Source: Flavobacteriaceae bacterium (GTDB taxonomy: Bacteria > Bacteroidota > Bacteroidia > Flavobacteriales > Flavobacteriaceae). From it: a stretch of 58,282 nt of DNA. Both the position numbers and the translations under genes were made by a program. Every line of letters begins with the position of its first letter. Position 1 is the stretch's first letter. Shown in pieces: positions 1-58,282 of this stretch. A model generated the notes under the pieces. The model worked only from the letters and a program-made list of their open reading frames with translations. It ran no database searches and was not told the origin of the DNA. The stretch covers positions 1 through 58,282 of the forward strand of contig JALQVG010000006.1 of assembly GCA_023260435.1 (NCBI GenBank), given 5' to 3'.

Positions 1-234
1 GCACCGGACGATCGTCGACTGAATTCACTGAGCCCACTGTTGGTCTTGTTTAAGGTCGGCGACCAATGCCGCGATATAGGCCTGCTCGGGAATGCTGTTG
101 CCCGCGGCATGAGAATTAAAATCACAGTAGGGGCATTTGCGCACACACCAGGGAATATGCACATACAGCGACAGCGGCGGTAGTTCGGTGATGCTGTTAA
201 TGAGCAGTGGCTCTTGTTGCCGTGTCGGCCGCAA
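1..234 (-). CDS. hemW: HemW-like radical SAM protein, N-terminal fragment
   Basis: The minus strand encodes LSLYVHIPWCVRKCPYCDFN, with the CxxxCxxC radical SAM cluster motif typical of HemW (formerly annotated as oxygen-independent coproporphyrinogen oxidase-like), a heme chaperone. Only about 69 residues are readable before an in-frame TGA at 25-27. The residues after the stop in the same frame (IQSTIV) faintly resemble the next conserved HemW stretch, so the stop may be an end-of-read error rather than a real one. The start is uncertain; a TTG at 234 overlaps the end of the rdgB fragment. The fragment belongs to the foreign segment, not to the Bacteroidetes chromosome. Confidence 0.7.
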
Positions 235-277
235 GCTTGGCGAGCAATTCGGCCATTGCCTTGCCGCGGTGGCTGAT
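197..277 (-). CDS. rdgB: RdgB-like XTP/dITP diphosphatase, C-terminal fragment
   Basis: Reading leftward on the minus strand gives ISHRGKAMAELLAKL followed by a short Ala/Thr-rich tail and TAA at 197-199. ISHRG near the C-terminus is a hallmark of the RdgB/HAM1 family, which hydrolyses non-canonical purine nucleoside triphosphates. The fragment is cut at the GATC junction and has no upstream part in this window. Its end overlaps the start region of the hemW fragment, as expected for an rdgB-hemW pair. Only about 27 residues are visible, so the call rests on one motif plus the neighbour. Confidence 0.6.
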   Translation of the reverse strand: MSHRGKAMAELLAKLAADTATRATAH

Positions 278-1474
278 CCGATCGCTTTCCCAAACCATTA
301 CAACATCCTAAACGGGAATGCTGGAGCAGGAGATTTGATTTTGGTCAAGGCCAATAATCGCCAATATTCGGCACAAGGGATTCAAACCAAATGGGACCAT
401 CACTGGATCAGTGGTTCAGCAAAAAACGATATTGAATTGGGATTGCGCATACACCGAGATGACGAAGACAGATTTCAATGGGTGGATCAATACAGCATTA
501 ACTCCCTAGGAATGAACCTAATTCAATCGGGTACTCCGGGTACCGATGCTAACCAGATCACTACAGCCGATGCCACCGCTGCATACGCACTTTACAAATG
601 GAAAAAAGGTGCTTGGTCCATTGTTCCAGGACTGCGCATGGAATCCATTAAAATGAGTCGAGAAAACTTTGGCAAGCAGGATCCCCAGCGCACCGGAAAT
701 GCTTTGGTATCCAATCAAAACTCGGTAACCGAGTGGATTCCTGGGATAGGCATGACCTATCGATTAAATCCCGATATTTCCTTTTTTGGGGGCGTACATC
801 AAGGGTTTTCTCCTCCGAGTAACACCCAAGGGGTGGACGTAGAGCGCAGTGTCAACTACGAGTGGGGTACCCGGATAGAAAAATCAAACCTCAGCTCAGA
901 ATTGGCGCTTTACTTCAATGATTTTTCTAACTTATTGGGTTCAGACACAGCCGCCTCTGGGGGTACTGGAAATCTGGATCCCTTTAATGCCGGAGCAGTT
1001 GATGTATATGGATTGGAATGGTCGGCGGTTTGGTCTATGGATTGGTTTAGAAAATTTCCTATGCAGCTTAGCGCCAACTACACCTGGACACAAAGCTCCT
1101 TTCAGTCCAGTTTCAGTTCAGCTTCTGACATTTGGGGGGTTGTAGCACAAGGAGATGAGCTGCCATACATCGCAAAACATCAAGGGCAAATACAATGGAG
1201 TGCTCAATACCAAAAATGGAATGGTTCTTTGAGGGCACACTATCAATCTGACATGAGAACCCAATCAGGAACAGGAGCCATACCACCCCAAGAACTGATA
1301 CCATCCCGTTGGGTGATGGATGCACAGCTCACCTATCTCATTACCCCAGGGGTTCAACTGAAAACAGTGGCTCAGAACCTGACCAACAACAACTATATGG
1401 TATCCAGAGTTCCTGCAGGATTAAGACCAGGGATCCCTTTCCACATCATGAGTGGGATTACTTGGCAGTGGTAG
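275..1474 (+). CDS. TonB-dependent receptor, FecA-like, C-terminal part
   Basis: About 399 residues of the C-terminal half of an outer-membrane TonB-dependent receptor. The sequence alternates amphipathic strands rich in Tyr, Trp and Ser and ends in an aromatic residue (ITWQW), as outer-membrane beta-barrels do. Motifs such as GVHQGFSPPS, VNYEWGTRIEKS and NLTNNNYMVSRVPAGLRPG are typical of the iron(III)-dicitrate (FecA) type. The signal peptide, TonB box and plug domain are missing because the gene is broken at the GATC junction with the foreign segment. An open frame continues upstream to 137, but those ~46 residues are the antisense of hemW/rdgB and are not receptor sequence. It converges on murQ with a 2-base gap. 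The ligand cannot be told. Confidence 0.85.
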   Translation, partial: DPIAFPNHYNILNGNAGAGDLILVKANNRQYSAQGIQTKWDHHWISGSAKNDIELGLRIHRDDEDRFQWVDQYSINSLGMNLIQSGTPGTDANQITTADATAAYALYKWKKGAWSIVPGLRMESIKMSRENFGKQDPQRTGNALVSNQNSVTEWIPGIGMTYRLNPDISFFGGVHQGFSPPSNTQGVDVERSVNYEWGTRIEKSNLSSELALYFNDFSNLLGSDTAASGGTGNLDPFNAGAVDVYGLEWSAVWSMDWFRKFPMQLSANYTWTQSSFQSSFSSASDIWGVVAQGDELPYIAKHQGQIQWSAQYQKWNGSLRAHYQSDMRTQSGTGAIPPQELIPSRWVMDAQLTYLITPGVQLKTVAQNLTNNNYMVSRVPAGLRPGIPFHIMSGITWQW

Positions 1475-1476
1475 TC

Positions 1477-2298
1477 TTATCCTTTTGAACGATAGGCCTC
1501 AACCGCCAGTGCGACAGAACCATAGGTCTTGAGCAATCTCAAGGCCTCTTCTGTTTCTATGCCCAAGGCTTGTTCGATATAGGACGTACCCCTGCCCACC
1601 AGTTTTTCATTGGTCAACTGCATATGAACCATTTTATGGCCTTCTACCCTTCCAATCCGAATCATGTAGGCCGTAGAAATCATATTGAGGATCATTTTCT
1701 GGGAGGTTCCGCTTTTCATGCGGGTACTGCCGGTAACAAACTCAGGTCCCACATTACAAGCTATACCAATATCGGCAGTAAGCGCCAAGGGGGCTCCTGG
1801 ATTGTTGGTAATTCCTGCCGTCAATATACCATTTGCCCGACAAGCTTCTATGCCCCCCAAAACATAGGGCGTAGTACCGGACGCAGCAATGCCAACGACC
1901 ACGTCATGTACATTGATGTCAAATGCCTGTAGGTCAAGCCATGCCTGGGCTCGGTCATCTTCGGCCCCCTCAACTGCTCGTCGTATCGCACCATCTCCGC
2001 CCGCAATGATTCCGATGACTCTGTCATGAGGCATCCCGTACGTCGGCGGAATTTCTGAGGCATCCAGCACACCTAATCGCCCACTGGTTCCTGCGCCAAT
2101 ATAGAACAACCTTCCTTGGGGAAACCGTTCCACCAAGGCTTCCACCAATAGCTCGATCTGAGGCAAACACGAAGCTACAGCTTGGGCTACTTTTCGATCC
2201 TCAGCATTGATCGATGCCAATAACTCAGCGGTTGTCTTTTGTTCTAAATGATCATACAATGAGGGTTGCTCGGTAATGCGTGTAAACTTCTGATCCAT
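1477..2298 (-). CDS. murQ: N-acetylmuramic acid 6-phosphate etherase
   Basis: 273 residues, close to the usual ~300 of MurQ. It splits the D-lactyl ether of MurNAc-6-phosphate, giving GlcNAc-6-phosphate and D-lactate, a cytoplasmic step of peptidoglycan recycling. A SIS sugar-phosphate domain is clear: FYIGAGTSGRLGVLDASE with the catalytic-region motif ASEIPPT, the acidic VEGAEDD loop, and TGSTRMKSGTSQKM near the substrate phosphate, then the C-terminal helical part. It follows anmK on the same strand with a 3-base gap, so the enzyme that makes MurNAc-6-phosphate and the one that consumes it are co-expressed. ATG start at 2298. Confidence 0.96.
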   Translation of the reverse strand: MDQKFTRITEQPSLYDHLEQKTTAELLASINAEDRKVAQAVASCLPQIELLVEALVERFPQGRLFYIGAGTSGRLGVLDASEIPPTYGMPHDRVIGIIAGGDGAIRRAVEGAEDDRAQAWLDLQAFDINVHDVVVGIAASGTTPYVLGGIEACRANGILTAGITNNPGAPLALTADIGIACNVGPEFVTGSTRMKSGTSQKMILNMISTAYMIRIGRVEGHKMVHMQLTNEKLVGRGTSYIEQALGIETEEALRLLKTYGSVALAVEAYRSKG

Positions 2299-2301
2299 AT
2301 A

Positions 2302-3399
2302 TTATTGGGGAAAAAATTGAACTCCTGCAATTGAATTAACTCGGGCGCCAGTGACCTCTGCCAAACAGTTCACCTGACCTGCGCGGCGTAAGGCACCCAT
2401 GAATGCGAAAATCAATGCTTCTTTGGCATCTACCAATCCATCTTGAGGAACAACCAGCAAATGTTCGGGCAGATAGCTTTTCAAGCACTGAATCAAAAAT
2501 AAATTATGTGCCCCACCCCCTGTGATCAACACTTTTCGATTGTCGGTGGTAAATCGGTTGATGGATTGGGCAATCTGGTAGGCGATGTGGTGGCAGGCTG
2601 TGTGGAGTTGATCTTTGATGTCACTAAGGAATCGGCCTTGTCGGTCGACAAATAAAGGCCACACATGATGATTAAACCACTCAACTCCAGTCGACTTAGG
2701 TCCTTGGATGCGGTAGTAGTCCAGGTCATTGAGTGAGTTCAGTAGTTCTGGTAACATGTGGCCCGAGGCCGCGATTTCACCACCAGCATCGTACTGATGT
2801 CCTAGTGCTTCTGACAATCGGTTGAGCAACATATTGCAAATCCCAACATCAAATGCCTTTCTACTGCCCTGAAATTTCATAGATACATTGCAAATCCCTC
2901 CTAGGTTCAGACAAAACCCGTATCGACCAAAAAGCAATTCATCTCCAATGGGTACTAATGGCGCTCCATGTCCACCTAGGGCCACATCCTGGCTTCTAAA
3001 ATCACAAATCACTTCGCTTGCTGAGGCGTTGCTTAAAGACTGACCATCGCCGAGCTGAAACGTATATCCTTGATCTGGTCTGTGGTGTACCGTATGTCCA
3101 TGACTGGCAATTGCATCACAGGTCAATCCCTTGGTTTGCAACCAATTTTTGGCCTGGGTGCCTAACCATATACCATAATCGCGGTGGGCTGAATCCAATC
3201 GATCTGGTAAATAAGCCAATGCCTCAGAGAGTTCCCGCCTCATCTGGGCCGTATACTCCAGGGTTTGAGCAGCAACTAGGGTGTAGGTCCAACCCGCTTC
3301 CCCCTGGATAAATTCAGCCAGACACAGGTCTAACCCATCTAAAGAGGTGCCAGACATCAACCCTAAAATACGCTGCTTATTCACCCTGAAAAGGTACAT
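2302..3399 (-). CDS. anmK: Anhydro-N-acetylmuramic acid kinase
   Basis: 365 residues, the usual AnmK length. It opens the 1,6-anhydro ring of anhydroMurNAc and phosphorylates it to MurNAc-6-phosphate. The ATP-binding signature GLMSGTSLDGLDL lies at the N-terminus and the sugar-kinase ITGGGAHN motif near residue 295, followed by VDAKEALIFAFMG. The E. coli motif DTGPGN is replaced here by DVGICN; variation at this spot occurs in Bacteroidetes homologues as far as I recall. It forms a two-gene operon with murQ and is divergent from udk, with only ~35 bases between the two start codons. ATG at 3399 is used because the conserved domain starts within 12 residues. Confidence 0.95.
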   Translation of the reverse strand: MYLFRVNKQRILGLMSGTSLDGLDLCLAEFIQGEAGWTYTLVAAQTLEYTAQMRRELSEALAYLPDRLDSAHRDYGIWLGTQAKNWLQTKGLTCDAIASHGHTVHHRPDQGYTFQLGDGQSLSNASASEVICDFRSQDVALGGHGAPLVPIGDELLFGRYGFCLNLGGICNVSMKFQGSRKAFDVGICNMLLNRLSEALGHQYDAGGEIAASGHMLPELLNSLNDLDYYRIQGPKSTGVEWFNHHVWPLFVDRQGRFLSDIKDQLHTACHHIAYQIAQSINRFTTDNRKVLITGGGAHNLFLIQCLKSYLPEHLLVVPQDGLVDAKEALIFAFMGALRRAGQVNCLAEVTGARVNSIAGVQFFPQ

Positions 3400-3420
3400 T
3401 TTTTGTCCTCAGGATTTGTT

Positions 3421-3428
3421 TATCTTTG
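3421..3428 (+). promoter_or_regulatory. -7 box TATCTTTG of udk
   Basis: Exact match to the Bacteroidetes -7 consensus TAnnTTTG. The udk ATG begins 6 bases after the box, so the transcript would be leaderless or nearly so. There is no Shine-Dalgarno sequence. This decides the udk start at 3435 over an upstream in-frame TTG at 3426, which lies inside the box. Confidence 0.7.
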
Positions 3429-3434
3429 AAAAAA

Positions 3435-4055
3435 ATGAACCCCATGCTCATCATTGGAATTGCTGGAGGAACCGGTTGTGGCAAAACCACAGTGGTTCAG
3501 CAAATGGTTGAAGCGCTCTCTAACGACCAAGTGAGCGTACTTTCTCAAGACAACTACTACAAAGACCTTTCTCACCTAGATTTTGAATCTAGGTGCGCCA
3601 CAAATTTCGATCATCCCAACGCCATTGATTTTGAACTGCTTAAAGCGCATTTACAAGAGTTAAAATCAGGTAGAACTATCAAGCAGCCGGTTTATTCGTT
3701 TGAGCAACACAACCGCACTCAAGACTATGTGGATGTTTTGCCCACATCTGTAGTGATTGTTGAGGGAATATTGGTGCTTTCTGACCCTGAGCTTAGGGCG
3801 CTATACGACATTCGCATTTATGTAGAAGCCGACGCCGATGAGCGTTTGATCAGAAGGTTGAAAAGAGATGTTCAACAAAGAGGAAGAGACACACAAGAAG
3901 TGCTCGAACGTTACCAAACGACGTTAAAACCGATGCACGAGGCATTTATTGAGCCTTGTAAAGCTCACTGTGATTTGATTATTCCCAACAACCACTACAA
4001 TACAGTGGCCATAGACGTAGTAAAAGCAGTCATTCACCAAAAATTACAATCGTGA
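3435..4055 (+). CDS. udk: Uridine kinase
   Basis: 206 residues. It phosphorylates uridine and cytidine to UMP and CMP in pyrimidine salvage. The P-loop GIAGGTGCGKTT is at the N-terminus, followed by LSQDNYYKDLS and the NFDHPNAIDF motif that contacts the nucleoside, and a lid region with RRLKRDVQQRGRD. It heads an operon udk-divIC-mutA-mutB: its stop overlaps the next start in a GTGA. A perfect 10-base inverted repeat lies within the gene (see findings). Start chosen at ATG 3435 from the promoter. Confidence 0.96.
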   Translation: MNPMLIIGIAGGTGCGKTTVVQQMVEALSNDQVSVLSQDNYYKDLSHLDFESRCATNFDHPNAIDFELLKAHLQELKSGRTIKQPVYSFEQHNRTQDYVDVLPTSVVIVEGILVLSDPELRALYDIRIYVEADADERLIRRLKRDVQQRGRDTQEVLERYQTTLKPMHEAFIEPCKAHCDLIIPNNHYNTVAIDVVKAVIHQKLQS

Positions 4056-4387
4056 TCAGTCGCTTTAATCGTTGGAAAGAAAAAACTTGGTTTAAAACCA
4101 TCACCAACATCTATGTGGTTATATTAAGCGTTTTTGCCATATGGATGTTGTTTTTTGACACCAACTCCCTCATGATTCAACGAGAGTTACAACATGAAAT
4201 CGATGAGCTTGAGGCCCAGAAAATATTTCTGATTCAAGAAATCAATAAAGATCGCGCAGCCTTAAAGGAATTGAATCGACCCGAGGCGATGGAAAAGGTA
4301 GCTCGGGAGAAATATCAATACCACAGAGCTGACGAAGATGTGTACCTCATAGAGTTTAAAGACAGTATTAACCCTCAAGATGAATAG
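4052..4387 (+). CDS. DivIC/FtsB-like septum formation initiator
   Basis: 111 residues with the layout of the FtsB/DivIC family: a short basic cytoplasmic N-terminus, one membrane segment at about residues 16-36, then a coiled coil (IDELEAQKIFLIQEINKDRA) and a small C-terminal domain with PEAMEKVAREKYQYHRADED. Members bridge FtsL and FtsQ in the divisome and act on the periplasmic side. It starts with GTG overlapping the udk stop, and it overlaps mutA by 8 bases. Its place between a kinase and methylmalonyl-CoA mutase is, as I recall, common in Flavobacteriia and says nothing about function. Confidence 0.85.
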   Translation: MISRFNRWKEKTWFKTITNIYVVILSVFAIWMLFFDTNSLMIQRELQHEIDELEAQKIFLIQEINKDRAALKELNRPEAMEKVAREKYQYHRADEDVYLIEFKDSINPQDE

Positions 4388-5735
4388 CGAAAATCCCATG
4401 GAGGAACCCATGCGGTTCAATGCCCAACAGTGGAAACAACTGCTGCAATGGCAACTCGATGGAAAAAGCTACCAAGAATTGATCAGCCCGGAAATCGAGG
4501 GCATTCAAATCAAACCCTTTTACGACGCGGAAGATCTTCCAAAAGTAGTACCCGATTTAGAGCACCCAAAAAAGGTTTACCTGCAAGAGCGCATCCGGGC
4601 AAAAGATGATCAACAGGGTTGGAATAGCGCCCAAGAAGCACTAGCCAAGGGCGCTGACAACCTGCGCATCACCTGGTTAGGGTCATCAACTGACGCCTTG
4701 GCGTTGATGAATAAACTCGGAGCATTTCCTGTGGTTCAACATTGGGTATTTTACAGCGTCGCAGAAGAGTTCATCGATCAATTCTCCAGATTATCACCTG
4801 CTGTCAAGGAAACGGTTCGTATTGAATGGGATCCATTGGCCATGCTCGCTATCACGGGGAATTGGGTAACAACCCAACAAAATGATCTCGCTCGTTGGCG
4901 GCAAATGCATACCCTTCTGGCTTTAGATCATTTGTGTATCGACGTTTCAAGGTATCAAGAGTCTGGAGGATCAATCATCCAACAACTGGCCTACACTATG
5001 GCTCAGTTGGAAGTGTATTTTAATTTATTACCCGAGCCCCTAAAATCATCAGACCAAGTGATCAGCCAGGTACACGTGTACACCGTGAACAGTGGGGATT
5101 ACTTTATGGAAATGGCTAAAATCAAGGCTTTGCGTTGGTTGGTTGTTTCGATGGGATCCTGGTATGGACTTTCGCTGACTTGTCACGTGACGGTTCGACC
5201 CTCAAGAAAAAACAAAACAGCCTACCACACTACGCAGAACACCTTGAAAAGCGCAGCAGAAGTGCTCAGTGGACTAATGGGTGGAGCTAGTGCACTGGCC
5301 CCACTCGCCCATAATGAATTGATCCAAAGCGGTGATATTCAAGCCCAACAAGAGGCCTTCCACCAACTGGCCATTTTGGTGCATGAAACTGGTTTGGTGG
5401 GACAAGACCTAGGCGCGGGAAGTTATTATGTCGCATATTTAACCGATCAGTGGGCGCAAAAGGCATTGGCCCTGAATCAATCGATCAGAAATTCAGGGGG
5501 TTGGATCAAAGCCATGAATCAGGGCATCATTCAGCAAAAAATCGAACAACACCACGTGAAAACACTCAAAGCTTATCAAGCGCTTGAGAAGAAACAACCC
5601 TCGGATAAGGATTTGGACACCTCTCATTGGAACAAGTCGCCATTCAGCCGATTTGTACCAAAAAAAACATCCATTGCCTTGCTTCCGGTTCGGAGATTGT
5701 CTGAGGCAGATGAACGAAAATGGTACCGCCTGTGA
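4380..5735 (+). CDS. mutA: Methylmalonyl-CoA mutase small (beta) subunit
   Basis: 451 residues. It resembles the TIM-barrel part of methylmalonyl-CoA mutase but has no C-terminal cobalamin-binding domain, so it is the non-catalytic partner of the heterodimer. Recognisable stretches are IKPFYDAEDLP near residue 45, the QQLAYTMAQLEVYFNLL helix, and MAKIKALRWLV, the counterpart of the large-subunit AKLRAARVLW. It overlaps the upstream gene by 8 bases and mutB by 16, which suggests tight translational coupling and equal amounts of both subunits. Confidence 0.9.
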   Translation: MNSENPMEEPMRFNAQQWKQLLQWQLDGKSYQELISPEIEGIQIKPFYDAEDLPKVVPDLEHPKKVYLQERIRAKDDQQGWNSAQEALAKGADNLRITWLGSSTDALALMNKLGAFPVVQHWVFYSVAEEFIDQFSRLSPAVKETVRIEWDPLAMLAITGNWVTTQQNDLARWRQMHTLLALDHLCIDVSRYQESGGSIIQQLAYTMAQLEVYFNLLPEPLKSSDQVISQVHVYTVNSGDYFMEMAKIKALRWLVVSMGSWYGLSLTCHVTVRPSRKNKTAYHTTQNTLKSAAEVLSGLMGGASALAPLAHNELIQSGDIQAQQEAFHQLAILVHETGLVGQDLGAGSYYVAYLTDQWAQKALALNQSIRNSGGWIKAMNQGIIQQKIEQHHVKTLKAYQALEKKQPSDKDLDTSHWNKSPFSRFVPKKTSIALLPVRRLSEADERKWYRL

Positions 5736-7792
5736 AACGCAAGGGAACACATGACGAACTCTTGGGGAGTGTATTTGAGGAACAAGCTTCCTGGCACCAG
5801 GGAATGATCGCGGGAAAATCACCTTTTCTCAGAGGTCCTTATTTGAGTATGTACGTACAAAAGCCATGGACCATTAGGCAATATTCTGGATTTTCTACGG
5901 CTGCCCAAAGCAATGAATTTTACAAAAAGAACTTGGCCGCTGGCCAGACAGGATTATCTATAGCCTTTGACTTACCCACACATAGAGGCTATGATAGTGA
6001 TGCGGATGAAGCTGTAGCAGATGTGGGAAAAGCGGGGGTAGCCATAGATACTTTGGACGATATGTGTGCGCTTTTTGAGGGAATTGACATGGGTCAAGTA
6101 TCCGTGTCCATGACCATGAATGGAGCGGTACTTCCCATCATGGCATTTTATATTGCTGCGGCACAGAGACAGGGGGTGGAAGAACACCAACTCAGGGGGA
6201 CGATTCAAAATGACATCCTTAAGGAATTCATGGTGCGCAACACCTACATATATCCTCCAGAAGCTTCTATGGAAGTAGTAGCTCAGGTGATGGAATACTG
6301 TACCCACAAAATGCCTTTATTTAACAGCATCAGTATTTCAGGCTACCACCTACAAGAGGCGGGTGCTTCAACAGCGCAAGAATTGGCCTACACTTTGGCC
6401 GATGGGTGGGCCTATGTGCGCGCGGCCCAAGAAAAGGGATTATCGGTAGATGACATTGGGCCAAGACTTTCATTTTTCTGGGGAATCAGCATGCGCTCTA
6501 TCGATGAAATAGCCAAATTGAGGGCGGCCAGGGTTTTGTGGTGCCGCATCATGAAACTCATGGGGGCCAAGAATGAAAAATCATGGGCTTTAAAAACACA
6601 CGCACAAACCAGCGGATGGAGCTTGACTGCACAATGGCCCAAAAACAACTTGACTCGAACAGCAGTTGAGGCAATATCTGCCGTACTGGGAGGAACTCAA
6701 AGCCTACACACTAACTCATTTGACGAAGCTTTAGCGCTGCCTACGGATGACTCTGCTCGATGGGCTCGAAATACACAAATTTATCTGCAAGGGGAAGCAG
6801 GATTGACCCGACCCATAGATCCATTGGGTGGAAGTTATTTACTGGAAGAAAAAACCTTATCATTAATTGATGAGGCCTGGGAAATAATCACAGAGATTGA
6901 ACAACAAGGTGGAATGACCCAATATGTTTTGGCAGGGACCCCCAAGAAGTCGATTCTGAAGGCCGCTGCTAAAACTCAAGCACAAATTGATGCGGGTACC
7001 TACCCGATCGTTGGAGTCAACGAATTTATCGCTCATGAACTTGAAAAGCCACATTTGCGTTACATACATCTTGATGAGGTACTGGAAAACCAATGCAACC
7101 GATTAAAAGAACACAAGTTAAAAAGAGACTCCGCGCTTTGTGCTCAATCGTTAACCGCTTTGAAAAAAGCGGCGCTTGACAAAAAAACAAATCTGTTGGA
7201 AGCTTCCGTAGTTGCTGCTCAAAATGGAGCTACGCTAGGTGAAATTAGCGAAGTGTTGGTCCAAGTATTTGGCCGATACCAACCTGAACCTACTGGGGTA
7301 ACCGGTGTTTATCAAGCTGAATTAAAAACACAGGCCTCATTTATTCGTTCGGTATCCACTGGGGAAAGTTGGGCTAAAAAAAATGGAAGAAAACCGAAAA
7401 TTCTCCTGGCTAAAATGGGCCAAGATGGACATGACAGGGGGCTTTACGCGGTAGCGGCAGCCTTGAGCGATCAAGGTTTTGAGGTAAAGATGACGCCGCT
7501 TTTTCAAACCCCTGAACAGGTGGGCTATATGGTCCAAAACTGGGGAGCGGACCTGGTGAGTATCTCCAGTATGACTAATGGACACGGGGCTCTAGTGCCC
7601 GCATTATGTCAATGGTTGAAGAAACTCGGATTAGGCCATGTAAAGGTTATTTTGGGAGGAATTATTCCCGAAAGTGACATCGATTCCATGAAAGCCCATG
7701 GGGTTGATTTGATTTTTGGCCCGGGTACTGACCTTACCTCTGCAGCACAAGACATCTATCGACTACTAAATGAAGATATCAAGAATGATTGA
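5720..7792 (+). CDS. mutB: Methylmalonyl-CoA mutase large (alpha) subunit
   Basis: 690 residues. Adenosylcobalamin-dependent interconversion of (R)-methylmalonyl-CoA and succinyl-CoA. The barrel carries PWTIRQY, AFDLPTHRGYDSD, VSMTMNGAVLP, TIQNDILKEFMVRNTYIYPP and SISGYHLQEAGA. The C-terminal B12 domain has the cobalt-ligand motif DGHDRG. The Tyr of TIRQY and the Arg of MVRNTY, which hold the substrate carboxylate in the Propionibacterium enzyme as I recall, are present, favouring methylmalonyl-CoA over isobutyryl-CoA. Some usually constant positions differ: the common GMNFFMEIAK is SMRSIDEIAK, and RPWTIRQY is KPWTIRQY. Last gene of the udk operon. Confidence 0.94.
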   Translation: MVPPVKRKGTHDELLGSVFEEQASWHQGMIAGKSPFLRGPYLSMYVQKPWTIRQYSGFSTAAQSNEFYKKNLAAGQTGLSIAFDLPTHRGYDSDADEAVADVGKAGVAIDTLDDMCALFEGIDMGQVSVSMTMNGAVLPIMAFYIAAAQRQGVEEHQLRGTIQNDILKEFMVRNTYIYPPEASMEVVAQVMEYCTHKMPLFNSISISGYHLQEAGASTAQELAYTLADGWAYVRAAQEKGLSVDDIGPRLSFFWGISMRSIDEIAKLRAARVLWCRIMKLMGAKNEKSWALKTHAQTSGWSLTAQWPKNNLTRTAVEAISAVLGGTQSLHTNSFDEALALPTDDSARWARNTQIYLQGEAGLTRPIDPLGGSYLLEEKTLSLIDEAWEIITEIEQQGGMTQYVLAGTPKKSILKAAAKTQAQIDAGTYPIVGVNEFIAHELEKPHLRYIHLDEVLENQCNRLKEHKLKRDSALCAQSLTALKKAALDKKTNLLEASVVAAQNGATLGEISEVLVQVFGRYQPEPTGVTGVYQAELKTQASFIRSVSTGESWAKKNGRKPKILLAKMGQDGHDRGLYAVAAALSDQGFEVKMTPLFQTPEQVGYMVQNWGADLVSISSMTNGHGALVPALCQWLKKLGLGHVKVILGGIIPESDIDSMKAHGVDLIFGPGTDLTSAAQDIYRLLNEDIKND

Positions 7793-7852
7793 TTTACCAT
7801 CGTGTTAACAATTTCTCTTTTTAGCCCTTGTCAATTAATTGTATTTTTACCC

Positions 7853-7860
7853 TCAATTTG
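7853..7860 (+). promoter_or_regulatory. -7 box TCAATTTG of parA
   Basis: Seven of eight match to TAnnTTTG, with a TTG at 7828-7830 as -33 element and a 22-base spacer. The parA ATG follows after 8 bases, giving a near-leaderless transcript. No Shine-Dalgarno sequence is visible. Confidence 0.55.
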
Positions 7861-7868
7861 AACCATCT

Positions 7869-8651
7869 ATGGGTAAAATCATTGCAGTTGCTAACCAAAA
7901 AGGAGGTGTAGGCAAGACTACCACCAGCGTAAACCTAGCTGCCTCATTGGGCGTACTAGAAAAAAAAGTGTTGATCATCGATGCTGACCCCCAAGCCAAT
8001 GCCACATCTGGGTTAGGTATCGATGTGGCCCAAGTTTCTATAGGCACCTACCAAATCTTGGAACACACTGCCCTAGCTGCTGAAGCTATTGTATCTACGG
8101 ATTCTCCAAACCTGGATATCATTCCAGCCCACATTGATCTAGTAGCTATTGAAATAGAATTGGTCGACATGCCTGACCGGGAACGAATGCTCAGAAAGGC
8201 TTTGGCTCCGATCAAAGAAGCTTATGACTATATCCTCATCGACTGTGCCCCTTCATTGGGATTGCTGACACTTAATGCATTAACGGCGGCTGACTCTGTA
8301 GTCATCCCAATCCAATGCGAATATTTTGCTCTAGAGGGTCTGGGGAAATTATTGAATACCGTAAAAAGTGTTCAAAAAATACACAACCCAGGATTGGATA
8401 TTGAAGGACTTTTGCTCACGATGTATGATTCCAGACTTAGGTTGTCCAATCAAGTAGTCGATGAAGTGAGAAAACACTTCAACGACATGGTATTTAAAAC
8501 AGTGATTCAGCGCAATGTGCGCCTGAGTGAAGCCCCTAGTTACGGGGAAACCATCATCAAATACGACGCGAGCAGCAACGGCGCACAAAATTACCTAAAT
8601 TTGGCCCAAGAGCTTCTCGAGAATAATTCCACATATGGCCAAAGCAACTAA
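7869..8651 (+). CDS. parA: Chromosome partitioning ATPase ParA (Soj)
   Basis: 260 residues. ParA-type ATPase with deviant Walker A KGGVGKTT, IIDADPQANAT (switch I) and DYILIDCAPSLG (Walker B). It binds DNA as an ATP dimer and moves ParB-parS complexes during chromosome segregation. The short N-terminus with no extra DNA-binding domain fits the chromosomal Soj type. The start at ATG 7869 gives the canonical MGKIIAVANQKGG; an upstream in-frame start at 7839 would place non-conserved residues over the promoter. It overlaps parB by 17 bases. Confidence 0.95.
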   Translation: MGKIIAVANQKGGVGKTTTSVNLAASLGVLEKKVLIIDADPQANATSGLGIDVAQVSIGTYQILEHTALAAEAIVSTDSPNLDIIPAHIDLVAIEIELVDMPDRERMLRKALAPIKEAYDYILIDCAPSLGLLTLNALTAADSVVIPIQCEYFALEGLGKLLNTVKSVQKIHNPGLDIEGLLLTMYDSRLRLSNQVVDEVRKHFNDMVFKTVIQRNVRLSEAPSYGETIIKYDASSNGAQNYLNLAQELLENNSTYGQSN

Positions 8652-9522
8652 AAAACAAGCTTTAGGAAGGGGCTTATCTGCCCTATTAAGTGATCCGAAT
8701 ACAGATATTAACTCTGCTCAGGACAAAAATGCTGATCAGGTGATCGGTCAGGTCATTAACCTAGCTTTGGACCGTATCCAAGTCAATCCTTTTCAACCCA
8801 GGACACACTTTGACGAACAGCAACTTCAGGAACTGAGTCAATCGATCAAAGAGTTGGGCGTAATCCAACCCATAACCGTCAGAAAAACTGACTTTAACAC
8901 CTTTCAGCTGGTCTCTGGAGAACGTCGGTACAGGGCCTGCAGATTGGCTGGAGTACCCTCTATTCCTGCCTATGTGCGCATTGCCAATGACCAGGAGTCT
9001 TTGGAAATGGCTTTAGTAGAAAATATTCAGCGACAAGATCTAGATGCCATTGAAATTGCTTTGTCCTACCAGCGTTTGATGGACGAGGTACAGTTAACCC
9101 AAGAAATGATGGCGCTAAGGGTCGGAAAACAACGATCAACGATAGCTAACTATCTCCGACTATTGCAATTAGATCCCATTGTACAATCTGGTATTCGCGA
9201 TGGATTTATCACCATGGGACATGGTAAAGCATTGGCCCACGTTACGTCTGCTAAACAGCAGATTCAGTTTTATGAACGCATAGTAGCTAAAAACTTGTCA
9301 GTGCGCGCCACTGAGGCTATGGTTCAGCAACAAAACACTCATACCCCTGCCAAAACACCAAAATCTGGTGAATACGCTACCCAGCAAGCTGCTTTAAGCC
9401 ACCTTTGGGGTACCCCAGTATTGATTCAAGCCAAAGGAGCAGGAAAAGGGACGGTTACTTTTTCCTTCAAATCTGCTAAAGAGCTTGAGGAGTTGACCAA
9501 AAAATTTATCGGTGAATCCTAA
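8635..9522 (+). CDS. parB: Chromosome partitioning protein ParB
   Basis: 295 residues with all ParB parts: N-terminal GRGLSALLSD box that stimulates ParA, the CTPase domain with NPFQPRTHFD, GVIQPITVRK, GERRYRACRLAG and VENIQRQDLDAIE, a helix-turn-helix region (MMALRVGKQRSTIANYLRLL), and a C-terminal dimerisation domain. It loads on parS sites and spreads as a CTP-dependent clamp. The ATG lies inside the 3' end of parA. I found no convincing parS site in this window. Confidence 0.95.
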   Translation: MAKATKKQALGRGLSALLSDPNTDINSAQDKNADQVIGQVINLALDRIQVNPFQPRTHFDEQQLQELSQSIKELGVIQPITVRKTDFNTFQLVSGERRYRACRLAGVPSIPAYVRIANDQESLEMALVENIQRQDLDAIEIALSYQRLMDEVQLTQEMMALRVGKQRSTIANYLRLLQLDPIVQSGIRDGFITMGHGKALAHVTSAKQQIQFYERIVAKNLSVRATEAMVQQQNTHTPAKTPKSGEYATQQAALSHLWGTPVLIQAKGAGKGTVTFSFKSAKELEELTKKFIGES

Positions 9523-10153
9523 ACACTTTTTTTGGGTAGTGATCGGGTTGTTGAGTATGATTCCCTATTGGGGATTTGCCCAGGAAAACGAACCTGTATA
9601 TTCCACCCAAACTAAAAAAAACAAAGAGGTCAAATTAGGTTCCTTTGATCGTGGTGAGGCCGCTGAAATCAATCCATTGGCCCCGGCAAAGGCCGCTTTT
9701 TTTTCGGCAGTTCTGCCAGGACTGGGTCAGGCCTACAACAAGAAGTATTGGAAAATACCTATGGTTTACGCTGCCCTAGGGAGTAGTTTATATGGCTACC
9801 TCAACAGTCAATCCGCCTACACTGAGTTCAGAAATGCGTTTAAATCTCGAAGAGCTGGGTTTATGACCGATAAATACTACGACTTGAACAACAGTGGATT
9901 AGTACCTGGATCTCCAGATATATCAGATAGTTCACTACAAAAAGCTCAAGAACTAGCACAGGACAACAGAGACCTTGCTTTGGTGGTCACCATCGGTATC
10001 TATGCGTTAAATATCATCGATGCCAATGTGGATGCGCATTTAAAGCAATTCAATGTGAGTCAAGACCTAAGTTTTCGGTGGAGCCCCACTCTAGAAAAAT
10101 CCGGAATTGACCAACAGTGGTACACCGGTGTACAATTGACCTTAAGATATTGA
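9512..10153 (+). CDS. DUF5683 membrane protein
   Basis: 213 residues. It starts with GTG overlapping the parB stop and has an N-terminal signal peptide (FFWVVIGLLSMIPYWGFAQ). The DUF5683 core AAFFSAVLPGLGQAYNKKYW is followed by a hydrophobic segment (VYAALGSSLYGYL) and another near residue 165. The family is found in Bacteroidetes and commonly follows parAB. Function unknown; the exported start suggests an envelope role rather than partitioning. Confidence 0.85.
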   Translation: MNPKHFFWVVIGLLSMIPYWGFAQENEPVYSTQTKKNKEVKLGSFDRGEAAEINPLAPAKAAFFSAVLPGLGQAYNKKYWKIPMVYAALGSSLYGYLNSQSAYTEFRNAFKSRRAGFMTDKYYDLNNSGLVPGSPDISDSSLQKAQELAQDNRDLALVVTIGIYALNIIDANVDAHLKQFNVSQDLSFRWSPTLEKSGIDQQWYTGVQLTLRY

Positions 10154-10154
10154 T

Positions 10155-10868
10155 ATGAAAATTGCCTTATTTGGATATGGCCGTATGGGTCAATTAATTA
10201 AAGAAATTGCTTTGGGACAGGGACACGAGGTACCCGTAATCGTCGATCAGAAATTAGACCATGTTGACTTGTCATCCATAGATGTAGCTATTGATTTTAG
10301 CACACCTGAATCAGCCTTTCACAATATATCCCTTTGTGCCGCCCAATCGGTACCTGTGGTCTGTGGTACAACTGGATGGTTGGATCAATATGAAGACGCC
10401 GTAGCCCTTTGCTCAAAGCAAGGAGGGTTACTTTACGCTTCCAATTTTAGCATTGGGGTAAATATTACCTTCCGTATCAATGAAATTTTAGCTCAGATGA
10501 TGGCTTACTATCCCGTGTATCGAGCATCAATTACAGAAATACATCACACCAAGAAATTAGATGCGCCTAGCGGCACTGCGATCACACTCGCTCAAGGAAT
10601 CATAGATTCAAGCCAATATACTCAATGGCAATTGGCTCCCGATAGTACTAACGAGCAAGACCTCCAAATTAACTCCATCAGAGAAGGTGATGTTCCTGGA
10701 ACACACCTAGTCTCGTACCAAAACGACATAGATACCATTGAACTCAAGCACACGGCTCATTCCAGACAAGGGTTTGCTCACGGTGCGGTCATGGCTGCTA
10801 CCTGGTTAGCAGGTAAAAAAGGAGTATATTCTATGCGGGATATCATCGACAACCCCATTAAACCATAA
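10155..10868 (+). CDS. dapB: 4-hydroxy-tetrahydrodipicolinate reductase
   Basis: 237 residues. It reduces HTPA to tetrahydrodipicolinate with NAD(P)H in lysine and meso-diaminopimelate synthesis. The Rossmann start ALFGYGRMGQLI is a variant of GxxGxMG. The catalytic motif EIHHTKKLDAPSGTA carries the two His, the Lys pair and the DAPSGTA loop. The C-terminus with HTAHSRQGFAHGA is conserved. At about 237 residues it is shorter than E. coli DapB (~270), typical of the Bacteroidetes form. One base after the DUF5683 stop. Confidence 0.96.
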   Translation: MKIALFGYGRMGQLIKEIALGQGHEVPVIVDQKLDHVDLSSIDVAIDFSTPESAFHNISLCAAQSVPVVCGTTGWLDQYEDAVALCSKQGGLLYASNFSIGVNITFRINEILAQMMAYYPVYRASITEIHHTKKLDAPSGTAITLAQGIIDSSQYTQWQLAPDSTNEQDLQINSIREGDVPGTHLVSYQNDIDTIELKHTAHSRQGFAHGAVMAATWLAGKKGVYSMRDIIDNPIKP

Positions 10869-10871
10869 AAA

Positions 10872-12581
10872 ATGACTTGGACACATTGGTTGCTATTTTT
10901 TCTAGCTATTCAACTCCTGCATGGAGCAGCTACCTATCCGCTTTATAAAAAAGTAGGTCACGCACCTTGGAAAGCATTTATCCCCTTGTACAATGCGTGG
11001 ATATTGCTTAAGATCATCCACAGGCCTACCTACTGGATTATTTTGTTGTTGCTCCCTGTGGTAAACTTGATCATGATACCCGTTGTTTGGGTAGAGACGA
11101 TCAGGTCATTTTCCCTAACCTCTAGAAAAGAGGCGTGGAGTGTGGTTCTCTCACTAGGGTTTTATTTGTTTGCGGTTGGTCGAAAGGCAGAACAACTCAC
11201 CTACCAACCTGATCGCGAGAAAATGCCTAAAACTGGTGCAGGCGAATGGTTGAGTTCAATGGTATTTGCCATTGTTGCCGCTAGTGTTGTCCACACTTAT
11301 TTTCTACAACCATTTGTAATTCCCACTGGATCGCTGGAAAGCACTTTGTTAATCGGCGACTTTCTGGTGGTTTCTAAATATCACTACGGGGCAAGAATAC
11401 CCATGACACCACTGGCGGCACCCATGGTTCACGACAGCTTACCTGTAGTGGGTAAAAAATCATACCTCAGCAGCCCTCAGATTCCCTACCTGAGAATACC
11501 CGGATTTGCCCCGGTGAGAAGAAATGATATAATCGTATTTAGCTGGCCTCAGGACACTGTGCGTTTTTTTAGAGATCCCTCTAACATCAGAATCGACAAA
11601 CCCATCGATAAAAAATCGAATTACGTCAAACGTTGTGTGGGTATTCCAGGGGACACCCTAAGTATTGTGGATGGACAAGTCATGATCAACCACTCCCCCT
11701 TAGAATACGACGATAGGGCCCGTTTACAACACAATTACGCAGTTTTTGCCCAGCAGGGAATTTCAGCCCAAAAACTAAAAGGATTAGGGATCGATGGATT
11801 TAACAGAACGTATAGCATAGCTCAACTCAACCAAAGTCAGGCCGATGCCATCATGCGTTCGGGAGCAAGTATTTACAACAATCCACAAGGAGATGGATAC
11901 CTGATTTTAACCTTTGACAAGGGCATCGATCCTCAGGTTGTCCGCCAACAAGGTTTGGTGGTAACGGAATTGATGGATCGAGAGAAATGGCTTACCCTAA
12001 CTCAAGAATCCGCACAAATCCTAAAACAAACCAAAGGGATTGATTCGGTGGTTCCACAAATTGCCGGAAAAAATCGCTACAACCCAAGTATTTATCCACA
12101 TACGCCCCTACTTGCCTGGAATGAAGATCAATACGGCCCGATTTACTTACCTAAAGCAGGAGACCAAATAGAATTAACTCCCGAAAACGTTCTTGTCTAC
12201 AAAACGGCGATCCGTGATTATGAAGGACATGAAATCCTACAAAAAGACAATCAGGTTTATGTAGATGGACAAGTACAGACCCACTACACATTTGATCAAT
12301 CCTATTATTGGATGATGGGCGATAACCGACATAACTCTGAGGACTCCCGCTTTTGGGGTATGGTACCAGAGAATCATATTGTAGGTAAACCCATATTTAT
12401 ATGGATGAGTATTGATGGATTTACCCAAAGCATCAGTCAATGGCGAATTCGTTGGGACCGGGTATTTACAGTCGTCCACGGTTCAGGCCAACCCCGCTCT
12501 TACTTTGCCTACTTTATAGGCGCATTACTGATCTATTATGGGGTAAACTATTTTAGAAAACGTAAATCGAAACAAGCGTGA
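10872..12581 (+). CDS. lepB: Signal peptidase I
   Basis: 569 residues, the long Bacteroidetes form. Hydrophobic segments near residues 5-20, 52-72 and 88-103 precede a further segment at 128-148 and the S26 catalytic domain. The nucleophile lies in FVIPTGSLESTLL (Ser154), and the general base is Lys253 in NYVKRCVGIPGD; MMGDNRHNSEDSRFWG (box E) is intact. The residue after the catalytic Ser is Leu instead of the nearly constant Met. About 200 residues are inserted between the Lys box and box E. It cleaves signal peptides on the outer face of the inner membrane. Its stop overlaps the next gene in a GTGA. Confidence 0.94.
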   Translation: MTWTHWLLFFLAIQLLHGAATYPLYKKVGHAPWKAFIPLYNAWILLKIIHRPTYWIILLLLPVVNLIMIPVVWVETIRSFSLTSRKEAWSVVLSLGFYLFAVGRKAEQLTYQPDREKMPKTGAGEWLSSMVFAIVAASVVHTYFLQPFVIPTGSLESTLLIGDFLVVSKYHYGARIPMTPLAAPMVHDSLPVVGKKSYLSSPQIPYLRIPGFAPVRRNDIIVFSWPQDTVRFFRDPSNIRIDKPIDKKSNYVKRCVGIPGDTLSIVDGQVMINHSPLEYDDRARLQHNYAVFAQQGISAQKLKGLGIDGFNRTYSIAQLNQSQADAIMRSGASIYNNPQGDGYLILTFDKGIDPQVVRQQGLVVTELMDREKWLTLTQESAQILKQTKGIDSVVPQIAGKNRYNPSIYPHTPLLAWNEDQYGPIYLPKAGDQIELTPENVLVYKTAIRDYEGHEILQKDNQVYVDGQVQTHYTFDQSYYWMMGDNRHNSEDSRFWGMVPENHIVGKPIFIWMSIDGFTQSISQWRIRWDRVFTVVHGSGQPRSYFAYFIGALLIYYGVNYFRKRKSKQA

Positions 12582-13183
12582 AGGTAATCGTTCCTACTTA
12601 TCTCCCCTTGATTCCAACATTTGCAGCCATCAACCAAGGGGATGTGGTTTGGGAAGTTTGTGGTACTTATCAAAAACAATCCTACAGAAATAGGTCTTTA
12701 ATCGCCACCGACCGAGGTGCATTAACCCTGACTATACCCATTGCGCACAGAAACCACCGCCAGGCTTTTCAAGAGGTGCAAATAGATCCTAACGAACCTT
12801 GGCAGCGCACGCATTGGCGCGGTATACAAACCGCATACCGCAGTGCTCCGTACTTTGAATTCTACGAAGATCGATTGGTTCGATTATTTGAAGAAAGCTT
12901 TACGTACTTAATTGATGTGAATTTCAAAAGCATGGAAATTCTGTGTCAATGTGCCAAACTGCCAATACCTCTATCAAAAACTGACGTATATGTCAAGGAA
13001 TTGACACCTGATTCTGACAAGCGTATGTGGGCCTCAAGCAAATATAGACCTAGCATTAGCCCAAAGCCCTATGCTCAGGTTTTTTCCGATCGACACGGCT
13101 TTATACAAGGCCTATCATTTCTTGATTTATTATGCAATGAAGGACCTTCAAGTATCGAATACCTCAAGCACATAACCCTCTAA
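12578..13183 (+). CDS. WbqC-like family protein
   Basis: 201 residues of the WbqC-like family. Typical stretches are the N-terminal VIVPTYLPLI, the GTYQKQSYRNRSLIATDRGALTL region split by short variable residues, and THWRGIQTAYRSAPYFEFY. WbqC relatives are found in O-antigen clusters, but in Bacteroidetes this gene sits next to lepB and its role is unproven. The GTG start overlaps the lepB stop by 4 bases, and its 3' end overlaps the convergent endonuclease-family gene by 4. Confidence 0.85.
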   Translation: MKVIVPTYLPLIPTFAAINQGDVVWEVCGTYQKQSYRNRSLIATDRGALTLTIPIAHRNHRQAFQEVQIDPNEPWQRTHWRGIQTAYRSAPYFEFYEDRLVRLFEESFTYLIDVNFKSMEILCQCAKLPIPLSKTDVYVKELTPDSDKRMWASSKYRPSISPKPYAQVFSDRHGFIQGLSFLDLLCNEGPSSIEYLKHITL

Positions 13184-14241
13184 TTCGGGGAGGTGAAATT
13201 CAGGCGCACCAAAACAGGAAAATGATCCGAGTAGGGTAATTCAGTAACTTGGTGGCCATTCACCTCAAAAGCTTGGTCGACCAATACATAATCGATCCTC
13301 AGCGGAAGAAAAACAAACCTAAAGGTGCTCCCAAAACCCACTCCTTTTTCAAAAAAGGTGTCTTTCATATCCGTTCTTATGGTATGGTAGACCGAAGAAA
13401 ACTGGTTGTTGTTGAAATCCCCTAAAACTATATTGGGATACGGAGAACGTTCCTTATGCGCAGAAAGCAGCACTGATTGAGATTCTTGTTTGTCAAATGA
13501 GCGCCCAATGCGATCATACAAGACGGCTAATCTTTGGGCCCACTTACTTTTGGTCGTATCTCTAAGCACTTCTTGATTGGCGCGATTCATTAATTTAAGC
13601 GATTGAAAATGAGTGTTATACACACGAACCACTCGGTCCTTCAATTCAATATCCGCATAAATAGCTGTATTAGAGCTAGAGGGGAAATCGATACGGCCTT
13701 TGGACACAATGGGATATTTAGACAATATGGCGACCACGGAACGCTCCTTATTATCTCTTGAGGAATAGGTTTGGTAGGGGTACTGTTTAAAGGCGGCCAA
13801 AAACTCGGTATCAAACTCTTGAAATGCCAATACATCTGCCTGTGAATTTTTAGCAAAAGCCACTATACTGTCCGCTAAGTATTCTTCTTGGGTCCAACGA
13901 TATTTGTTTAACAATTTGACGTTATAACTCATAACAGTCAAAGCGCTTTCGTCCGAATCCGCTTGGCTATTATTCCATCGGTATACAGGTCCAAATTGCC
14001 AATGTGTCAACAGCAAAACTACCACCGACCACCAGGCCATTGATTTCCAACGAAAAATCCAATACAACAAAAACAAGGTATGCCCGAGCCATAAAAAGGG
14101 CATCGCTAAACTAAAAAAAGAGAGAAAATAGTAACCATCCCCAGGCAGAAATGGTGCGAGCTGAGCCACTACTGTTATGGCTATCAGCACCAAATGCGCC
14201 GCCTTCATCAATGAATTAGTAATTTCACTGGGTTTAAACAT
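13180..14241 (-). CDS. Endonuclease/exonuclease/phosphatase family protein with membrane anchor
   Basis: 353 residues. Three hydrophobic segments in the first ~95 residues anchor a C-terminal EEP domain. Catalytic motifs are visible in order: SYNVKLLNK (Asn), DVLAFQEFD (metal-binding Glu), NTHFQSL, VLGDFNNNQFSSVY (Asp and Asn) and YSDHFPVLV (Asp-His). The substrate could be a nucleic acid, a phospholipid headgroup or a nucleotide; the membrane anchor and probable outside location argue against DNA repair. It overlaps the upstream rhomboid by 8 bases. Confidence 0.88.
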   Translation of the reverse strand: MFKPSEITNSLMKAAHLVLIAITVVAQLAPFLPGDGYYFLSFFSLAMPFLWLGHTLFLLYWIFRWKSMAWWSVVVLLLTHWQFGPVYRWNNSQADSDESALTVMSYNVKLLNKYRWTQEEYLADSIVAFAKNSQADVLAFQEFDTEFLAAFKQYPYQTYSSRDNKERSVVAILSKYPIVSKGRIDFPSSSNTAIYADIELKDRVVRVYNTHFQSLKLMNRANQEVLRDTTKSKWAQRLAVLYDRIGRSFDKQESQSVLLSAHKERSPYPNIVLGDFNNNQFSSVYHTIRTDMKDTFFEKGVGFGSTFRFVFLPLRIDYVLVDQAFEVNGHQVTELPYSDHFPVLVRLNFTSPN

Positions 14242-15085
14242 GATCGGGACCTTGTTGAAATAAAAAATCTTTTTCCTCTTGAGTCAATGAATCGTAACCA
14301 GAGGCACTTATCTTATCTAAGATAGCATCTATTTTTCGTTGGTGAGCCGCTTGAATACCACTTAGCTCACCGGTTGACTTTTTAGGTCCTTTCGACTGAT
14401 AGACCTTTTTTAAGTGACTTTTTTTGTTTGATGAGGTTCTATTCCAATGAATTAGAGACCACTGTGTTAAGTCTCTGCCTTGTCTGAGGTTTATGGCGTA
14501 GATGAGGCCCACCAACGCACCGACAAGATGTGCTAATTGAGCCCCAGAAATATTGCTCCATAAACTAAATAGGTCAATGATCACTAATACCGCGCCGATA
14601 TACTTTAATTTGATCTGACCAAAAAATAAGTGAACTGGAAGTTCTGGTTGATAGGCACATACGTAGATGATCAATGCCATAATGCCCGCTGAAGCACCGA
14701 TCAAATACCCAATAGCTATTTGAGGAAAAACAATACCTGCTAGGAGGTAACTGAAGCCTGAAGTCAGGGTTCCTGCCCACCAAATATGCCACCACCTGGC
14801 TGAAGAAAATAAGTGCAAAAACAATCGGGAAGCACCTGCAATAAAAATCAAGTTACTGATTAAATGAAGCGGTTGTACATGAACCCACCCAAACGTCAAC
14901 AGTGTCCATGGTCTACTCAAAAACTCATTCCACTGCTTGGGTAAAGCCCAAGTATCGACCGCGCTGTAGGTCTCACCAAACACCAAGTTTTGCACCTGTA
15001 CCATAAAGAAAATAATGACCAGGACACCCATCATTCGGCCTGATGAGTCTAGTTGAAGCCAAAATCGTTGGACCTGCTGTTTCAT
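14234..15085 (-). CDS. Rhomboid family intramembrane serine protease (second of two)
   Basis: 283 residues. About six membrane segments with the rhomboid features: HLISNL (oxyanion-hole His/Asn), nucleophile Ser in IGASAGIMAL, and His in AHLVGALVG. A hydrophilic C-terminal tail of ~75 residues contains IDAILDKISASGYDSLTQEE, which matches the short DUF6576-type tail seen on Bacteroidetes rhomboids. It begins 1 base into the end of the other rhomboid gene. The substrate is unknown. Confidence 0.9.
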   Translation of the reverse strand: MKQQVQRFWLQLDSSGRMMGVLVIIFFMVQVQNLVFGETYSAVDTWALPKQWNEFLSRPWTLLTFGWVHVQPLHLISNLIFIAGASRLFLHLFSSARWWHIWWAGTLTSGFSYLLAGIVFPQIAIGYLIGASAGIMALIIYVCAYQPELPVHLFFGQIKLKYIGAVLVIIDLFSLWSNISGAQLAHLVGALVGLIYAINLRQGRDLTQWSLIHWNRTSSNKKSHLKKVYQSKGPKKSTGELSGIQAAHQRKIDAILDKISASGYDSLTQEEKDFLFQQGPDHV

Positions 15086-15828
15086 TAGTACCAGCGATTG
15101 CGGTCAAAGGAATTTTTCTTCCAATACCAAGCCATCAAAAATCCAAAAAGCGCACCGCCTACATGAGCAAAATGAGCAATTCCCGACCCAAAAATACTGT
15201 AGCCAGTGATTCCAGAAAAAAGATCAAGCCCGATTAATACGGGGATAAAATACTTGGCTTTAATCGGAACCGGCACAAACATTAAGAACAGTTCACTATT
15301 GGGGAATGCCATTCCGAAAGCCACCAAGACACCATAGATCGCACCTGATGCACCCACAGCAGGGGTTGATATTGCCTCAATCATCGCCTGAACTGTATCT
15401 TGACCAGCGACATCATACCAAGCAGGGCTGAATTGACCCTGGCCCAAGAGCGTGATCACTTGCTCGGCCGCATATCCTCCAGCCTCCAGTGCTTGAATAC
15501 CGCGATAAAAATAAATATAGTTAACTCCCGTGTGAATCAGTGCGGCACCAATACCTGCAGACAAATAAAAGAAAAGGAACTTCTTTCCACCCCACATATG
15601 TTCTAAAGCACCACCAAAAGCCCAGAGCGCGTACATATTAAAGAAAATATGAGATAGTCCCCCATGCATAAACATATGGGTGATCACTTGCCAAAACCCA
15701 AAGGATGGATGTTCCACAAACCAAAGTGAAAAAAGTCCATACATCACATCACCGTACAATAAGGTAGCTAGAAAAAACAACCCGTTAATGATGATTAAAT
15801 GCTTCACCGTTTCTGTTATAGACCTCAT
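15085..15828 (-). CDS. Rhomboid family intramembrane serine protease (first of two)
   Basis: 247 residues with six membrane segments. Motifs: THMFMHGGLSHIFFNMYALW (loop 1 and the His/Asn pair), Ser in VGASGAIYGVL, and His in AHVGGALFGFL. It is a compact rhomboid without a large extra domain. It overlaps mutL by 4 bases upstream and the second rhomboid by 1 base downstream. The catalytic residues of both copies are intact, so neither looks like a pseudoprotease. Confidence 0.92.
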   Translation of the reverse strand: MRSITETVKHLIIINGLFFLATLLYGDVMYGLFSLWFVEHPSFGFWQVITHMFMHGGLSHIFFNMYALWAFGGALEHMWGGKKFLFFYLSAGIGAALIHTGVNYIYFYRGIQALEAGGYAAEQVITLLGQGQFSPAWYDVAGQDTVQAMIEAISTPAVGASGAIYGVLVAFGMAFPNSELFLMFVPVPIKAKYFIPVLIGLDLFSGITGYSIFGSGIAHFAHVGGALFGFLMAWYWKKNSFDRNRWY

Positions 15829-17633
15829 AGACTAAATTTTTTAAGGAGTTCTTCCGCAGTGATCGAGACAATGACTGGCTTGCGATCGGGACTAAATTCC
15901 GGTTCTTTACATGAAAACAAATCATTGATTAAACCTAACTGCTCCTCTACGGTTAAAAATTTCCCCGTGTTTATGGCCATCGTTTTCGACATCAACTGAG
16001 CCATCCGATCTACCGAAGAAAACCCTGTATGTTCTATAGATTCCAAATCATCTACCAACTGAATCAACACTTGTGCAGCATCCTGCGGAAGCACATCCAT
16101 AGGAATACCTACAACATGATCAATCGATTGTTCATCGAATTCAAACCCTATCGCTTGTAGATCTCCGCGCATAGAAGCCAATATACTTTGCTGAGCTATA
16201 CTCAGTCCCAAAGTGAGCGGAAACAACAGGGTTTGACTTCCCGCTTTTTCCATAGTCATTTGAGCCAGTAATCGTTCATATACAATCCGCTGATGAGCCC
16301 TTGACTGATGAATCACCAGTAAAGCCGATTGGTGTTTGGTAACTATATACTTTTTTTCCCACTGAAAACTGGTCAATGCCGATTGGGTTTCTTGCTCCCA
16401 ACCTTCAAGAGAGGTTTGTTGGGATTCAAAATGAGCCATAGTCTGTCGATGGGGATCATCTCCAATACTGTATAAAGTTTCCCATTGAGTCTGGCTGGGT
16501 TTTGATTTATAGGTCGTAGTTTGTTCGTTAAACGGGTTAAAATTCCTATCTACCTCAATCTTTGGATAAACGGGGTTTTTAGACTGATAGGCATAGGGCG
16601 TATCCAAATTTGGATCCTTGTCAAAATCTAAAATAGGAGCCACTTGAAATTGACCTAGACTGTGTTTTACAGCTGATCTTAAGATGGCATAAATCCCTTG
16701 CTCGTCATCGAACTTCACTTCCGTTTTGGTCGGATGTATATTGACATCTAATCGAGCCGGATCAACCTGAAGATAAATAAAATATCCCGGGTGTAATCCT
16801 GGATTGACTAGTCCCTCAAAAGCTTGAAGTACAGCGTGGTGAAGAAAACCGCTTTTGATGAATCGATCATTGACAAAAAAATACTGCATACCCCGTGACT
16901 TTTTAGCCATATCGGGCTTTAAGACAAATCCAGAAATTCCCACCAAAGGAGTTTGCTCGGAAATAGGCACTAATTTTTCCGCATATTTCTGTCCGAAAAC
17001 CTGGGTGATTCTCTGCTTAATGGGTGCTTGTGGCAGCTGAAACAACACCTCTGAATTGTGATGTAACACAAAAGAAATTTCTGGATGCACCAACACTAAT
17101 CGATGAAACTCATCCAAACAGTGTTTCAATTCAACGGTAGCTGACTTTAAAAATTGTCTTCGCGCTGGTATGTTGTAGAATAGATGCTGAACGGTGACTA
17201 TGGTTCCTTGAGGCCTAGATGTCGGTAGTAGCTCAACAGAATTACTACCCTGAGCAGTCAGTACATATCCTTCTTCAGACTCAACGGTTTTACTCTGTAT
17301 GCGCAATTGAGCAATCGAGGCAATCGATGCCAATGCCTCACCCCTAAAACCCTTGGTTTGTAGGCGAAACAAATCATCTGCTGAAGTCAATTTCGAAGTA
17401 GCATGACGCTCAATAGATAGCGGAAGATCATCTCGATCAATACCTTGACCGTTATCCACCACCTTGATCAACTGCTTACCGCCGTCACCCAAAAATACTT
17501 CTATCCTACTTGCTCCCGAATCAACCGCGTTCTCCAATAGTTCTTTAAGCGCTGAACTAGGGCGTTGAACAACTTCTCCTGCGGCAATCTGATTAGCAAC
17601 GTGGGCCTCAAGGCGTTTGATTATTCCACCCAT
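15825..17633 (-). CDS. mutL: DNA mismatch repair protein MutL
   Basis: 602 residues. The N-terminal GHKL ATPase is complete: VANQIAAGEVVQRPSSALKE, ELLENAVDSGA, VVDNGQGID, RHATSKL and TKGFRGEALASI. The variable linker spans about residues 335-410 and is followed by the C-terminal dimerisation domain. I do not see the DQHAxxER and zinc motifs of endonuclease-type MutL: the corresponding place reads HQSRAHQRIVYERL. MutL couples MutS mismatch recognition to later steps. It starts 1 base inside the stop of the small membrane protein gene. Confidence 0.95.
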   Translation of the reverse strand: MGGIIKRLEAHVANQIAAGEVVQRPSSALKELLENAVDSGASRIEVFLGDGGKQLIKVVDNGQGIDRDDLPLSIERHATSKLTSADDLFRLQTKGFRGEALASIASIAQLRIQSKTVESEEGYVLTAQGSNSVELLPTSRPQGTIVTVQHLFYNIPARRQFLKSATVELKHCLDEFHRLVLVHPEISFVLHHNSEVLFQLPQAPIKQRITQVFGQKYAEKLVPISEQTPLVGISGFVLKPDMAKKSRGMQYFFVNDRFIKSGFLHHAVLQAFEGLVNPGLHPGYFIYLQVDPARLDVNIHPTKTEVKFDDEQGIYAILRSAVKHSLGQFQVAPILDFDKDPNLDTPYAYQSKNPVYPKIEVDRNFNPFNEQTTTYKSKPSQTQWETLYSIGDDPHRQTMAHFESQQTSLEGWEQETQSALTSFQWEKKYIVTKHQSALLVIHQSRAHQRIVYERLLAQMTMEKAGSQTLLFPLTLGLSIAQQSILASMRGDLQAIGFEFDEQSIDHVVGIPMDVLPQDAAQVLIQLVDDLESIEHTGFSSVDRMAQLMSKTMAINTGKFLTVEEQLGLINDLFSCKEPEFSPDRKPVIVSITAEELLKKFSL

Positions 17634-17935
17634 TATACAACCCAGTTAAGCACTCCAGTTTTGACGAGCGCTAAGAAAAATAGCACCAAAAAAACGAATA
17701 TAAAGAACAGCCTAGTCCTTCGGTTTTTGCTTTCAGTCTGATTTTTTTGAGCGCGCCAGTCCGCGCGAAAAGACCTCCTACCAGAAGCTCTAGACACCAT
17801 ACCCGCTGGAGGAAGATCAGCAGCTTCTTGTTTTTTAACCAACAATTCCAAACGCTCTTTCCTCGGGTTGTAATACCTAGGGGTATAGGAAAACGACTTG
17901 TTTTTGTTTTGTTTAAATAACGTAGGTAGTTTCAT
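17633..17935 (-). CDS. Small single-pass membrane protein, conserved beside mutL
   Basis: About 100 residues: a basic, Arg-rich N-terminal two thirds (YTPRYYNPRKERLE) and one membrane segment at the C-terminal end (LFFIFVFLVLFFLALV). Similar short proteins sit between ribH and mutL in many Flavobacteriia, where they have sometimes been mislabelled as a riboflavin synthase subunit; there is no lumazine synthase sequence in it. The start at ATG 17935 is preferred because a TATTTTTG box lies 16 bases upstream. Function unknown. Confidence 0.75.
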   Translation of the reverse strand: MKLPTLFKQNKNKSFSYTPRYYNPRKERLELLVKKQEAADLPPAGMVSRASGRRSFRADWRAQKNQTESKNRRTRLFFIFVFLVLFFLALVKTGVLNWVV

Positions 17936-17951
17936 AAGAATCAACTTAATC

Positions 17952-17959
17952 CAAAAATA
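17952..17959 (-). promoter_or_regulatory. -7 box TATTTTTG of the small membrane protein-mutL unit
   Basis: Exact TAnnTTTG match on the minus strand, 16 bases before ATG 17935. It lies within the T-rich tail of the ribH terminator, so termination of one unit and initiation of the next share the same bases. Confidence 0.6.
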
Positions 17960-17960
17960 A

Positions 17961-17987
17961 ACAAAAACCCAGGATAGACCTGGGTTT
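17961..17987 (-). terminator. Terminator of the TPR-ribH unit
   Basis: A 9-base-pair stem (AAACCCAGG at 17965-17973 pairing with CCTGGGTTT at 17979-17987) with a 5-base loop, followed on the minus strand by TTTGTTTATTTTTG. It lies 30 bases after the ribH stop. Confidence 0.8.
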
Positions 17988-18016
17988 ACTTTGCGAAGTT
18001 ATTTACAAAAATACGG

Positions 18017-18493
18017 TTATAATGCCGCCATTTTTACAGCAGCCACAGCAGCTTCAACCCCCTTGTTTCCGTGTATACCTCCTGAACGATCGATAGCTTG
18101 CTGGAGGTTATTGTCCGTCAATACACAAAATATGACCGGAACATCTTGATCGGTATTGAGATTCATAATCCCTTGAGCGGTGGATTGACAAATAAAATCA
18201 AAATGTTTTGTTTCCCCTTGGATGACACTTCCAATGGCAATAACCGCGGAGAGTTGATGGCGATCAATAAGCTTTTTACACGCGTGTGGCAATTCAAAAG
18301 CACCTGGTACGCGGTATGTATGTATATTGTCTGAATCAACTCCCAGAGCAGATAGTGTATCTACTGCTCCTCGATATAAGTTTTCAGTGATTTCGCTATT
18401 CCACTCTGCCACAGCAATCCCAACACGCATGTGCTCACCAGAGGGAAGACTGGACGCATCAAAGAAAGATAAATCAGTTCCTGAAGTAGCCAT
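18017..18493 (-). CDS. ribH: 6,7-dimethyl-8-ribityllumazine synthase
   Basis: 158 residues. It condenses ribityl-aminouracil with dihydroxybutanone phosphate in riboflavin synthesis, usually as an icosahedral 60-mer. Motifs: VAEWNSEIT, YRVPGAFELP, AIGSVIQGETKHFDFIC and the proton-relay region IDRSGGIHGNKG. The usual GVLT is present as CVLTDNN. The start codon shares one base with the stop of the TPR gene (TAATG), and a strong terminator follows. No other rib gene is nearby. Confidence 0.97.
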   Translation of the reverse strand: MATSGTDLSFFDASSLPSGEHMRVGIAVAEWNSEITENLYRGAVDTLSALGVDSDNIHTYRVPGAFELPHACKKLIDRHQLSAVIAIGSVIQGETKHFDFICQSTAQGIMNLNTDQDVPVIFCVLTDNNLQQAIDRSGGIHGNKGVEAAVAAVKMAAL

Positions 18494-19260
18494 TATTCTT
18501 CCGCCTGCAAACTACCCAACAGGGCGTCAACTGAGCTCGCCTCTACTGCATTAGGATACTGATCGGAAACGGTCTTGAAATACTCTATAGCACTTCCTGT
18601 TTGGCCTAATTCCTGGGCCAATACACCCGCTTTAAACCAAAAACGTGGAGCAGAAAATTCGTTGTTGCTGTGCGAAGCAGCGGCGACATAAGATTTCAAT
18701 CCTGCCTCCTTATCTCCAAGCTCAGACTGAGCATCTCCTAGGGCACCTAAAGCCAAAGCCTGCATCAACGCATCATCTGTTTTGAAACCTGATAAATAAC
18801 TCACAGCTTGTTCAAATTGACCCAAATGAAGGTAGGAAAGACCTGCACCATAAGCAGCTAAATCCGCTGCTTTCGTACCAGCGTAGTGTTCAGCAATTTC
18901 AACAAAACCGTATTTGCCTTCTGCGCCTTCAAGGGCGAGTGTAAAAAGTGAGTCTTGAGATTGCTGGGTAATCAACGCTTGATCAAAATAACGTTGAGCA
19001 AAGTACAATTCGTTAGACGCTTCACGTTCCAAGGGCTTTTGCACCCATTGTTGGTATCCCAAGTACCCTAACACGGCCACAGCAATTACGGCAATGACCC
19101 CTAGAATAATGTTTTGATTTTGAGACACCCAAGCCTCCGATTTAGAAGCGCTTTCATCTAAAGTGGAAAAAACCTCCGCTGTTGTGCTCGATTCTTGTGT
19201 TACTTCTTCTATTTCTTCTTGGGCTTTTGGTTTGTAGCCTCTTTTTTGATATGTAGCCAT
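18493..19260 (-). CDS. TPR-containing membrane protein (YfgM-like layout)
   Basis: 255 residues. An acidic cytoplasmic N-terminus of ~48 residues, one membrane segment (NIILGVIAVIAVAVLGYLGY), then TPR-like helices to the end (LGQFEQAVSYLSGF, LGDKEAGLKSYVAAA, LGQTGSAIEYFKTV). The layout matches YfgM-type proteins, which hold a TPR domain in the periplasm near the Sec translocon and chaperones. It leads a two-gene unit with ribH, probably a conserved positional link only. Confidence 0.8.
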   Translation of the reverse strand: MATYQKRGYKPKAQEEIEEVTQESSTTAEVFSTLDESASKSEAWVSQNQNIILGVIAVIAVAVLGYLGYQQWVQKPLEREASNELYFAQRYFDQALITQQSQDSLFTLALEGAEGKYGFVEIAEHYAGTKAADLAAYGAGLSYLHLGQFEQAVSYLSGFKTDDALMQALALGALGDAQSELGDKEAGLKSYVAAASHSNNEFSAPRFWFKAGVLAQELGQTGSAIEYFKTVSDQYPNAVEASSVDALLGSLQAEE

Positions 19261-19279
19261 CTATATGAGATTTAGAGGG

Positions 19280-19287
19280 CAAAAATA
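19280..19287 (-). promoter_or_regulatory. -7 box TATTTTTG of the TPR-ribH unit
   Basis: Exact TAnnTTTG match on the minus strand, 19 bases before the ATG at 19260. It is divergent from recF, whose ATG is about 95 bases away. Confidence 0.6.
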
Positions 19288-19379
19288 AAGTTTTTATCCA
19301 AACCCAAAAGGGTAATCTTTCGTTTATTTTCAATAATTTGCGAGTCCCAAAAAAAGTGATTTTTGCCTATAAACGCTCT

Positions 19380-20462
19380 ATGTTTCTAAAACACCTGACA
19401 CTGGTTAACTACAAAAATTTCATAGAGAAATCGATTGATTTCGGCGCTAAAATCAATTGTGTAGTCGGACCTAATGGCCAAGGAAAAACAAATGTACTGG
19501 ACGCTATTTACCATTTAGCCTTGGGCAAAAGCTACTTTAACCCCCAGTCATCACAAAATATCAGACACGACCAGGACTTTTTTTTGATCCAAGGTCTCTT
19601 TGACAAAGAAGGCCAAGAAGAGACTGTGGTATGTAGCCTGAAAATTGGATCTAAGAAGGTAATCAAACGCAATGGAAAGATATATGATAAACTAGCAGAC
19701 CACATCGGTGTGCTCCCATTGGTTATGATTTCACCTGCTGATCGAGATCTGATCGTAGAAGGCAGTGAGGTGCGCAGGAAATTAATCGATGGAATCATTG
19801 CTCAGTCAGACCACCATTACTTGAACTTGCTGTTGAGCTACAACCAGACATTAGCTCAGCGCAATGCACTGCTCAAATACTTTGCCCTTAACCACACCTT
19901 TGACAGGGAAACACTTAGTGTATACGATGCACAGCTGCGGGATTATGGCCTGCCCATTTACCAGAAAAGAAAAGCGTTTCTCGAAGAATTTATTCCGTTG
20001 TTTGAACAGCAGTATCAACAAATCAGCCAAGGTAAAGAATCGGTAAGCATTCAGTACCAGAGTCAACTTCACCAAGGTGATTACGAGGCACAGCTGAGCG
20101 AATATCTCCCCAAAGACCGAGCGATTCAGTACACTAGTTGCGGTATTCATAAAGATGATTTATCGTTTGAAATTGACGGCCATCCGATCAAAAAATTCGG
20201 CAGCCAGGGACAGCAAAAATCATTCTTGATCGCATTGAAACTGGCGCAGTTTGCCTTTATCCAAAAACACACCCAAACGCAACCTATATTGTTGTTGGAC
20301 GATATCTTTGACAAATTAGATGACCAAAGAGTCGCTCAGCTGGTAGATTTAGTCAATCAAAACCGATTTGGGCAACTGTTTATCAGCGATACTAATTTTG
20401 AGCGAACTGAAAAGATTGTTCAAGCTACTGGGCAAGGATACACTATGATTGAATTGCCATGA
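19380..20462 (+). CDS. recF: DNA replication and repair protein RecF
   Basis: 360 residues. SMC-like ATPase that helps load RecA at gaps. Walker A is [10 protein letters not shown], the signature region [17 protein letters not shown], and Walker B with D-loop [16 protein letters not shown]. The start at ATG 19380 gives the canonical [14 protein letters not shown]; an earlier in-frame start at 19338 adds a non-conserved stretch. Its stop overlaps the DUF721 gene by 4 bases (ATGA). Weak TAnnTTTG-like sequences precede it (GATTTTTG 14 bases before the ATG). Confidence 0.96.
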
Positions 20463-20752
20463 AAAGAAACCACGAGCCCATCAAAATACAAGACCTAGTC
20501 AATCAGTTTATCGAACAAAATGATTTGACCAGCGGACTTGATGCCGTAAATGTTCAAGATTTATGGGGCGAGCTTATGGGACCGGGAGTCATGAGCTACA
20601 CCCAGAGTGTCGCCCTTCGCGGCTCAACATTGACCGTGGTGCTCACCTCATCTGTTTTGCGCAGTGAGCTAAGCATGGGTAAACAAAAAATCATCGCTAT
20701 GATGAATGAAGGCCTAGGAAAAAACCTCATCGAACACATTTACCTTCGATAA
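20459..20752 (+). CDS. DUF721 (DciA-related) protein
   Basis: 97 residues, whole length DUF721: [21 protein letters not shown] is split across its N-terminal helices, then [20 protein letters not shown] and the C-terminal strands [23 protein letters not shown]721 is related to DciA, which helps load the replicative helicase DnaB in bacteria without DnaC. Coupling to recF by ATGA supports a replication or repair role. Whether this short version loads helicase is an inference. Confidence 0.85.
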
Positions 20753-20782
20753 GTTATTGACTAGGCCTTCATGGAAAGATTG

Positions 20783-21202
20783 TTAAAAAATCTCTCTTCC
20801 AGAAAAATGGAACGCAGACTCAATAGCCGCATTTTCATCCGAATCAGATCCGTGTACGGCATTTTCTCCAATGGATGAGGCATATTTTTGGCGAATAGTA
20901 CCTTCAGCTGCCTCTGCTGGATTTGTTGAGCCAATTAATGTTCTAAAATCTTGAACGGCGTTGTCCTTCTCAAGCACAGCAGCTACAATAGGTCCAGAAG
21001 TCATAAAAGCTACTAACTCCCCAAAAAATGGACGCTCGCTGTGCACCGCGTAGAAACGCTCCGCATCCAATCGGCTGAGTTGGGTATATTTCATGGCTAC
21101 AATTTTAAATCCAGCCTCATTGATTTGTGCCAAAATTCCCCCGATGTAGCCTTTAGCGACTGCATCTGGTTTAATCATGGTAAATGTTCTATTTGCACTC
21201 AT
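20783..21202 (-). CDS. ndk: Nucleoside diphosphate kinase
   Basis: 139 residues. It balances NTP pools by phosphotransfer through a phosphohistidine. [20 protein letters not shown] at the N-terminus, [34 protein letters not shown], and the active-site His in [13 protein letters not shown]. Complete and canonical. It converges on the recF-DUF721 unit and has its own promoter. Confidence 0.98.
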
Positions 21203-21218
21203 TTTTTAAAATTTTGTG

Positions 21219-21226
21219 CAAAATTA
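21219..21226 (-). promoter_or_regulatory. -7 box TAATTTTG of ndk
   Basis: Exact TAnnTTTG match on the minus strand, 16 bases before the ndk ATG at 21202. Confidence 0.65.
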
Positions 21227-21271
21227 CACCAAATAATCGAATCTATGGATCAATAGATAAATCGCCATGAA

Positions 21272-22315
21272 CTAAAGTCCGTAATGCAACTCATATCCTG
21301 TATTGTGCGGAAAGTCTGGATAACGGTAGACCAATCTTTGGGCTACTTGACCAGCATCTTGGACCATTTCCATAGTGATCGTACGCGCCTTCAAATCTAT
21401 GCGCAAAAGTCCAAAACTTTTTTCGGCCAATACGTCACCGAGTCGATACTTGTTTGGTTCACCGCGATAGGAACTGTAGGAATGGGTCAGACCACTCGAG
21501 GTAAAATCGATGATGGGCTGTCCAAAATCGGGTATTGTTTTGGTGGAAAACTCAGAAATATGGCGATCACCTGAGAGCAACACTAAACCTTTAGGGTTGG
21601 TGCGCACAATTAAGTCCTCTAATCTTTGTTGTTCCGCTGATAGATTGGCCCAGGACTCAAAACCGTGCTCACCGGACAAAAACTGAATACTACTCATTAC
21701 AATATGGACATCTGCAGGACTGTTTGTCAAACTGTTTTCCAACCAAGCCCACTGACTATCCCCGAGCATGGTCCCTTGGTCGGTGGGCAGATACCGCTTC
21801 ACACCCGAAGGATCATCGCGCAAAGCAGACCTAAAAAATCGGGTATCTAAGACGATGATACGCACCCATTGATCCCCAACTGGGAAATCGTGCAGCGCAT
21901 ATACTCCTGGCTGACTCCTTCTCGAATCATCTTGTGGGACCTGCATGAAATCTAAAAACACTTGTTGGCTCTCTTTTTTAATCGAAAATTCAGCTCCCCC
22001 GTCATTGAGCCCGTAATCGTGGTCATCCCAGGTACCGATTACAGGAACTTCTTTCATTAAAGATTGATAACCGGGCACCTGTAACTGTAGCGCGTAAGCC
22101 GCTTTTAATTCATCCACCACATCTGTATCCGCATACACGACATCCCCACCCCAAATAAACACGTCAGGTTTGGCAGCTAGAACATCATCCCACAGATCAT
22201 TCGGTTGATCGGCTTGGTTGCAGGAACCGAAAGCAACCGTAAAAACAGCGGGGTCACTGGGGGCGCAAGAAAGTACCACAACAGCGAAAAACAGGGATAA
22301 AGAGTAAATTTTCAC
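21272..22315 (-). CDS. PhoD-like metallophosphatase lipoprotein
   Basis: 347 residues from a GTG start. A lipoprotein signal peptide (SLSLFFAVVVLSC, lipobox ending in Cys) is followed by a PhoD-type phosphoesterase: VAFGSCNQ, IWGGDVVYADTD, GTWDDHDYGLND and LLSGDRHISEF supply the metal ligands. Such enzymes hydrolyse phosphodi- or monoesters outside the cytoplasm. The GTG at 22315 is chosen because it gives the lipobox and lies 14 bases after a TAAATTTG box; an ATG at 22384 would put that promoter in the coding region and overlap the divergent gene's start. Confidence 0.86.
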   Translation of the reverse strand: MKIYSLSLFFAVVVLSCAPSDPAVFTVAFGSCNQADQPNDLWDDVLAAKPDVFIWGGDVVYADTDVVDELKAAYALQLQVPGYQSLMKEVPVIGTWDDHDYGLNDGGAEFSIKKESQQVFLDFMQVPQDDSRRSQPGVYALHDFPVGDQWVRIIVLDTRFFRSALRDDPSGVKRYLPTDQGTMLGDSQWAWLENSLTNSPADVHIVMSSIQFLSGEHGFESWANLSAEQQRLEDLIVRTNPKGLVLLSGDRHISEFSTKTIPDFGQPIIDFTSSGLTHSYSSYRGEPNKYRLGDVLAEKSFGLLRIDLKARTITMEMVQDAGQVAQRLVYRYPDFPHNTGYELHYGL

Positions 22316-22329
22316 GTTTCTATTTTTTT

Positions 22330-22337
22330 CAAATTTA
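22330..22337 (-). promoter_or_regulatory. -7 box TAAATTTG of the PhoD-like gene
   Basis: Exact TAnnTTTG match on the minus strand, 14 bases before GTG 22315. A TTG 23 bases further upstream could be the -33 element. It decides the start of the lipoprotein gene. Confidence 0.65.
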
Positions 22338-22369
22338 ATCAATTTAAACAGCTCAGAAGGCAAATGTCT

Positions 22370-22377
22370 TATCTTTG
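22370..22377 (+). promoter_or_regulatory. -7 box TATCTTTG of the NrnA-like gene
   Basis: Exact TAnnTTTG match, 5 bases before the ATG at 22383, so the message would be leaderless or nearly so. Divergent from the PhoD promoter ~33 bases away. Confidence 0.7.
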
Positions 22378-22382
22378 AACAC

Positions 22383-23402
22383 ATGAATATACCCAACCAG
22401 AAAGACCTGTTGCACCAGCTGAGTCCAGGAACAAAAGTGATTGTGATTCCCCATAGAAATCCTGATGGAGACGCCCTAGGATCTTGTTTGGGTCTAGCTG
22501 GTGTTTTGCGCAAAATAGGCTGTATTGTCAAGGTCATTTCACCCAACCAGGGACCGTATTTTTTACATTGGATGCCCGGTTTTCAAGATTTGTTGATCTA
22601 CGAAGAACAAACCGAACAATGCGACGATTTGATTCATTCAGCCCAAGTTATTTTCACCTTGGATTTTAATGATTTGTCGAGAACCGGAATCATGGGTGAT
22701 CAACTCTCCAAAACAAATGCCTACCTAGCGATGATCGACCATCATGAATCACCTGGGTCATACGCGCACTACACGTATTCTGACACTTCCATGAGTTCTA
22801 CCTGTGAGATGGTCTTTCATTTTGTTCAAGAAGCCTCTTTAGGTCAGCACATCGATGCAGACGTCGCTAAATGTTTGTACACAGGATTGGTCACCGATAC
22901 AGGATCATTTAAATTTTCACACACGACGCCAACCACACACAGAGTAGCGGCATCCCTTATTGAATTGGGTGCCCCCAATCAGCGGATACACGAGTTGATT
23001 TTTGACCAAAACAAACCGAGTAAATTAGCGCTGCTTGGACTAGCCCTCCACAAAATGGAGGTAATGCCAAAGTGCAAAACGGCCATTTTACAAATCAGTC
23101 AAGCAGACTTAGATGCGCACGACCACCAGAAAGGGGATACGGAGGGTATTGTCAATTATGGCTTGTCGTTGGAGGGTATTGTGCTGTCTGTCATATTTAT
23201 CGAACACAAGCACGAAGGATTGATCAAAATATCGTTCAGGTCACAAGGAGATTTTTCGGTAAACGAATTAGCGAGAAAACACTTTGAAGGCGGCGGTCAC
23301 CGCAATGCCGCTGGAGGAAAAAGCACAGATAGCTTAGAGAAAACCATTGAGCGATTTAAATCCATTGTGCGTTCATCCGGTGAATTAACCCGTGAACATT
23401 AG
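22383..23402 (+). CDS. DHH/DHHA1 phosphoesterase, NrnA-like
   Basis: 339 residues. The DHH domain shows HRNPDGDALGS, TLDFNDLSR, MIDHHESPG and TGLVTDTGSFKF (metal-binding Asp and His), and the DHHA1 domain ends in HFEGGGHRNAAGG. Relatives degrade nanoRNA and dephosphorylate pAp, completing RNA turnover and sulfate assimilation recycling. The gene lies upstream of the peptidyl-prolyl isomerase lipoprotein, an order I recall around gldI in gliding Flavobacteriia. Confidence 0.92.
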   Translation: MNIPNQKDLLHQLSPGTKVIVIPHRNPDGDALGSCLGLAGVLRKIGCIVKVISPNQGPYFLHWMPGFQDLLIYEEQTEQCDDLIHSAQVIFTLDFNDLSRTGIMGDQLSKTNAYLAMIDHHESPGSYAHYTYSDTSMSSTCEMVFHFVQEASLGQHIDADVAKCLYTGLVTDTGSFKFSHTTPTTHRVAASLIELGAPNQRIHELIFDQNKPSKLALLGLALHKMEVMPKCKTAILQISQADLDAHDHQKGDTEGIVNYGLSLEGIVLSVIFIEHKHEGLIKISFRSQGDFSVNELARKHFEGGGHRNAAGGKSTDSLEKTIERFKSIVRSSGELTREH

Positions 23403-23489
23403 GTAAGCTCGAGCTCAGACATGTTCCATTTATTTTACTAATTTCACCCGCTGTTGGGATCAACCATCCGAAATTCTGATTAAACATCT

Positions 23490-24611
23490 ATGAAAAAACA
23501 AACATTGGCCCTCTGGGCATTAGCTCTTGGTCTATTGACCAGCTGTAGTTCAAGCAAACGACCAGACCTTGGCGACGGATTATTTGCCGAGATCAACACC
23601 TCTATGGGCACTGTAATTTTTGCCCTAGAACAAGAAAAAACACCGGTGACTGTAGCGAGTTTTGTCAGTCTGGCGGAAGGGGACAATCCTTATGTTTCAG
23701 AGACCTATAAAAACAAAAAGTTTTACGATGGCTTAACCTTCCACCGAGTAGCCTTGTTGGGTGCCAACTTCATCATTCAAGGGGGTGACCCTGAGGGTAC
23801 GGGCATGGGAGGCCCAGGATACCAATTCAAAGACGAAATTGATCCTTCACTGTCGCATAATGACAAAGGAATCCTCTCTATGGCCAATGCTGGAGCGGGA
23901 ACCAACGGAAGCCAATTTTTTATCACTGCCGGGGAAACCGCTTTTTTAGATGGCCGTCATACCGTATTTGGCAAAGCCGTAGAAGGATTGGCCGTGATTG
24001 ATTCTATGGCCCTTGTTAAAAGAGACCCTTCAGACAAGCCTGTCAGTCCTTTGGTGCTCAAGTCTGTTGTCATTCACCGCAATGGTAAGGCAGCAAAATC
24101 CTTTGATGCGGTAACCGTATTAAAAAATTATTTCGACGGAATTAAAGAGCAAGAAGCCGCTTTACAAAAAGCTAAAGAAGCACTCAGCGCTGAATTTAAA
24201 TCTCAAAAATCTTCTGCTTTAGTTACAGACAGTGGCCTAGGGGTAGTTGTGCTTCAAGAAGGAGAAGGACCAGTTCCAACGGAAGGAAGCTTTGCTAAAG
24301 TATTGTATGCAGGATATTTTGAGGATGGTGGCGTGTTTGACACCAATATGGAGGATATAGCCACTAAGTTCGGGACTTTTGATGCTCAAAGAAAAGAAAT
24401 GGGTGGCTACAACGCAATACCTATGCCCTATTCACAAGACGCTCGATTAATCAGCGGCTTTAAAGAGGCGTTGTTGCGCATGAAAGTCGGAGACAAAATC
24501 AGGGTTTTTGTCCCACCTCACTTAGGCTACGGAGAAGCTGGTGCAGGAAATGTCATCCCACCAAGTGCCAACCTGGTATTTGATCTCGAAATTACCGGCG
24601 TCGAAAAATAA
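23490..24611 (+). CDS. Lipoprotein fusing cyclophilin and FKBP peptidyl-prolyl isomerase domains
   Basis: 373 residues. A lipoprotein signal peptide (ALGLLTSCSSSK) is followed by a cyclophilin domain at about residues 30-195 (GLTFHRV, FIIQGGDPEGTG, GILSMANAGAGTNGSQFFI, LDGRHTVFGK), a helical linker (QEAALQKAKEALSAEFKSQ), and an FKBP domain at about 250-373 (FAKVLYAGYFEDGGVFD, GFKEALLRMKVGDKIRVFVP, YGEAGAGNVIPPSANLVF). Both domains catalyse proline isomerisation but are unrelated folds. The protein probably helps fold envelope or secreted proteins. Position after the NrnA-like gene suggests a relation to the GldI region of gliding bacteria, which is an inference. A strong terminator follows. 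Confidence 0.93.
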   Translation: MKKQTLALWALALGLLTSCSSSKRPDLGDGLFAEINTSMGTVIFALEQEKTPVTVASFVSLAEGDNPYVSETYKNKKFYDGLTFHRVALLGANFIIQGGDPEGTGMGGPGYQFKDEIDPSLSHNDKGILSMANAGAGTNGSQFFITAGETAFLDGRHTVFGKAVEGLAVIDSMALVKRDPSDKPVSPLVLKSVVIHRNGKAAKSFDAVTVLKNYFDGIKEQEAALQKAKEALSAEFKSQKSSALVTDSGLGVVVLQEGEGPVPTEGSFAKVLYAGYFEDGGVFDTNMEDIATKFGTFDAQRKEMGGYNAIPMPYSQDARLISGFKEALLRMKVGDKIRVFVPPHLGYGEAGAGNVIPPSANLVFDLEITGVEK

Positions 24612-24616
24612 AACCC

Positions 24617-24644
24617 AAAACCTCCTAAATGGAGGTTTTTTTTT
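24617..24644 (+). terminator. Terminator after the PPIase lipoprotein gene
   Basis: AAAACCTCC (24617-24625) pairs with GGAGGTTTT (24631-24639) around a 5-base loop, and the T run continues to 24644. It lies 5 bases after the stop. Confidence 0.88.
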
Positions 24645-24700
24645 GGTCTTCCACCAGGACGTCATTTTATTGCTATATTTAGGATGCTAAAATAAAACCT

Positions 24701-27643
24701 ATGAAAAATAATACCATGCGTTGGGCCATACTACTGCTTTTAGTGCAGTGGGTACAAGCTCAAGAGTATTTTCCAAAAAATGATGGAGTACTGGTCAAAA
24801 AAGATCTGTACCAAGTCTTTACAGAGGCCACTGTGCATCAAAACAGCGTTGACCAAATAGAAAACGCTACAATTGTAGTCAAAGATGGTCAAATTGTTTC
24901 CGTGGGGAAAAACATTGTTTACCCCAAAAACTCAGTAGTTACCTCTTTGCGCGGGATGCATGTTTATCCAGCATTTATCGATGTGCACAGCAACTTTGGC
25001 ATTAAAAAACCTGTAAGTCAATCAAGAGGTCGCTCTACCCAGTACGACCCTTCTAGAGAAGGTTTCTACTGGAATGACCACATCAGGCCAGAACAGAGCG
25101 GAATTGAATCGTTTAACTTCGATGCCTCTGCTGCGGAAAAACTCAGAGCAGCAGGATTTGGGTTGGTCAACACCCACCTCGCTGATGGATTGGCCAGAGG
25201 AACTGGGGCTCTAATTGCCCTAAGCGATAAAAGTTCTAACGCAACCCGAGTTTTGTCCCCAAAATCTGCCCAATATTTCTCCTTGACCAGGAGCCAACAA
25301 ACCCAACAATCGTATCCATCATCCGCCATGGGCTCCATGGCATTGATGAGACAGTTCTTTTCTGACGCTCAGTGGTATGCCAACGGGGGCAGCAAAACCA
25401 AGGATCGATCATTGGAGGCATATAACGACAACAGTCGATTGCCACATATTTTTGAAGCGGGAGATCTAGATGCTGTCGTCAATGCGGATAAAATAGGCGA
25501 TCAGTTTGGTAAAAAAATGGCTATTGTCGGTGCTCAAAACGCCTACGAGGACATAGAGCGCGTCAAAAAAACAGGGGCGACATTGATTGTGCCTGTGGAT
25601 TTTCCAACGGCATACGATGTTTCAGATCCTCTTATGGCCTCATTTATTACGCTCTCAGACATGAAATCATGGAACCAAGCACCGAGCAACCTTGCTGCTT
25701 TGGATCGAGCAAAAGTACCATTTGCCATTACCACACACGGTTTGAAAAATCCAGGAGACCTACTCAAGAACGTACGTATGGCGATTGATTATGGACTTAG
25801 TGAATCTCAAGCATTGGCAGCACTGACTACTGTACCTGCTCAAATATTGGGCCAGGGTACCAAAATTGGGCAAATCAAGCCTGGATTTTACGCCAACTTT
25901 ACCGTGACTAACGGTCCTATCTTCGATGAAAAATCGACCATTCATGAACTTTGGATCATGGGGGAACCTCATGTAGTACATTCCAGAGACCTCGTTGATG
26001 TGCGCGGCGACTATACCCTGGAATTTAAATCGGCTACCTATAAGCTGGCCTTGGGCGGAAGCATTGAAAAACCCAGCGTTCAAGCAACTAAAGACAGCCT
26101 AAAATTAACCGCTAAAATAGAGCGCGATGGTGCTTGGATGAAACTACAACTCCACGACCAAGATCAAGGAGGATGGTTGCGTTTCAGCGGAAATGCAGCA
26201 CTGGTCAACGATCGCATTGCCTTGAGCACCGATCTAGACAACACGCCGATTGCCTTGATACGCACCACAGCTTTTGAAGAGAAAGAAAAAAAGGAAAAGA
26301 AAAAAGAAATCAGAACGATTGTTCCGGTTACTTATCCCAATGTGGGGTACGGATATACCCAAAGACCAAGTGCAGAAACTGTACTCTTTAAAAATGCCAC
26401 TGTTTGGACTTCAGAGTCAACTGGGATTTTAACCGAAACAGATGTTTTGGTGAAAAATGGCAAGATTGCTCAAATAGGAAAAAATATTCCTGCGCAAGGA
26501 AAAGTTATCGATGCGACTGGAAAACACTTGACTGCAGGGATTATTGATGAGCACAGCCACATTGCGCTTAAATCAGTCAATGAAGGAGGACAAAACAGCA
26601 CGGCTGAAGTCCGCATGAGCGATGTTGTCGATAGCAAGCATATGGGTATTTACCGAGATCTAGCCGGTGGAGTAACCTCTGCTCAGCTATTACATGGTTC
26701 TGCAAACCCGATTGGAGGCCAATCCGCCATTATTAAAATGAAATGGGGTGCGCCTGCTGAGGAAATGATTTACAGCAATAGTCCTAAGTACATAAAATTT
26801 GCCTTAGGAGAAAACGTCAAACAATCAAACTGGGATAGTGGTGGAAACAGATTCCCTCAATCAAGAATGGGTGTTGAGCAAGTCTTTGTCAACTATTTCC
26901 AGAGAGCGAAAGAATACGATGAGATCAAAAAAGCAGGCAAACCCTACCGATACGACGAAGAAATGGAAGTATTGGGCGAAATTCTTCGAGGTGAGCGATA
27001 CATCAGCTGTCACTCTTATGTTCAAAGTGAAATCAACATGATGATGAAGGTAGCCGAGCGATTTGGATTTAGGGTACAGACGTTTACACACATTCTCGAA
27101 GGCTACAAAGTGGCCGACAAAATGGCTGAGCACGGGGTTGGCGGATCAACCTTTGGTGATTGGTGGGCGTATAAAATGGAAGTAAAAGACGCTATTCCAT
27201 ACAATGCGGCGATCATGCAGCGCGCTGGTGTCACTGTAGCGATTAATTCGGATGATGCTGAAATGTCTCGCCGTCTCAATCAGGAGGCCGCCAAAACAGT
27301 AAAATACGGAGGAATGAGTGAAGAAGAAGCCTGGAAAATGGTCACGATCAATCCAGCCAAATTACTTCATTTAGATCAACGAGTGGGAAGCATTAAGGTA
27401 GGTAAAGACGCTGACCTAGTGCTTTGGAATGCGCATCCGTTGGCTGTATATGCGATGGCTGAAAAAACGATGATTGAGGGCGCTATTTATTTCGATAAGG
27501 AAATGGATCTAAAATTGCGTCAACAAGTGGCTGATCAACGAGAGATGTTGATCCAACAAATGTTGGATGAAAAAAATCAAGGAAGGCCTACACAGCTGAA
27601 GTCCTCTATAAAAACAGAAGAATTCCATTGCGATACCCTATAA
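24701..27643 (+). CDS. Exported double amidohydrolase-family protein
   Basis: 980 residues with a signal peptide (WAILLLLVQWVQAQ). It contains two amidohydrolase-like modules. The first (about 40-440) has the fold landmarks FIDVHSNFG and NPGDLLKN but lacks the HxH metal pair: His96 is followed by Ser97-Asn98. The second (about 545-960) keeps the ligands: His618/His620 in IIDEHSHIAL, SCHSY, FTHILEG and the Asp of INSDDAEMS. So only the C-terminal module should be a metallohydrolase; imidazolonepropionase or peptidase-like activity is possible but the substrate is unknown. It is followed 1 base later by a second amidohydrolase-like gene. A TATATTTA element near 24673 is a possible promoter. Confidence 0.9.
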   Translation: MKNNTMRWAILLLLVQWVQAQEYFPKNDGVLVKKDLYQVFTEATVHQNSVDQIENATIVVKDGQIVSVGKNIVYPKNSVVTSLRGMHVYPAFIDVHSNFGIKKPVSQSRGRSTQYDPSREGFYWNDHIRPEQSGIESFNFDASAAEKLRAAGFGLVNTHLADGLARGTGALIALSDKSSNATRVLSPKSAQYFSLTRSQQTQQSYPSSAMGSMALMRQFFSDAQWYANGGSKTKDRSLEAYNDNSRLPHIFEAGDLDAVVNADKIGDQFGKKMAIVGAQNAYEDIERVKKTGATLIVPVDFPTAYDVSDPLMASFITLSDMKSWNQAPSNLAALDRAKVPFAITTHGLKNPGDLLKNVRMAIDYGLSESQALAALTTVPAQILGQGTKIGQIKPGFYANFTVTNGPIFDEKSTIHELWIMGEPHVVHSRDLVDVRGDYTLEFKSATYKLALGGSIEKPSVQATKDSLKLTAKIERDGAWMKLQLHDQDQGGWLRFSGNAALVNDRIALSTDLDNTPIALIRTTAFEEKEKKEKKKEIRTIVPVTYPNVGYGYTQRPSAETVLFKNATVWTSESTGILTETDVLVKNGKIAQIGKNIPAQGKVIDATGKHLTAGIIDEHSHIALKSVNEGGQNSTAEVRMSDVVDSKHMGIYRDLAGGVTSAQLLHGSANPIGGQSAIIKMKWGAPAEEMIYSNSPKYIKFALGENVKQSNWDSGGNRFPQSRMGVEQVFVNYFQRAKEYDEIKKAGKPYRYDEEMEVLGEILRGERYISCHSYVQSEINMMMKVAERFGFRVQTFTHILEGYKVADKMAEHGVGGSTFGDWWAYKMEVKDAIPYNAAIMQRAGVTVAINSDDAEMSRRLNQEAAKTVKYGGMSEEEAWKMVTINPAKLLHLDQRVGSIKVGKDADLVLWNAHPLAVYAMAEKTMIEGAIYFDKEMDLKLRQQVADQREMLIQQMLDEKNQGRPTQLKSSIKTEEFHCDTL

Positions 27644-27644
27644 C

Positions 27645-28937
27645 ATGAAAAAGATAAATCAAATAGCCCTGATCGGGGCACTGACTGCGATGTCTTGGAG
27701 CCTAATGGCCCAACAGACACCCGCACCAAAACAAAACGAAGCTATTTCCCTTGTAGGCGCTACAGCACACTTAGGTAATGGTCAGGTGATTCAACAAGCT
27801 ACCTTAGTTTTTGAAAACGGGCAAATAATCGCCCTTGGCGGCCCAGAAACACCTACTAAAGGACATATAATTAGCGCTTCTGGCAAGCACATCTACCCCG
27901 GATTCATCACCATGGGAACCTCTCTTGGTTTGATTGAGGTGGACGCGGTAAAAGCGACGGATGATCAAAGTGACATTGGTGATATGATCCCCCATGTGCG
28001 CAGCATAATTGCCTATGATGCTGAATCTAAAGTAGTGGAGAGTATGAGACCCAATGGAGTTCTTATGTCTCAAGTTTCCCCGAAAGGCGGCATGATCTCA
28101 GGTAGTTCATCTGTGGTTCAATTAGACGCGTGGAATTGGGAAGATGCCGCTGTAAAAACGGATGAAGGCATCCACATCAGCTGGCCCAACCCTATCGCCC
28201 AAGGAAGATGGTGGATGGGTGAAGATCCAGGCATGAAACCCAACAAAAACTATCCCCAACAAGTCGATCGCTTAATTCAATTTATCCAAGAGGCGAAAGC
28301 TTATCACCAAGGAGGATCAAGCACGCGCAATGAACCGTATGAAGCGCTTAAGGATTTATTATCCGGGGTTGATGTGGCTTACGTAGAAGCGGATAGCGAA
28401 CGCCAAATTATCGACGCTGTGAGCCGACTTAAATCAGTCGGAGTTCAAAAAATAGCCCTCATGGGTGGTAGAGAAGCCTACAAGGTGATCCCCATGCTGC
28501 TCGAAAATCAAGTTTCCGTCATTACTCAAGCAACTCACCAATTGCCCTTTGATGCAGACGCTGATTATGACATGCCCTTTAAGCTTCCAAAAATTTTGGC
28601 TGACAGTGGATTAGTCGTAGCGATGCACAACATGAATGAAGCCAACCACCAAAACAGAAACCTTCCATTTTACGCTGGCCAGCTTATCGGTCAAGGAATG
28701 AATCCAGAAGAGGCTTTGCAATTGATTACTCAAAATCCAGCTAAAATCATGGGTATTGATGACCGGTATGGGACACTAGAGGTGGGTAAAAGCGCCACCT
28801 TATTTATATCTCAAGGAGATGCTTTGGACATGCGTACAAATCAAATAGAGCATGCATTCATCGATGGGAGACACATCTCTTTGGATACTCACCAAACCAA
28901 ACTTTATCAGCGTTATTCTGGCAAATACCAGCAATAA
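27645..28937 (+). CDS. Exported amidohydrolase-like protein lacking metal ligands
   Basis: 430 residues with a signal peptide (IALIGALTAMSWSLMAQ). The composite-domain start (GATAHLGNGQVIQQATLVFENGQI) and end (NPAKIMGIDDRYGTLEVGKSA) are amidohydrolase-like. However, the usual PGFIDxHxH reads PGFITMGTSLG, so the first two His ligands are absent, and I see no clear replacements. It resembles the N-terminal module of the preceding protein and is probably its partner or a structural subunit. A terminator follows. Confidence 0.85.
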   Translation: MKKINQIALIGALTAMSWSLMAQQTPAPKQNEAISLVGATAHLGNGQVIQQATLVFENGQIIALGGPETPTKGHIISASGKHIYPGFITMGTSLGLIEVDAVKATDDQSDIGDMIPHVRSIIAYDAESKVVESMRPNGVLMSQVSPKGGMISGSSSVVQLDAWNWEDAAVKTDEGIHISWPNPIAQGRWWMGEDPGMKPNKNYPQQVDRLIQFIQEAKAYHQGGSSTRNEPYEALKDLLSGVDVAYVEADSERQIIDAVSRLKSVGVQKIALMGGREAYKVIPMLLENQVSVITQATHQLPFDADADYDMPFKLPKILADSGLVVAMHNMNEANHQNRNLPFYAGQLIGQGMNPEEALQLITQNPAKIMGIDDRYGTLEVGKSATLFISQGDALDMRTNQIEHAFIDGRHISLDTHQTKLYQRYSGKYQQ

Positions 28938-28956
28938 AACAAGTCGATAGTACATC

Positions 28957-28984
28957 AAAGCACCCCAAAGTGGGTGCTTTTTTT
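28957..28984 (+). terminator. Terminator after the amidohydrolase pair
   Basis: AAAGCACCC pairs with GGGTGCTTT around a short loop and is followed by a T run to about 28984, 19 bases after the stop at 28937. Confidence 0.85.
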
Positions 28985-28994
28985 AATTGATTAC

Positions 28995-29807
28995 ATGGAA
29001 CATTACGACATTACTAGTACGTCAAACTCAAAAATCAAAGAAGTCATTGCCCTTCAAGAAAAATCCAAACTGCGGAACAAACAAGGTTTGGCGGTTATCG
29101 AAGGAAAAAGAGAGGTCTCTTTGGCGTGTATGGGCCATATGGAGCTCACCTCTATTTTCTATCAACCCGAGTTGATTTCACAGGATGAACTGACCCTGCT
29201 TATCGGTGATCAAAAAGCAGCTTCTTACCAAGTGTCACCGGAAGTATACCAAAAGATGGCGCATCGATCAAGTACTGAGGGTGTGATCGCTTTGGGCAAA
29301 CAAAAAAATCACCATATTTCCCATATGCCCCCTTTGGGGAAGAACCCCTTAATTTTGGTTGCAGAAGGGATTGAAAAGCCAGGAAATATTGGCGCAATGC
29401 TGCGCACAGCAGATGCGGCAGGAATCGACGCCGTTTTACTGCCTGATATGCCCAGTGATTTATACAACCCAAACACCATTAGGGCTAGTTTGGGTTGCTT
29501 GTTTACGCTACCTATTGCCACGGGTTCTTCTCAAGAAATCATCGACTTTTTACGCGCCAATCAGGTAGCTATCTTCAGTGCTACCCTTCAAGCTTCCATT
29601 CCGTATAGTCAATGGGATGCCACAGGGCCCACAGCGATTGTGGTGGGATCAGAAGATCGAGGGGTCAGCCAACTCTTCAGAAAAAATAGCTCACAAAATA
29701 TAGTCATCCCCATGCAAGGTGCGATTGACTCCATGAATGTATCCGTAGCCGCTGCCATACTGGTATTTGAGGCCAAACGTCAGAGAAATTTGGTATCTTT
29801 GAAATAA
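28995..29807 (+). CDS. TrmH/SpoU-family RNA 2'-O-methyltransferase
   Basis: 270 residues. An N-terminal substrate-binding domain (SNSKIKEVIALQEKSKLR) precedes a SPOUT knot domain with the three motifs: EKPGNIGAMLRTADAAG (motif 1), TAIVVGSEDRGVS (motif 2) and IPMQGAIDSMNVSVAAAILVF (motif 3, in two parts). It should methylate a ribose 2'-OH in rRNA or tRNA; the target nucleotide cannot be read from sequence. The start at ATG 28995 is preferred; an in-frame start at 28974 lies in the terminator. Confidence 0.93.
   Translation: MEHYDITSTSNSKIKEVIALQEKSKLRNKQGLAVIEGKREVSLACMGHMELTSIFYQPELISQDELTLLIGDQKAASYQVSPEVYQKMAHRSSTEGVIALGKQKNHHISHMPPLGKNPLILVAEGIEKPGNIGAMLRTADAAGIDAVLLPDMPSDLYNPNTIRASLGCLFTLPIATGSSQEIIDFLRANQVAIFSATLQASIPYSQWDATGPTAIVVGSEDRGVSQLFRKNSSQNIVIPMQGAIDSMNVSVAAAILVFEAKRQRNLVSLK
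29794..29801 (+). promoter_or_regulatory. -7 box TATCTTTG of the relA/spoT gene
   Basis: Exact TAnnTTTG match in the last codons of the methyltransferase gene, with a TTG 24 bases upstream (29767-29769). The leader to ATG 29825 would be about 16 bases, with no obvious Shine-Dalgarno sequence. Confidence 0.6.
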
Positions 29808-29824
29808 CCTCCTACCCTACTTAT

Positions 29825-32029
29825 ATGTCTTATGTCATCGACGAAATCGCAGAAAACAAAGCCATAGCTCGAGAATACAAAGAGCTACTCAGGATTAGTT
29901 ATCAATCGCTTAATGACGAAGATAAAAAACTCATTCGCCTGGCTTTTGACACAGCCGTAGATGCACACAATGGACAGCGAAGAAAATCAGGTGAGGCCTA
30001 TATCTTTCATCCCATTGCGGTAGCAAAAATAGTAGCCTCTGAAATTGGATTAGACGCTACTTCAATTGCTGCTGCATTGATGCACGATGTTATTGAAGAT
30101 ACCAAATATACCAAGGATGATCTTGAGCGTATGTTTGGACCTACGGTTGCTAAAATCGTAGACGGGTTGACCAAAATCGCTCACCTAAGCCTCGATGCTG
30201 GTATCTCACATCAAGCAGAAAATTTTCGCAAAATGTTACTCACACTCAATGACGATGTGCGTGTAATCATTATAAAAATTGCAGATCGATACCACAATAT
30301 GCTTACCATGGACTCCATGCCTGAGCATAAACAGTTAAAAATTGCTTCGGAAACACTATATATCTATGCGCCACTAGCCCATAGAATTGGTCTGTACAAC
30401 ATCAAAACTGCTTTAGAAGACCTGAGTTTGAAATATACCGAACCGGATATTTACCAAGAAATTCTGAGCAAAATAAAAGAAAGCAAAACGGAACAAAACC
30501 AATATATAGAGGACTTCTCCAGCGTTTTAACCCAAGCATTGGACAGGGAAAAAATTAAATACCAAATCAAAGGAAGGCCTAAATCTATTTTTTCGATCCG
30601 CAAAAAAATGCAAAGTCAAGGTGTTCGTTATGAAGAAATCTACGACAAGTTTGCCATTCGAATTATTTACAAGGCCAAACCCGAACAAGAGAAATTTTTA
30701 GCTTGGAAGATTTACTCCGTCGTCACGGACCACTACACACCTAATCCCGTTAGACTTAGAGATTGGATTTCTTCCCCCAAATCCACCGGATATGAAGCCC
30801 TTCACATCACTGTGATGGGCCCTAAAAACAGATGGGTTGAAGTACAAATCCGTTCTGAACGGATGCACGAAATTGCAGAAAAAGGATACGCCGCTCACTT
30901 TAAATACAAACACGGAGATCAGAAAGAAAAAGGTATTGACCTATGGCTTAATCGACTACAAGAAGCACTAGAAAATGCCCATGGCAACGCTATTGACTTT
31001 GTTGAAGAATTCAAATTAAACCTCTACGCCAAAGAAATTTTTGTGTTTACCCCCAAGGGCGATTTGAAATCACTCCCAAAAAATGCTACACCTCTGGACT
31101 TTGCCTTTCACGTGCATACAGAAATAGGGATGAAAACCAGAGGCGCCAAAGTCAATGGCAAATTAGTCCCCCTAAACACCACCTTAAAAAGTGGTGATCA
31201 GGTTGAAATCATTACCTCAGAAACCATAAAGCCAAATCCAAACTGGGTCAACTACGCTACAACCGCCCGTGCGATTTCTCGAATAAAATCTGCCCTTAAG
31301 GAAGAGCGAAGAACCATTGCCGAACAAGGCAAAGAAATACTGCGCAGAAAACTAAGGACGCAAAAAATCAAATTGGATGAATCGATGGTCAACAAACTGG
31401 TGGTTTATTTCAAATTAAAAACCAGTCTAGATTTATTTTATCAAGTTGGCGTTGGGGCGATTGACAACCACAAGCTCAAAGACTTTTCGTCTTCGTACAA
31501 CAATACCATTCTTCGATTTTTCAAGGAAAGGATTCGAAGAAAACCCAGCGCACCGGCATTGGAAGATGAGGCCTCGCAAGTCTACGACACCCTGGTGTTT
31601 GGTAAAGAAGGTGATCGGCTTGAATACACCCTATCCCCATGTTGCAACCCCATACCAGGCGATGATGTGTTTGGTTTCATCACCATCAAAGACGGAATCA
31701 AAGTGCACAAAAAGAACTGTCCTAATTCAGTGGCACTTCAAGCGCAGTACGCCTATAGAATCATTCAAGCACAATGGATCGACAGTGCACAACAAGATTT
31801 CCCCGTGGATATCAAGTTAAGTGGTATAGATCATTTGGGATTAGTGAGCCAGATCACCCATGTGATTTCAAATACGATGAACGTCAATATGAAGAAAATA
31901 TCATTTTCCACGGAGGGGGGAACCTTTGAGGGAAGTATCCGTGTGGTGGTTGATAACAACGACACTTTGGCCAAATTATTGAAACATCTCGGTCAACTTA
32001 AGGGTATTGACAAAGTGGTTAGAATTTAA
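29825..32029 (+). CDS. Bifunctional (p)ppGpp synthetase/hydrolase, RelA/SpoT family
   Basis: 734 residues with full long-RSH architecture. The HD hydrolase domain (about 40-190) has AALMHDVIEDT and IIKIADRYHNM; the intact HD implies hydrolase activity. The synthetase domain (about 240-370) has KGRPKSIFSIRKKM, YDKFAIRIIY, WISSPKSTGYEALH and EVQIRSERMHEIAEKG. TGS follows (TPKGDLKSLP, DFAFHVHTEIG), then a helical region, the CC motif SPCCNPIPGDDVFGFI and a C-terminal ACT domain. It would set the stringent alarmone level. Confidence 0.96.
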   Translation: MSYVIDEIAENKAIAREYKELLRISYQSLNDEDKKLIRLAFDTAVDAHNGQRRKSGEAYIFHPIAVAKIVASEIGLDATSIAAALMHDVIEDTKYTKDDLERMFGPTVAKIVDGLTKIAHLSLDAGISHQAENFRKMLLTLNDDVRVIIIKIADRYHNMLTMDSMPEHKQLKIASETLYIYAPLAHRIGLYNIKTALEDLSLKYTEPDIYQEILSKIKESKTEQNQYIEDFSSVLTQALDREKIKYQIKGRPKSIFSIRKKMQSQGVRYEEIYDKFAIRIIYKAKPEQEKFLAWKIYSVVTDHYTPNPVRLRDWISSPKSTGYEALHITVMGPKNRWVEVQIRSERMHEIAEKGYAAHFKYKHGDQKEKGIDLWLNRLQEALENAHGNAIDFVEEFKLNLYAKEIFVFTPKGDLKSLPKNATPLDFAFHVHTEIGMKTRGAKVNGKLVPLNTTLKSGDQVEIITSETIKPNPNWVNYATTARAISRIKSALKEERRTIAEQGKEILRRKLRTQKIKLDESMVNKLVVYFKLKTSLDLFYQVGVGAIDNHKLKDFSSSYNNTILRFFKERIRRKPSAPALEDEASQVYDTLVFGKEGDRLEYTLSPCCNPIPGDDVFGFITIKDGIKVHKKNCPNSVALQAQYAYRIIQAQWIDSAQQDFPVDIKLSGIDHLGLVSQITHVISNTMNVNMKKISFSTEGGTFEGSIRVVVDNNDTLAKLLKHLGQLKGIDKVVRI

Positions 32030-32039
32030 ATTTTAAGCG

Positions 32040-32047
32040 TACATTTG
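32040..32047 (+). promoter_or_regulatory. -7 box TACATTTG of fur-purA
   Basis: Exact TAnnTTTG match, 10 bases before the fur ATG at 32058 and 10 bases after the relA/spoT stop. No clear -33 TTG at the usual distance. Confidence 0.65.
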
Positions 32048-32057
32048 CCGGGTAAAA

Positions 32058-32528
32058 ATGCAAGCGAAAACCTCCAATAACGAGCCTCAACAAGAAATTG
32101 TCAAAAAAGTCTTTACGTCTTTTTTAGAGGAAAACGGACACCGAAAAACACCGGAGAGATACGCCATACTCCAAGAAATTTACGAGAATGATGGTCATTT
32201 TGATGTAGAGTCACTTTACCTCAAAATGAAAAATAAAAAGTATCGAGTTAGCCGAGCTACCTTATACAACACCATTGAAATATTATTGGAATGCAAATTA
32301 GTGCGCCGTCACCTTTTTGGAAAAAATCAGGCTCAATACGAGAAATCGTATTTTGATCGACAGCACGACCACGTCATATTGACGGATACAGGGGAAGTGA
32401 TTGAATTTTGTGACCCAAGAATACAAACGATAAAAAAAACCATCGAAGAGGTATTTAACATCAGTATTCAAAACCACTCGCTTTATTTTTACGGAACCAA
32501 AAACAACGAATCCAATAACCAAGAATAA
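32058..32528 (+). CDS. fur: Fur-family transcriptional regulator
   Basis: 156 residues. A winged-helix DNA-binding domain ([30 protein letters not shown]) and a dimerisation domain with HFDVESLY and QHDHVIL metal-binding His residues. The structural-zinc CxxC pair after the HDH segment is missing ([15 protein letters not shown]). This form is usual in Flavobacteriia as I recall. Which metal it senses (iron, zinc, manganese) or whether it senses peroxide is not decided by the sequence. It lies 9 bases upstream of purA in the same unit. Confidence 0.9.
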
Positions 32529-32537
32529 ATAAGCTTA

Positions 32538-33812
32538 ATGGCTGTAGATCTACTGCTCGGGCTCCAATGGGGCGATGAAGGAAAAGGGAAAATTGTCGAT
32601 GTCCTCACACAAGGGTACGATGTAATTGCGCGTTTTCAGGGAGGCCCAAATGCGGGACACACTTTAGAATTCGATGGTATCAAACACGTTTTACACACTA
32701 TACCTTCCGGTATTTTTCATAAAAACGCACAAAACGTTGTGGGTAATGGCGTGGTGATCGACCCGGTAGTATTTCAAAAAGAGATTGAAAAACTGGCACC
32801 CTTCCATTTAGACTTAACCAAAATCCTTTTCATCTCCAGAAAAGCTCACTTAATTCTTCCTACACATAGATTGTTGGATGCGGCTTCGGAAGCGGCTAAA
32901 GGGAAAGCAAAAATCGGTTCGACGCTTAAAGGGATTGGCCCGACGTACATGGACAAAACCGGTAGAAACGGTATGCGTGTGGGGGATTTAGAGTTCGATA
33001 ACTGGAAAGAAAAGTACCGGGCGTTGGCTGAAAAACACCAAGCCATGATCGGGTTTTACAATGTGGAGCTTGAATACGATCTAAAAGAGCTTGAAAACGA
33101 ATTTTTTAAAGCCGTAGAGGCACTAAAAAAATTGCCGTTTATCGATAGTGAGCAATTCATGCATGAAGCCCAAAAATCAGGTAAAAAAATATTGGCAGAG
33201 GGAGCGCAAGGTTCCTTGTTGGATATTGATTTCGGCACCTATCCATATGTAACCTCCTCAAATACTACGGCGGCTGGTGCTTGCACTGGTCTGGGGGTAT
33301 CTCCCAAATCAATCGGAAAAGTACTCGGTATCTTTAAAGCGTATACCACTCGAGTAGGTAGCGGTCCTTTCCCTACTGAATTATTTGATGAAGATGGGGC
33401 AACCATGGGCCGTGTTGGAAGAGAATTTGGGGCAACAACGGGAAGACCTAGAAGATGTGGATGGCTGGATTTAGTGGCGCTTAAGTATGCCATTCAAGTG
33501 AATGGAGTGACTGAACTGATCATGATGAAAGCTGATGTGCTGAGTGGATTTGACACCATTAAGGTATGTCATGCGTATCAATACAGAGGTACTGAAATCA
33601 CTCATTTCCCCTATACCCTAGAAGATGACGCAGTAACGCCCATGTACACCAGTTTCAAGGGTTGGAATCAAGACCTAACCGGGATGACCCAGGAAGGGGA
33701 CTTACCCCAAGAATTGCTGGCCTACGTTCACTATCTAGAAAAAGAGTTGGAAGTACCCATTACCATGGTCTCTGTAGGTCCTGACCGAACCCAAACGATT
33801 GTCAGAGGATAG
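32538..33812 (+). CDS. purA: Adenylosuccinate synthetase
   Basis: 424 residues. It makes adenylosuccinate from IMP, aspartate and GTP, the first committed AMP step. GTP-binding LQWGDEGKGKIVD at the N-terminus (catalytic Asp), GGPNAGHTL, GIGPTYMDK, AEGAQGSLLDIDFGTYPYVT, and TTGRPRRCGWLD at the IMP site. Complete. Downstream of fur and upstream of the OstA-like gene, an order kept in many Bacteroidetes. Confidence 0.98.
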   Translation: MAVDLLLGLQWGDEGKGKIVDVLTQGYDVIARFQGGPNAGHTLEFDGIKHVLHTIPSGIFHKNAQNVVGNGVVIDPVVFQKEIEKLAPFHLDLTKILFISRKAHLILPTHRLLDAASEAAKGKAKIGSTLKGIGPTYMDKTGRNGMRVGDLEFDNWKEKYRALAEKHQAMIGFYNVELEYDLKELENEFFKAVEALKKLPFIDSEQFMHEAQKSGKKILAEGAQGSLLDIDFGTYPYVTSSNTTAAGACTGLGVSPKSIGKVLGIFKAYTTRVGSGPFPTELFDEDGATMGRVGREFGATTGRPRRCGWLDLVALKYAIQVNGVTELIMMKADVLSGFDTIKVCHAYQYRGTEITHFPYTLEDDAVTPMYTSFKGWNQDLTGMTQEGDLPQELLAYVHYLEKELEVPITMVSVGPDRTQTIVRG

Positions 33813-33818
33813 AACCTG

Positions 33819-35384
33819 ATGAACAGATTGTTGCTACACCTTTTATGGATCTTTGGAGGATTCCAATTGCTTTGGGCACAATCATCGACCACTGAAAAAC
33901 GCATTGAAGTCGTTTACGGGGCCAATTACGCCAAAAACGAAGCCTTATACCCAGGGGCTTCCTTGTTTCGAAAAGACAGTCAACGACTGCACTTTAGACA
34001 CCGAGGAGCTGACCTATGGTGTGATACTGCCATTTTATACCCTGTTGAAAATAAAATTAAAGCCTCCGGACAGGTGATGCTTGTTCAAGGGGACAGCATC
34101 AGCATGCAAGCAGATCGCATTGACTACGATGGAGCTATTCAACTAGCTAAAGCAACTGGATCTGTATTGTTGAAAAACAATACTATGACTTTAGTGTCCG
34201 AAGAGGTGTTTATGGACCGAGCTATACAGCAGGCTTACTACACCCAAGGGGGTGAAATCCAAGACACTCAAAATACACTGACCTCAAAAAAAGGAAGACT
34301 CTATATGGATCGCGATCAATACGAGTTTTCTGAAAAAGTGCATATCCAGCACCCTGACTACCAAGTTGATGCTGAAAAAATGGACTATTGGACCAGCACC
34401 AAAGAGGTGTATTTTCACGGCCCCTCCAGAATTCAAGGTAAAGACTATGATTTTTATTGCGAAAAAGGATACTACAACAGCCTTATTGAACGAGGGCATG
34501 GAACAAAAAACACCAAAATATGGTATAACCAAAGAGAAATATTTGGCGATAGCATCTATTTCGATAAAGCGAAAAGTTTTGCTTCAGCTACCCAAAATAT
34601 CACCGTACTCGACACCGTAAACAAAAACACGATAAAGGCTCATTACGCAGAGGTATACAAGGAGAAAGACTCCGTATTTGCCACGAAAAAGGCCGTTTTC
34701 ATCTCCCTAGTTGAAAAAGATTCACTCTATGTTCACGGTGACCAACTTATGGTGACAGGACCAGAAAACGAACGAATCATGCGGGCGTTTAAAGACGCGC
34801 GATTTTTTAAAAATGGATTAAGTGGCCGCAGTGATTCTATTCACTACTCCCAAAAATCAGGAATCACACAACTCATTCGGCAACCAATCGTTTGGAATGG
34901 AAACACCCAACTTACCGGCGACAGTATCCACATCAAGGCTCATCCGGTAACCAATGACCTGGATTCGCTCAAGGTGATAGGGAATGCATTTGTTGCCTCA
35001 TTAGACTCTATTTCAAACACCGGGTACAACCAAGCCAAAGGGAAAAAATTGAATGGGAGATTCATCAACAATACCTTGGATCGCATACAGTTACTTCAAA
35101 ATACAGAGGTGATTTATTACGTATACGACGATGACCAAGAACTATTGGGGATTGACAAAACAGTATGCTCCGAGGTTTGGATGTATCTTAAAGACAATGA
35201 ATTGGAGGATATTAAATTCATCACCTCACCCGATGGGACCGTTACTCCAGAAAAAGAATTTTTAGAGGAAGATAAAAAACTGGAAGGATTTCAATGGTTT
35301 GGATCACTTCAGATGAAAAAACCGGAGGATATATTTGATATTTCTGATCTACAATGGGACAAGCCAAAGACCAAAAAAGGATGA
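33819..35384 (+). CDS. OstA-like (LptA-fold) exported protein
   Basis: 521 residues with a signal peptide (LLHLLWIFGGFQLLWAQ). The body is a run of OstA/LptA-type beta repeats: ASGQVMLVQGDSISMQADRI, TGSVLLKNNTMTLVS, SKKGRLYMDRDQYEF and later copies (GNTQLTGDSIHIKAHP). LptA-fold proteins bridge lipopolysaccharide across the periplasm. This long Bacteroidetes type may have the same role, but that is unproven. Its stop overlaps the next gene in an ATGA. Confidence 0.88.
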   Translation: MNRLLLHLLWIFGGFQLLWAQSSTTEKRIEVVYGANYAKNEALYPGASLFRKDSQRLHFRHRGADLWCDTAILYPVENKIKASGQVMLVQGDSISMQADRIDYDGAIQLAKATGSVLLKNNTMTLVSEEVFMDRAIQQAYYTQGGEIQDTQNTLTSKKGRLYMDRDQYEFSEKVHIQHPDYQVDAEKMDYWTSTKEVYFHGPSRIQGKDYDFYCEKGYYNSLIERGHGTKNTKIWYNQREIFGDSIYFDKAKSFASATQNITVLDTVNKNTIKAHYAEVYKEKDSVFATKKAVFISLVEKDSLYVHGDQLMVTGPENERIMRAFKDARFFKNGLSGRSDSIHYSQKSGITQLIRQPIVWNGNTQLTGDSIHIKAHPVTNDLDSLKVIGNAFVASLDSISNTGYNQAKGKKLNGRFINNTLDRIQLLQNTEVIYYVYDDDQELLGIDKTVCSEVWMYLKDNELEDIKFITSPDGTVTPEKEFLEEDKKLEGFQWFGSLQMKKPEDIFDISDLQWDKPKTKKG

Positions 35385-36574
35385 AGGAGGATTTTCTGAG
35401 GTATCAAGCCCAAACTACCCCACACCCATTGGGAATGGTAGTTTCCAAAGCCAAAGGAAGCTATATCTATGACGCTGATGGTAAACCACATTTAGATTTT
35501 GTGGCTGGTGTGTCTGCCTGTACCCTCGGACACTGCGCTCCAGAAGTAGTAACGGCAATTGAAAATCAGGTCCAACAGTATATGCACGTGATGGTTTATG
35601 GCGAATACGCCCAAGGACCTGCCGTAGAGTACTGTACCCTTTTGGCTCAGCAACTCCCCAAACCTCTCGAAGTCACGTATTTAGTTAATTCCGGCACAGA
35701 AGCCATCGAAGCCTCCATCAAACTAGCGAGAAGGGTCACTGGGCGAAAAAAAATAATGGGCGCCTACGAAGCCTATCACGGTAATACCCTGGGCAGCATG
35801 AGCCTTATGGGGATGCAAGAGCAGAGAAAACCTTTTGAGCCCTTGTTGGCGGATGTTGATTTTATCCGGTTTAACGAATTTGAAGACCTGAGTAAAATTG
35901 ATGACCATACCGCAGGGGTCATTGTGGAATCTATACAGGGAGGTGCCGGATTTATTGTTCCGCTACCTGGATACCTCAAGGCGCTACAAGACAGATGCCA
36001 TCAAGTGGGAGCGCTACTTATTTTGGATGAGATTCAACCTGGATTTGGCAGAACAGGCAGCCTATTTGCCTTCCAGCAACACGATTGTGTTCCTGATGTA
36101 TTGGCCATAGGCAAAGGGATGGCTTCAGGCTTACCTTGTGGAGCCATGGTGGCTTCAAAAAGCCATATGGACTTGCTGAGTGATCGACCAAAGCTTGGGC
36201 ACATTACCACTTTTGGAGGAAATCCGGTGGTAGCTGCAGCGGCTTTGGCTACCCTAAATGTATTGATCCAAAGCTCATTGATGAGCGATGCCAAATCAAA
36301 AGAACTGAGCTTCAGACAAAAACTGAAACATCCTTTGATTCAGGAGATTAGGGGTGTTGGTTTAATGTTGGCATTGATTATGCCGGATCCAGAAATTGCC
36401 AATTACTTGGTACTTGAAGCGGCCAAAAATCAACTCATACTCTTTTGGTTGCTCATCGAAAAAAGAGCCGTAAGAATCACTCCACCACTCACGATATCCG
36501 AACATGAAATCGCCTTGGGCTGCCAATTGATCTGTTCCATTCTGGACAGATATGACCCCGCCCATGTTAACTAA
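35381..36574 (+). CDS. Class III PLP-dependent aminotransferase
   Basis: 397 residues. Fold-type I aminotransferase of the acetylornithine/ornithine group: YLVNSGTEAIEASIKLAR, AYEAYHGNTLGSMSLMG, LLILDEIQPGFGRTG and the PLP Lys in LAIGKGMASGLPCGAM. The specific amine donor is not clear. The ATG at 35381 overlaps the OstA stop by 4 bases; an earlier in-frame start at 35354 is less likely. A GGAGGA run after the ATG is within coding sequence. It is distinct from the ornithine aminotransferase at 47.8-49.1 kb. Confidence 0.88.
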   Translation: MKEDFLRYQAQTTPHPLGMVVSKAKGSYIYDADGKPHLDFVAGVSACTLGHCAPEVVTAIENQVQQYMHVMVYGEYAQGPAVEYCTLLAQQLPKPLEVTYLVNSGTEAIEASIKLARRVTGRKKIMGAYEAYHGNTLGSMSLMGMQEQRKPFEPLLADVDFIRFNEFEDLSKIDDHTAGVIVESIQGGAGFIVPLPGYLKALQDRCHQVGALLILDEIQPGFGRTGSLFAFQQHDCVPDVLAIGKGMASGLPCGAMVASKSHMDLLSDRPKLGHITTFGGNPVVAAAALATLNVLIQSSLMSDAKSKELSFRQKLKHPLIQEIRGVGLMLALIMPDPEIANYLVLEAAKNQLILFWLLIEKRAVRITPPLTISEHEIALGCQLICSILDRYDPAHVN

Positions 36575-36625
36575 TTTGTTGATAACATAGCTATTCAAAC
36601 ACCTTGCCCTGGGCGCTAATTGGGC

Positions 36626-36633
36626 TACATTTA
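36626..36633 (+). promoter_or_regulatory. Possible -7 box TACATTTA of the TPR-DUF368 unit
   Basis: Seven of eight match to TAnnTTTG in the 85-base gap before the TPR gene, 26 bases ahead of ATG 36660. Confidence 0.4.
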
Positions 36634-36659
36634 TAACAATAGGAATCCAAAAGCGTATT

Positions 36660-38042
36660 ATGGCCATAGATCCTGAAGAACGTCCCGGAAAACCGATCGC
36701 CAGGTTTGAATCAATGCTCAAGACAGACGATGTCTATTTTTTTGACGCCGAGGACTTTGAGGACATCATCCACCATTACCTGAATCAAGGTAAAGTACGT
36801 CTAGCGAAAAAAGCGATTCAACTCAGCTTAGATCAACATCCCAACACCACCCCGCTTAAATTGTTAGAAGTCGAGGTCATGGTATTTGAAAATCGACTTG
36901 AGGAGGCGGTAAGACAACTCAATCAGATAGAAGAAGTGGATGGCACTAATGAGGAGGTGTACATTCAAAGAGCCAATATCTATTCGAAGAAGGACGAGCA
37001 TCCCAAAGCGATTGAATACCTAAAAAAAGCATTGGAAATTGCTCCAGACCAAATGGACATTTACGCCCTAATGGGTATGGAATACTTGTTTCTAGACGAT
37101 TTTGAACAAGCAAAAAATTGCTTTATACAATGTGTGGAAGATGATCCTGAGGACTACGCCTCATTGTATAATGTAGTTTACTGCTATGAATTCCTGGAAG
37201 ATTACGAAGGAGCTATTCAATTTCTCAACGATTATCTAGAACAGAACCCGTATTGCGAAGTGGCCTGGCATCAATTAGGCAAGCAATATGTTGAAAAATC
37301 ATTGTTTAAAGAGGCCTTGACCGCCTTTGATTTTGCCATTATTTCCGACGATACTTTTACAGGGGCCTATTTTGAAAAGGCCATGGTCTTGGAAAAACTT
37401 AAGCGCTACAACGAGGCCATAGAAAATTACCAAACCACTTTAGATTTAGGCGAGCCTAGTGCGCAAACTTACCTCAGATTAGGTCAATGTCATGAAGCTT
37501 TAGGACTTTATGCACAGACAGAGGAATACTTTGGTCTAGCCGTCAGTGAAGACCCCCTACTTGAACGGGCCTGGCTATCTATAGCACAACACCACCTCAA
37601 CCAAAACGCTTCGGGAATTGCCCTGGATTGGATCCAAAAAGCGCTTCAAATCGATGATGAAAATCCAAATTATTGGGAAACATGCGCCATGATTTACGCC
37701 TCGATGGACATGCATTTTGAAGCTGATTTTGCCTGCAAACAATCCGTAGCCTTTGGTGGCCAACGCATTGAATTATGGTTGCTCTGGGCGCATACTGTCT
37801 GGTCGCTTGAAGATCCTCAGGGGTGTATTTTAGTTTTGGAGGAGGCTTTAGTGCTTTATGAAAACCATCCTGAACTAAACCTCAGGATGGCCGTAGCTCA
37901 ACACGCAGTGCAAGACCTGAGTCAAGCTTCTTTCTACCTGGAAAAAGCGGGCAAAGATTCAAGTATGCTAGCACTTGCCCAAACAGCTTTTCCTTATTTT
38001 TGGACGAGTCAATGGACACAGACACACTGGCTTGGCCATTAA
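36660..38042 (+). CDS. TPR-repeat protein
   Basis: 460 residues made almost wholly of tetratricopeptide repeats, for example HPKAIEYLKKALEIAPDQMD, DFEQAKNCFIQCVEDDPED, LFKEALTAFDFAIISDD and RYNEAIENYQTTLDLGEP. No signal peptide or membrane segment is seen, so it is probably a cytoplasmic scaffold. It begins an apparent unit with two DUF368 genes and aroE. Partner proteins are unknown. Confidence 0.88.
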   Translation: MAIDPEERPGKPIARFESMLKTDDVYFFDAEDFEDIIHHYLNQGKVRLAKKAIQLSLDQHPNTTPLKLLEVEVMVFENRLEEAVRQLNQIEEVDGTNEEVYIQRANIYSKKDEHPKAIEYLKKALEIAPDQMDIYALMGMEYLFLDDFEQAKNCFIQCVEDDPEDYASLYNVVYCYEFLEDYEGAIQFLNDYLEQNPYCEVAWHQLGKQYVEKSLFKEALTAFDFAIISDDTFTGAYFEKAMVLEKLKRYNEAIENYQTTLDLGEPSAQTYLRLGQCHEALGLYAQTEEYFGLAVSEDPLLERAWLSIAQHHLNQNASGIALDWIQKALQIDDENPNYWETCAMIYASMDMHFEADFACKQSVAFGGQRIELWLLWAHTVWSLEDPQGCILVLEEALVLYENHPELNLRMAVAQHAVQDLSQASFYLEKAGKDSSMLALAQTAFPYFWTSQWTQTHWLGH

Positions 38043-38050
38043 ATTAAATC

Positions 38051-38950
38051 ATGGAGAACACTAGAAAACCAACAGATTACCTATGGATAGTCCTGAAAGG
38101 TATGGCCATGGGCGCTGCAGACGTGGTACCTGGTGTATCAGGAGGTACGATAGCCTTTATTTCTGGCATCTATCAAGAATTGGTCGAAACGATAGCTAAA
38201 CTCCGCCCCAACTTGTTCTTCGTATTAAAAAAAGAAGGAATTAAGGCATTTTGGAAGGCCTCTAACGCCTCTTTCCTACTCGCTTTGCTCAGCGGTATTG
38301 CCTTGAGTATTGCTTCACTTGCGAAAGGCATAAGTTGGTTACTTGAACACCAACCCGTATTGGTTTGGTCCTTCTTTTTCGGTTTGATGTTGGCCAGTTG
38401 TTGGCACATTTACCGCTCTGTCGGTCTGTGGAAAACAAACCTCTACCTATGGCTTTTTTTGGGAACCATCATGGCAGGAAGCATCAATTTTTTGCCTGAA
38501 GGAGCTGCTAGTAGTTCACTGCTCTATTTATTTCTCTCAGGAGCCTTGGCAAGCGTTGCTATGATCTTGCCTGGAATATCCGGTGCCTTTATTTTGGTCC
38601 TCCTAGGTAGTTATGCAACGGTCCTTACCGGGGTACATGAACGAAACATAACCATTGTGGGTGTCGTTGGGCTAGGTGCCATAACTGGTTTACTTTCATT
38701 TTCTACACTGCTCAAATGGATGTTAACTCGATTCCAACACCAAACACTTGCCGTACTGGTCGGTTTCATGCTCGGGGCACTACCCAAGATTTGGCCTTGG
38801 AAATATCCTTCAGATCGCGCTGTGGATATACTTGCCCCCTGGGATTTTCCTTTAGAAAGTCAATGGCCAATGGCCCTATGCTTGATGTTGCTGGGTATTT
38901 TCTTAATTTTAGGGTTAGAGCGCTTGGCCCAAAAGCCAGATGCTCCATAA
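38051..38950 (+). CDS. DUF368 membrane protein (PopT-like), first copy
   Basis: 299 residues with 8-9 membrane segments. The DUF368 signature MGAADVVPGVSGGTIAFISG is near residue 20 and a related repeat, ILPGISGAFILVLLG, near residue 178, an internal duplication with inverted-repeat character. Members of DUF368 (PopT) have been reported to recycle undecaprenyl phosphate across the cytoplasmic membrane. The same role is inferred here. 8 bases after the TPR gene. Confidence 0.88.
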   Translation: MENTRKPTDYLWIVLKGMAMGAADVVPGVSGGTIAFISGIYQELVETIAKLRPNLFFVLKKEGIKAFWKASNASFLLALLSGIALSIASLAKGISWLLEHQPVLVWSFFFGLMLASCWHIYRSVGLWKTNLYLWLFLGTIMAGSINFLPEGAASSSLLYLFLSGALASVAMILPGISGAFILVLLGSYATVLTGVHERNITIVGVVGLGAITGLLSFSTLLKWMLTRFQHQTLAVLVGFMLGALPKIWPWKYPSDRAVDILAPWDFPLESQWPMALCLMLLGIFLILGLERLAQKPDAP

Positions 38951-38951
38951 A

Positions 38952-39962
38952 ATGAAAGCACCTTCTGAGCTAAAATCGCATTTTTTCACATTTTTAAAAG
39001 GTCTAACCATGGGTGCGGCCAACAAGGTTCCCGGTGTATCTGGGGGTATTGTCGCATTTGTTTGGGGATTTTATGAACGATTCATCTCTTCGTTAAAAAA
39101 AATGGATGTAAACGCTTTAGCTCTTCTAAGGCATGGCCAATTCAAGGAATTTAAGCAGTATACTGATTTTGTCTTTTTAGGCTATTTAGTCATGGGCATG
39201 GTATTTAGCTACTTCAGTGTCTCCAAAATTTTGGATTACTTTCTAAAAACCAGAGAACTTTACGTCTGGTCGGTATTTTTCGGCATGATCATAGGTTCGG
39301 TGTACTATATATCCAAAAGTTTTGGCGGATGGAACAGCCGAAATAGAATCTTTGGACTAATGGGACTCATCTTGGGCATCAGTATCAGCTTTTTAAACCC
39401 TGCACAAGAAAACGATCACTGGCTATTTGTTTTCTTTTGTGGCATGATCAGCGTTTCCGGAATGACCTTACCTGGACTATCCGGCTCATTTATTCTCATG
39501 TTGATGGGGAACTATGTGCTATTACTTGTTGAATCTGTCAATGCATTGTTTGACACATTGACTGAAATAGTGCGATTTGATTTTGGGTTTATTTATGATA
39601 CTGCTCGAATAGACGCCTTGTTCACCTTGGGTATCTTCACGCTTGGATCAGTGGTAGGATTGATAACCCTATCCCATTTTATTGGCTATTTACTCAAACG
39701 CTTTCACGACCAAACAACGGCTTCCATCATTGGATTTATCACAGGTTCCTTAGGTGTGGTTTGGCCATGGAAAGAGGCTGATTACCTGTATGACGCTTCG
39801 GGAAATGTGGTCACCGACAGTTATTTGCAACCCGTAGTTATTCAATTCACTCGATACATACCAAAACTAAACGACGCTCAAAACTTATGGGCCCTGGCGT
39901 TTATCTTATCCGGAATTGCATTACTCGTATTTTTAGAACGCTATGGAGCCCAAAAAAAATAG
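38952..39962 (+). CDS. DUF368 membrane protein (PopT-like), second copy
   Basis: 336 residues, a diverged tandem paralogue of the preceding gene. The signature reads MGAANKVPGVSGGIVAFVWG, with Asn-Lys where the first copy has Asp-Val, and the second repeat LPGLSGSFILMLMGNY is kept. It has a longer C-terminal loop (residues ~275-310) between the last two membrane segments. The start at ATG 38952 follows the first copy's stop by 1 base; an ATG at 38940 is also in frame. Two copies may divide polyprenyl-phosphate substrates or conditions, which is an inference. Confidence 0.87.
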   Translation: MKAPSELKSHFFTFLKGLTMGAANKVPGVSGGIVAFVWGFYERFISSLKKMDVNALALLRHGQFKEFKQYTDFVFLGYLVMGMVFSYFSVSKILDYFLKTRELYVWSVFFGMIIGSVYYISKSFGGWNSRNRIFGLMGLILGISISFLNPAQENDHWLFVFFCGMISVSGMTLPGLSGSFILMLMGNYVLLLVESVNALFDTLTEIVRFDFGFIYDTARIDALFTLGIFTLGSVVGLITLSHFIGYLLKRFHDQTTASIIGFITGSLGVVWPWKEADYLYDASGNVVTDSYLQPVVIQFTRYIPKLNDAQNLWALAFILSGIALLVFLERYGAQKK

Positions 39963-40686
39963 ATATGGCCTATTAGGCAGAAACATCGCCTATTCGTTTT
40001 CTAGGGGATATTTCACCCAGAAATTTGAATCGGCTGGATTAAACGATTACAGCTATGAAAACTTTGATTTGCCGGATCTTTCCTCATTGCGCACTCAGGT
40101 TTTCAACGATGCATCAATCAAAGGCCTGAATGTCACCATACCCTACAAAACAGAGGTAATCCCCTTACTCGATGAACTCAGAGGGGCCGCATATGAAATT
40201 CAAGCGGTAAATACTATTGCCCGAGAGGGCGATCGTTTGATCGGCTATAATACGGATGTAGTCGGATTTAAACGTTCACTGCTTCCTCACTTAAAAAATC
40301 ACCACAAACAAGCACTTATTCTCGGGACTGGTGGTGCATCCAAAGCGGTTGCCTACGTATTGGAACAGTTACACATCGACTATCAGTGGGTATCTCGCAC
40401 TCCAGATAAAGGACAAATAGCGTATCAAGCTATCGATGAAAAGATCGTAGGGAGTCACCAGCTCGTGATCCAATGCAGTCCATTGGGCACCTACCCCAAT
40501 ATCGAGCAGAAACCTGAATTTCCCTACCCCTATCTAACCGACCAACATTTGTTGTTTGATTTGATCTACAATCCAGAAATCACTGCCTTTATGAAAGCTG
40601 GTATGCTTCAAGGAGCACAAGCCATCAACGGTTATCAGATGTTGGTTGAACAAGCCGAAGAAGCTTGGCGTATTTGGTCAGCATAA
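39943..40686 (+). CDS. aroE: Shikimate dehydrogenase
   Basis: 247 residues. NADPH-dependent reduction of 3-dehydroshikimate. Substrate-binding YGLLGRNIAYSFSR near the N-terminus (Ser-x-Ser variant SFSR), GLNVTIPYKTEV with the catalytic Lys, NTDVVGF with Asp, and the Rossmann loop LGTGGASKAVAYVL. The C-terminal QMLVEQAEEAW is conserved. It overlaps the second DUF368 gene by 20 bases. Confidence 0.96.
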   Translation: MEPKKNRYGLLGRNIAYSFSRGYFTQKFESAGLNDYSYENFDLPDLSSLRTQVFNDASIKGLNVTIPYKTEVIPLLDELRGAAYEIQAVNTIAREGDRLIGYNTDVVGFKRSLLPHLKNHHKQALILGTGGASKAVAYVLEQLHIDYQWVSRTPDKGQIAYQAIDEKIVGSHQLVIQCSPLGTYPNIEQKPEFPYPYLTDQHLLFDLIYNPEITAFMKAGMLQGAQAINGYQMLVEQAEEAWRIWSA

Positions 40687-40785
40687 CGCCCTGAAAATAG
40701 ACAAAGTAATTAGCCTTCAATTTTTTGGAATTTGTTGGGTAGTTAGTATCTTACTGACCGGTAATAACCATGAAACACCACTGAT

Positions 40786-42474
40786 ATGTCAGAAGAGAAA
40801 GCGCCAGAACAACAGAATACTCCCCAAGAAACTCCGAGTCCTGTTGATGCGCATTTGCACGAAATCGACCACTCCAATGCTGCTGATGCAGAAGTAGACA
40901 AGCATCAAGAGAAGCATCATATACCCTTTTTGGACTATTCCAATATGGCGATGGAGAATTTAGTGGGAGAATTACAGCGTTTGGTCAAAAATGAATCTGT
41001 TTCATTGATCAAAAGACACGTAGACGCCATAAAAAGCTCATTTGACCAACAATATCAAGCATTATTTGACTCAAAAAAAGAAGAATTTCTAGCTCAAGGC
41101 GGTGTTGAAATGGATTTTAAATTCAGCAGTGTAGATAAGCGTCAGTTTAATGAAGTATTCAAAGAGTATCGAGAAAAGAGAGCTGACTACTATCAACGTC
41201 AAGAAATACAGCTGAAAAACAACTTAGCTCATCGCTGGGAGTTGATTGAGCGCCTCAAAGGATTAATTTCCATGGAGGAAGACATCAATACCACATACAA
41301 CAATTTTAAAGTGATCTTGGCAGAATGGAAAAATGCCGGTCCGATTCCTCGGGATAAATACAACGATGTGTGGCGTACATACCACCACCACATGGAGATC
41401 TTTTATGATTTTCTAAATTTAAATCGCGAGTTACGGGATCTCGATTTCAAACACAATTTAGAGGAAAAACTAAAATTGGTAGTACGCGCTGAAGAATTGG
41501 CTGAACAAACCGATATTCATCAAGCATTTCAGGAGCTACAGGTGCTCCACAAAATCTGGAAAGAAGATTTAGGACCCGTAGATAAAGAACACAGAAATGA
41601 GATTTGGGATCGTTTCAGCAAAGCCACTAAAACAATTCACGACAAGAGACAAGCTTACTTTGCTTCATTAGACAAAGACCTAGAGGTCAATCTTCACGCT
41701 AAGGAGGCCATTCTCGAGAAAATTAAAGAACTGACACTTCATACTCCAACTTCCCACAAGGATATCCAAAACCAAATTAAAACTATGGAGTCATTGCGCC
41801 AATCCTTTATGGAAATTGGCAAAGTGCCCAGCAAACAAAGCGATAAAGTTTGGAGAAGCTTCAAAGAACTAAGCAGAACGTTCAATAAGAATAAAAACAA
41901 CTTCTTCAAAAACATCAAAAAAGATCAAAACGATCACCTAACGCAAAAAAGAGCGCTGTTAGAAATAGCCCAGGGTTTGGTTGAAGCTGAAATTAATGAG
42001 GCCAATACTGCCGAACTCAAACGCATTCAGGCAGCTTGGAAAGAGGTGGGTCATGTGCCGAGAAAATTCTCAGACGCGCTGTGGAAAGACTTTAAATCCG
42101 CGTGTAATGCATATTTCGAACGCCTACAAGCGCAGAAGAAAACACAACAGCCCACCTCAACAGATCGACAAACACGAAGAGGTCAAGCGCAATCAGTGCC
42201 TGCTCAACAAACAGAGCGTTCTATCATTCGCAAAAAAATTGAAGAAGAGCAGGACAAGATTCGTCAGTTGGAAAACAACCTAGCATTCTTTAGTCATGTC
42301 CCAGAGGACAATCCAGTGGTTAAAGATGTTCAGAAAAAGATAGATCTACTCCACAAACAGCTTGAGGCTCTAAAAGAACAACTCAAACAAATCAATATTC
42401 AAGAGCATCAACAGAAAAAAGCAGCTCAAGAAGCTGAAGAATCTGCCGAAGCTCAGGAAGAAACTACCGAATAA
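40786..42474 (+). CDS. DUF349 repeat protein
   Basis: 562 residues, highly charged and helical. At least three DUF349-type repeats are readable by their W-K-x-x-G-x-x-P core: LAEWKNAGPIPRDKYNDVWR, HKIWKEDLGPVDKEHRNEIW and QAAWKEVGHVPRKFSDALWK. An acidic N-terminus and a C-terminal coiled coil (residues ~480-545) flank them. Function is unknown in Bacteroidetes. A 99-base upstream gap has no exact TAnnTTTG. A strong bidirectional terminator follows. Confidence 0.86.
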   Translation: MSEEKAPEQQNTPQETPSPVDAHLHEIDHSNAADAEVDKHQEKHHIPFLDYSNMAMENLVGELQRLVKNESVSLIKRHVDAIKSSFDQQYQALFDSKKEEFLAQGGVEMDFKFSSVDKRQFNEVFKEYREKRADYYQRQEIQLKNNLAHRWELIERLKGLISMEEDINTTYNNFKVILAEWKNAGPIPRDKYNDVWRTYHHHMEIFYDFLNLNRELRDLDFKHNLEEKLKLVVRAEELAEQTDIHQAFQELQVLHKIWKEDLGPVDKEHRNEIWDRFSKATKTIHDKRQAYFASLDKDLEVNLHAKEAILEKIKELTLHTPTSHKDIQNQIKTMESLRQSFMEIGKVPSKQSDKVWRSFKELSRTFNKNKNNFFKNIKKDQNDHLTQKRALLEIAQGLVEAEINEANTAELKRIQAAWKEVGHVPRKFSDALWKDFKSACNAYFERLQAQKKTQQPTSTDRQTRRGQAQSVPAQQTERSIIRKKIEEEQDKIRQLENNLAFFSHVPEDNPVVKDVQKKIDLLHKQLEALKEQLKQINIQEHQQKKAAQEAEESAEAQEETTE

Positions 42475-42505
42475 AAAAAAGCCTCCAGTTGGAGGCTTTT
42501 TTTTT
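42473..42505. terminator. Bidirectional terminator between DUF349 and rny
   Basis: GCCTCC (42481-42486) pairs with GGAGGC (42491-42496) around AGTT, flanked by an A run on the left and a T run on the right, so it can end transcripts from both convergent genes. Confidence 0.9.
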
Positions 42506-42520
42506 CGATGCAGCAAAGGT

Positions 42521-44086
42521 TTACTTGGCCACGTTTACAGCACGAGTTTCACGGATAACCGTAACCTTTACTTGACCTGGATAAGTCATGTCTGTTTGAA
42601 TTTTTTGAGAGATTTCAAAAGACATCTCCATGGCTTGCTCATCGCTGACCTTTTCACTTTCTACGATTACCCTTAATTCTCTACCAGCTTGAATCGCATA
42701 AGCTTTTTGTACCCCTTTAAACCCAAAGGCAATATCTTCAAGATCTTTAAGTCTTTGGATGTATGAATCGAGGACTTGTCTTCGCGCTCCTGGACGGGCT
42801 CCGCTGATAGCGTCACAAACCTGAACGATTGGGGCGATAAGCGTTTTCATTTCAATCTCATCGTGGTGGGCACCTATAGCGTTACAAACATCAGGTTTTT
42901 CGCCATATTTTTCAGCCCACTGCATACCGAGAATAGCGTGTGGCGTTTCTGCATCAGCCTCACTATGCGGTACTTTTCCGATATCGTGTAAGAGACCAGC
43001 GCGTTTGGCCAGTTTGGCGTTTATACCCAATTCAGCAGCCATAACACCACATAGCTTAGCTACTTCTCTAGAGTGTTGTAGCAAATTTTGACCATAAGAA
43101 GATCGATACTTCATACGGCCAACAGCCTTGATTAACTCAGGATGCAATCCATGGATGCCCAAATCAATCACTGTTCGCTTTCCTACTTCAGCAATTTCTT
43201 CTTCGATTTGCTTTTCAGTCTTCTTGACCACCTCTTCAATACGGGCTGGGTGTATCCTTCCATCGGTCACTAATCGGTGAAGTGAGAGACGAGCAATCTC
43301 TCTGCGCACTGAATCAAAACAAGAAAGGATAATGGCATCAGGCGTATCATCTACAATAATTTCTACCCCGGTGGCTGCTTCAATGGCGCGAATATTTCTT
43401 CCTTCCCTACCAATGATTCTACCTTTAACATCATCTGATTCAAGGTTGAACACCGAAACACAGTTCTCCACTGCTTCTTCGGTACCGATACGTTGAATGG
43501 TATTGATGACAATCTTTTTGGCTTCTTGTTGGGCGGTAAGCTTGGCCTCTTCCATCGCTGTTTGCATATAAGCCATAGCCCCTGTTTTGGCTTCTTCTTT
43601 CAAGGTAGTCATCAACTGCTCTTTGGCGTCCTGGGCGGATAAACCAGAGATCACCTCGAGTTGTTGGACTTGATTTTTGTGAAGACGGTCCACCTCAGCC
43701 TGCTTCTTATCTAACAATTCCGACTTTTGAGCTACTTCTTGAAGCTGACGCTCTAACTGATCCGAAAGCTTTTTATTTTGGGCGAGCTCAGCGCTTACTT
43801 GTGACTCCTTATCTCTGGTTCTCTTTTCAGCTTCAGCAATTTTCTTGTCTTTTTGAACGATGTGTTGTTCGTGCTCTGCCTTAAGCTCTAGAAACTTTTC
43901 CTTTGCTTGAAAGATTTTGTCTTTCTTGATGTTTTCTGCTTCTACTTTGGCATTTTTAATGATGTCCAAGGCCTCTTTTCTGGCACTGGCTATGGTTTTC
44001 GATGCCTTGCCTTTTTCCATGATTTTGGCGGCGCCAAAACCAAGGACTGACATCAGTGCGCCGATGATCCACGGGGTTATTTCCAT
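42521..44086 (-). CDS. rny: Ribonuclease Y
   Basis: 521 residues. An N-terminal membrane segment ([20 protein letters not shown]), a long coiled coil (about 30-200), a KH domain with [21 protein letters not shown], and an HD phosphodiesterase domain with [13 protein letters not shown] and [12 protein letters not shown]. RNase Y starts mRNA decay from the inner membrane. The ATG at 44086 is chosen; an in-frame GTG at 44122 lies in the terminator hairpin of the upstream RNA gene and adds non-conserved residues. Confidence 0.96.
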
Positions 44087-44107
44087 TGTTTGTCTGTTTA
44101 AATTAAA

Positions 44108-44135
44108 ATAAAAAAAACCCACACTGGTTGGGTTT
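44108..44135 (-). terminator. Terminator of the candidate 6S RNA
   Basis: On the minus strand AAACCCA pairs with TGGGTTT around a 7-base loop (positions 44135-44115), followed by a T run. It ends 22 bases before the rny ATG, so rny must be read either through it or from a promoter not recognised here. Confidence 0.8.
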
Positions 44136-44137
44136 GT

Positions 44138-44250
44138 ACAAACTCCAAAAAAACAGGTTTAAGGCTAACAGTATATTCGAGTTTCCTTGACGTGAAGGCA
44201 TGCTCTAGGATACTGACTCACCCCCTCGAATTCATTCGTGTTGAGTTTGT
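44138..44250 (-). ncRNA. ssrS: Candidate 6S RNA (flavobacterial type)
   Basis: The 170-base gap between zapA and rny holds no reading frame but does hold a structured RNA on the minus strand. ACAAACTC (44250-44243) and GAGTTTGT (44145-44138) form an 8-base-pair closing stem. Inside, ATTCGAG (44231-44225) pairs with CTCGAAT (44181-44175), leaving a large asymmetric bubble as in 6S RNA. An AATTTTTG box lies directly upstream and a terminator directly downstream. The zapA-linked position and the ~113-base length agree with flavobacterial 6S RNA as I recall it. A competing pair (CAGTAT with ATACTG) is also possible. Identity is inferred from structure and place. Confidence 0.6.
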
Positions 44251-44258
44251 CAAAAATT
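44251..44258 (-). promoter_or_regulatory. -7 box AATTTTTG of the candidate 6S RNA
   Basis: Seven of eight match to TAnnTTTG on the minus strand, immediately before the closing-stem strand, which places the transcription start within the first bases of the RNA. Confidence 0.5.
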
Positions 44259-44292
44259 GACCAATGTGGGCAGAATCTTGATAAAGAACGTT

Positions 44293-44583
44293 TTAGCCGA
44301 TAGCTTCAGCAATGAGGTCATCCAATCGTGTTAGTCGTTGTGCAAGTTCCTCTGATTCTGCAGAATCTTGAAGAACTTTTTGCTCAACTTTAGAGGCGAA
44401 ATGCAAGGCACACATGGCCAATACATCTTGTTTATCTCGCACGGCGTAGTTCTGTTCAAAGCTTTTTGTCATGAGCTCTATTTGCTTGGCGGCTTTGCGC
44501 AAACCTTCTTCCTGTCTGGGATCGATGGTGAGCGGATAAACCCGATCAGCTATGGAGATTTTTATTTTTAGTTTCTCCGACAT
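44293..44583 (-). CDS. zapA: Cell division protein ZapA
   Basis: 96 residues. The ZapA fold: KLKIKISIADRVYPLTIDP at the N-terminus, EEGLRKAAKQIELM and a C-terminal helix (ALHFASKVEQKVLQD). It binds FtsZ filaments and bundles them at midcell. It lies 2 bases after the coiled-coil gene and upstream of the candidate 6S RNA. Confidence 0.93.
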   Translation of the reverse strand: MSEKLKIKISIADRVYPLTIDPRQEEGLRKAAKQIELMTKSFEQNYAVRDKQDVLAMCALHFASKVEQKVLQDSAESEELAQRLTRLDDLIAEAIG

Positions 44584-44585
44584 TA

Positions 44586-44876
44586 CTACACAGAGAGCGC
44601 ACCTATACAGCGGTCCAACTCTTTTATTAGGGTGTTCATTTTCTGTTTGGCATCGGTCGTGTTTTGATCACTGCCGAGCACGCTGTGGGCCATTTGAAGT
44701 GCTTGAACTTGATGTTCCAGCTGTGATTGTTGTCGTTGATACGCTTCAAGCGATGCTTGAAGGTTAGATCTTTGGGCATTCAAGTCAGCTACTGCTTCTG
44801 TCAATTGATGGTTTCTGTCCAACAATTGCTGTACTTTTTGCTCTAAACCTGCAACGATGGCAATCATTTCGCTCAT
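44586..44876 (-). CDS. Coiled-coil protein upstream of zapA
   Basis: 96 residues, nearly all heptad-like coiled coil (IVAGLEQKVQQLLDRNHQL, QSQLEHQVQALQMAHSVLG), ending in a helix with KMNTLIKELDRCIGAL. There is no membrane segment. Its layout recalls ZapB-like partners of ZapA, and the last helix resembles the tail of other division coiled-coil proteins, but I cannot assign it. ATG 44876 is used because TAATTTTG lies 23 bases upstream; an in-frame start at 44912 would cover that box. Confidence 0.75.
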   Translation of the reverse strand: MSEMIAIVAGLEQKVQQLLDRNHQLTEAVADLNAQRSNLQASLEAYQRQQSQLEHQVQALQMAHSVLGSDQNTTDAKQKMNTLIKELDRCIGALSV

Positions 44877-44899
44877 TTCGCAAACAACATGCTTATTTA

Positions 44900-44907
44900 C
44901 AAAATTA
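44900..44907 (-). promoter_or_regulatory. -7 box TAATTTTG of the coiled-coil protein-zapA unit
   Basis: Exact TAnnTTTG match on the minus strand, 23 bases before ATG 44876. A divergent TAATTTTA at 44944-44951 serves the M23 peptidase gene. Confidence 0.6.
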
Positions 44908-44943
44908 ATCATTTAATGGCAAAAAAGTATCATTCTTCTTTTA

Positions 44944-44951
44944 TAATTTTA
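44944..44951 (+). promoter_or_regulatory. -7 box TAATTTTA of the M23 peptidase gene
   Basis: Seven of eight match to TAnnTTTG, 6 bases before ATG 44958, giving a leaderless or near-leaderless message and favouring this start. Confidence 0.45.
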
Positions 44952-44957
44952 AAGCAT

Positions 44958-46637
44958 ATGCGCTTACCCATAATTACACTGTGGCTAGGGATATTGCTCG
45001 TCGCAACAGATGCCCAAGCCACCCAGACATCAAACGATTCCATCATCCCACCCATGGACATTCCCTTGGTGTTGGCGGGTAATTTTGCTGAATTGAGAAA
45101 CAATCACTTCCACGCAGGTTTGGATATTAAAACCCAACAACGTGAGGGTATCCCTGTTAGAGCCGTAATGGAAGGCTATGTGTCCCGAATAAAGGTAAGT
45201 CCCTGGGGGTATGGAAAAGTCATTTACATCACCCATCCCAACCAAACAACTACGGTTTACGCTCACTTACAAAAATTTTCTGGCCCCATTGAAAAGTACG
45301 TATACGAGCAACAATACACTGCTGAATCTTTTGAAATTGAACGATTTCTAACTCCGGAACAACTGCCCGTAACTCAAGGAATGGTCATCGGGCTCAGCGG
45401 AAATACGGGAAGCTCTGCAGCTCCCCATTTGCATTTTGAAATTCGAGATACCCAAAGCGCTGATCCGCTCAACCCAGCTGAACGGGGAATTCGAGTCAAT
45501 GATCACACTCCTCCCATGATTCAACAGCTTTGGCTCTATGAACCTTGGAACAACCTGGACAAAATCAAAAAAAGACAAATCCCGATGCAACTTCCCCAAC
45601 AAGGCTCATGGACAACATCGGAAGTGCGCATCAGCGGTCCAGCTGCATTAGGTTTGGTGGGATTTGACAGGCAAGAAGGCGCTGCTAACAGAAATGGGAT
45701 TTATGGATACCGAGTGAAACTAGGAAACCGCGTGCTGTATGAAAAAACTCATCAAAGGTTTTCATTTAGCGATGATGCTCAATTCAATTACTTGATCGAC
45801 TACCCCCAATACCAAAAAACCAGATCAATGGTTCGTTGGTTATTTGCCCCAAACGATCAGAAACAAGGTTGGTTTACGCTGGCGATCAACCAAAGAGACA
45901 CCATTCACCTAGAGGTTTGGGACCTAAACGGAAATATGACGCACGGTAAAATTCCCGTGTTGGGGACTGCGGCTGAATACGGCATCTCACCTCCATGGGC
46001 GGATGCGAGCACTCAGAAAGGACACGAGATCATTCTGCCAGATCGCCCATGGCAATTTCAGTCAGGATCCTGGCAAATCAATATTCCTCCACATGCACTA
46101 TACGAGAAAGCTGAACTCTTTGTCGGGGAGAAAAAATCGGGCATTCAAATAGGAAACCCACATATACCCTTGGCAAAATCAATTTCCATCACCAAAAAAA
46201 TGGATTCTATTCCCGAGGAAAAAAAGAGGTTTGCCACTCTTGTGCGCACCACAGAAAAAGGGGGACGTGTTTTTATGCCCACCACAAAAAAAGACAACGA
46301 ACTAACCGCATGGACAAAAATATTGGGGAACTATCAGGTGGGATTTGATTCCATCGCACCCAGTATTCAACCAAAAAATTTCGTGCGCCAACAGAAACTA
46401 CCCTATTTTAATTTTCTGACATTTAAAATCAGTGACATGGGAAGTGGCATTCAATCCTATAGAGGCACTGTCAATGGTCAATGGATGTTGTTGGAATATG
46501 AACCCAAAAAAGCACAACTAACCTACAAAGCAGATCATTTAGTTGATGCGGCAGGCACTTATGAAATTGCCGTAGAAGTTATAGATCAGGTAGGCAACAA
46601 GGCTGTATTTTCGACGCAACTAACCAAAACAAAATAA
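44958..46637 (+). CDS. Exported M23 (LytM-type) metallopeptidase
   Basis: 559 residues with a signal peptide (LPIITLWLGILLVATDAQA). The M23 domain is at about residues 30-170: zinc ligands in HFHAGLDIK and PHLHFEIRD, with YAHL and GNTGSSA between. The remaining ~380 residues are beta-rich and include an Ig-like segment near the C-terminus (YRGTVNGQWMLLEYEPKKAQ). Such enzymes cut peptide cross-links in peptidoglycan or activate amidases. The start at ATG 44958 gives a clean signal peptide; an upstream in-frame start at 44889 would not. Confidence 0.92.
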   Translation: MRLPIITLWLGILLVATDAQATQTSNDSIIPPMDIPLVLAGNFAELRNNHFHAGLDIKTQQREGIPVRAVMEGYVSRIKVSPWGYGKVIYITHPNQTTTVYAHLQKFSGPIEKYVYEQQYTAESFEIERFLTPEQLPVTQGMVIGLSGNTGSSAAPHLHFEIRDTQSADPLNPAERGIRVNDHTPPMIQQLWLYEPWNNLDKIKKRQIPMQLPQQGSWTTSEVRISGPAALGLVGFDRQEGAANRNGIYGYRVKLGNRVLYEKTHQRFSFSDDAQFNYLIDYPQYQKTRSMVRWLFAPNDQKQGWFTLAINQRDTIHLEVWDLNGNMTHGKIPVLGTAAEYGISPPWADASTQKGHEIILPDRPWQFQSGSWQINIPPHALYEKAELFVGEKKSGIQIGNPHIPLAKSISITKKMDSIPEEKKRFATLVRTTEKGGRVFMPTTKKDNELTAWTKILGNYQVGFDSIAPSIQPKNFVRQQKLPYFNFLTFKISDMGSGIQSYRGTVNGQWMLLEYEPKKAQLTYKADHLVDAAGTYEIAVEVIDQVGNKAVFSTQLTKTK

Positions 46638-46643
46638 CTATCC

Positions 46644-47792
46644 TTACTGTGCCATAAGCGCACACAGCTGATCCACTGCGTAATCAATCTCTTCAACTTG
46701 ATTGGTATGCGCTAGTGAAAAACGAATGGCGTTGGCGGCTCTTGAGGTATCCGACAACAATTCAGTGAGTACATGCGACGCCTGAGAACTACCCGATTGA
46801 CAAGCGGATCCCTTGGAGCAAGCGATTCCTTGCATATCCAGCTGGAACAACAACATCAAAGATTGTTCTTGAGTCAAAGGAAGACTGACGTTTAACAGTG
46901 TGTAGGTACTTTTATCCAGATCAGCGCAAGCACCATTAAACTGTACCCCTGGAATACGACTGGTCAACTGATCGATGAAGTATTTTTTCAGGTGGAGCAC
47001 ATAACGCTGCTCTTGTTCCAGTTTTTCGTAGGAAAGCACAAAGGCTTTTTCCATACCCAAAATGTTGTGAACAGATTCTGTCCCTGCGCGAAAACCACGC
47101 TCTTGGGCACCTCCAGCAATAAGTGGCTTAATCGGATGTTTTTTTCGGATAAAGGCAAATCCTATTCCCTTTGGACCGTGGAACTTGTGTGCTGCTGCAG
47201 TCAAGAAATCAATTGGAACTTCTTGGAGATTCCAGGCAAAATGACCGATGGATTGTACCGTATCCGAATGAAATAGCGCTTGGTGATCTTGACAGATCTT
47301 AGCTACTCTGGCTACATCAAGCAAATTACCGATCTCATTGTTTACATGCATCAAACTCACCAAGGTTTTGGTGGGAACTTTCCCTAAAAGTTCATTGAGT
47401 TCATCCAAATCTGGATGACCTTGATCGTCAATTGATAAAAACAGGAGCTCGATAAGGCCTTGATCCCTTAAATCTTCCAATGGATGAAGCACGGCATGGT
47501 GTTCAATCGCCGTGGTAATTACTCTTTTCACCCCTAAATCGCGAACTGCCCCATAAATAATCATGTTATCCGCTTCTGTCCCCCCTGAGGTGAATATGAT
47601 TTCCGCAGGGTGAGCGCCGAGCTGGGCGGCAATTGTTTTTCTAGCTTGTTCCAAGCCTGATTTTGCTTGACGACCAAATTGATGGGTCGAAGACGGATTG
47701 CCAAAATGTTGGCTCATCGCTTGATGCATTACCTCGATCACCTCACTTCGCAATGGGGTGGTGGCTGCGTGGTCAAAATAAATTTGTTTCAT
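46644..47792 (-). CDS. Cysteine desulfurase, IscS/NifS-type
   Basis: 382 residues. PLP enzyme that takes sulfur from cysteine for Fe-S clusters and tRNA thiolation. [10 protein letters not shown] at the start, [12 protein letters not shown], the PLP Lys in [26 protein letters not shown], and the catalytic Cys in [17 protein letters not shown]. It overlaps the ornithine aminotransferase gene by 4 bases (ATGA). No iscU or other cluster gene adjoins, so the specific route is not shown. Confidence 0.93.
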
Positions 47793-49075
47793 GACTTGGG
47801 TTCAAAAGCGCTTAATGTTCGGGTGATGATATCGATACATTCATCTAGTTGCTCTTCAGTAATCACCAAAGGTGGGGCAAATCTAATGATATTTCCATGG
47901 GTGGGTTTGGCCAATAGTCCAGCGTGACTAAGTGCTACACATATGTTCCATGCCGTATCCCCATCTGGGTGGTCGTTGATCACGATAGCATTAAGCAAAC
48001 CGCGGCCGCGCACCAAACGGACAATTTTGGATCCATCTATATATCGCTGCAACGAAGACCTAAAACGTTCTCCTAGCACTCTTGCTTTCAGAGCGAGCTG
48101 CTCTTGTTCAACCACTTCTAAAGCAGCCACAGCAACGGCTGCAGCAATAGGATTACCCCCAAAAGTACTGCCGTGACTGCCTGGCTCAATGACATCCATC
48201 ACCTCATTCTGGGCCAATACCGCAGAAACAGGGTACATTCCACCAGACAACGCCTTGCCCAACACCAATAAATCTGGTTTGACTTCCGGGGTACCACTGC
48301 AATGTGCCTCTACACAAGTACAGTTACCGCAGGTAGCCAACAGATTTCCTGTACGAGCAATCCCGGTTTGTACCTCATCGGCGATCATCAACACTCGGTG
48401 CTTCGTGCAGAGTGCTCTCGCCTGAGCCAAATAAGAAGGATCTGGCACAAACACACCAGCCTCCCCTTGTATGGGCTCTACCAAGAATGCAGCGATATGT
48501 GGATCGGACTCCAGTGCTTGAGCTAGAGCGGGGATGTCGTTATACGGTATTTGAATAAAACCCTCTGTGTAGGGACCAAAATCCTTTTGGGCTGTAGGAT
48601 CAGAGGAAAAGGAAATGATGGTGGTGGTTCGACCGTGAAAATTATTGGCACAGACGATAACTTTTGCTTGATTAGCCGGAATCATTTTTACTCTATAGCC
48701 CCATCTTCTGGCAATTTTTAGCGCTGTTTCCACTGCTTCAGCACCGGTATTCATCGGCAAGACCTTATCAAATCCAAATGTTTGGGTGATTTTTTGCTCA
48801 TAGGCCCCCAACTGATCATTGTAGAATGCCCGAGACGTCAAAGCGAGTTTTTGCGCTTGGTCAATCAGTGCTTGTGTGATTTTAGGATGACTATGCCCTT
48901 GATTTACTGCGGAGTATGCGGACAAAAAATCATAGTACTTTTTACCTTCCACATCCCAAAGGTAAACACCTGATCCTTCCTTAAGTACCACAGGTAGTGG
49001 GTGATAATTATGAGCTCCGTATTTTGATTCTAGCGCTATCGCTTCTTGTGAGCTATTGATGGTAGTACGTGTCAT
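47789..49075 (-). CDS. rocD: Ornithine aminotransferase
   Basis: 428 residues. It converts ornithine and 2-oxoglutarate to glutamate semialdehyde and glutamate. PLP fold-type I motifs: [47 protein letters not shown], and Lys274 in [15 protein letters not shown] Cys-rich loop (Cys249, 252, 254 and 259) is inserted between the pyridine-ring Asp region and the PLP Lys. Translationally coupled to the cysteine desulfurase. A possible AATATTTG promoter lies about 70 bases upstream. Confidence 0.93.
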
Positions 49076-49200
49076 TTCTTGCGATTACATCCAACTTAAG
49101 ACATTCCTACTTCTGTGGTGGAGAGAAATCATCCAGGGTAAAACTACAAATATTGAACATGAATTAAAACCCTTTACACAGCGCACGCGAAAAAAGATAT

Positions 49201-49208
49201 TATTTTTG
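49201..49208 (+). promoter_or_regulatory. -7 box TATTTTTG of the RlmD-type gene
   Basis: Exact TAnnTTTG match only 4 bases before ATG 49213, implying a leaderless message. Confidence 0.65.
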
Positions 49209-49212
49209 GGGC

Positions 49213-50625
49213 ATGCGAAAAGTAAAAACCCCGCAGACCTTCACCGAACTTCTTGTGGTGGACACTGCAGACAAAGGCCGAAGTGTGGCCAAAACCCCTG
49301 ACGGCCAAGTTATTTTCTTAGAAGGTGCCGTGCCGGGTGATGTAGTCAACGTGCGTACCACCAGAAAGAAAAAAAACTTTTTCGAAGGAGTTGTTACGGA
49401 AATCAAAGAACCTTCACCCTATCGAACAGTACCAAAATGCGTGCACTTTGGGGTCTGTGGGGGATGCAAATGGCAAAACATGTCTTACGAAAGACAACTC
49501 TATTTCAAAGAAAAAGAAGTAGCCCAAAACATAGAACGCATTGGACATACACAAGCCTTAACCACTATTCCCATTGCAGGATGTCCCACACCCTATGGGT
49601 ATAGAAATAAGATGGAGTTCTCTTTTTCTGCGCAAAGGTGGCTTACTGATGCTGAAATCAAACAAACCGAAGAAATTACAGATCGCGAAGCCTTAGGTTT
49701 TCATATTCCTGGAATGTGGGATAAAATACTCGACCTAAAAGAGTGTCACCTGCAACCAGAACCCTCTAACAGTATTCGATTAGCTGTTAAAGCATACGCC
49801 CTAAAACACGGGTTATCATTTTACCATGTGCGGCAGCAAACTGGATTATTGCGCAGCTTAATGATTCGCAACAACCAAGCTGGTGCCGTAATGGTGCTCT
49901 TTCAATTTTTTGAAAACAATCAAGAACAAATCAAAGGATTGCTTGATTATTTACTCGGTGCATTTCCTCAAATCGAATCCATGATGTACACCATCAACCA
50001 AAAAGCTAACGACAGTTTATACGATTGTGAATTGGTGTGCTACAACGGTCAAGACTTCATCATGGAAACCATGGAAGGATTAAGCTTTAAAATTCAGGCA
50101 AAATCCTTTTATCAAACCAACCCAACTCAGGCGTACACCTTGTATCAAATCGCTCGAACGATGGCTGGACTCACCGGCACGGAAGTAGTCTATGACTTGT
50201 ATACAGGTACTGGCACCATTGCCCAATTTGTGGCAAAATCTGCCAAAAAAGTTATAGGGATAGAGTCGGTAGCTGATGCTGTAGCAGATGCCAAGGCCAA
50301 TGCATCCCACAACCAAATAAACAATGTCCATTTTTTTGTGGGTGATATGAAATCGTTGCTCACTGAAGAGTTTGTCCGGGAACACGGAGCTTGTGATGTG
50401 CTTATTACCGATCCCCCAAGGGCTGGAATGCATCCCGATGTGGTGGAACAAATCCTGTCCATGGCCCCAGAGAAAATTGTGTACGTCAGCTGTAATAGTG
50501 CGACCCAAGCCAGAGACATTGCACTGCTCACTAAAAAATATCGACTAATCTCCAGTCAAGCCGTGGATATGTTTCCTCAAACCCACCACGTGGAAAATGT
50601 TGTACTTTTAACCAAAATAGCGTGA
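49213..50625 (+). CDS. rlmD: 23S rRNA (uracil-5-)-methyltransferase, RlmD type
   Basis: 470 residues. An N-terminal TRAM domain (about 10-70), an Fe-S cluster motif CVHFGVCGGCKWQNM, and a SAM-dependent methyltransferase domain: VYDLYTGTGTIAQFVA, ITDPPRAGMHP and the catalytic Cys in VYVSCNSATQARD. It matches the RlmD/RlmC/TrmA group; the Fe-S motif and length fit RlmD (m5U1939), although RlmC-type specificity is not ruled out. Its stop overlaps the DUF6452 gene by 4 bases. Confidence 0.9.
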   Translation: MRKVKTPQTFTELLVVDTADKGRSVAKTPDGQVIFLEGAVPGDVVNVRTTRKKKNFFEGVVTEIKEPSPYRTVPKCVHFGVCGGCKWQNMSYERQLYFKEKEVAQNIERIGHTQALTTIPIAGCPTPYGYRNKMEFSFSAQRWLTDAEIKQTEEITDREALGFHIPGMWDKILDLKECHLQPEPSNSIRLAVKAYALKHGLSFYHVRQQTGLLRSLMIRNNQAGAVMVLFQFFENNQEQIKGLLDYLLGAFPQIESMMYTINQKANDSLYDCELVCYNGQDFIMETMEGLSFKIQAKSFYQTNPTQAYTLYQIARTMAGLTGTEVVYDLYTGTGTIAQFVAKSAKKVIGIESVADAVADAKANASHNQINNVHFFVGDMKSLLTEEFVREHGACDVLITDPPRAGMHPDVVEQILSMAPEKIVYVSCNSATQARDIALLTKKYRLISSQAVDMFPQTHHVENVVLLTKIA

Positions 50626-51128
50626 TGCGCCGTATAGGTTATTGGCTTTTATTGGCCATTTTTTTCATTCAAGTAGGCTGCGAAAAGGATGACATCTGCA
50701 TTGCAGGTGACGCCCCACGTTGGCATATTTCATTTAGAGACGCTGCACAACCCGACCTCCCTAAAGCGCCTGAATCCCTATGGATTGTAGGTGCAGACTC
50801 AACGAAACCATTGACCAATCCTGTTCCTGGCAGTAGTGAGTCTACTGAAATTTGGTTGCCCATCGACCCGACAAGCTCAAAAACCGCGTTTAACTTAATC
50901 GCCTTTGGCGTTCTAGAAAATGACCAATTAAGCGGATCGGTAGAACAATTGGCTATCTCGTACGCCACCGAACCAAAGTTTTTATCTAAAGCTTGTGGAT
51001 TTACGCCTCAATACTTCCAGGTTGAAGGAACCTGGTTGGAACAAAACAAATCCTGGATAAAATCCGTAACCTGGACGACCACACAAATTACAGAAGATGA
51101 AAGCATACATACGATCATCTATCACTAA
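50622..51128 (+). CDS. DUF6452 lipoprotein
   Basis: 168 residues with a lipoprotein signal peptide (LLLAIFFIQVGCEKDDIC) whose Cys-rich start is typical of DUF6452. The rest is a beta-rich domain ending in TEDESIHTIIYH. It belongs to a Bacteroidetes-specific family of unknown function that sits next to DUF6048. It overlaps the RlmD gene by 4 bases and the DUF6048 gene by 32. Confidence 0.82.
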   Translation: MMRRIGYWLLLAIFFIQVGCEKDDICIAGDAPRWHISFRDAAQPDLPKAPESLWIVGADSTKPLTNPVPGSSESTEIWLPIDPTSSKTAFNLIAFGVLENDQLSGSVEQLAISYATEPKFLSKACGFTPQYFQVEGTWLEQNKSWIKSVTWTTTQITEDESIHTIIYH

Positions 51129-51915
51129 GTGGGTAGCTTTAATTGGGTTATCCGGTCTATGGGCCCAGAATACGTCTGTCAAGGATTCAGTTCTGCCTAA
51201 GGAACCCTATGGATTGAGAATCGGTTACGACCTGGCAAAAACATTGAGATCACAAACCAAAGAAGGGTATGCTGGAAATGAAATCAGTGCGGATCTTCGC
51301 ATTGGGGGATTCCGATACGTAGCTGTTGAGCTCGGAAGTGAAAAAATCACGCTGATGGAGGACAGCTACACATGGACGCCCAGTGGCTCCTACCTTAAAG
51401 CAGGCCTAGATCTCAATTTTTACGACAACTGGTTCGGAATGAACAATATGATCTTTGGCGGATTTAGACTAGCGCGTGCCCACTATGAAGTCAAAACAGA
51501 ATCGATGATGTGGTATGATTCAAACAGATATTGGCACCCAGATCAATATGCTGTAGCGACAAAAATACCTGGGCCAGTGAGCGGTTTAAACGCTCATTGG
51601 TTAGAGGCTGTTGTCGGGATTAAGGCAGAATTGTTTAAAAATGTGTATTTGGGCGGAAGCGTTCGACTGGGCTACTTGGTATCAGCCCCAAAATTAATTA
51701 ACGCGCCCAACCATTGGATTCCAGGGTTCAACACAGTAACCGATGAAGCTAGATTTGGCAGCAGTTATCAATATCAACTCAGCTATTTAGTCCCTCTTTT
51801 TGAACGCCCGAAAGTATACCGCAAGAAAAAACCACAGTTGGAGTCCGGAGGTGAAGATCCCTTCTCTGGATCCAGAAACATGGGACAATCAGGCTTTAGA
51901 GACAGTGGATTTTGA
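51097..51915 (+). CDS. DUF6048 outer-membrane-like protein
   Basis: 272 residues with a signal peptide (KWVALIGLSGLWAQ) and alternating strand-like segments (YGLRIGYDLAK, GFRYVAVELGSE, YLKAGLDLNFYDN), consistent with a small outer-membrane beta-barrel. It pairs with the DUF6452 lipoprotein, with 32 bases of overlap in different frames. The C-terminus is Gly/Ser-rich and does not end in a classic barrel signature. Function unknown. Confidence 0.82.
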   Translation: MKAYIRSSITKWVALIGLSGLWAQNTSVKDSVLPKEPYGLRIGYDLAKTLRSQTKEGYAGNEISADLRIGGFRYVAVELGSEKITLMEDSYTWTPSGSYLKAGLDLNFYDNWFGMNNMIFGGFRLARAHYEVKTESMMWYDSNRYWHPDQYAVATKIPGPVSGLNAHWLEAVVGIKAELFKNVYLGGSVRLGYLVSAPKLINAPNHWIPGFNTVTDEARFGSSYQYQLSYLVPLFERPKVYRKKKPQLESGGEDPFSGSRNMGQSGFRDSGF

Positions 51916-52143
51916 TCATTTGATTTGGCGCACACCCTTGATCAACAGCCACTTCATCATCAGTTTTTTTCCTTCTTTATCGACTACCACCCCGAATTTT
52001 GGCGACAAAATATTGGCTAAAATAGCCGCGAAAACAATCGGAAAAAGATTATCAACAGGATATAGCCAAAGCAACAAATAGCGAAATGCAAGGAATAAAA
52101 AAGTAAATCCTATAAAATTAAAGATCAGTGCTTTGGCCTTCAT
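51916..52143 (-). CDS. Small two-segment membrane protein
   Basis: 75 residues. Two hydrophobic segments (LIFNFIGFTFLFLAFRYLLL and FPIVFAAILANILSP) followed by a basic cytoplasmic tail (DKEGKKLMMKWLLIKGVRQI). It begins 26 bases inside the 3' end of the RlmL-type gene and ends directly against the convergent DUF6048 stop. Not recognised; the coding call rests on the plausible composition and packed position. Confidence 0.6.
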   Translation of the reverse strand: MKAKALIFNFIGFTFLFLAFRYLLLWLYPVDNLFPIVFAAILANILSPKFGVVVDKEGKKLMMKWLLIKGVRQIK

Positions 52144-53302
52144 GGATTTGAAATTTAGTTCGTTTACTTCCTGCGTACATCGGGTAATGCACTAATCTGG
52201 ACTCTAAATGACTGTTGAACAATTTAATTTTTGCCGTAGGGCGAAGACCCACGTGTTTTAATGCCTCTAAATTGGAGGTGATCATCCAGGCATCTGTTTG
52301 AGGATACCCTTTTTTCAACGTATCGCCAATGCTCTTATAGAAGGACTCCATTTCAATGTCCAAACGTTCTCCATAGGGTGGATTAAACACTAAATGTAAA
52401 GGACCAGTAACCTCTTTTTCAGAAGTGAAAAAATTGGCTTGACGCACCTCTATAAACTCAGACAAATGGGCATTGGCTACGTTATCCATAGCCTTGCGCA
52501 CCGCGGAGGGCGCTTTATCGTAACCCACCAATTTAAAAGGGTATTCTCGAGTTCTCTTTAAACTGACCTCAATAATTTTCTCCCAAAGTACTTCGTCAAA
52601 ATCCGCCCATTTTTCAAAGGCAAATTCCTTGCGGTTGATATTGGCCGGGATATTGCAAGCGATCATCGCTGCCTCCACCAAAAAAGTACCCGATCCACAC
52701 ATGGGATCTAAAAAGGGGGTCTGGCCTTTCCATCCGCTGAGCAACAATATGCCAGCCGCCAAAACCTCATTAATCGGTGCAATATTGGTGGCTGTTCGGT
52801 ATCCCCTTTGATGCAATGATTTTCCAGAACTGTCGAGGGAAACCGTGCACTGATTTTGTTGTAGGTGCATGTTTATCCTCAAATCAGGAAATTGAAGATC
52901 CACATCGGGACGTCTACCTGTTTTTTTTCTAAACTGATCGACAATCGCATCTTTAGCCTTTTGAGAAACAAAGAGCGAGTGGGTAAAAATTTCTGAATTT
53001 AGCGTAGTGTCGATGGCAAAACTCTGGTCCACATCAAAATACTTGCTCCAGTCAATTTCATCCATTTTACGGCTGAGGTCATCTTGGTTTTTGAGCGTAA
53101 ATTGCGCGATTGGTTTCACGATCTTAATGGCTGTCCTCAGATTGAGATTGGCCTTGTACATAAAACCTAAATCCCCCTCAAAACGCACACTTCGCACCCC
53201 TATGTCTACATTTGATGCGCCGAGTTGGCGCAGTTCTTGGGCGCATATTTCTTCAAACCCGTGTAGGGTTTTTGCCACCATGGGGTAATTTTCTTGTTTC
53301 AT
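52118..53302 (-). CDS. THUMP-domain class I RNA methyltransferase, RlmL-type
   Basis: 394 residues. An N-terminal ferredoxin-like/THUMP part (TLHGFEEICAQELRQLGA) and a Rossmann methyltransferase with DPMCGSGTFLVEAAMIA and FNPPYGERLD, the N6/N2-guanine methyltransferase signature. It matches the RlmL N-terminal half and YcbY-like proteins that methylate 23S rRNA G2445. The RlmK half found in E. coli is absent. The start at ATG 53302 follows a full promoter; a later ATG at 53281 is an alternative. Confidence 0.9.
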   Translation of the reverse strand: MKQENYPMVAKTLHGFEEICAQELRQLGASNVDIGVRSVRFEGDLGFMYKANLNLRTAIKIVKPIAQFTLKNQDDLSRKMDEIDWSKYFDVDQSFAIDTTLNSEIFTHSLFVSQKAKDAIVDQFRKKTGRRPDVDLQFPDLRINMHLQQNQCTVSLDSSGKSLHQRGYRTATNIAPINEVLAAGILLLSGWKGQTPFLDPMCGSGTFLVEAAMIACNIPANINRKEFAFEKWADFDEVLWEKIIEVSLKRTREYPFKLVGYDKAPSAVRKAMDNVANAHLSEFIEVRQANFFTSEKEVTGPLHLVFNPPYGERLDIEMESFYKSIGDTLKKGYPQTDAWMITSNLEALKHVGLRPTAKIKLFNSHLESRLVHYPMYAGSKRTKFQIHEGQSTDL

Positions 53303-53320
53303 CTGCTGATTATACTCCCG

Positions 53321-53328
53321 CAAAAATA
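53321..53328 (-). promoter_or_regulatory. -7 box TATTTTTG of the RlmL-type gene
   Basis: Exact TAnnTTTG match on the minus strand with a -33 TTG at 53350-53352 (21-base spacer). The -33 element lies in the inverted repeat at 53348-53372. Confidence 0.7.
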
Positions 53329-53347
53329 CATTAATTTTACCCGGCAT

Positions 53348-53372
53348 ACCAAGTAGCAAAGTACTGCTTGGT
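53348..53372. repeat. Inverted repeat between RlmL-type and ZIP genes, possible operator
   Basis: ACCAAGTAG (53348-53356) and CTGCTTGGT (53364-53372) are 8-of-9 reverse complements around a 7-base centre. It overlaps the -33 element of the RlmL promoter and lies 14 bases before the ZIP start. Candidate binding site for a metal-responsive regulator. Confidence 0.45.
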
Positions 53373-53386
53373 GTCTGTGTTGCTTT

Positions 53387-54061
53387 ATGTTGATTATTTC
53401 CCCCATCATCGTGGTTTGGTTAGGTTATCTAGCGGTTCAAACCCGAACGACTCAATCAGGCCCCTACATGTCATTGGGGCTTTCCTTCAGTGGGGCATTT
53501 TTGCTCTCTACACTTATTTTTGAGATGTTGCCCGAGCTTTTTCAGGATCAAGCTCCCAAGACCGTAGGTCTTTTTTTGTCCCTGGGAATCATACTACAGC
53601 TTTCTCTGGAATTTCTGTCTCAAGGGGCAGAACACGGACACACACATCACCACGGACACTCGGGAAGAGTCCCCTGGTTGGTGATCGGAAGCCTCTGTAT
53701 TCACGCATTGTTGGAGGGCATTCCACTGAGCAGTGTAAACGGACTTTTTTGGGGGGTTTTGGTACACAAATTTACCATCGCACTGGCGCTTTCACTCTTG
53801 CTTTTGGAATCCAAAGCACCCAAGTATCTTTCGCTAGGAGCCATAGGCGCGTTTTCATTAATGACCCCTTTGGGCAGTTTTCTTTCCGGCCAATCCATAT
53901 GGCCTGAATACTGGAACAACTACATAAATGCTCTGGCTGTGGGTATCTTATTGCACATAGCCACGGTGATACTTTTTGAAAGTTCTGATGGCCATCGTTT
54001 TAATTGGCGAAAATTTGCAGTAATCCTTGGGGGATTTGCGCTTGGCTACTTGGTGGGATAA
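53387..54061 (+). CDS. ZIP-family metal transporter
   Basis: 224 residues with about seven to eight membrane segments. Metal-path motifs [11 protein letters not shown] and [14 protein letters not shown] carry the conserved His/Glu residues of ZIP helices 4 and 5. A His-rich cytoplasmic loop ([11 protein letters not shown], residues ~83-93) precedes them. It likely imports zinc, iron or manganese; sequence does not decide. No TAnnTTTG box was found directly upstream; the palindrome at 53348 may be part of its control. thrS follows 26 bases downstream with its own promoter. Confidence 0.88.
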
Positions 54062-54072
54062 GGACAAGGTGG

Positions 54073-54080
54073 TATATTTG
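54073..54080 (+). promoter_or_regulatory. Promoter of thrS-infC-rpmI-rplT (TTG, TATATTTG)
   Basis: -33 TTG at 54050-54052, a 20-base spacer, then exact TATATTTG. ATG 54088 begins 7 bases later, so the operon message starts at or just before the codon. Confidence 0.72.
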
Positions 54081-54087
54081 TCGCCCA

Positions 54088-56046
54088 ATGCCATCATTCA
54101 TGATTGAAATTACTCTTCCCGATTCTAGTGTTCGTGCTTACGCACCAGGTGTTACACCTATGGACGTCGCTGCGAGCATCAGTGAAGGACTAGCGCGCAA
54201 TGTGCTCTCCGCATCGTTTAATGGTCAAATTATTGAAAGCAGCACACCGCTCACGGCGTCTGGATCATTGGTGCTATACACCTGGAATGATAAAGAGGGA
54301 AAAAAAGCATTTTGGCACTCATCGGCACACATTTTAGCGCAAGCTCTTGAATCTTTATACCCCGGGGTCAAATTGACCATTGGACCTGCTATTGACCAAG
54401 GTTTTTACTACGATGTTGACCTTCCACAAGGCCAAGTAATTTCCGATAAAGATTTTGAAACGATCGAACAAAAAGCGCTTGAAATAGCCAAAGGAAAACA
54501 TCCGTTTTCCATGCGTGCTGTTTCAAAAGCAGATGCGTTAAAAAAATATACCGCAGAAGGCAACGAGTTTAAAGTGGAGCTGATCGAGAATTTAGCGGAT
54601 GGCACCATTACTTTTTGTGATCACGATGTGTTTACCGATTTGTGTCGCGGAGGTCATTTGCCGCATACTGGTTGGGTAAAAGCATTTAAAATACTCAGTG
54701 TGGCCGGTGCTTACTGGCGAGGCGATGAACAGAAAAAACAACTCACCCGCATCTACGGAATTTCATTTCCCAAGCAGAAAGACCTGACCGATTACCTAGC
54801 TCTTTTAGAAGAAGCAAAAAAAAGAGACCACAGAAAACTGGGAAAAGAACTTGAATTGTTCACCTTTTCTCAAAAAGTGGGTCCTGGACTTCCGCTTTGG
54901 TTACCCAAAGGAGCTGCATTGCGCGCTCGATTAGAAGATTTCTTAAAGCAAGCCCAGAAAAAAGCGGGTTATGAAATGGTGGTTACGCCACACATCGGCC
55001 AAAAAGAACTCTATGTAACCTCAGGTCACTACGCAAAATACGGTGCAGATAGTTTTCAACCGATTAAAACGCCAAAGCTTGATGAAGAGTTTTTGTTGAA
55101 ACCGATGAACTGTCCACACCACTGTGAAATATACAACACCAAGCCATTTAGCTACAAAGAGTTGCCTAAAAGGTATGCTGAGTTTGGGACTGTTTATCGG
55201 TACGAACAAAGTGGAGAGTTGCACGGGTTGACCAGAGTGCGTGGATTTACTCAAGATGATGCCCACATATTTTGCACCCCTGAACAGTTGGATCAGGAAT
55301 TTAAAAACGTGATTGATCTATCTCTTTACGTGTTAAATTCACTTGGGTTTGACAACTTTAGGGCCCAAGTATCTGTCAGAGACCTCAGCCAGCCAGAAAA
55401 ATATATCGGAAGTCCTGAAAATTGGGAAAAAGCAGAGCAGTCGATCATCAATGCCGCTCAAGAAAAAGGACTTGATTACGTCATCGAACCAGGTGAAGCT
55501 GCATTTTATGGACCAAAACTTGACTTTATGGTCAGCGATGCACTGGGTAGGCAATGGCAGTTGGGTACCATTCAAGTAGATTACAACTTGCCAGAACGTT
55601 TTGATTTAACCTACAAGGGCAGTGATAATGAATTACATAGACCCGTAATGATACACCGGGCGCCGTTTGGTTCCATGGAGCGATTTATCGCGCTTTTATT
55701 GGAGCATACCGGAGGTAATTTCCCCTTGTGGCTCACGCCAAATCAGGTGATGGTCTTGCCTGTGAGCGAGAAACACGAAAAATATGCAGAAAAAGTTTTA
55801 AATTCCCTAGAAAATCACGAAATTCGCGGCCTCATTGACGCTAGAAACGAGACCATTGGCAAGAAAATTCGCGAAGCTGAAATGAGTAAGGTTCCTTTCA
55901 TGATCATTGTCGGGGATCAAGAAACCCAAGAACAAACCATATCTGTGCGCAAACACGGAGGAGAGTCCCTGGGAAGCATCAGTATCGAAACATTTGTTTC
56001 GACCATTGACCAAGAGATAAAATCGACCTTGAAGTCGTTTAAATAG
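54088..56046 (+). CDS. thrS: Threonyl-tRNA synthetase
   Basis: 652 residues. TGS domain at the N-terminus, editing domain with [11 protein letters not shown] and [12 protein letters not shown] (HxxxH and Cys), and the class II catalytic core with [10 protein letters not shown] (zinc Cys), [20 protein letters not shown] (motif 2), [11 protein letters not shown] (motif 3) and the anticodon-binding domain. The first ATG after the promoter is 54088; ATG 54100 is an alternative and starts closer to the domain. An open frame upstream to 54004 overlaps the ZIP gene and promoter and is not used. Confidence 0.97.
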
Positions 56047-56070
56047 AAGTTGAACTAAATTTATTGAGCC

Positions 56071-56625
56071 ATAGCCATACGTAAACGCTTTACGCCCCAG
56101 CCCAGGAAGGAAAACAAAGACCTTCACAACATCAACCAACGCATCACCGCACCAAACGTGCGACTTGTGGGGGACAACATTGAAGTGGGCATATACACAT
56201 TGAGAGACGCCCTCCAAAAAGCAGAGGAACTCGAGCTGGATCTGGTGGAAATTTCCCCCAATGCAGCACCTCCAGTGTGCAAGATCCTAGACTACAAGAA
56301 GTTCTTGTACGAGCAGAAAAAGCGGGACAAAGCTCTGAAAGCTAAGGCCACCAAAGTTGTTATCAAGGAAATTAGATTCGGTCCTCAAACTGACGATCAT
56401 GATTACAACTTTAAAAAGAAACACGCTGAAAGCTTTCTAAAAGAAGGCGCCAAATTAAAGGCTTATGTGTTTTTCAAAGGACGTTCAATCATCTACAAAG
56501 ACCAAGGAGAGATCTTGTTGCTGAAGCTAGCTTCTGAATTGGAAGAACTAGGCAAAGTAGAACAGATGCCCAAATTAGAAGGGAAGAGAATGACCATGTT
56601 TCTCGCCCCAAAAGTAAAAAAGTAA
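56071..56625 (+). CDS. infC: Translation initiation factor IF-3, AUA start
   Basis: 184 residues if it starts at ATA 56071. The frame is closed by TGA at 56065-56067, and the first possible codons are ATA 56071 and ATA 56077. The N-terminal [20 protein letters not shown] is needed because IF-3 family proteins carry this basic leader before [16 protein letters not shown]. The next usual start, GTG 56158, would remove it. The N domain, linker and C domain ([26 protein letters not shown]) are complete. An AUA codon fits IF-3 autoregulation through rare start codons, as E. coli infC uses AUU. Confidence 0.9.
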
Positions 56626-56650
56626 GTGAGTTTAACCCTAAATAAAAAAG

Positions 56651-56848
56651 ATGCCTAAAATCAAAACTAAGTCCAGCGCCAAGAAACGTTTCGTGGTGAC
56701 CGGATCTGGAAAGATCAAGAGAAAGCACGCTTTTAAAAGCCACATCTTGACTAAAAAATCAAAAAAACGCAAATTGGCGTTGACCCACTCAGGCTTGGTA
56801 CACGAGTCTGATGTGAACAGCATCAAAGAGCAACTAGGATTAAAATAA
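56651..56848 (+). CDS. rpmI: 50S ribosomal protein L35
   Basis: 65 residues: [31 protein letters not shown] and the C-terminal [16 protein letters not shown], all L35 features. It lies 25 bases after infC. Confidence 0.98.
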
Positions 56849-56926
56849 TCCAAATCGGTAATGTCTAACCCTGGAGTCAGGCCCTAACAAGAGCAAAAGC
56901 CGCCTGCTACAAAAAAACAAACAACT

Positions 56927-57274
56927 ATGCCAAGATCAGTAAACGCCGTTGCCTCAAGAGCACGCAGAAAAAATTTCATGAAACAAGCCAAAGGTTTCTT
57001 CGGAAGAAGAAAGAACGTTTGGACTGTTGCTAAAAACGCGGTTGAAAAAGCGATGCTATACGCATACAGAGACCGCAGAAACAAGAAAAGATCATTTAGG
57101 GGACTTTGGATCACTCGTATCAATGCTGGAGCTCGTTTGCACGGTATGTCTTACTCAGTTTTTATGGGTAAAGCTAAAGCGCACAACATCGAGTTAAACA
57201 GAAAAGTACTAGCTGATTTAGCGATGAATCACCCAGAAGCTTTCAAAGCGGTGGTGGATCAAATCAACAAATAA
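56927..57274 (+). CDS. rplT: 50S ribosomal protein L20
   Basis: 115 residues: [59 protein letters not shown] and [16 protein letters not shown]. Complete. The 78-base gap from rpmI has no obvious gene. A strong terminator follows. In E. coli L20 represses rpmI-rplT translation; no L20 leader structure was recognised here. Confidence 0.98.
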
Positions 57275-57296
57275 AAGTCAACCCATACTCACTTTG

Positions 57297-57327
57297 AAAA
57301 AACCTGTGCTATGCGCAGGTTTTTTTA
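57297..57327 (+). terminator. Terminator of the thrS-rplT operon
   Basis: AACCTGTGC pairs with GCGCAGGTT (one G-T) around TAT, preceded by A residues and followed by a T run to 57326. It lies 22 bases after the rplT stop. Confidence 0.9.
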
Positions 57328-57335
57328 TATCCTTG
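57328..57335 (+). promoter_or_regulatory. Possible -7 box TATCCTTG of the HAD gene
   Basis: Seven of eight match to TAnnTTTG directly after the T run of the rplT terminator and 4 bases before ATG 57340. Confidence 0.5.
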
Positions 57336-57339
57336 CTTC

Positions 57340-58161
57340 ATGAATTTTCCAAACTTAGCCCACATAAAGCTGGTAGTCACCGACATGGATGGCACCTTAT
57401 TAAACAGCCATCATCTAGTCAGCGAACGATTTTACACTGCCTTTGAAGAACTAAAATCTCTAGGGGTGACCTTTGTAGCAGCCTCTGGTAGACAATACCA
57501 CAGCATTTACCACAAACTGTATCGCATAGCTGACCAAATTTATATCGCTGCTGAAAATGGAGGTTATACTCTGTATCAGGATCGAGAAATTCACCAGGCC
57601 GACTTTCCAAGCCATTTGCTAGAACGGCCATTAAACCTATTGGAAAAGAGACCAGATATTCACGCTGTACTTTGCACTAAAGACAAAGCGTTTATCAAAC
57701 GAGGATTTCCTGATTTCGAGTCATTTGTAATTCAATACTACAGCGCCTACGAAACCATAGAGCGCCTGAGCGACTGTACAGAACCGGTCCTTAAAATTGC
57801 GCTGTACCATCCTGAGGGTTCGGAAAAACACATCTATCCCCATGTGGAAGCGTTAAGCGATGAATTAAAAGTGAAAATATCCGGACCTAATTGGGTCGAC
57901 TTATCTCATCAAGAGGCGCATAAAGGGACGGCCGTAGCCAAAATTCAATCGTTATTAAACATAAGCCCTGCAGAAACTTTGTGCCTAGGAGACTATCTAA
58001 ACGACCTTGAAATGTTGGGTCAGAGTCATTATTCTTTTGCGATGGGCAATGCACACCCGGATGTAGTGAAAGCGGCCAAATATCAAACTGCCAGCAACGA
58101 CCAATTTGGTGTAGAAATAGTGCTTGAGAAAATCATCCAGGATATAACAAGCAGTCTTTAA
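57340..58161 (+). CDS. HAD-superfamily Cof-type phosphatase
   Basis: 273 residues. Cof-like HAD hydrolase: nucleophile motif VVTDMDGTLLNS, VAASGRQYHS (motif 2), and GDYLNDLEML (motif 4 metal ligands) with SFAMGNAHPDV after. A type IIB cap domain lies between. Substrates of the family include sugar phosphates and phosphorylated cofactors, and the exact one is not predictable. It overlaps the convergent next gene by 4 bases. Confidence 0.93.
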   Translation: MNFPNLAHIKLVVTDMDGTLLNSHHLVSERFYTAFEELKSLGVTFVAASGRQYHSIYHKLYRIADQIYIAAENGGYTLYQDREIHQADFPSHLLERPLNLLEKRPDIHAVLCTKDKAFIKRGFPDFESFVIQYYSAYETIERLSDCTEPVLKIALYHPEGSEKHIYPHVEALSDELKVKISGPNWVDLSHQEAHKGTAVAKIQSLLNISPAETLCLGDYLNDLEMLGQSHYSFAMGNAHPDVVKAAKYQTASNDQFGVEIVLEKIIQDITSSL

Positions 58162-58282
58162 AACGGCATATCATCTTCAATACCATCAAAAGCCTCATTA
58201 GGGTGAGGTAGTTTACGGGTTACGAAGGGATTTTCCGACCCTTGGTTCATCTTAGACTGAAACTCAAAAGGGGTATCAAATG
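58158..58282 (-). CDS. C-terminal fragment of a protein with an acidic SSB-like tail
   Basis: The last 40 residues of a minus-strand gene that continues beyond the window. It ends in FDGIEDDMPF, the acidic tip with terminal Phe that single-stranded DNA-binding proteins use to bind partners such as RecQ, PriA and Exo I. The preceding part (NPFVTRKLPHPNEAF) is not the Gly/Gln-rich linker usual in SSB, so another protein is possible. Confidence 0.45.
   Translation of the reverse strand, partial: FDTPFEFQSKMNQGSENPFVTRKLPHPNEAFDGIEDDMPF

Follow-up and report, generated by a model that had tools for sequence, protein, structure and literature searches.

The non-coding element between zapA and rny in the window analysed here (58,282 nt, contig JALQVG010000006.1 of assembly GCA_023260435.1, a Flavobacteriaceae bacterium) is the 6S RNA of this organism and a member of the 6S-Flavo family. 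6S RNA is an RNA decoy of the open promoter, whose bubble binds the housekeeping sigma-A RNA polymerase and which is released once the polymerase has copied a short pRNA from the 6S template. Our analysis further suggests, with a probability of roughly 0.55, that this 6S RNA is cut from the zapBA transcript, that boxA antitermination acts on that transcript, and that rny is reached by readthrough. A broader proposal, to which we give a little short of even odds, is that the 6S RNA of Flavobacteriales has no promoter of its own and is made from the zapBA transcript under boxA/NusB antitermination, with its supply coupled to cell-division genes as well as to the machinery of rRNA synthesis, and with rny dependent on readthrough of the 6S terminator.

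A covariance-model search of the whole window returned 6S-Flavo (RF01685) as the sole Rfam match at gathering level, at 44246-44140 on the minus strand, with 87.9 bits against a gathering cut-off of 85 (E 1.3e-13) and over the full length of the model (positions 1-108 of 108). From the stop codon of zapA (44293) to the ATG of rny (44086) the minus strand is non-coding, as the first-pass annotation of this DNA had stated. Because the match lies above the curated cut-off within this gap, and because homologues that share its covarying structure are found at this location throughout the order, the 6S identity which that annotation proposed is correct. The RNA extends about 28 nt past the RF01685 model on either side, and is about 55 nt longer than the span first assigned to it (44138-44250), the outer stem having been missed. 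Folding of 44274-44108 gave a z score of -4.41, with none of 200 shuffles as good, whereas the shorter span folded modestly (z -1.67, 11/200 shuffles). The related Bacteroidales-1 family (6S-Bacteroidales, RF01693) matched weakly over 44271-44111, a span that takes in the two arms of the outer stem, with 14.8 bits, far under its cut-off of 60. The RF01685 model does not reach the covarying outer stem; the Bacteroidales-1 model covers the equivalent arms with its ends but does not annotate them as paired.

Table 1. Features of the zapB-like-zapA-6S-rny region, in window coordinates and in the order of transcription after the two rows for the RNA.
Feature	Position	Strand	Basis
Rfam-covered part of 6S RNA	44140..44246	-	RF01685
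6S RNA, extended model including outer stem	44111..44274	-	Covariance model R1, 138.1 bits, model positions 1-174 of 174
Sigma-A -7 box TAATTTTG (TAnnTTTG), likely promoter of the whole unit	44900..44907	-	112 of 112 loci
ZapB-like coiled-coil gene	44586..44876	-	Start at M13 of the listed ORF, from homology
zapA	44293..44583	-	PF05164, 66.1 bits, cut-off 23.8
boxA-like GTTCTTTATCA in 6S leader	44279..44289	-	10 of 11 positions of GYTCTTTAANA
Outer stem, 5' arm GCCCACATTGGT	44260..44271	-	Consensus, covariation, window ensemble, further loci
UUUG and closing stem, 5' strand TTTGACAAACTC, holding the end of the first-assigned -7 box	44243..44254	-	Consensus, covariation
Helix 4, 5' strand CAGTAT	44210..44215	-	Covariation, window ensemble
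Helix 4, 3' strand ATACTG	44169..44174	-	Covariation, window ensemble
Closing stem and CAAA, 3' strand GAGTTTGTACAAA	44133..44145	-	Consensus, covariation
Outer stem, 3' arm ACCAGTGTGGGT, terminator stem	44117..44128	-	As for the 5' arm
U-run of terminator (TTTTTTTT)	44110..44117	-	Sequence; conserved in alignment A1
rny (RNase Y), next gene past the terminator	42521..44086	-	TIGR03319; no conserved TAnnTTTG

The secondary structure was examined in an alignment (A1) of 60 dereplicated sequences from zapA-rny gaps, in which pair counts were compared with shuffles and with slid partners. The consensus contains 42 pairs, of which 32 show double changes, and in a 41-pair version 96.4% of cells are paired, with 317 double-change cells against 80 expected and none of 500 shuffles as high. 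It has the general form of a 6S RNA, namely a closing stem, a bubble of about 20 + 17 nt and then helices 3-6, which are 93-96% paired with double changes at nearly every pair; in the window's own fold, extra pairs close part of the bubble. Outside the Rfam model, a 12-bp outer stem (44271-44260 with 44128-44117) joins the ends of the RNA; over the 11 pairs tested, 98.6% of cells are paired and eight pairs show double changes. As its 3' arm leads into eight U, the outer stem is the conserved terminator stem. In 14 loci outside A1, the median pairing energy of a locus's own outer-stem arms was -18.5 kcal/mol versus -8.1 for swapped arms; these loci had been found by the stem-containing model, which favours pairing in each of them, and the gap between own and swapped arms is not explained by this alone.

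Compensatory changes were thus present (317 versus 80 in shuffles), but not at every stem that the first-pass annotation had listed. Its 8-bp closing stem ACAAACUC/GAGUUUGU (44250-44243 with 44145-44138) exists and covaries in relatives. Its inner 7-bp stem ATTCGAG/CTCGAAT is not supported, being paired in 45.2% of cells versus 44.9% in shuffles; this stem has a pair probability of 0 in the window's own ensemble, and one of its pairs is broken in sister genome G003 (L034, CTCGCAT). The pairing CAGTAT/ATACTG, which had been read as a mutually exclusive switch, turned out to be helix 4 of the regular structure, 93% paired with compensatory changes at 6/6 pairs, and it belongs to the minimum-energy fold of the window. 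A U-run terminator just before rny was rightly recognized, but the local terminator hairpin AAACCCA/TGGGTTT is not conserved and was paired no more often than in shuffles (57.3% versus 57.5%). Nor is the supposed -7 box at the RNA supported as a promoter element: the window reads AATTTTTG there, exact TAnnTTTG occurs at that place in 5/118 relatives, and the site lies inside the transcript, its last letters forming the 5' strand of a UUUG/CAAA helix that adjoins the closing stem. In the bubble strand, a mimic of the -7 box was not found above the level of shuffles. The hairpin ACUCA/UGAGU, an alternative whose formation would disrupt the closing stem, is 95% paired and nearly invariant, so that covariation is uninformative about it either way.

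The gene order zapB-like, zapA, 6S, rny is that of the Flavobacteriales: nearly all loci of the order with enough sequence have zapB-like, zapA, the gap and rny in succession, and among ten additional loci, all from other families of the order, rny was downstream in 10/10 and zapA was detected in 8/10. A search with Rny yielded 80 named loci, from Flavobacteriaceae or from MAGs titled only Bacteroidia (e.g. Zeaxanthinibacter, Arenibacter and Maribacter), the closest being a Flavobacteriaceae MAG with 99% Rny identity. RF01685 was found in 43/60 related genomes but becomes scarce beyond the family, with 6/149 across the class, and the model with the outer stem found 53/60 relatives versus 43/60, which makes it the better 6S model for the order. 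Four class-level homologues (L192-L195) were found only with the extended model and have neither zapA nor rny nearby. The name of the first gene is tentative, as its match to Pfam ZapB (E 2.7e-4) is below the cut-off. The order ZapB-like, zapA, 6S (window 44876-44293) is also seen in beta- and gamma-proteobacteria (PMC7641849).

In Bacteroidota the sigma-A -7 box reads TAnnTTTG (PMC7366714, PMC9723704), and its distribution points to a promoter ahead of the zapB-like gene. All 112 distinct loci have the motif no more than 60 nt from the start of the zapB-like gene, in almost every case at -40 to -31; zapA and rny are each preceded by it in one locus of 112. These relatives share ancestry, and the counts are accordingly not independent. 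Within the last 30 nt upstream of the 6S RNA it was absent from all 118 loci, whereas the same 30-nt test recovered it before the SRP RNA in 27/27 cases and before the RNase P RNA in 22/26. The simplest reading of these sequences is a single unit with one sigma-A promoter, although 6S or rny may have a promoter of another type or motif nearby. The earlier suggestion that the 6S level and RNase Y supply may be linked thereby gains some support, in that one conserved promoter would serve the whole unit and rny has next to none of these boxes of its own. In two class-level homologues without zapA nearby (L193 and L195), TATATTTG lies directly 5' of the outer stem, a position consistent with the RNA beginning at that stem. 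Within zapA, a candidate promoter about 175 nt upstream of boxA was a one-mismatch cluster in fixed frame in the coding sequence and was put down to codon conservation.

A boxA-like element, GTTCTTTAAAATA (GTTC[AT]T[TA]), precedes the 6S RNA in 110/118 loci, the other eight being without the motif. Elsewhere, the same pattern occurred in 61/1180 random 100-nt windows and in none of 27 SRP or 26 RNase P leaders; these counts, too, come from sequences of shared ancestry and are not independent. The spacing between motif and 6S RNA is mostly 16-17 nt (range 9 to 29; 9 nt in the window). The motifs of many relatives match GYTCTTTAANA, the boxA consensus of gamma-proteobacteria (PMC5725501), and the window copy has one mismatch to this consensus. 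When a profile of the 6S leaders was applied to rRNA leaders of sufficient length, its top-scoring site in most of them was an element much like that of the 6S leaders, usually GTTCATTAACATATTG or close to it. This site lies 113-174 nt ahead of 16S and, in those leaders in which TAnnTTTGC was identified, downstream of that box; four scored leaders matched weakly (p 0.13-0.21, from two genomes), and the best site of L156 was elsewhere. Our first boxA pattern (GTTCTTTNANATA) had no match in the rRNA leaders because the rRNA form has GTTCATT. A GTTC[AT]TTRAYATATTG-like element recurs in the rRNA leaders of Flavobacteriaceae (16S loci L129-L136, L139 and L141-L170), and is likely a lineage form of boxA. 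An ECF-type CGT box had also been considered at the leader motif and was dropped, since a very similar motif was found inside rRNA transcripts.

We infer a course of events comprising co-transcription, processing, NusB action, protection from Rho and readthrough into rny, and, for the RNA itself, RNA polymerase binding and pRNA synthesis. A single sigma-A promoter upstream of the zapB-like gene would drive zapB-like, zapA, 6S and rny, and the nascent RNA would expose the boxA-like element past the zapA stop, where NusB, which is encoded in the genome, could bind it together with ribosomal protein S10 and shield the untranslated RNA from Rho. A model put forward for E. coli has NusB-bound boxA hold the rRNA leader until the trailer emerges, so that the leader-trailer helix can form (PMC10250234). 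NusB and S10 might hold the 6S leader in a similar way and let the outer stem's 5' arm pair with the 3' arm when this is transcribed, some 130 nt further on. Most transcripts would then end at the outer stem and U-run, the 5' end of the 6S RNA would be freed by processing, and rny would be supplied by readthrough.

A different account, which we consider appreciably below even odds, holds that this is an ordinary 6S RNA with a private promoter just upstream, in which case GTTCTTTAAAATA would belong to a promoter with an alternative or degenerate sigma motif and would not be a boxA, and zapA and rny would be mere neighbours. The fairly constant distance of the motif from the RNA start (mostly 16-17 nt) would suit such a promoter; moreover, 6S RNAs elsewhere have their own promoters, as do two class-level homologues, and F. 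psychrophilum has alternative sigma motifs, of which one contains a CGT box (PMC9723704). However, the spacing varies from 9 to 29 nt, a second conserved box was not seen in the ~30 nt before the motif, and the very similar element in rRNA operons lies inside the transcripts, downstream of TAnnTTTGC, and is therefore no promoter there.

It is also conceivable, but in our judgement quite improbable, that the element acts in cis as a leader or terminator switch of rny instead of as a trans-acting 6S RNA. Its position before rny is fixed across the order and its own ends form the terminator stem, as such a switch would have it; yet it matches a curated 6S family over full length, the four class-level homologues have neither rny nor zapA nearby, and 6S was detected as an RNA in F. 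psychrophilum (PMC9723704). The pairings tested included no conserved alternative by which the terminator would be opened, ACUCA/UGAGU being invariant and not decidable in this respect. That the inverted repeats arose by chance and there is no RNA at all can practically be dismissed: the modest fold of the span first assigned would agree with it, but covariation unmatched in 500 shuffles refutes it, and the Rfam E value and the z score of the full span also speak against it.

Returning to the processed and antiterminated 6S RNA that we favour, comparison with known systems shows which of its features are familiar. Along the entire Rfam model it shares sequence and structure with 6S-Flavo (RF01685; Weinberg et al., 2010, PMC2864571), but it is longer, with a covarying outer stem that is at the same time the terminator, and its leader and operon context are absent from the family description. 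In the phylum, 6S RNA is expressed in F. psychrophilum (PMC9723704), and both 6S RNA and pRNAs have been detected in B. thetaiotaomicron (PMC7366714). In E. coli, where ssrS lies in zapB-zapA-ssrS, 6S likewise follows zapA and a downstream gene shares the transcript, as predicted here; there, however, the next gene is fau/ygfA and processing from a dicistronic transcript is documented (PMC7641849), whereas here the next gene is rny and a boxA-like leader is present. The RNA itself is of a known kind, and it is the apparent lack of its own promoter, along with the boxA-like leader, that seems unusual.

The leader element resembles the boxA of rRNA operons and suhB (PMC5725501, PMC10250234) both in consensus and in its flavobacterial rRNA counterpart. 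The layout is also alike: a short spacer separates boxA from one strand of a long-range helix, which here is the 5' arm of the 6S outer stem, the two arms lying some 130 nt apart. Unlike the known boxA targets, the element precedes a 6S RNA, and boxA function in this phylum is putative. A literature search for boxA, 6S RNA and NusB together found no paper, with subscription papers mostly outside its coverage, and the 2017 survey of boxA targets, by its own statement, did not consider non-coding RNAs (PMC5725501). If our reading of the leader is true, boxA antitermination would reach 6S RNA, a target class omitted from that survey, and one transcript would be common to the growth-rate machinery (Nus factors and rRNA), a transcription brake (6S), division proteins and an RNA-decay enzyme. 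In addition, a boxA-like element (e.g. GTTCTTTACAATAT) was observed just before the mature GGGG 5' end of flavobacterial tmRNA in L220, L221, L223, L227, L230, L234 and L241, and the motif count in tmRNA upstream regions was 9/24.
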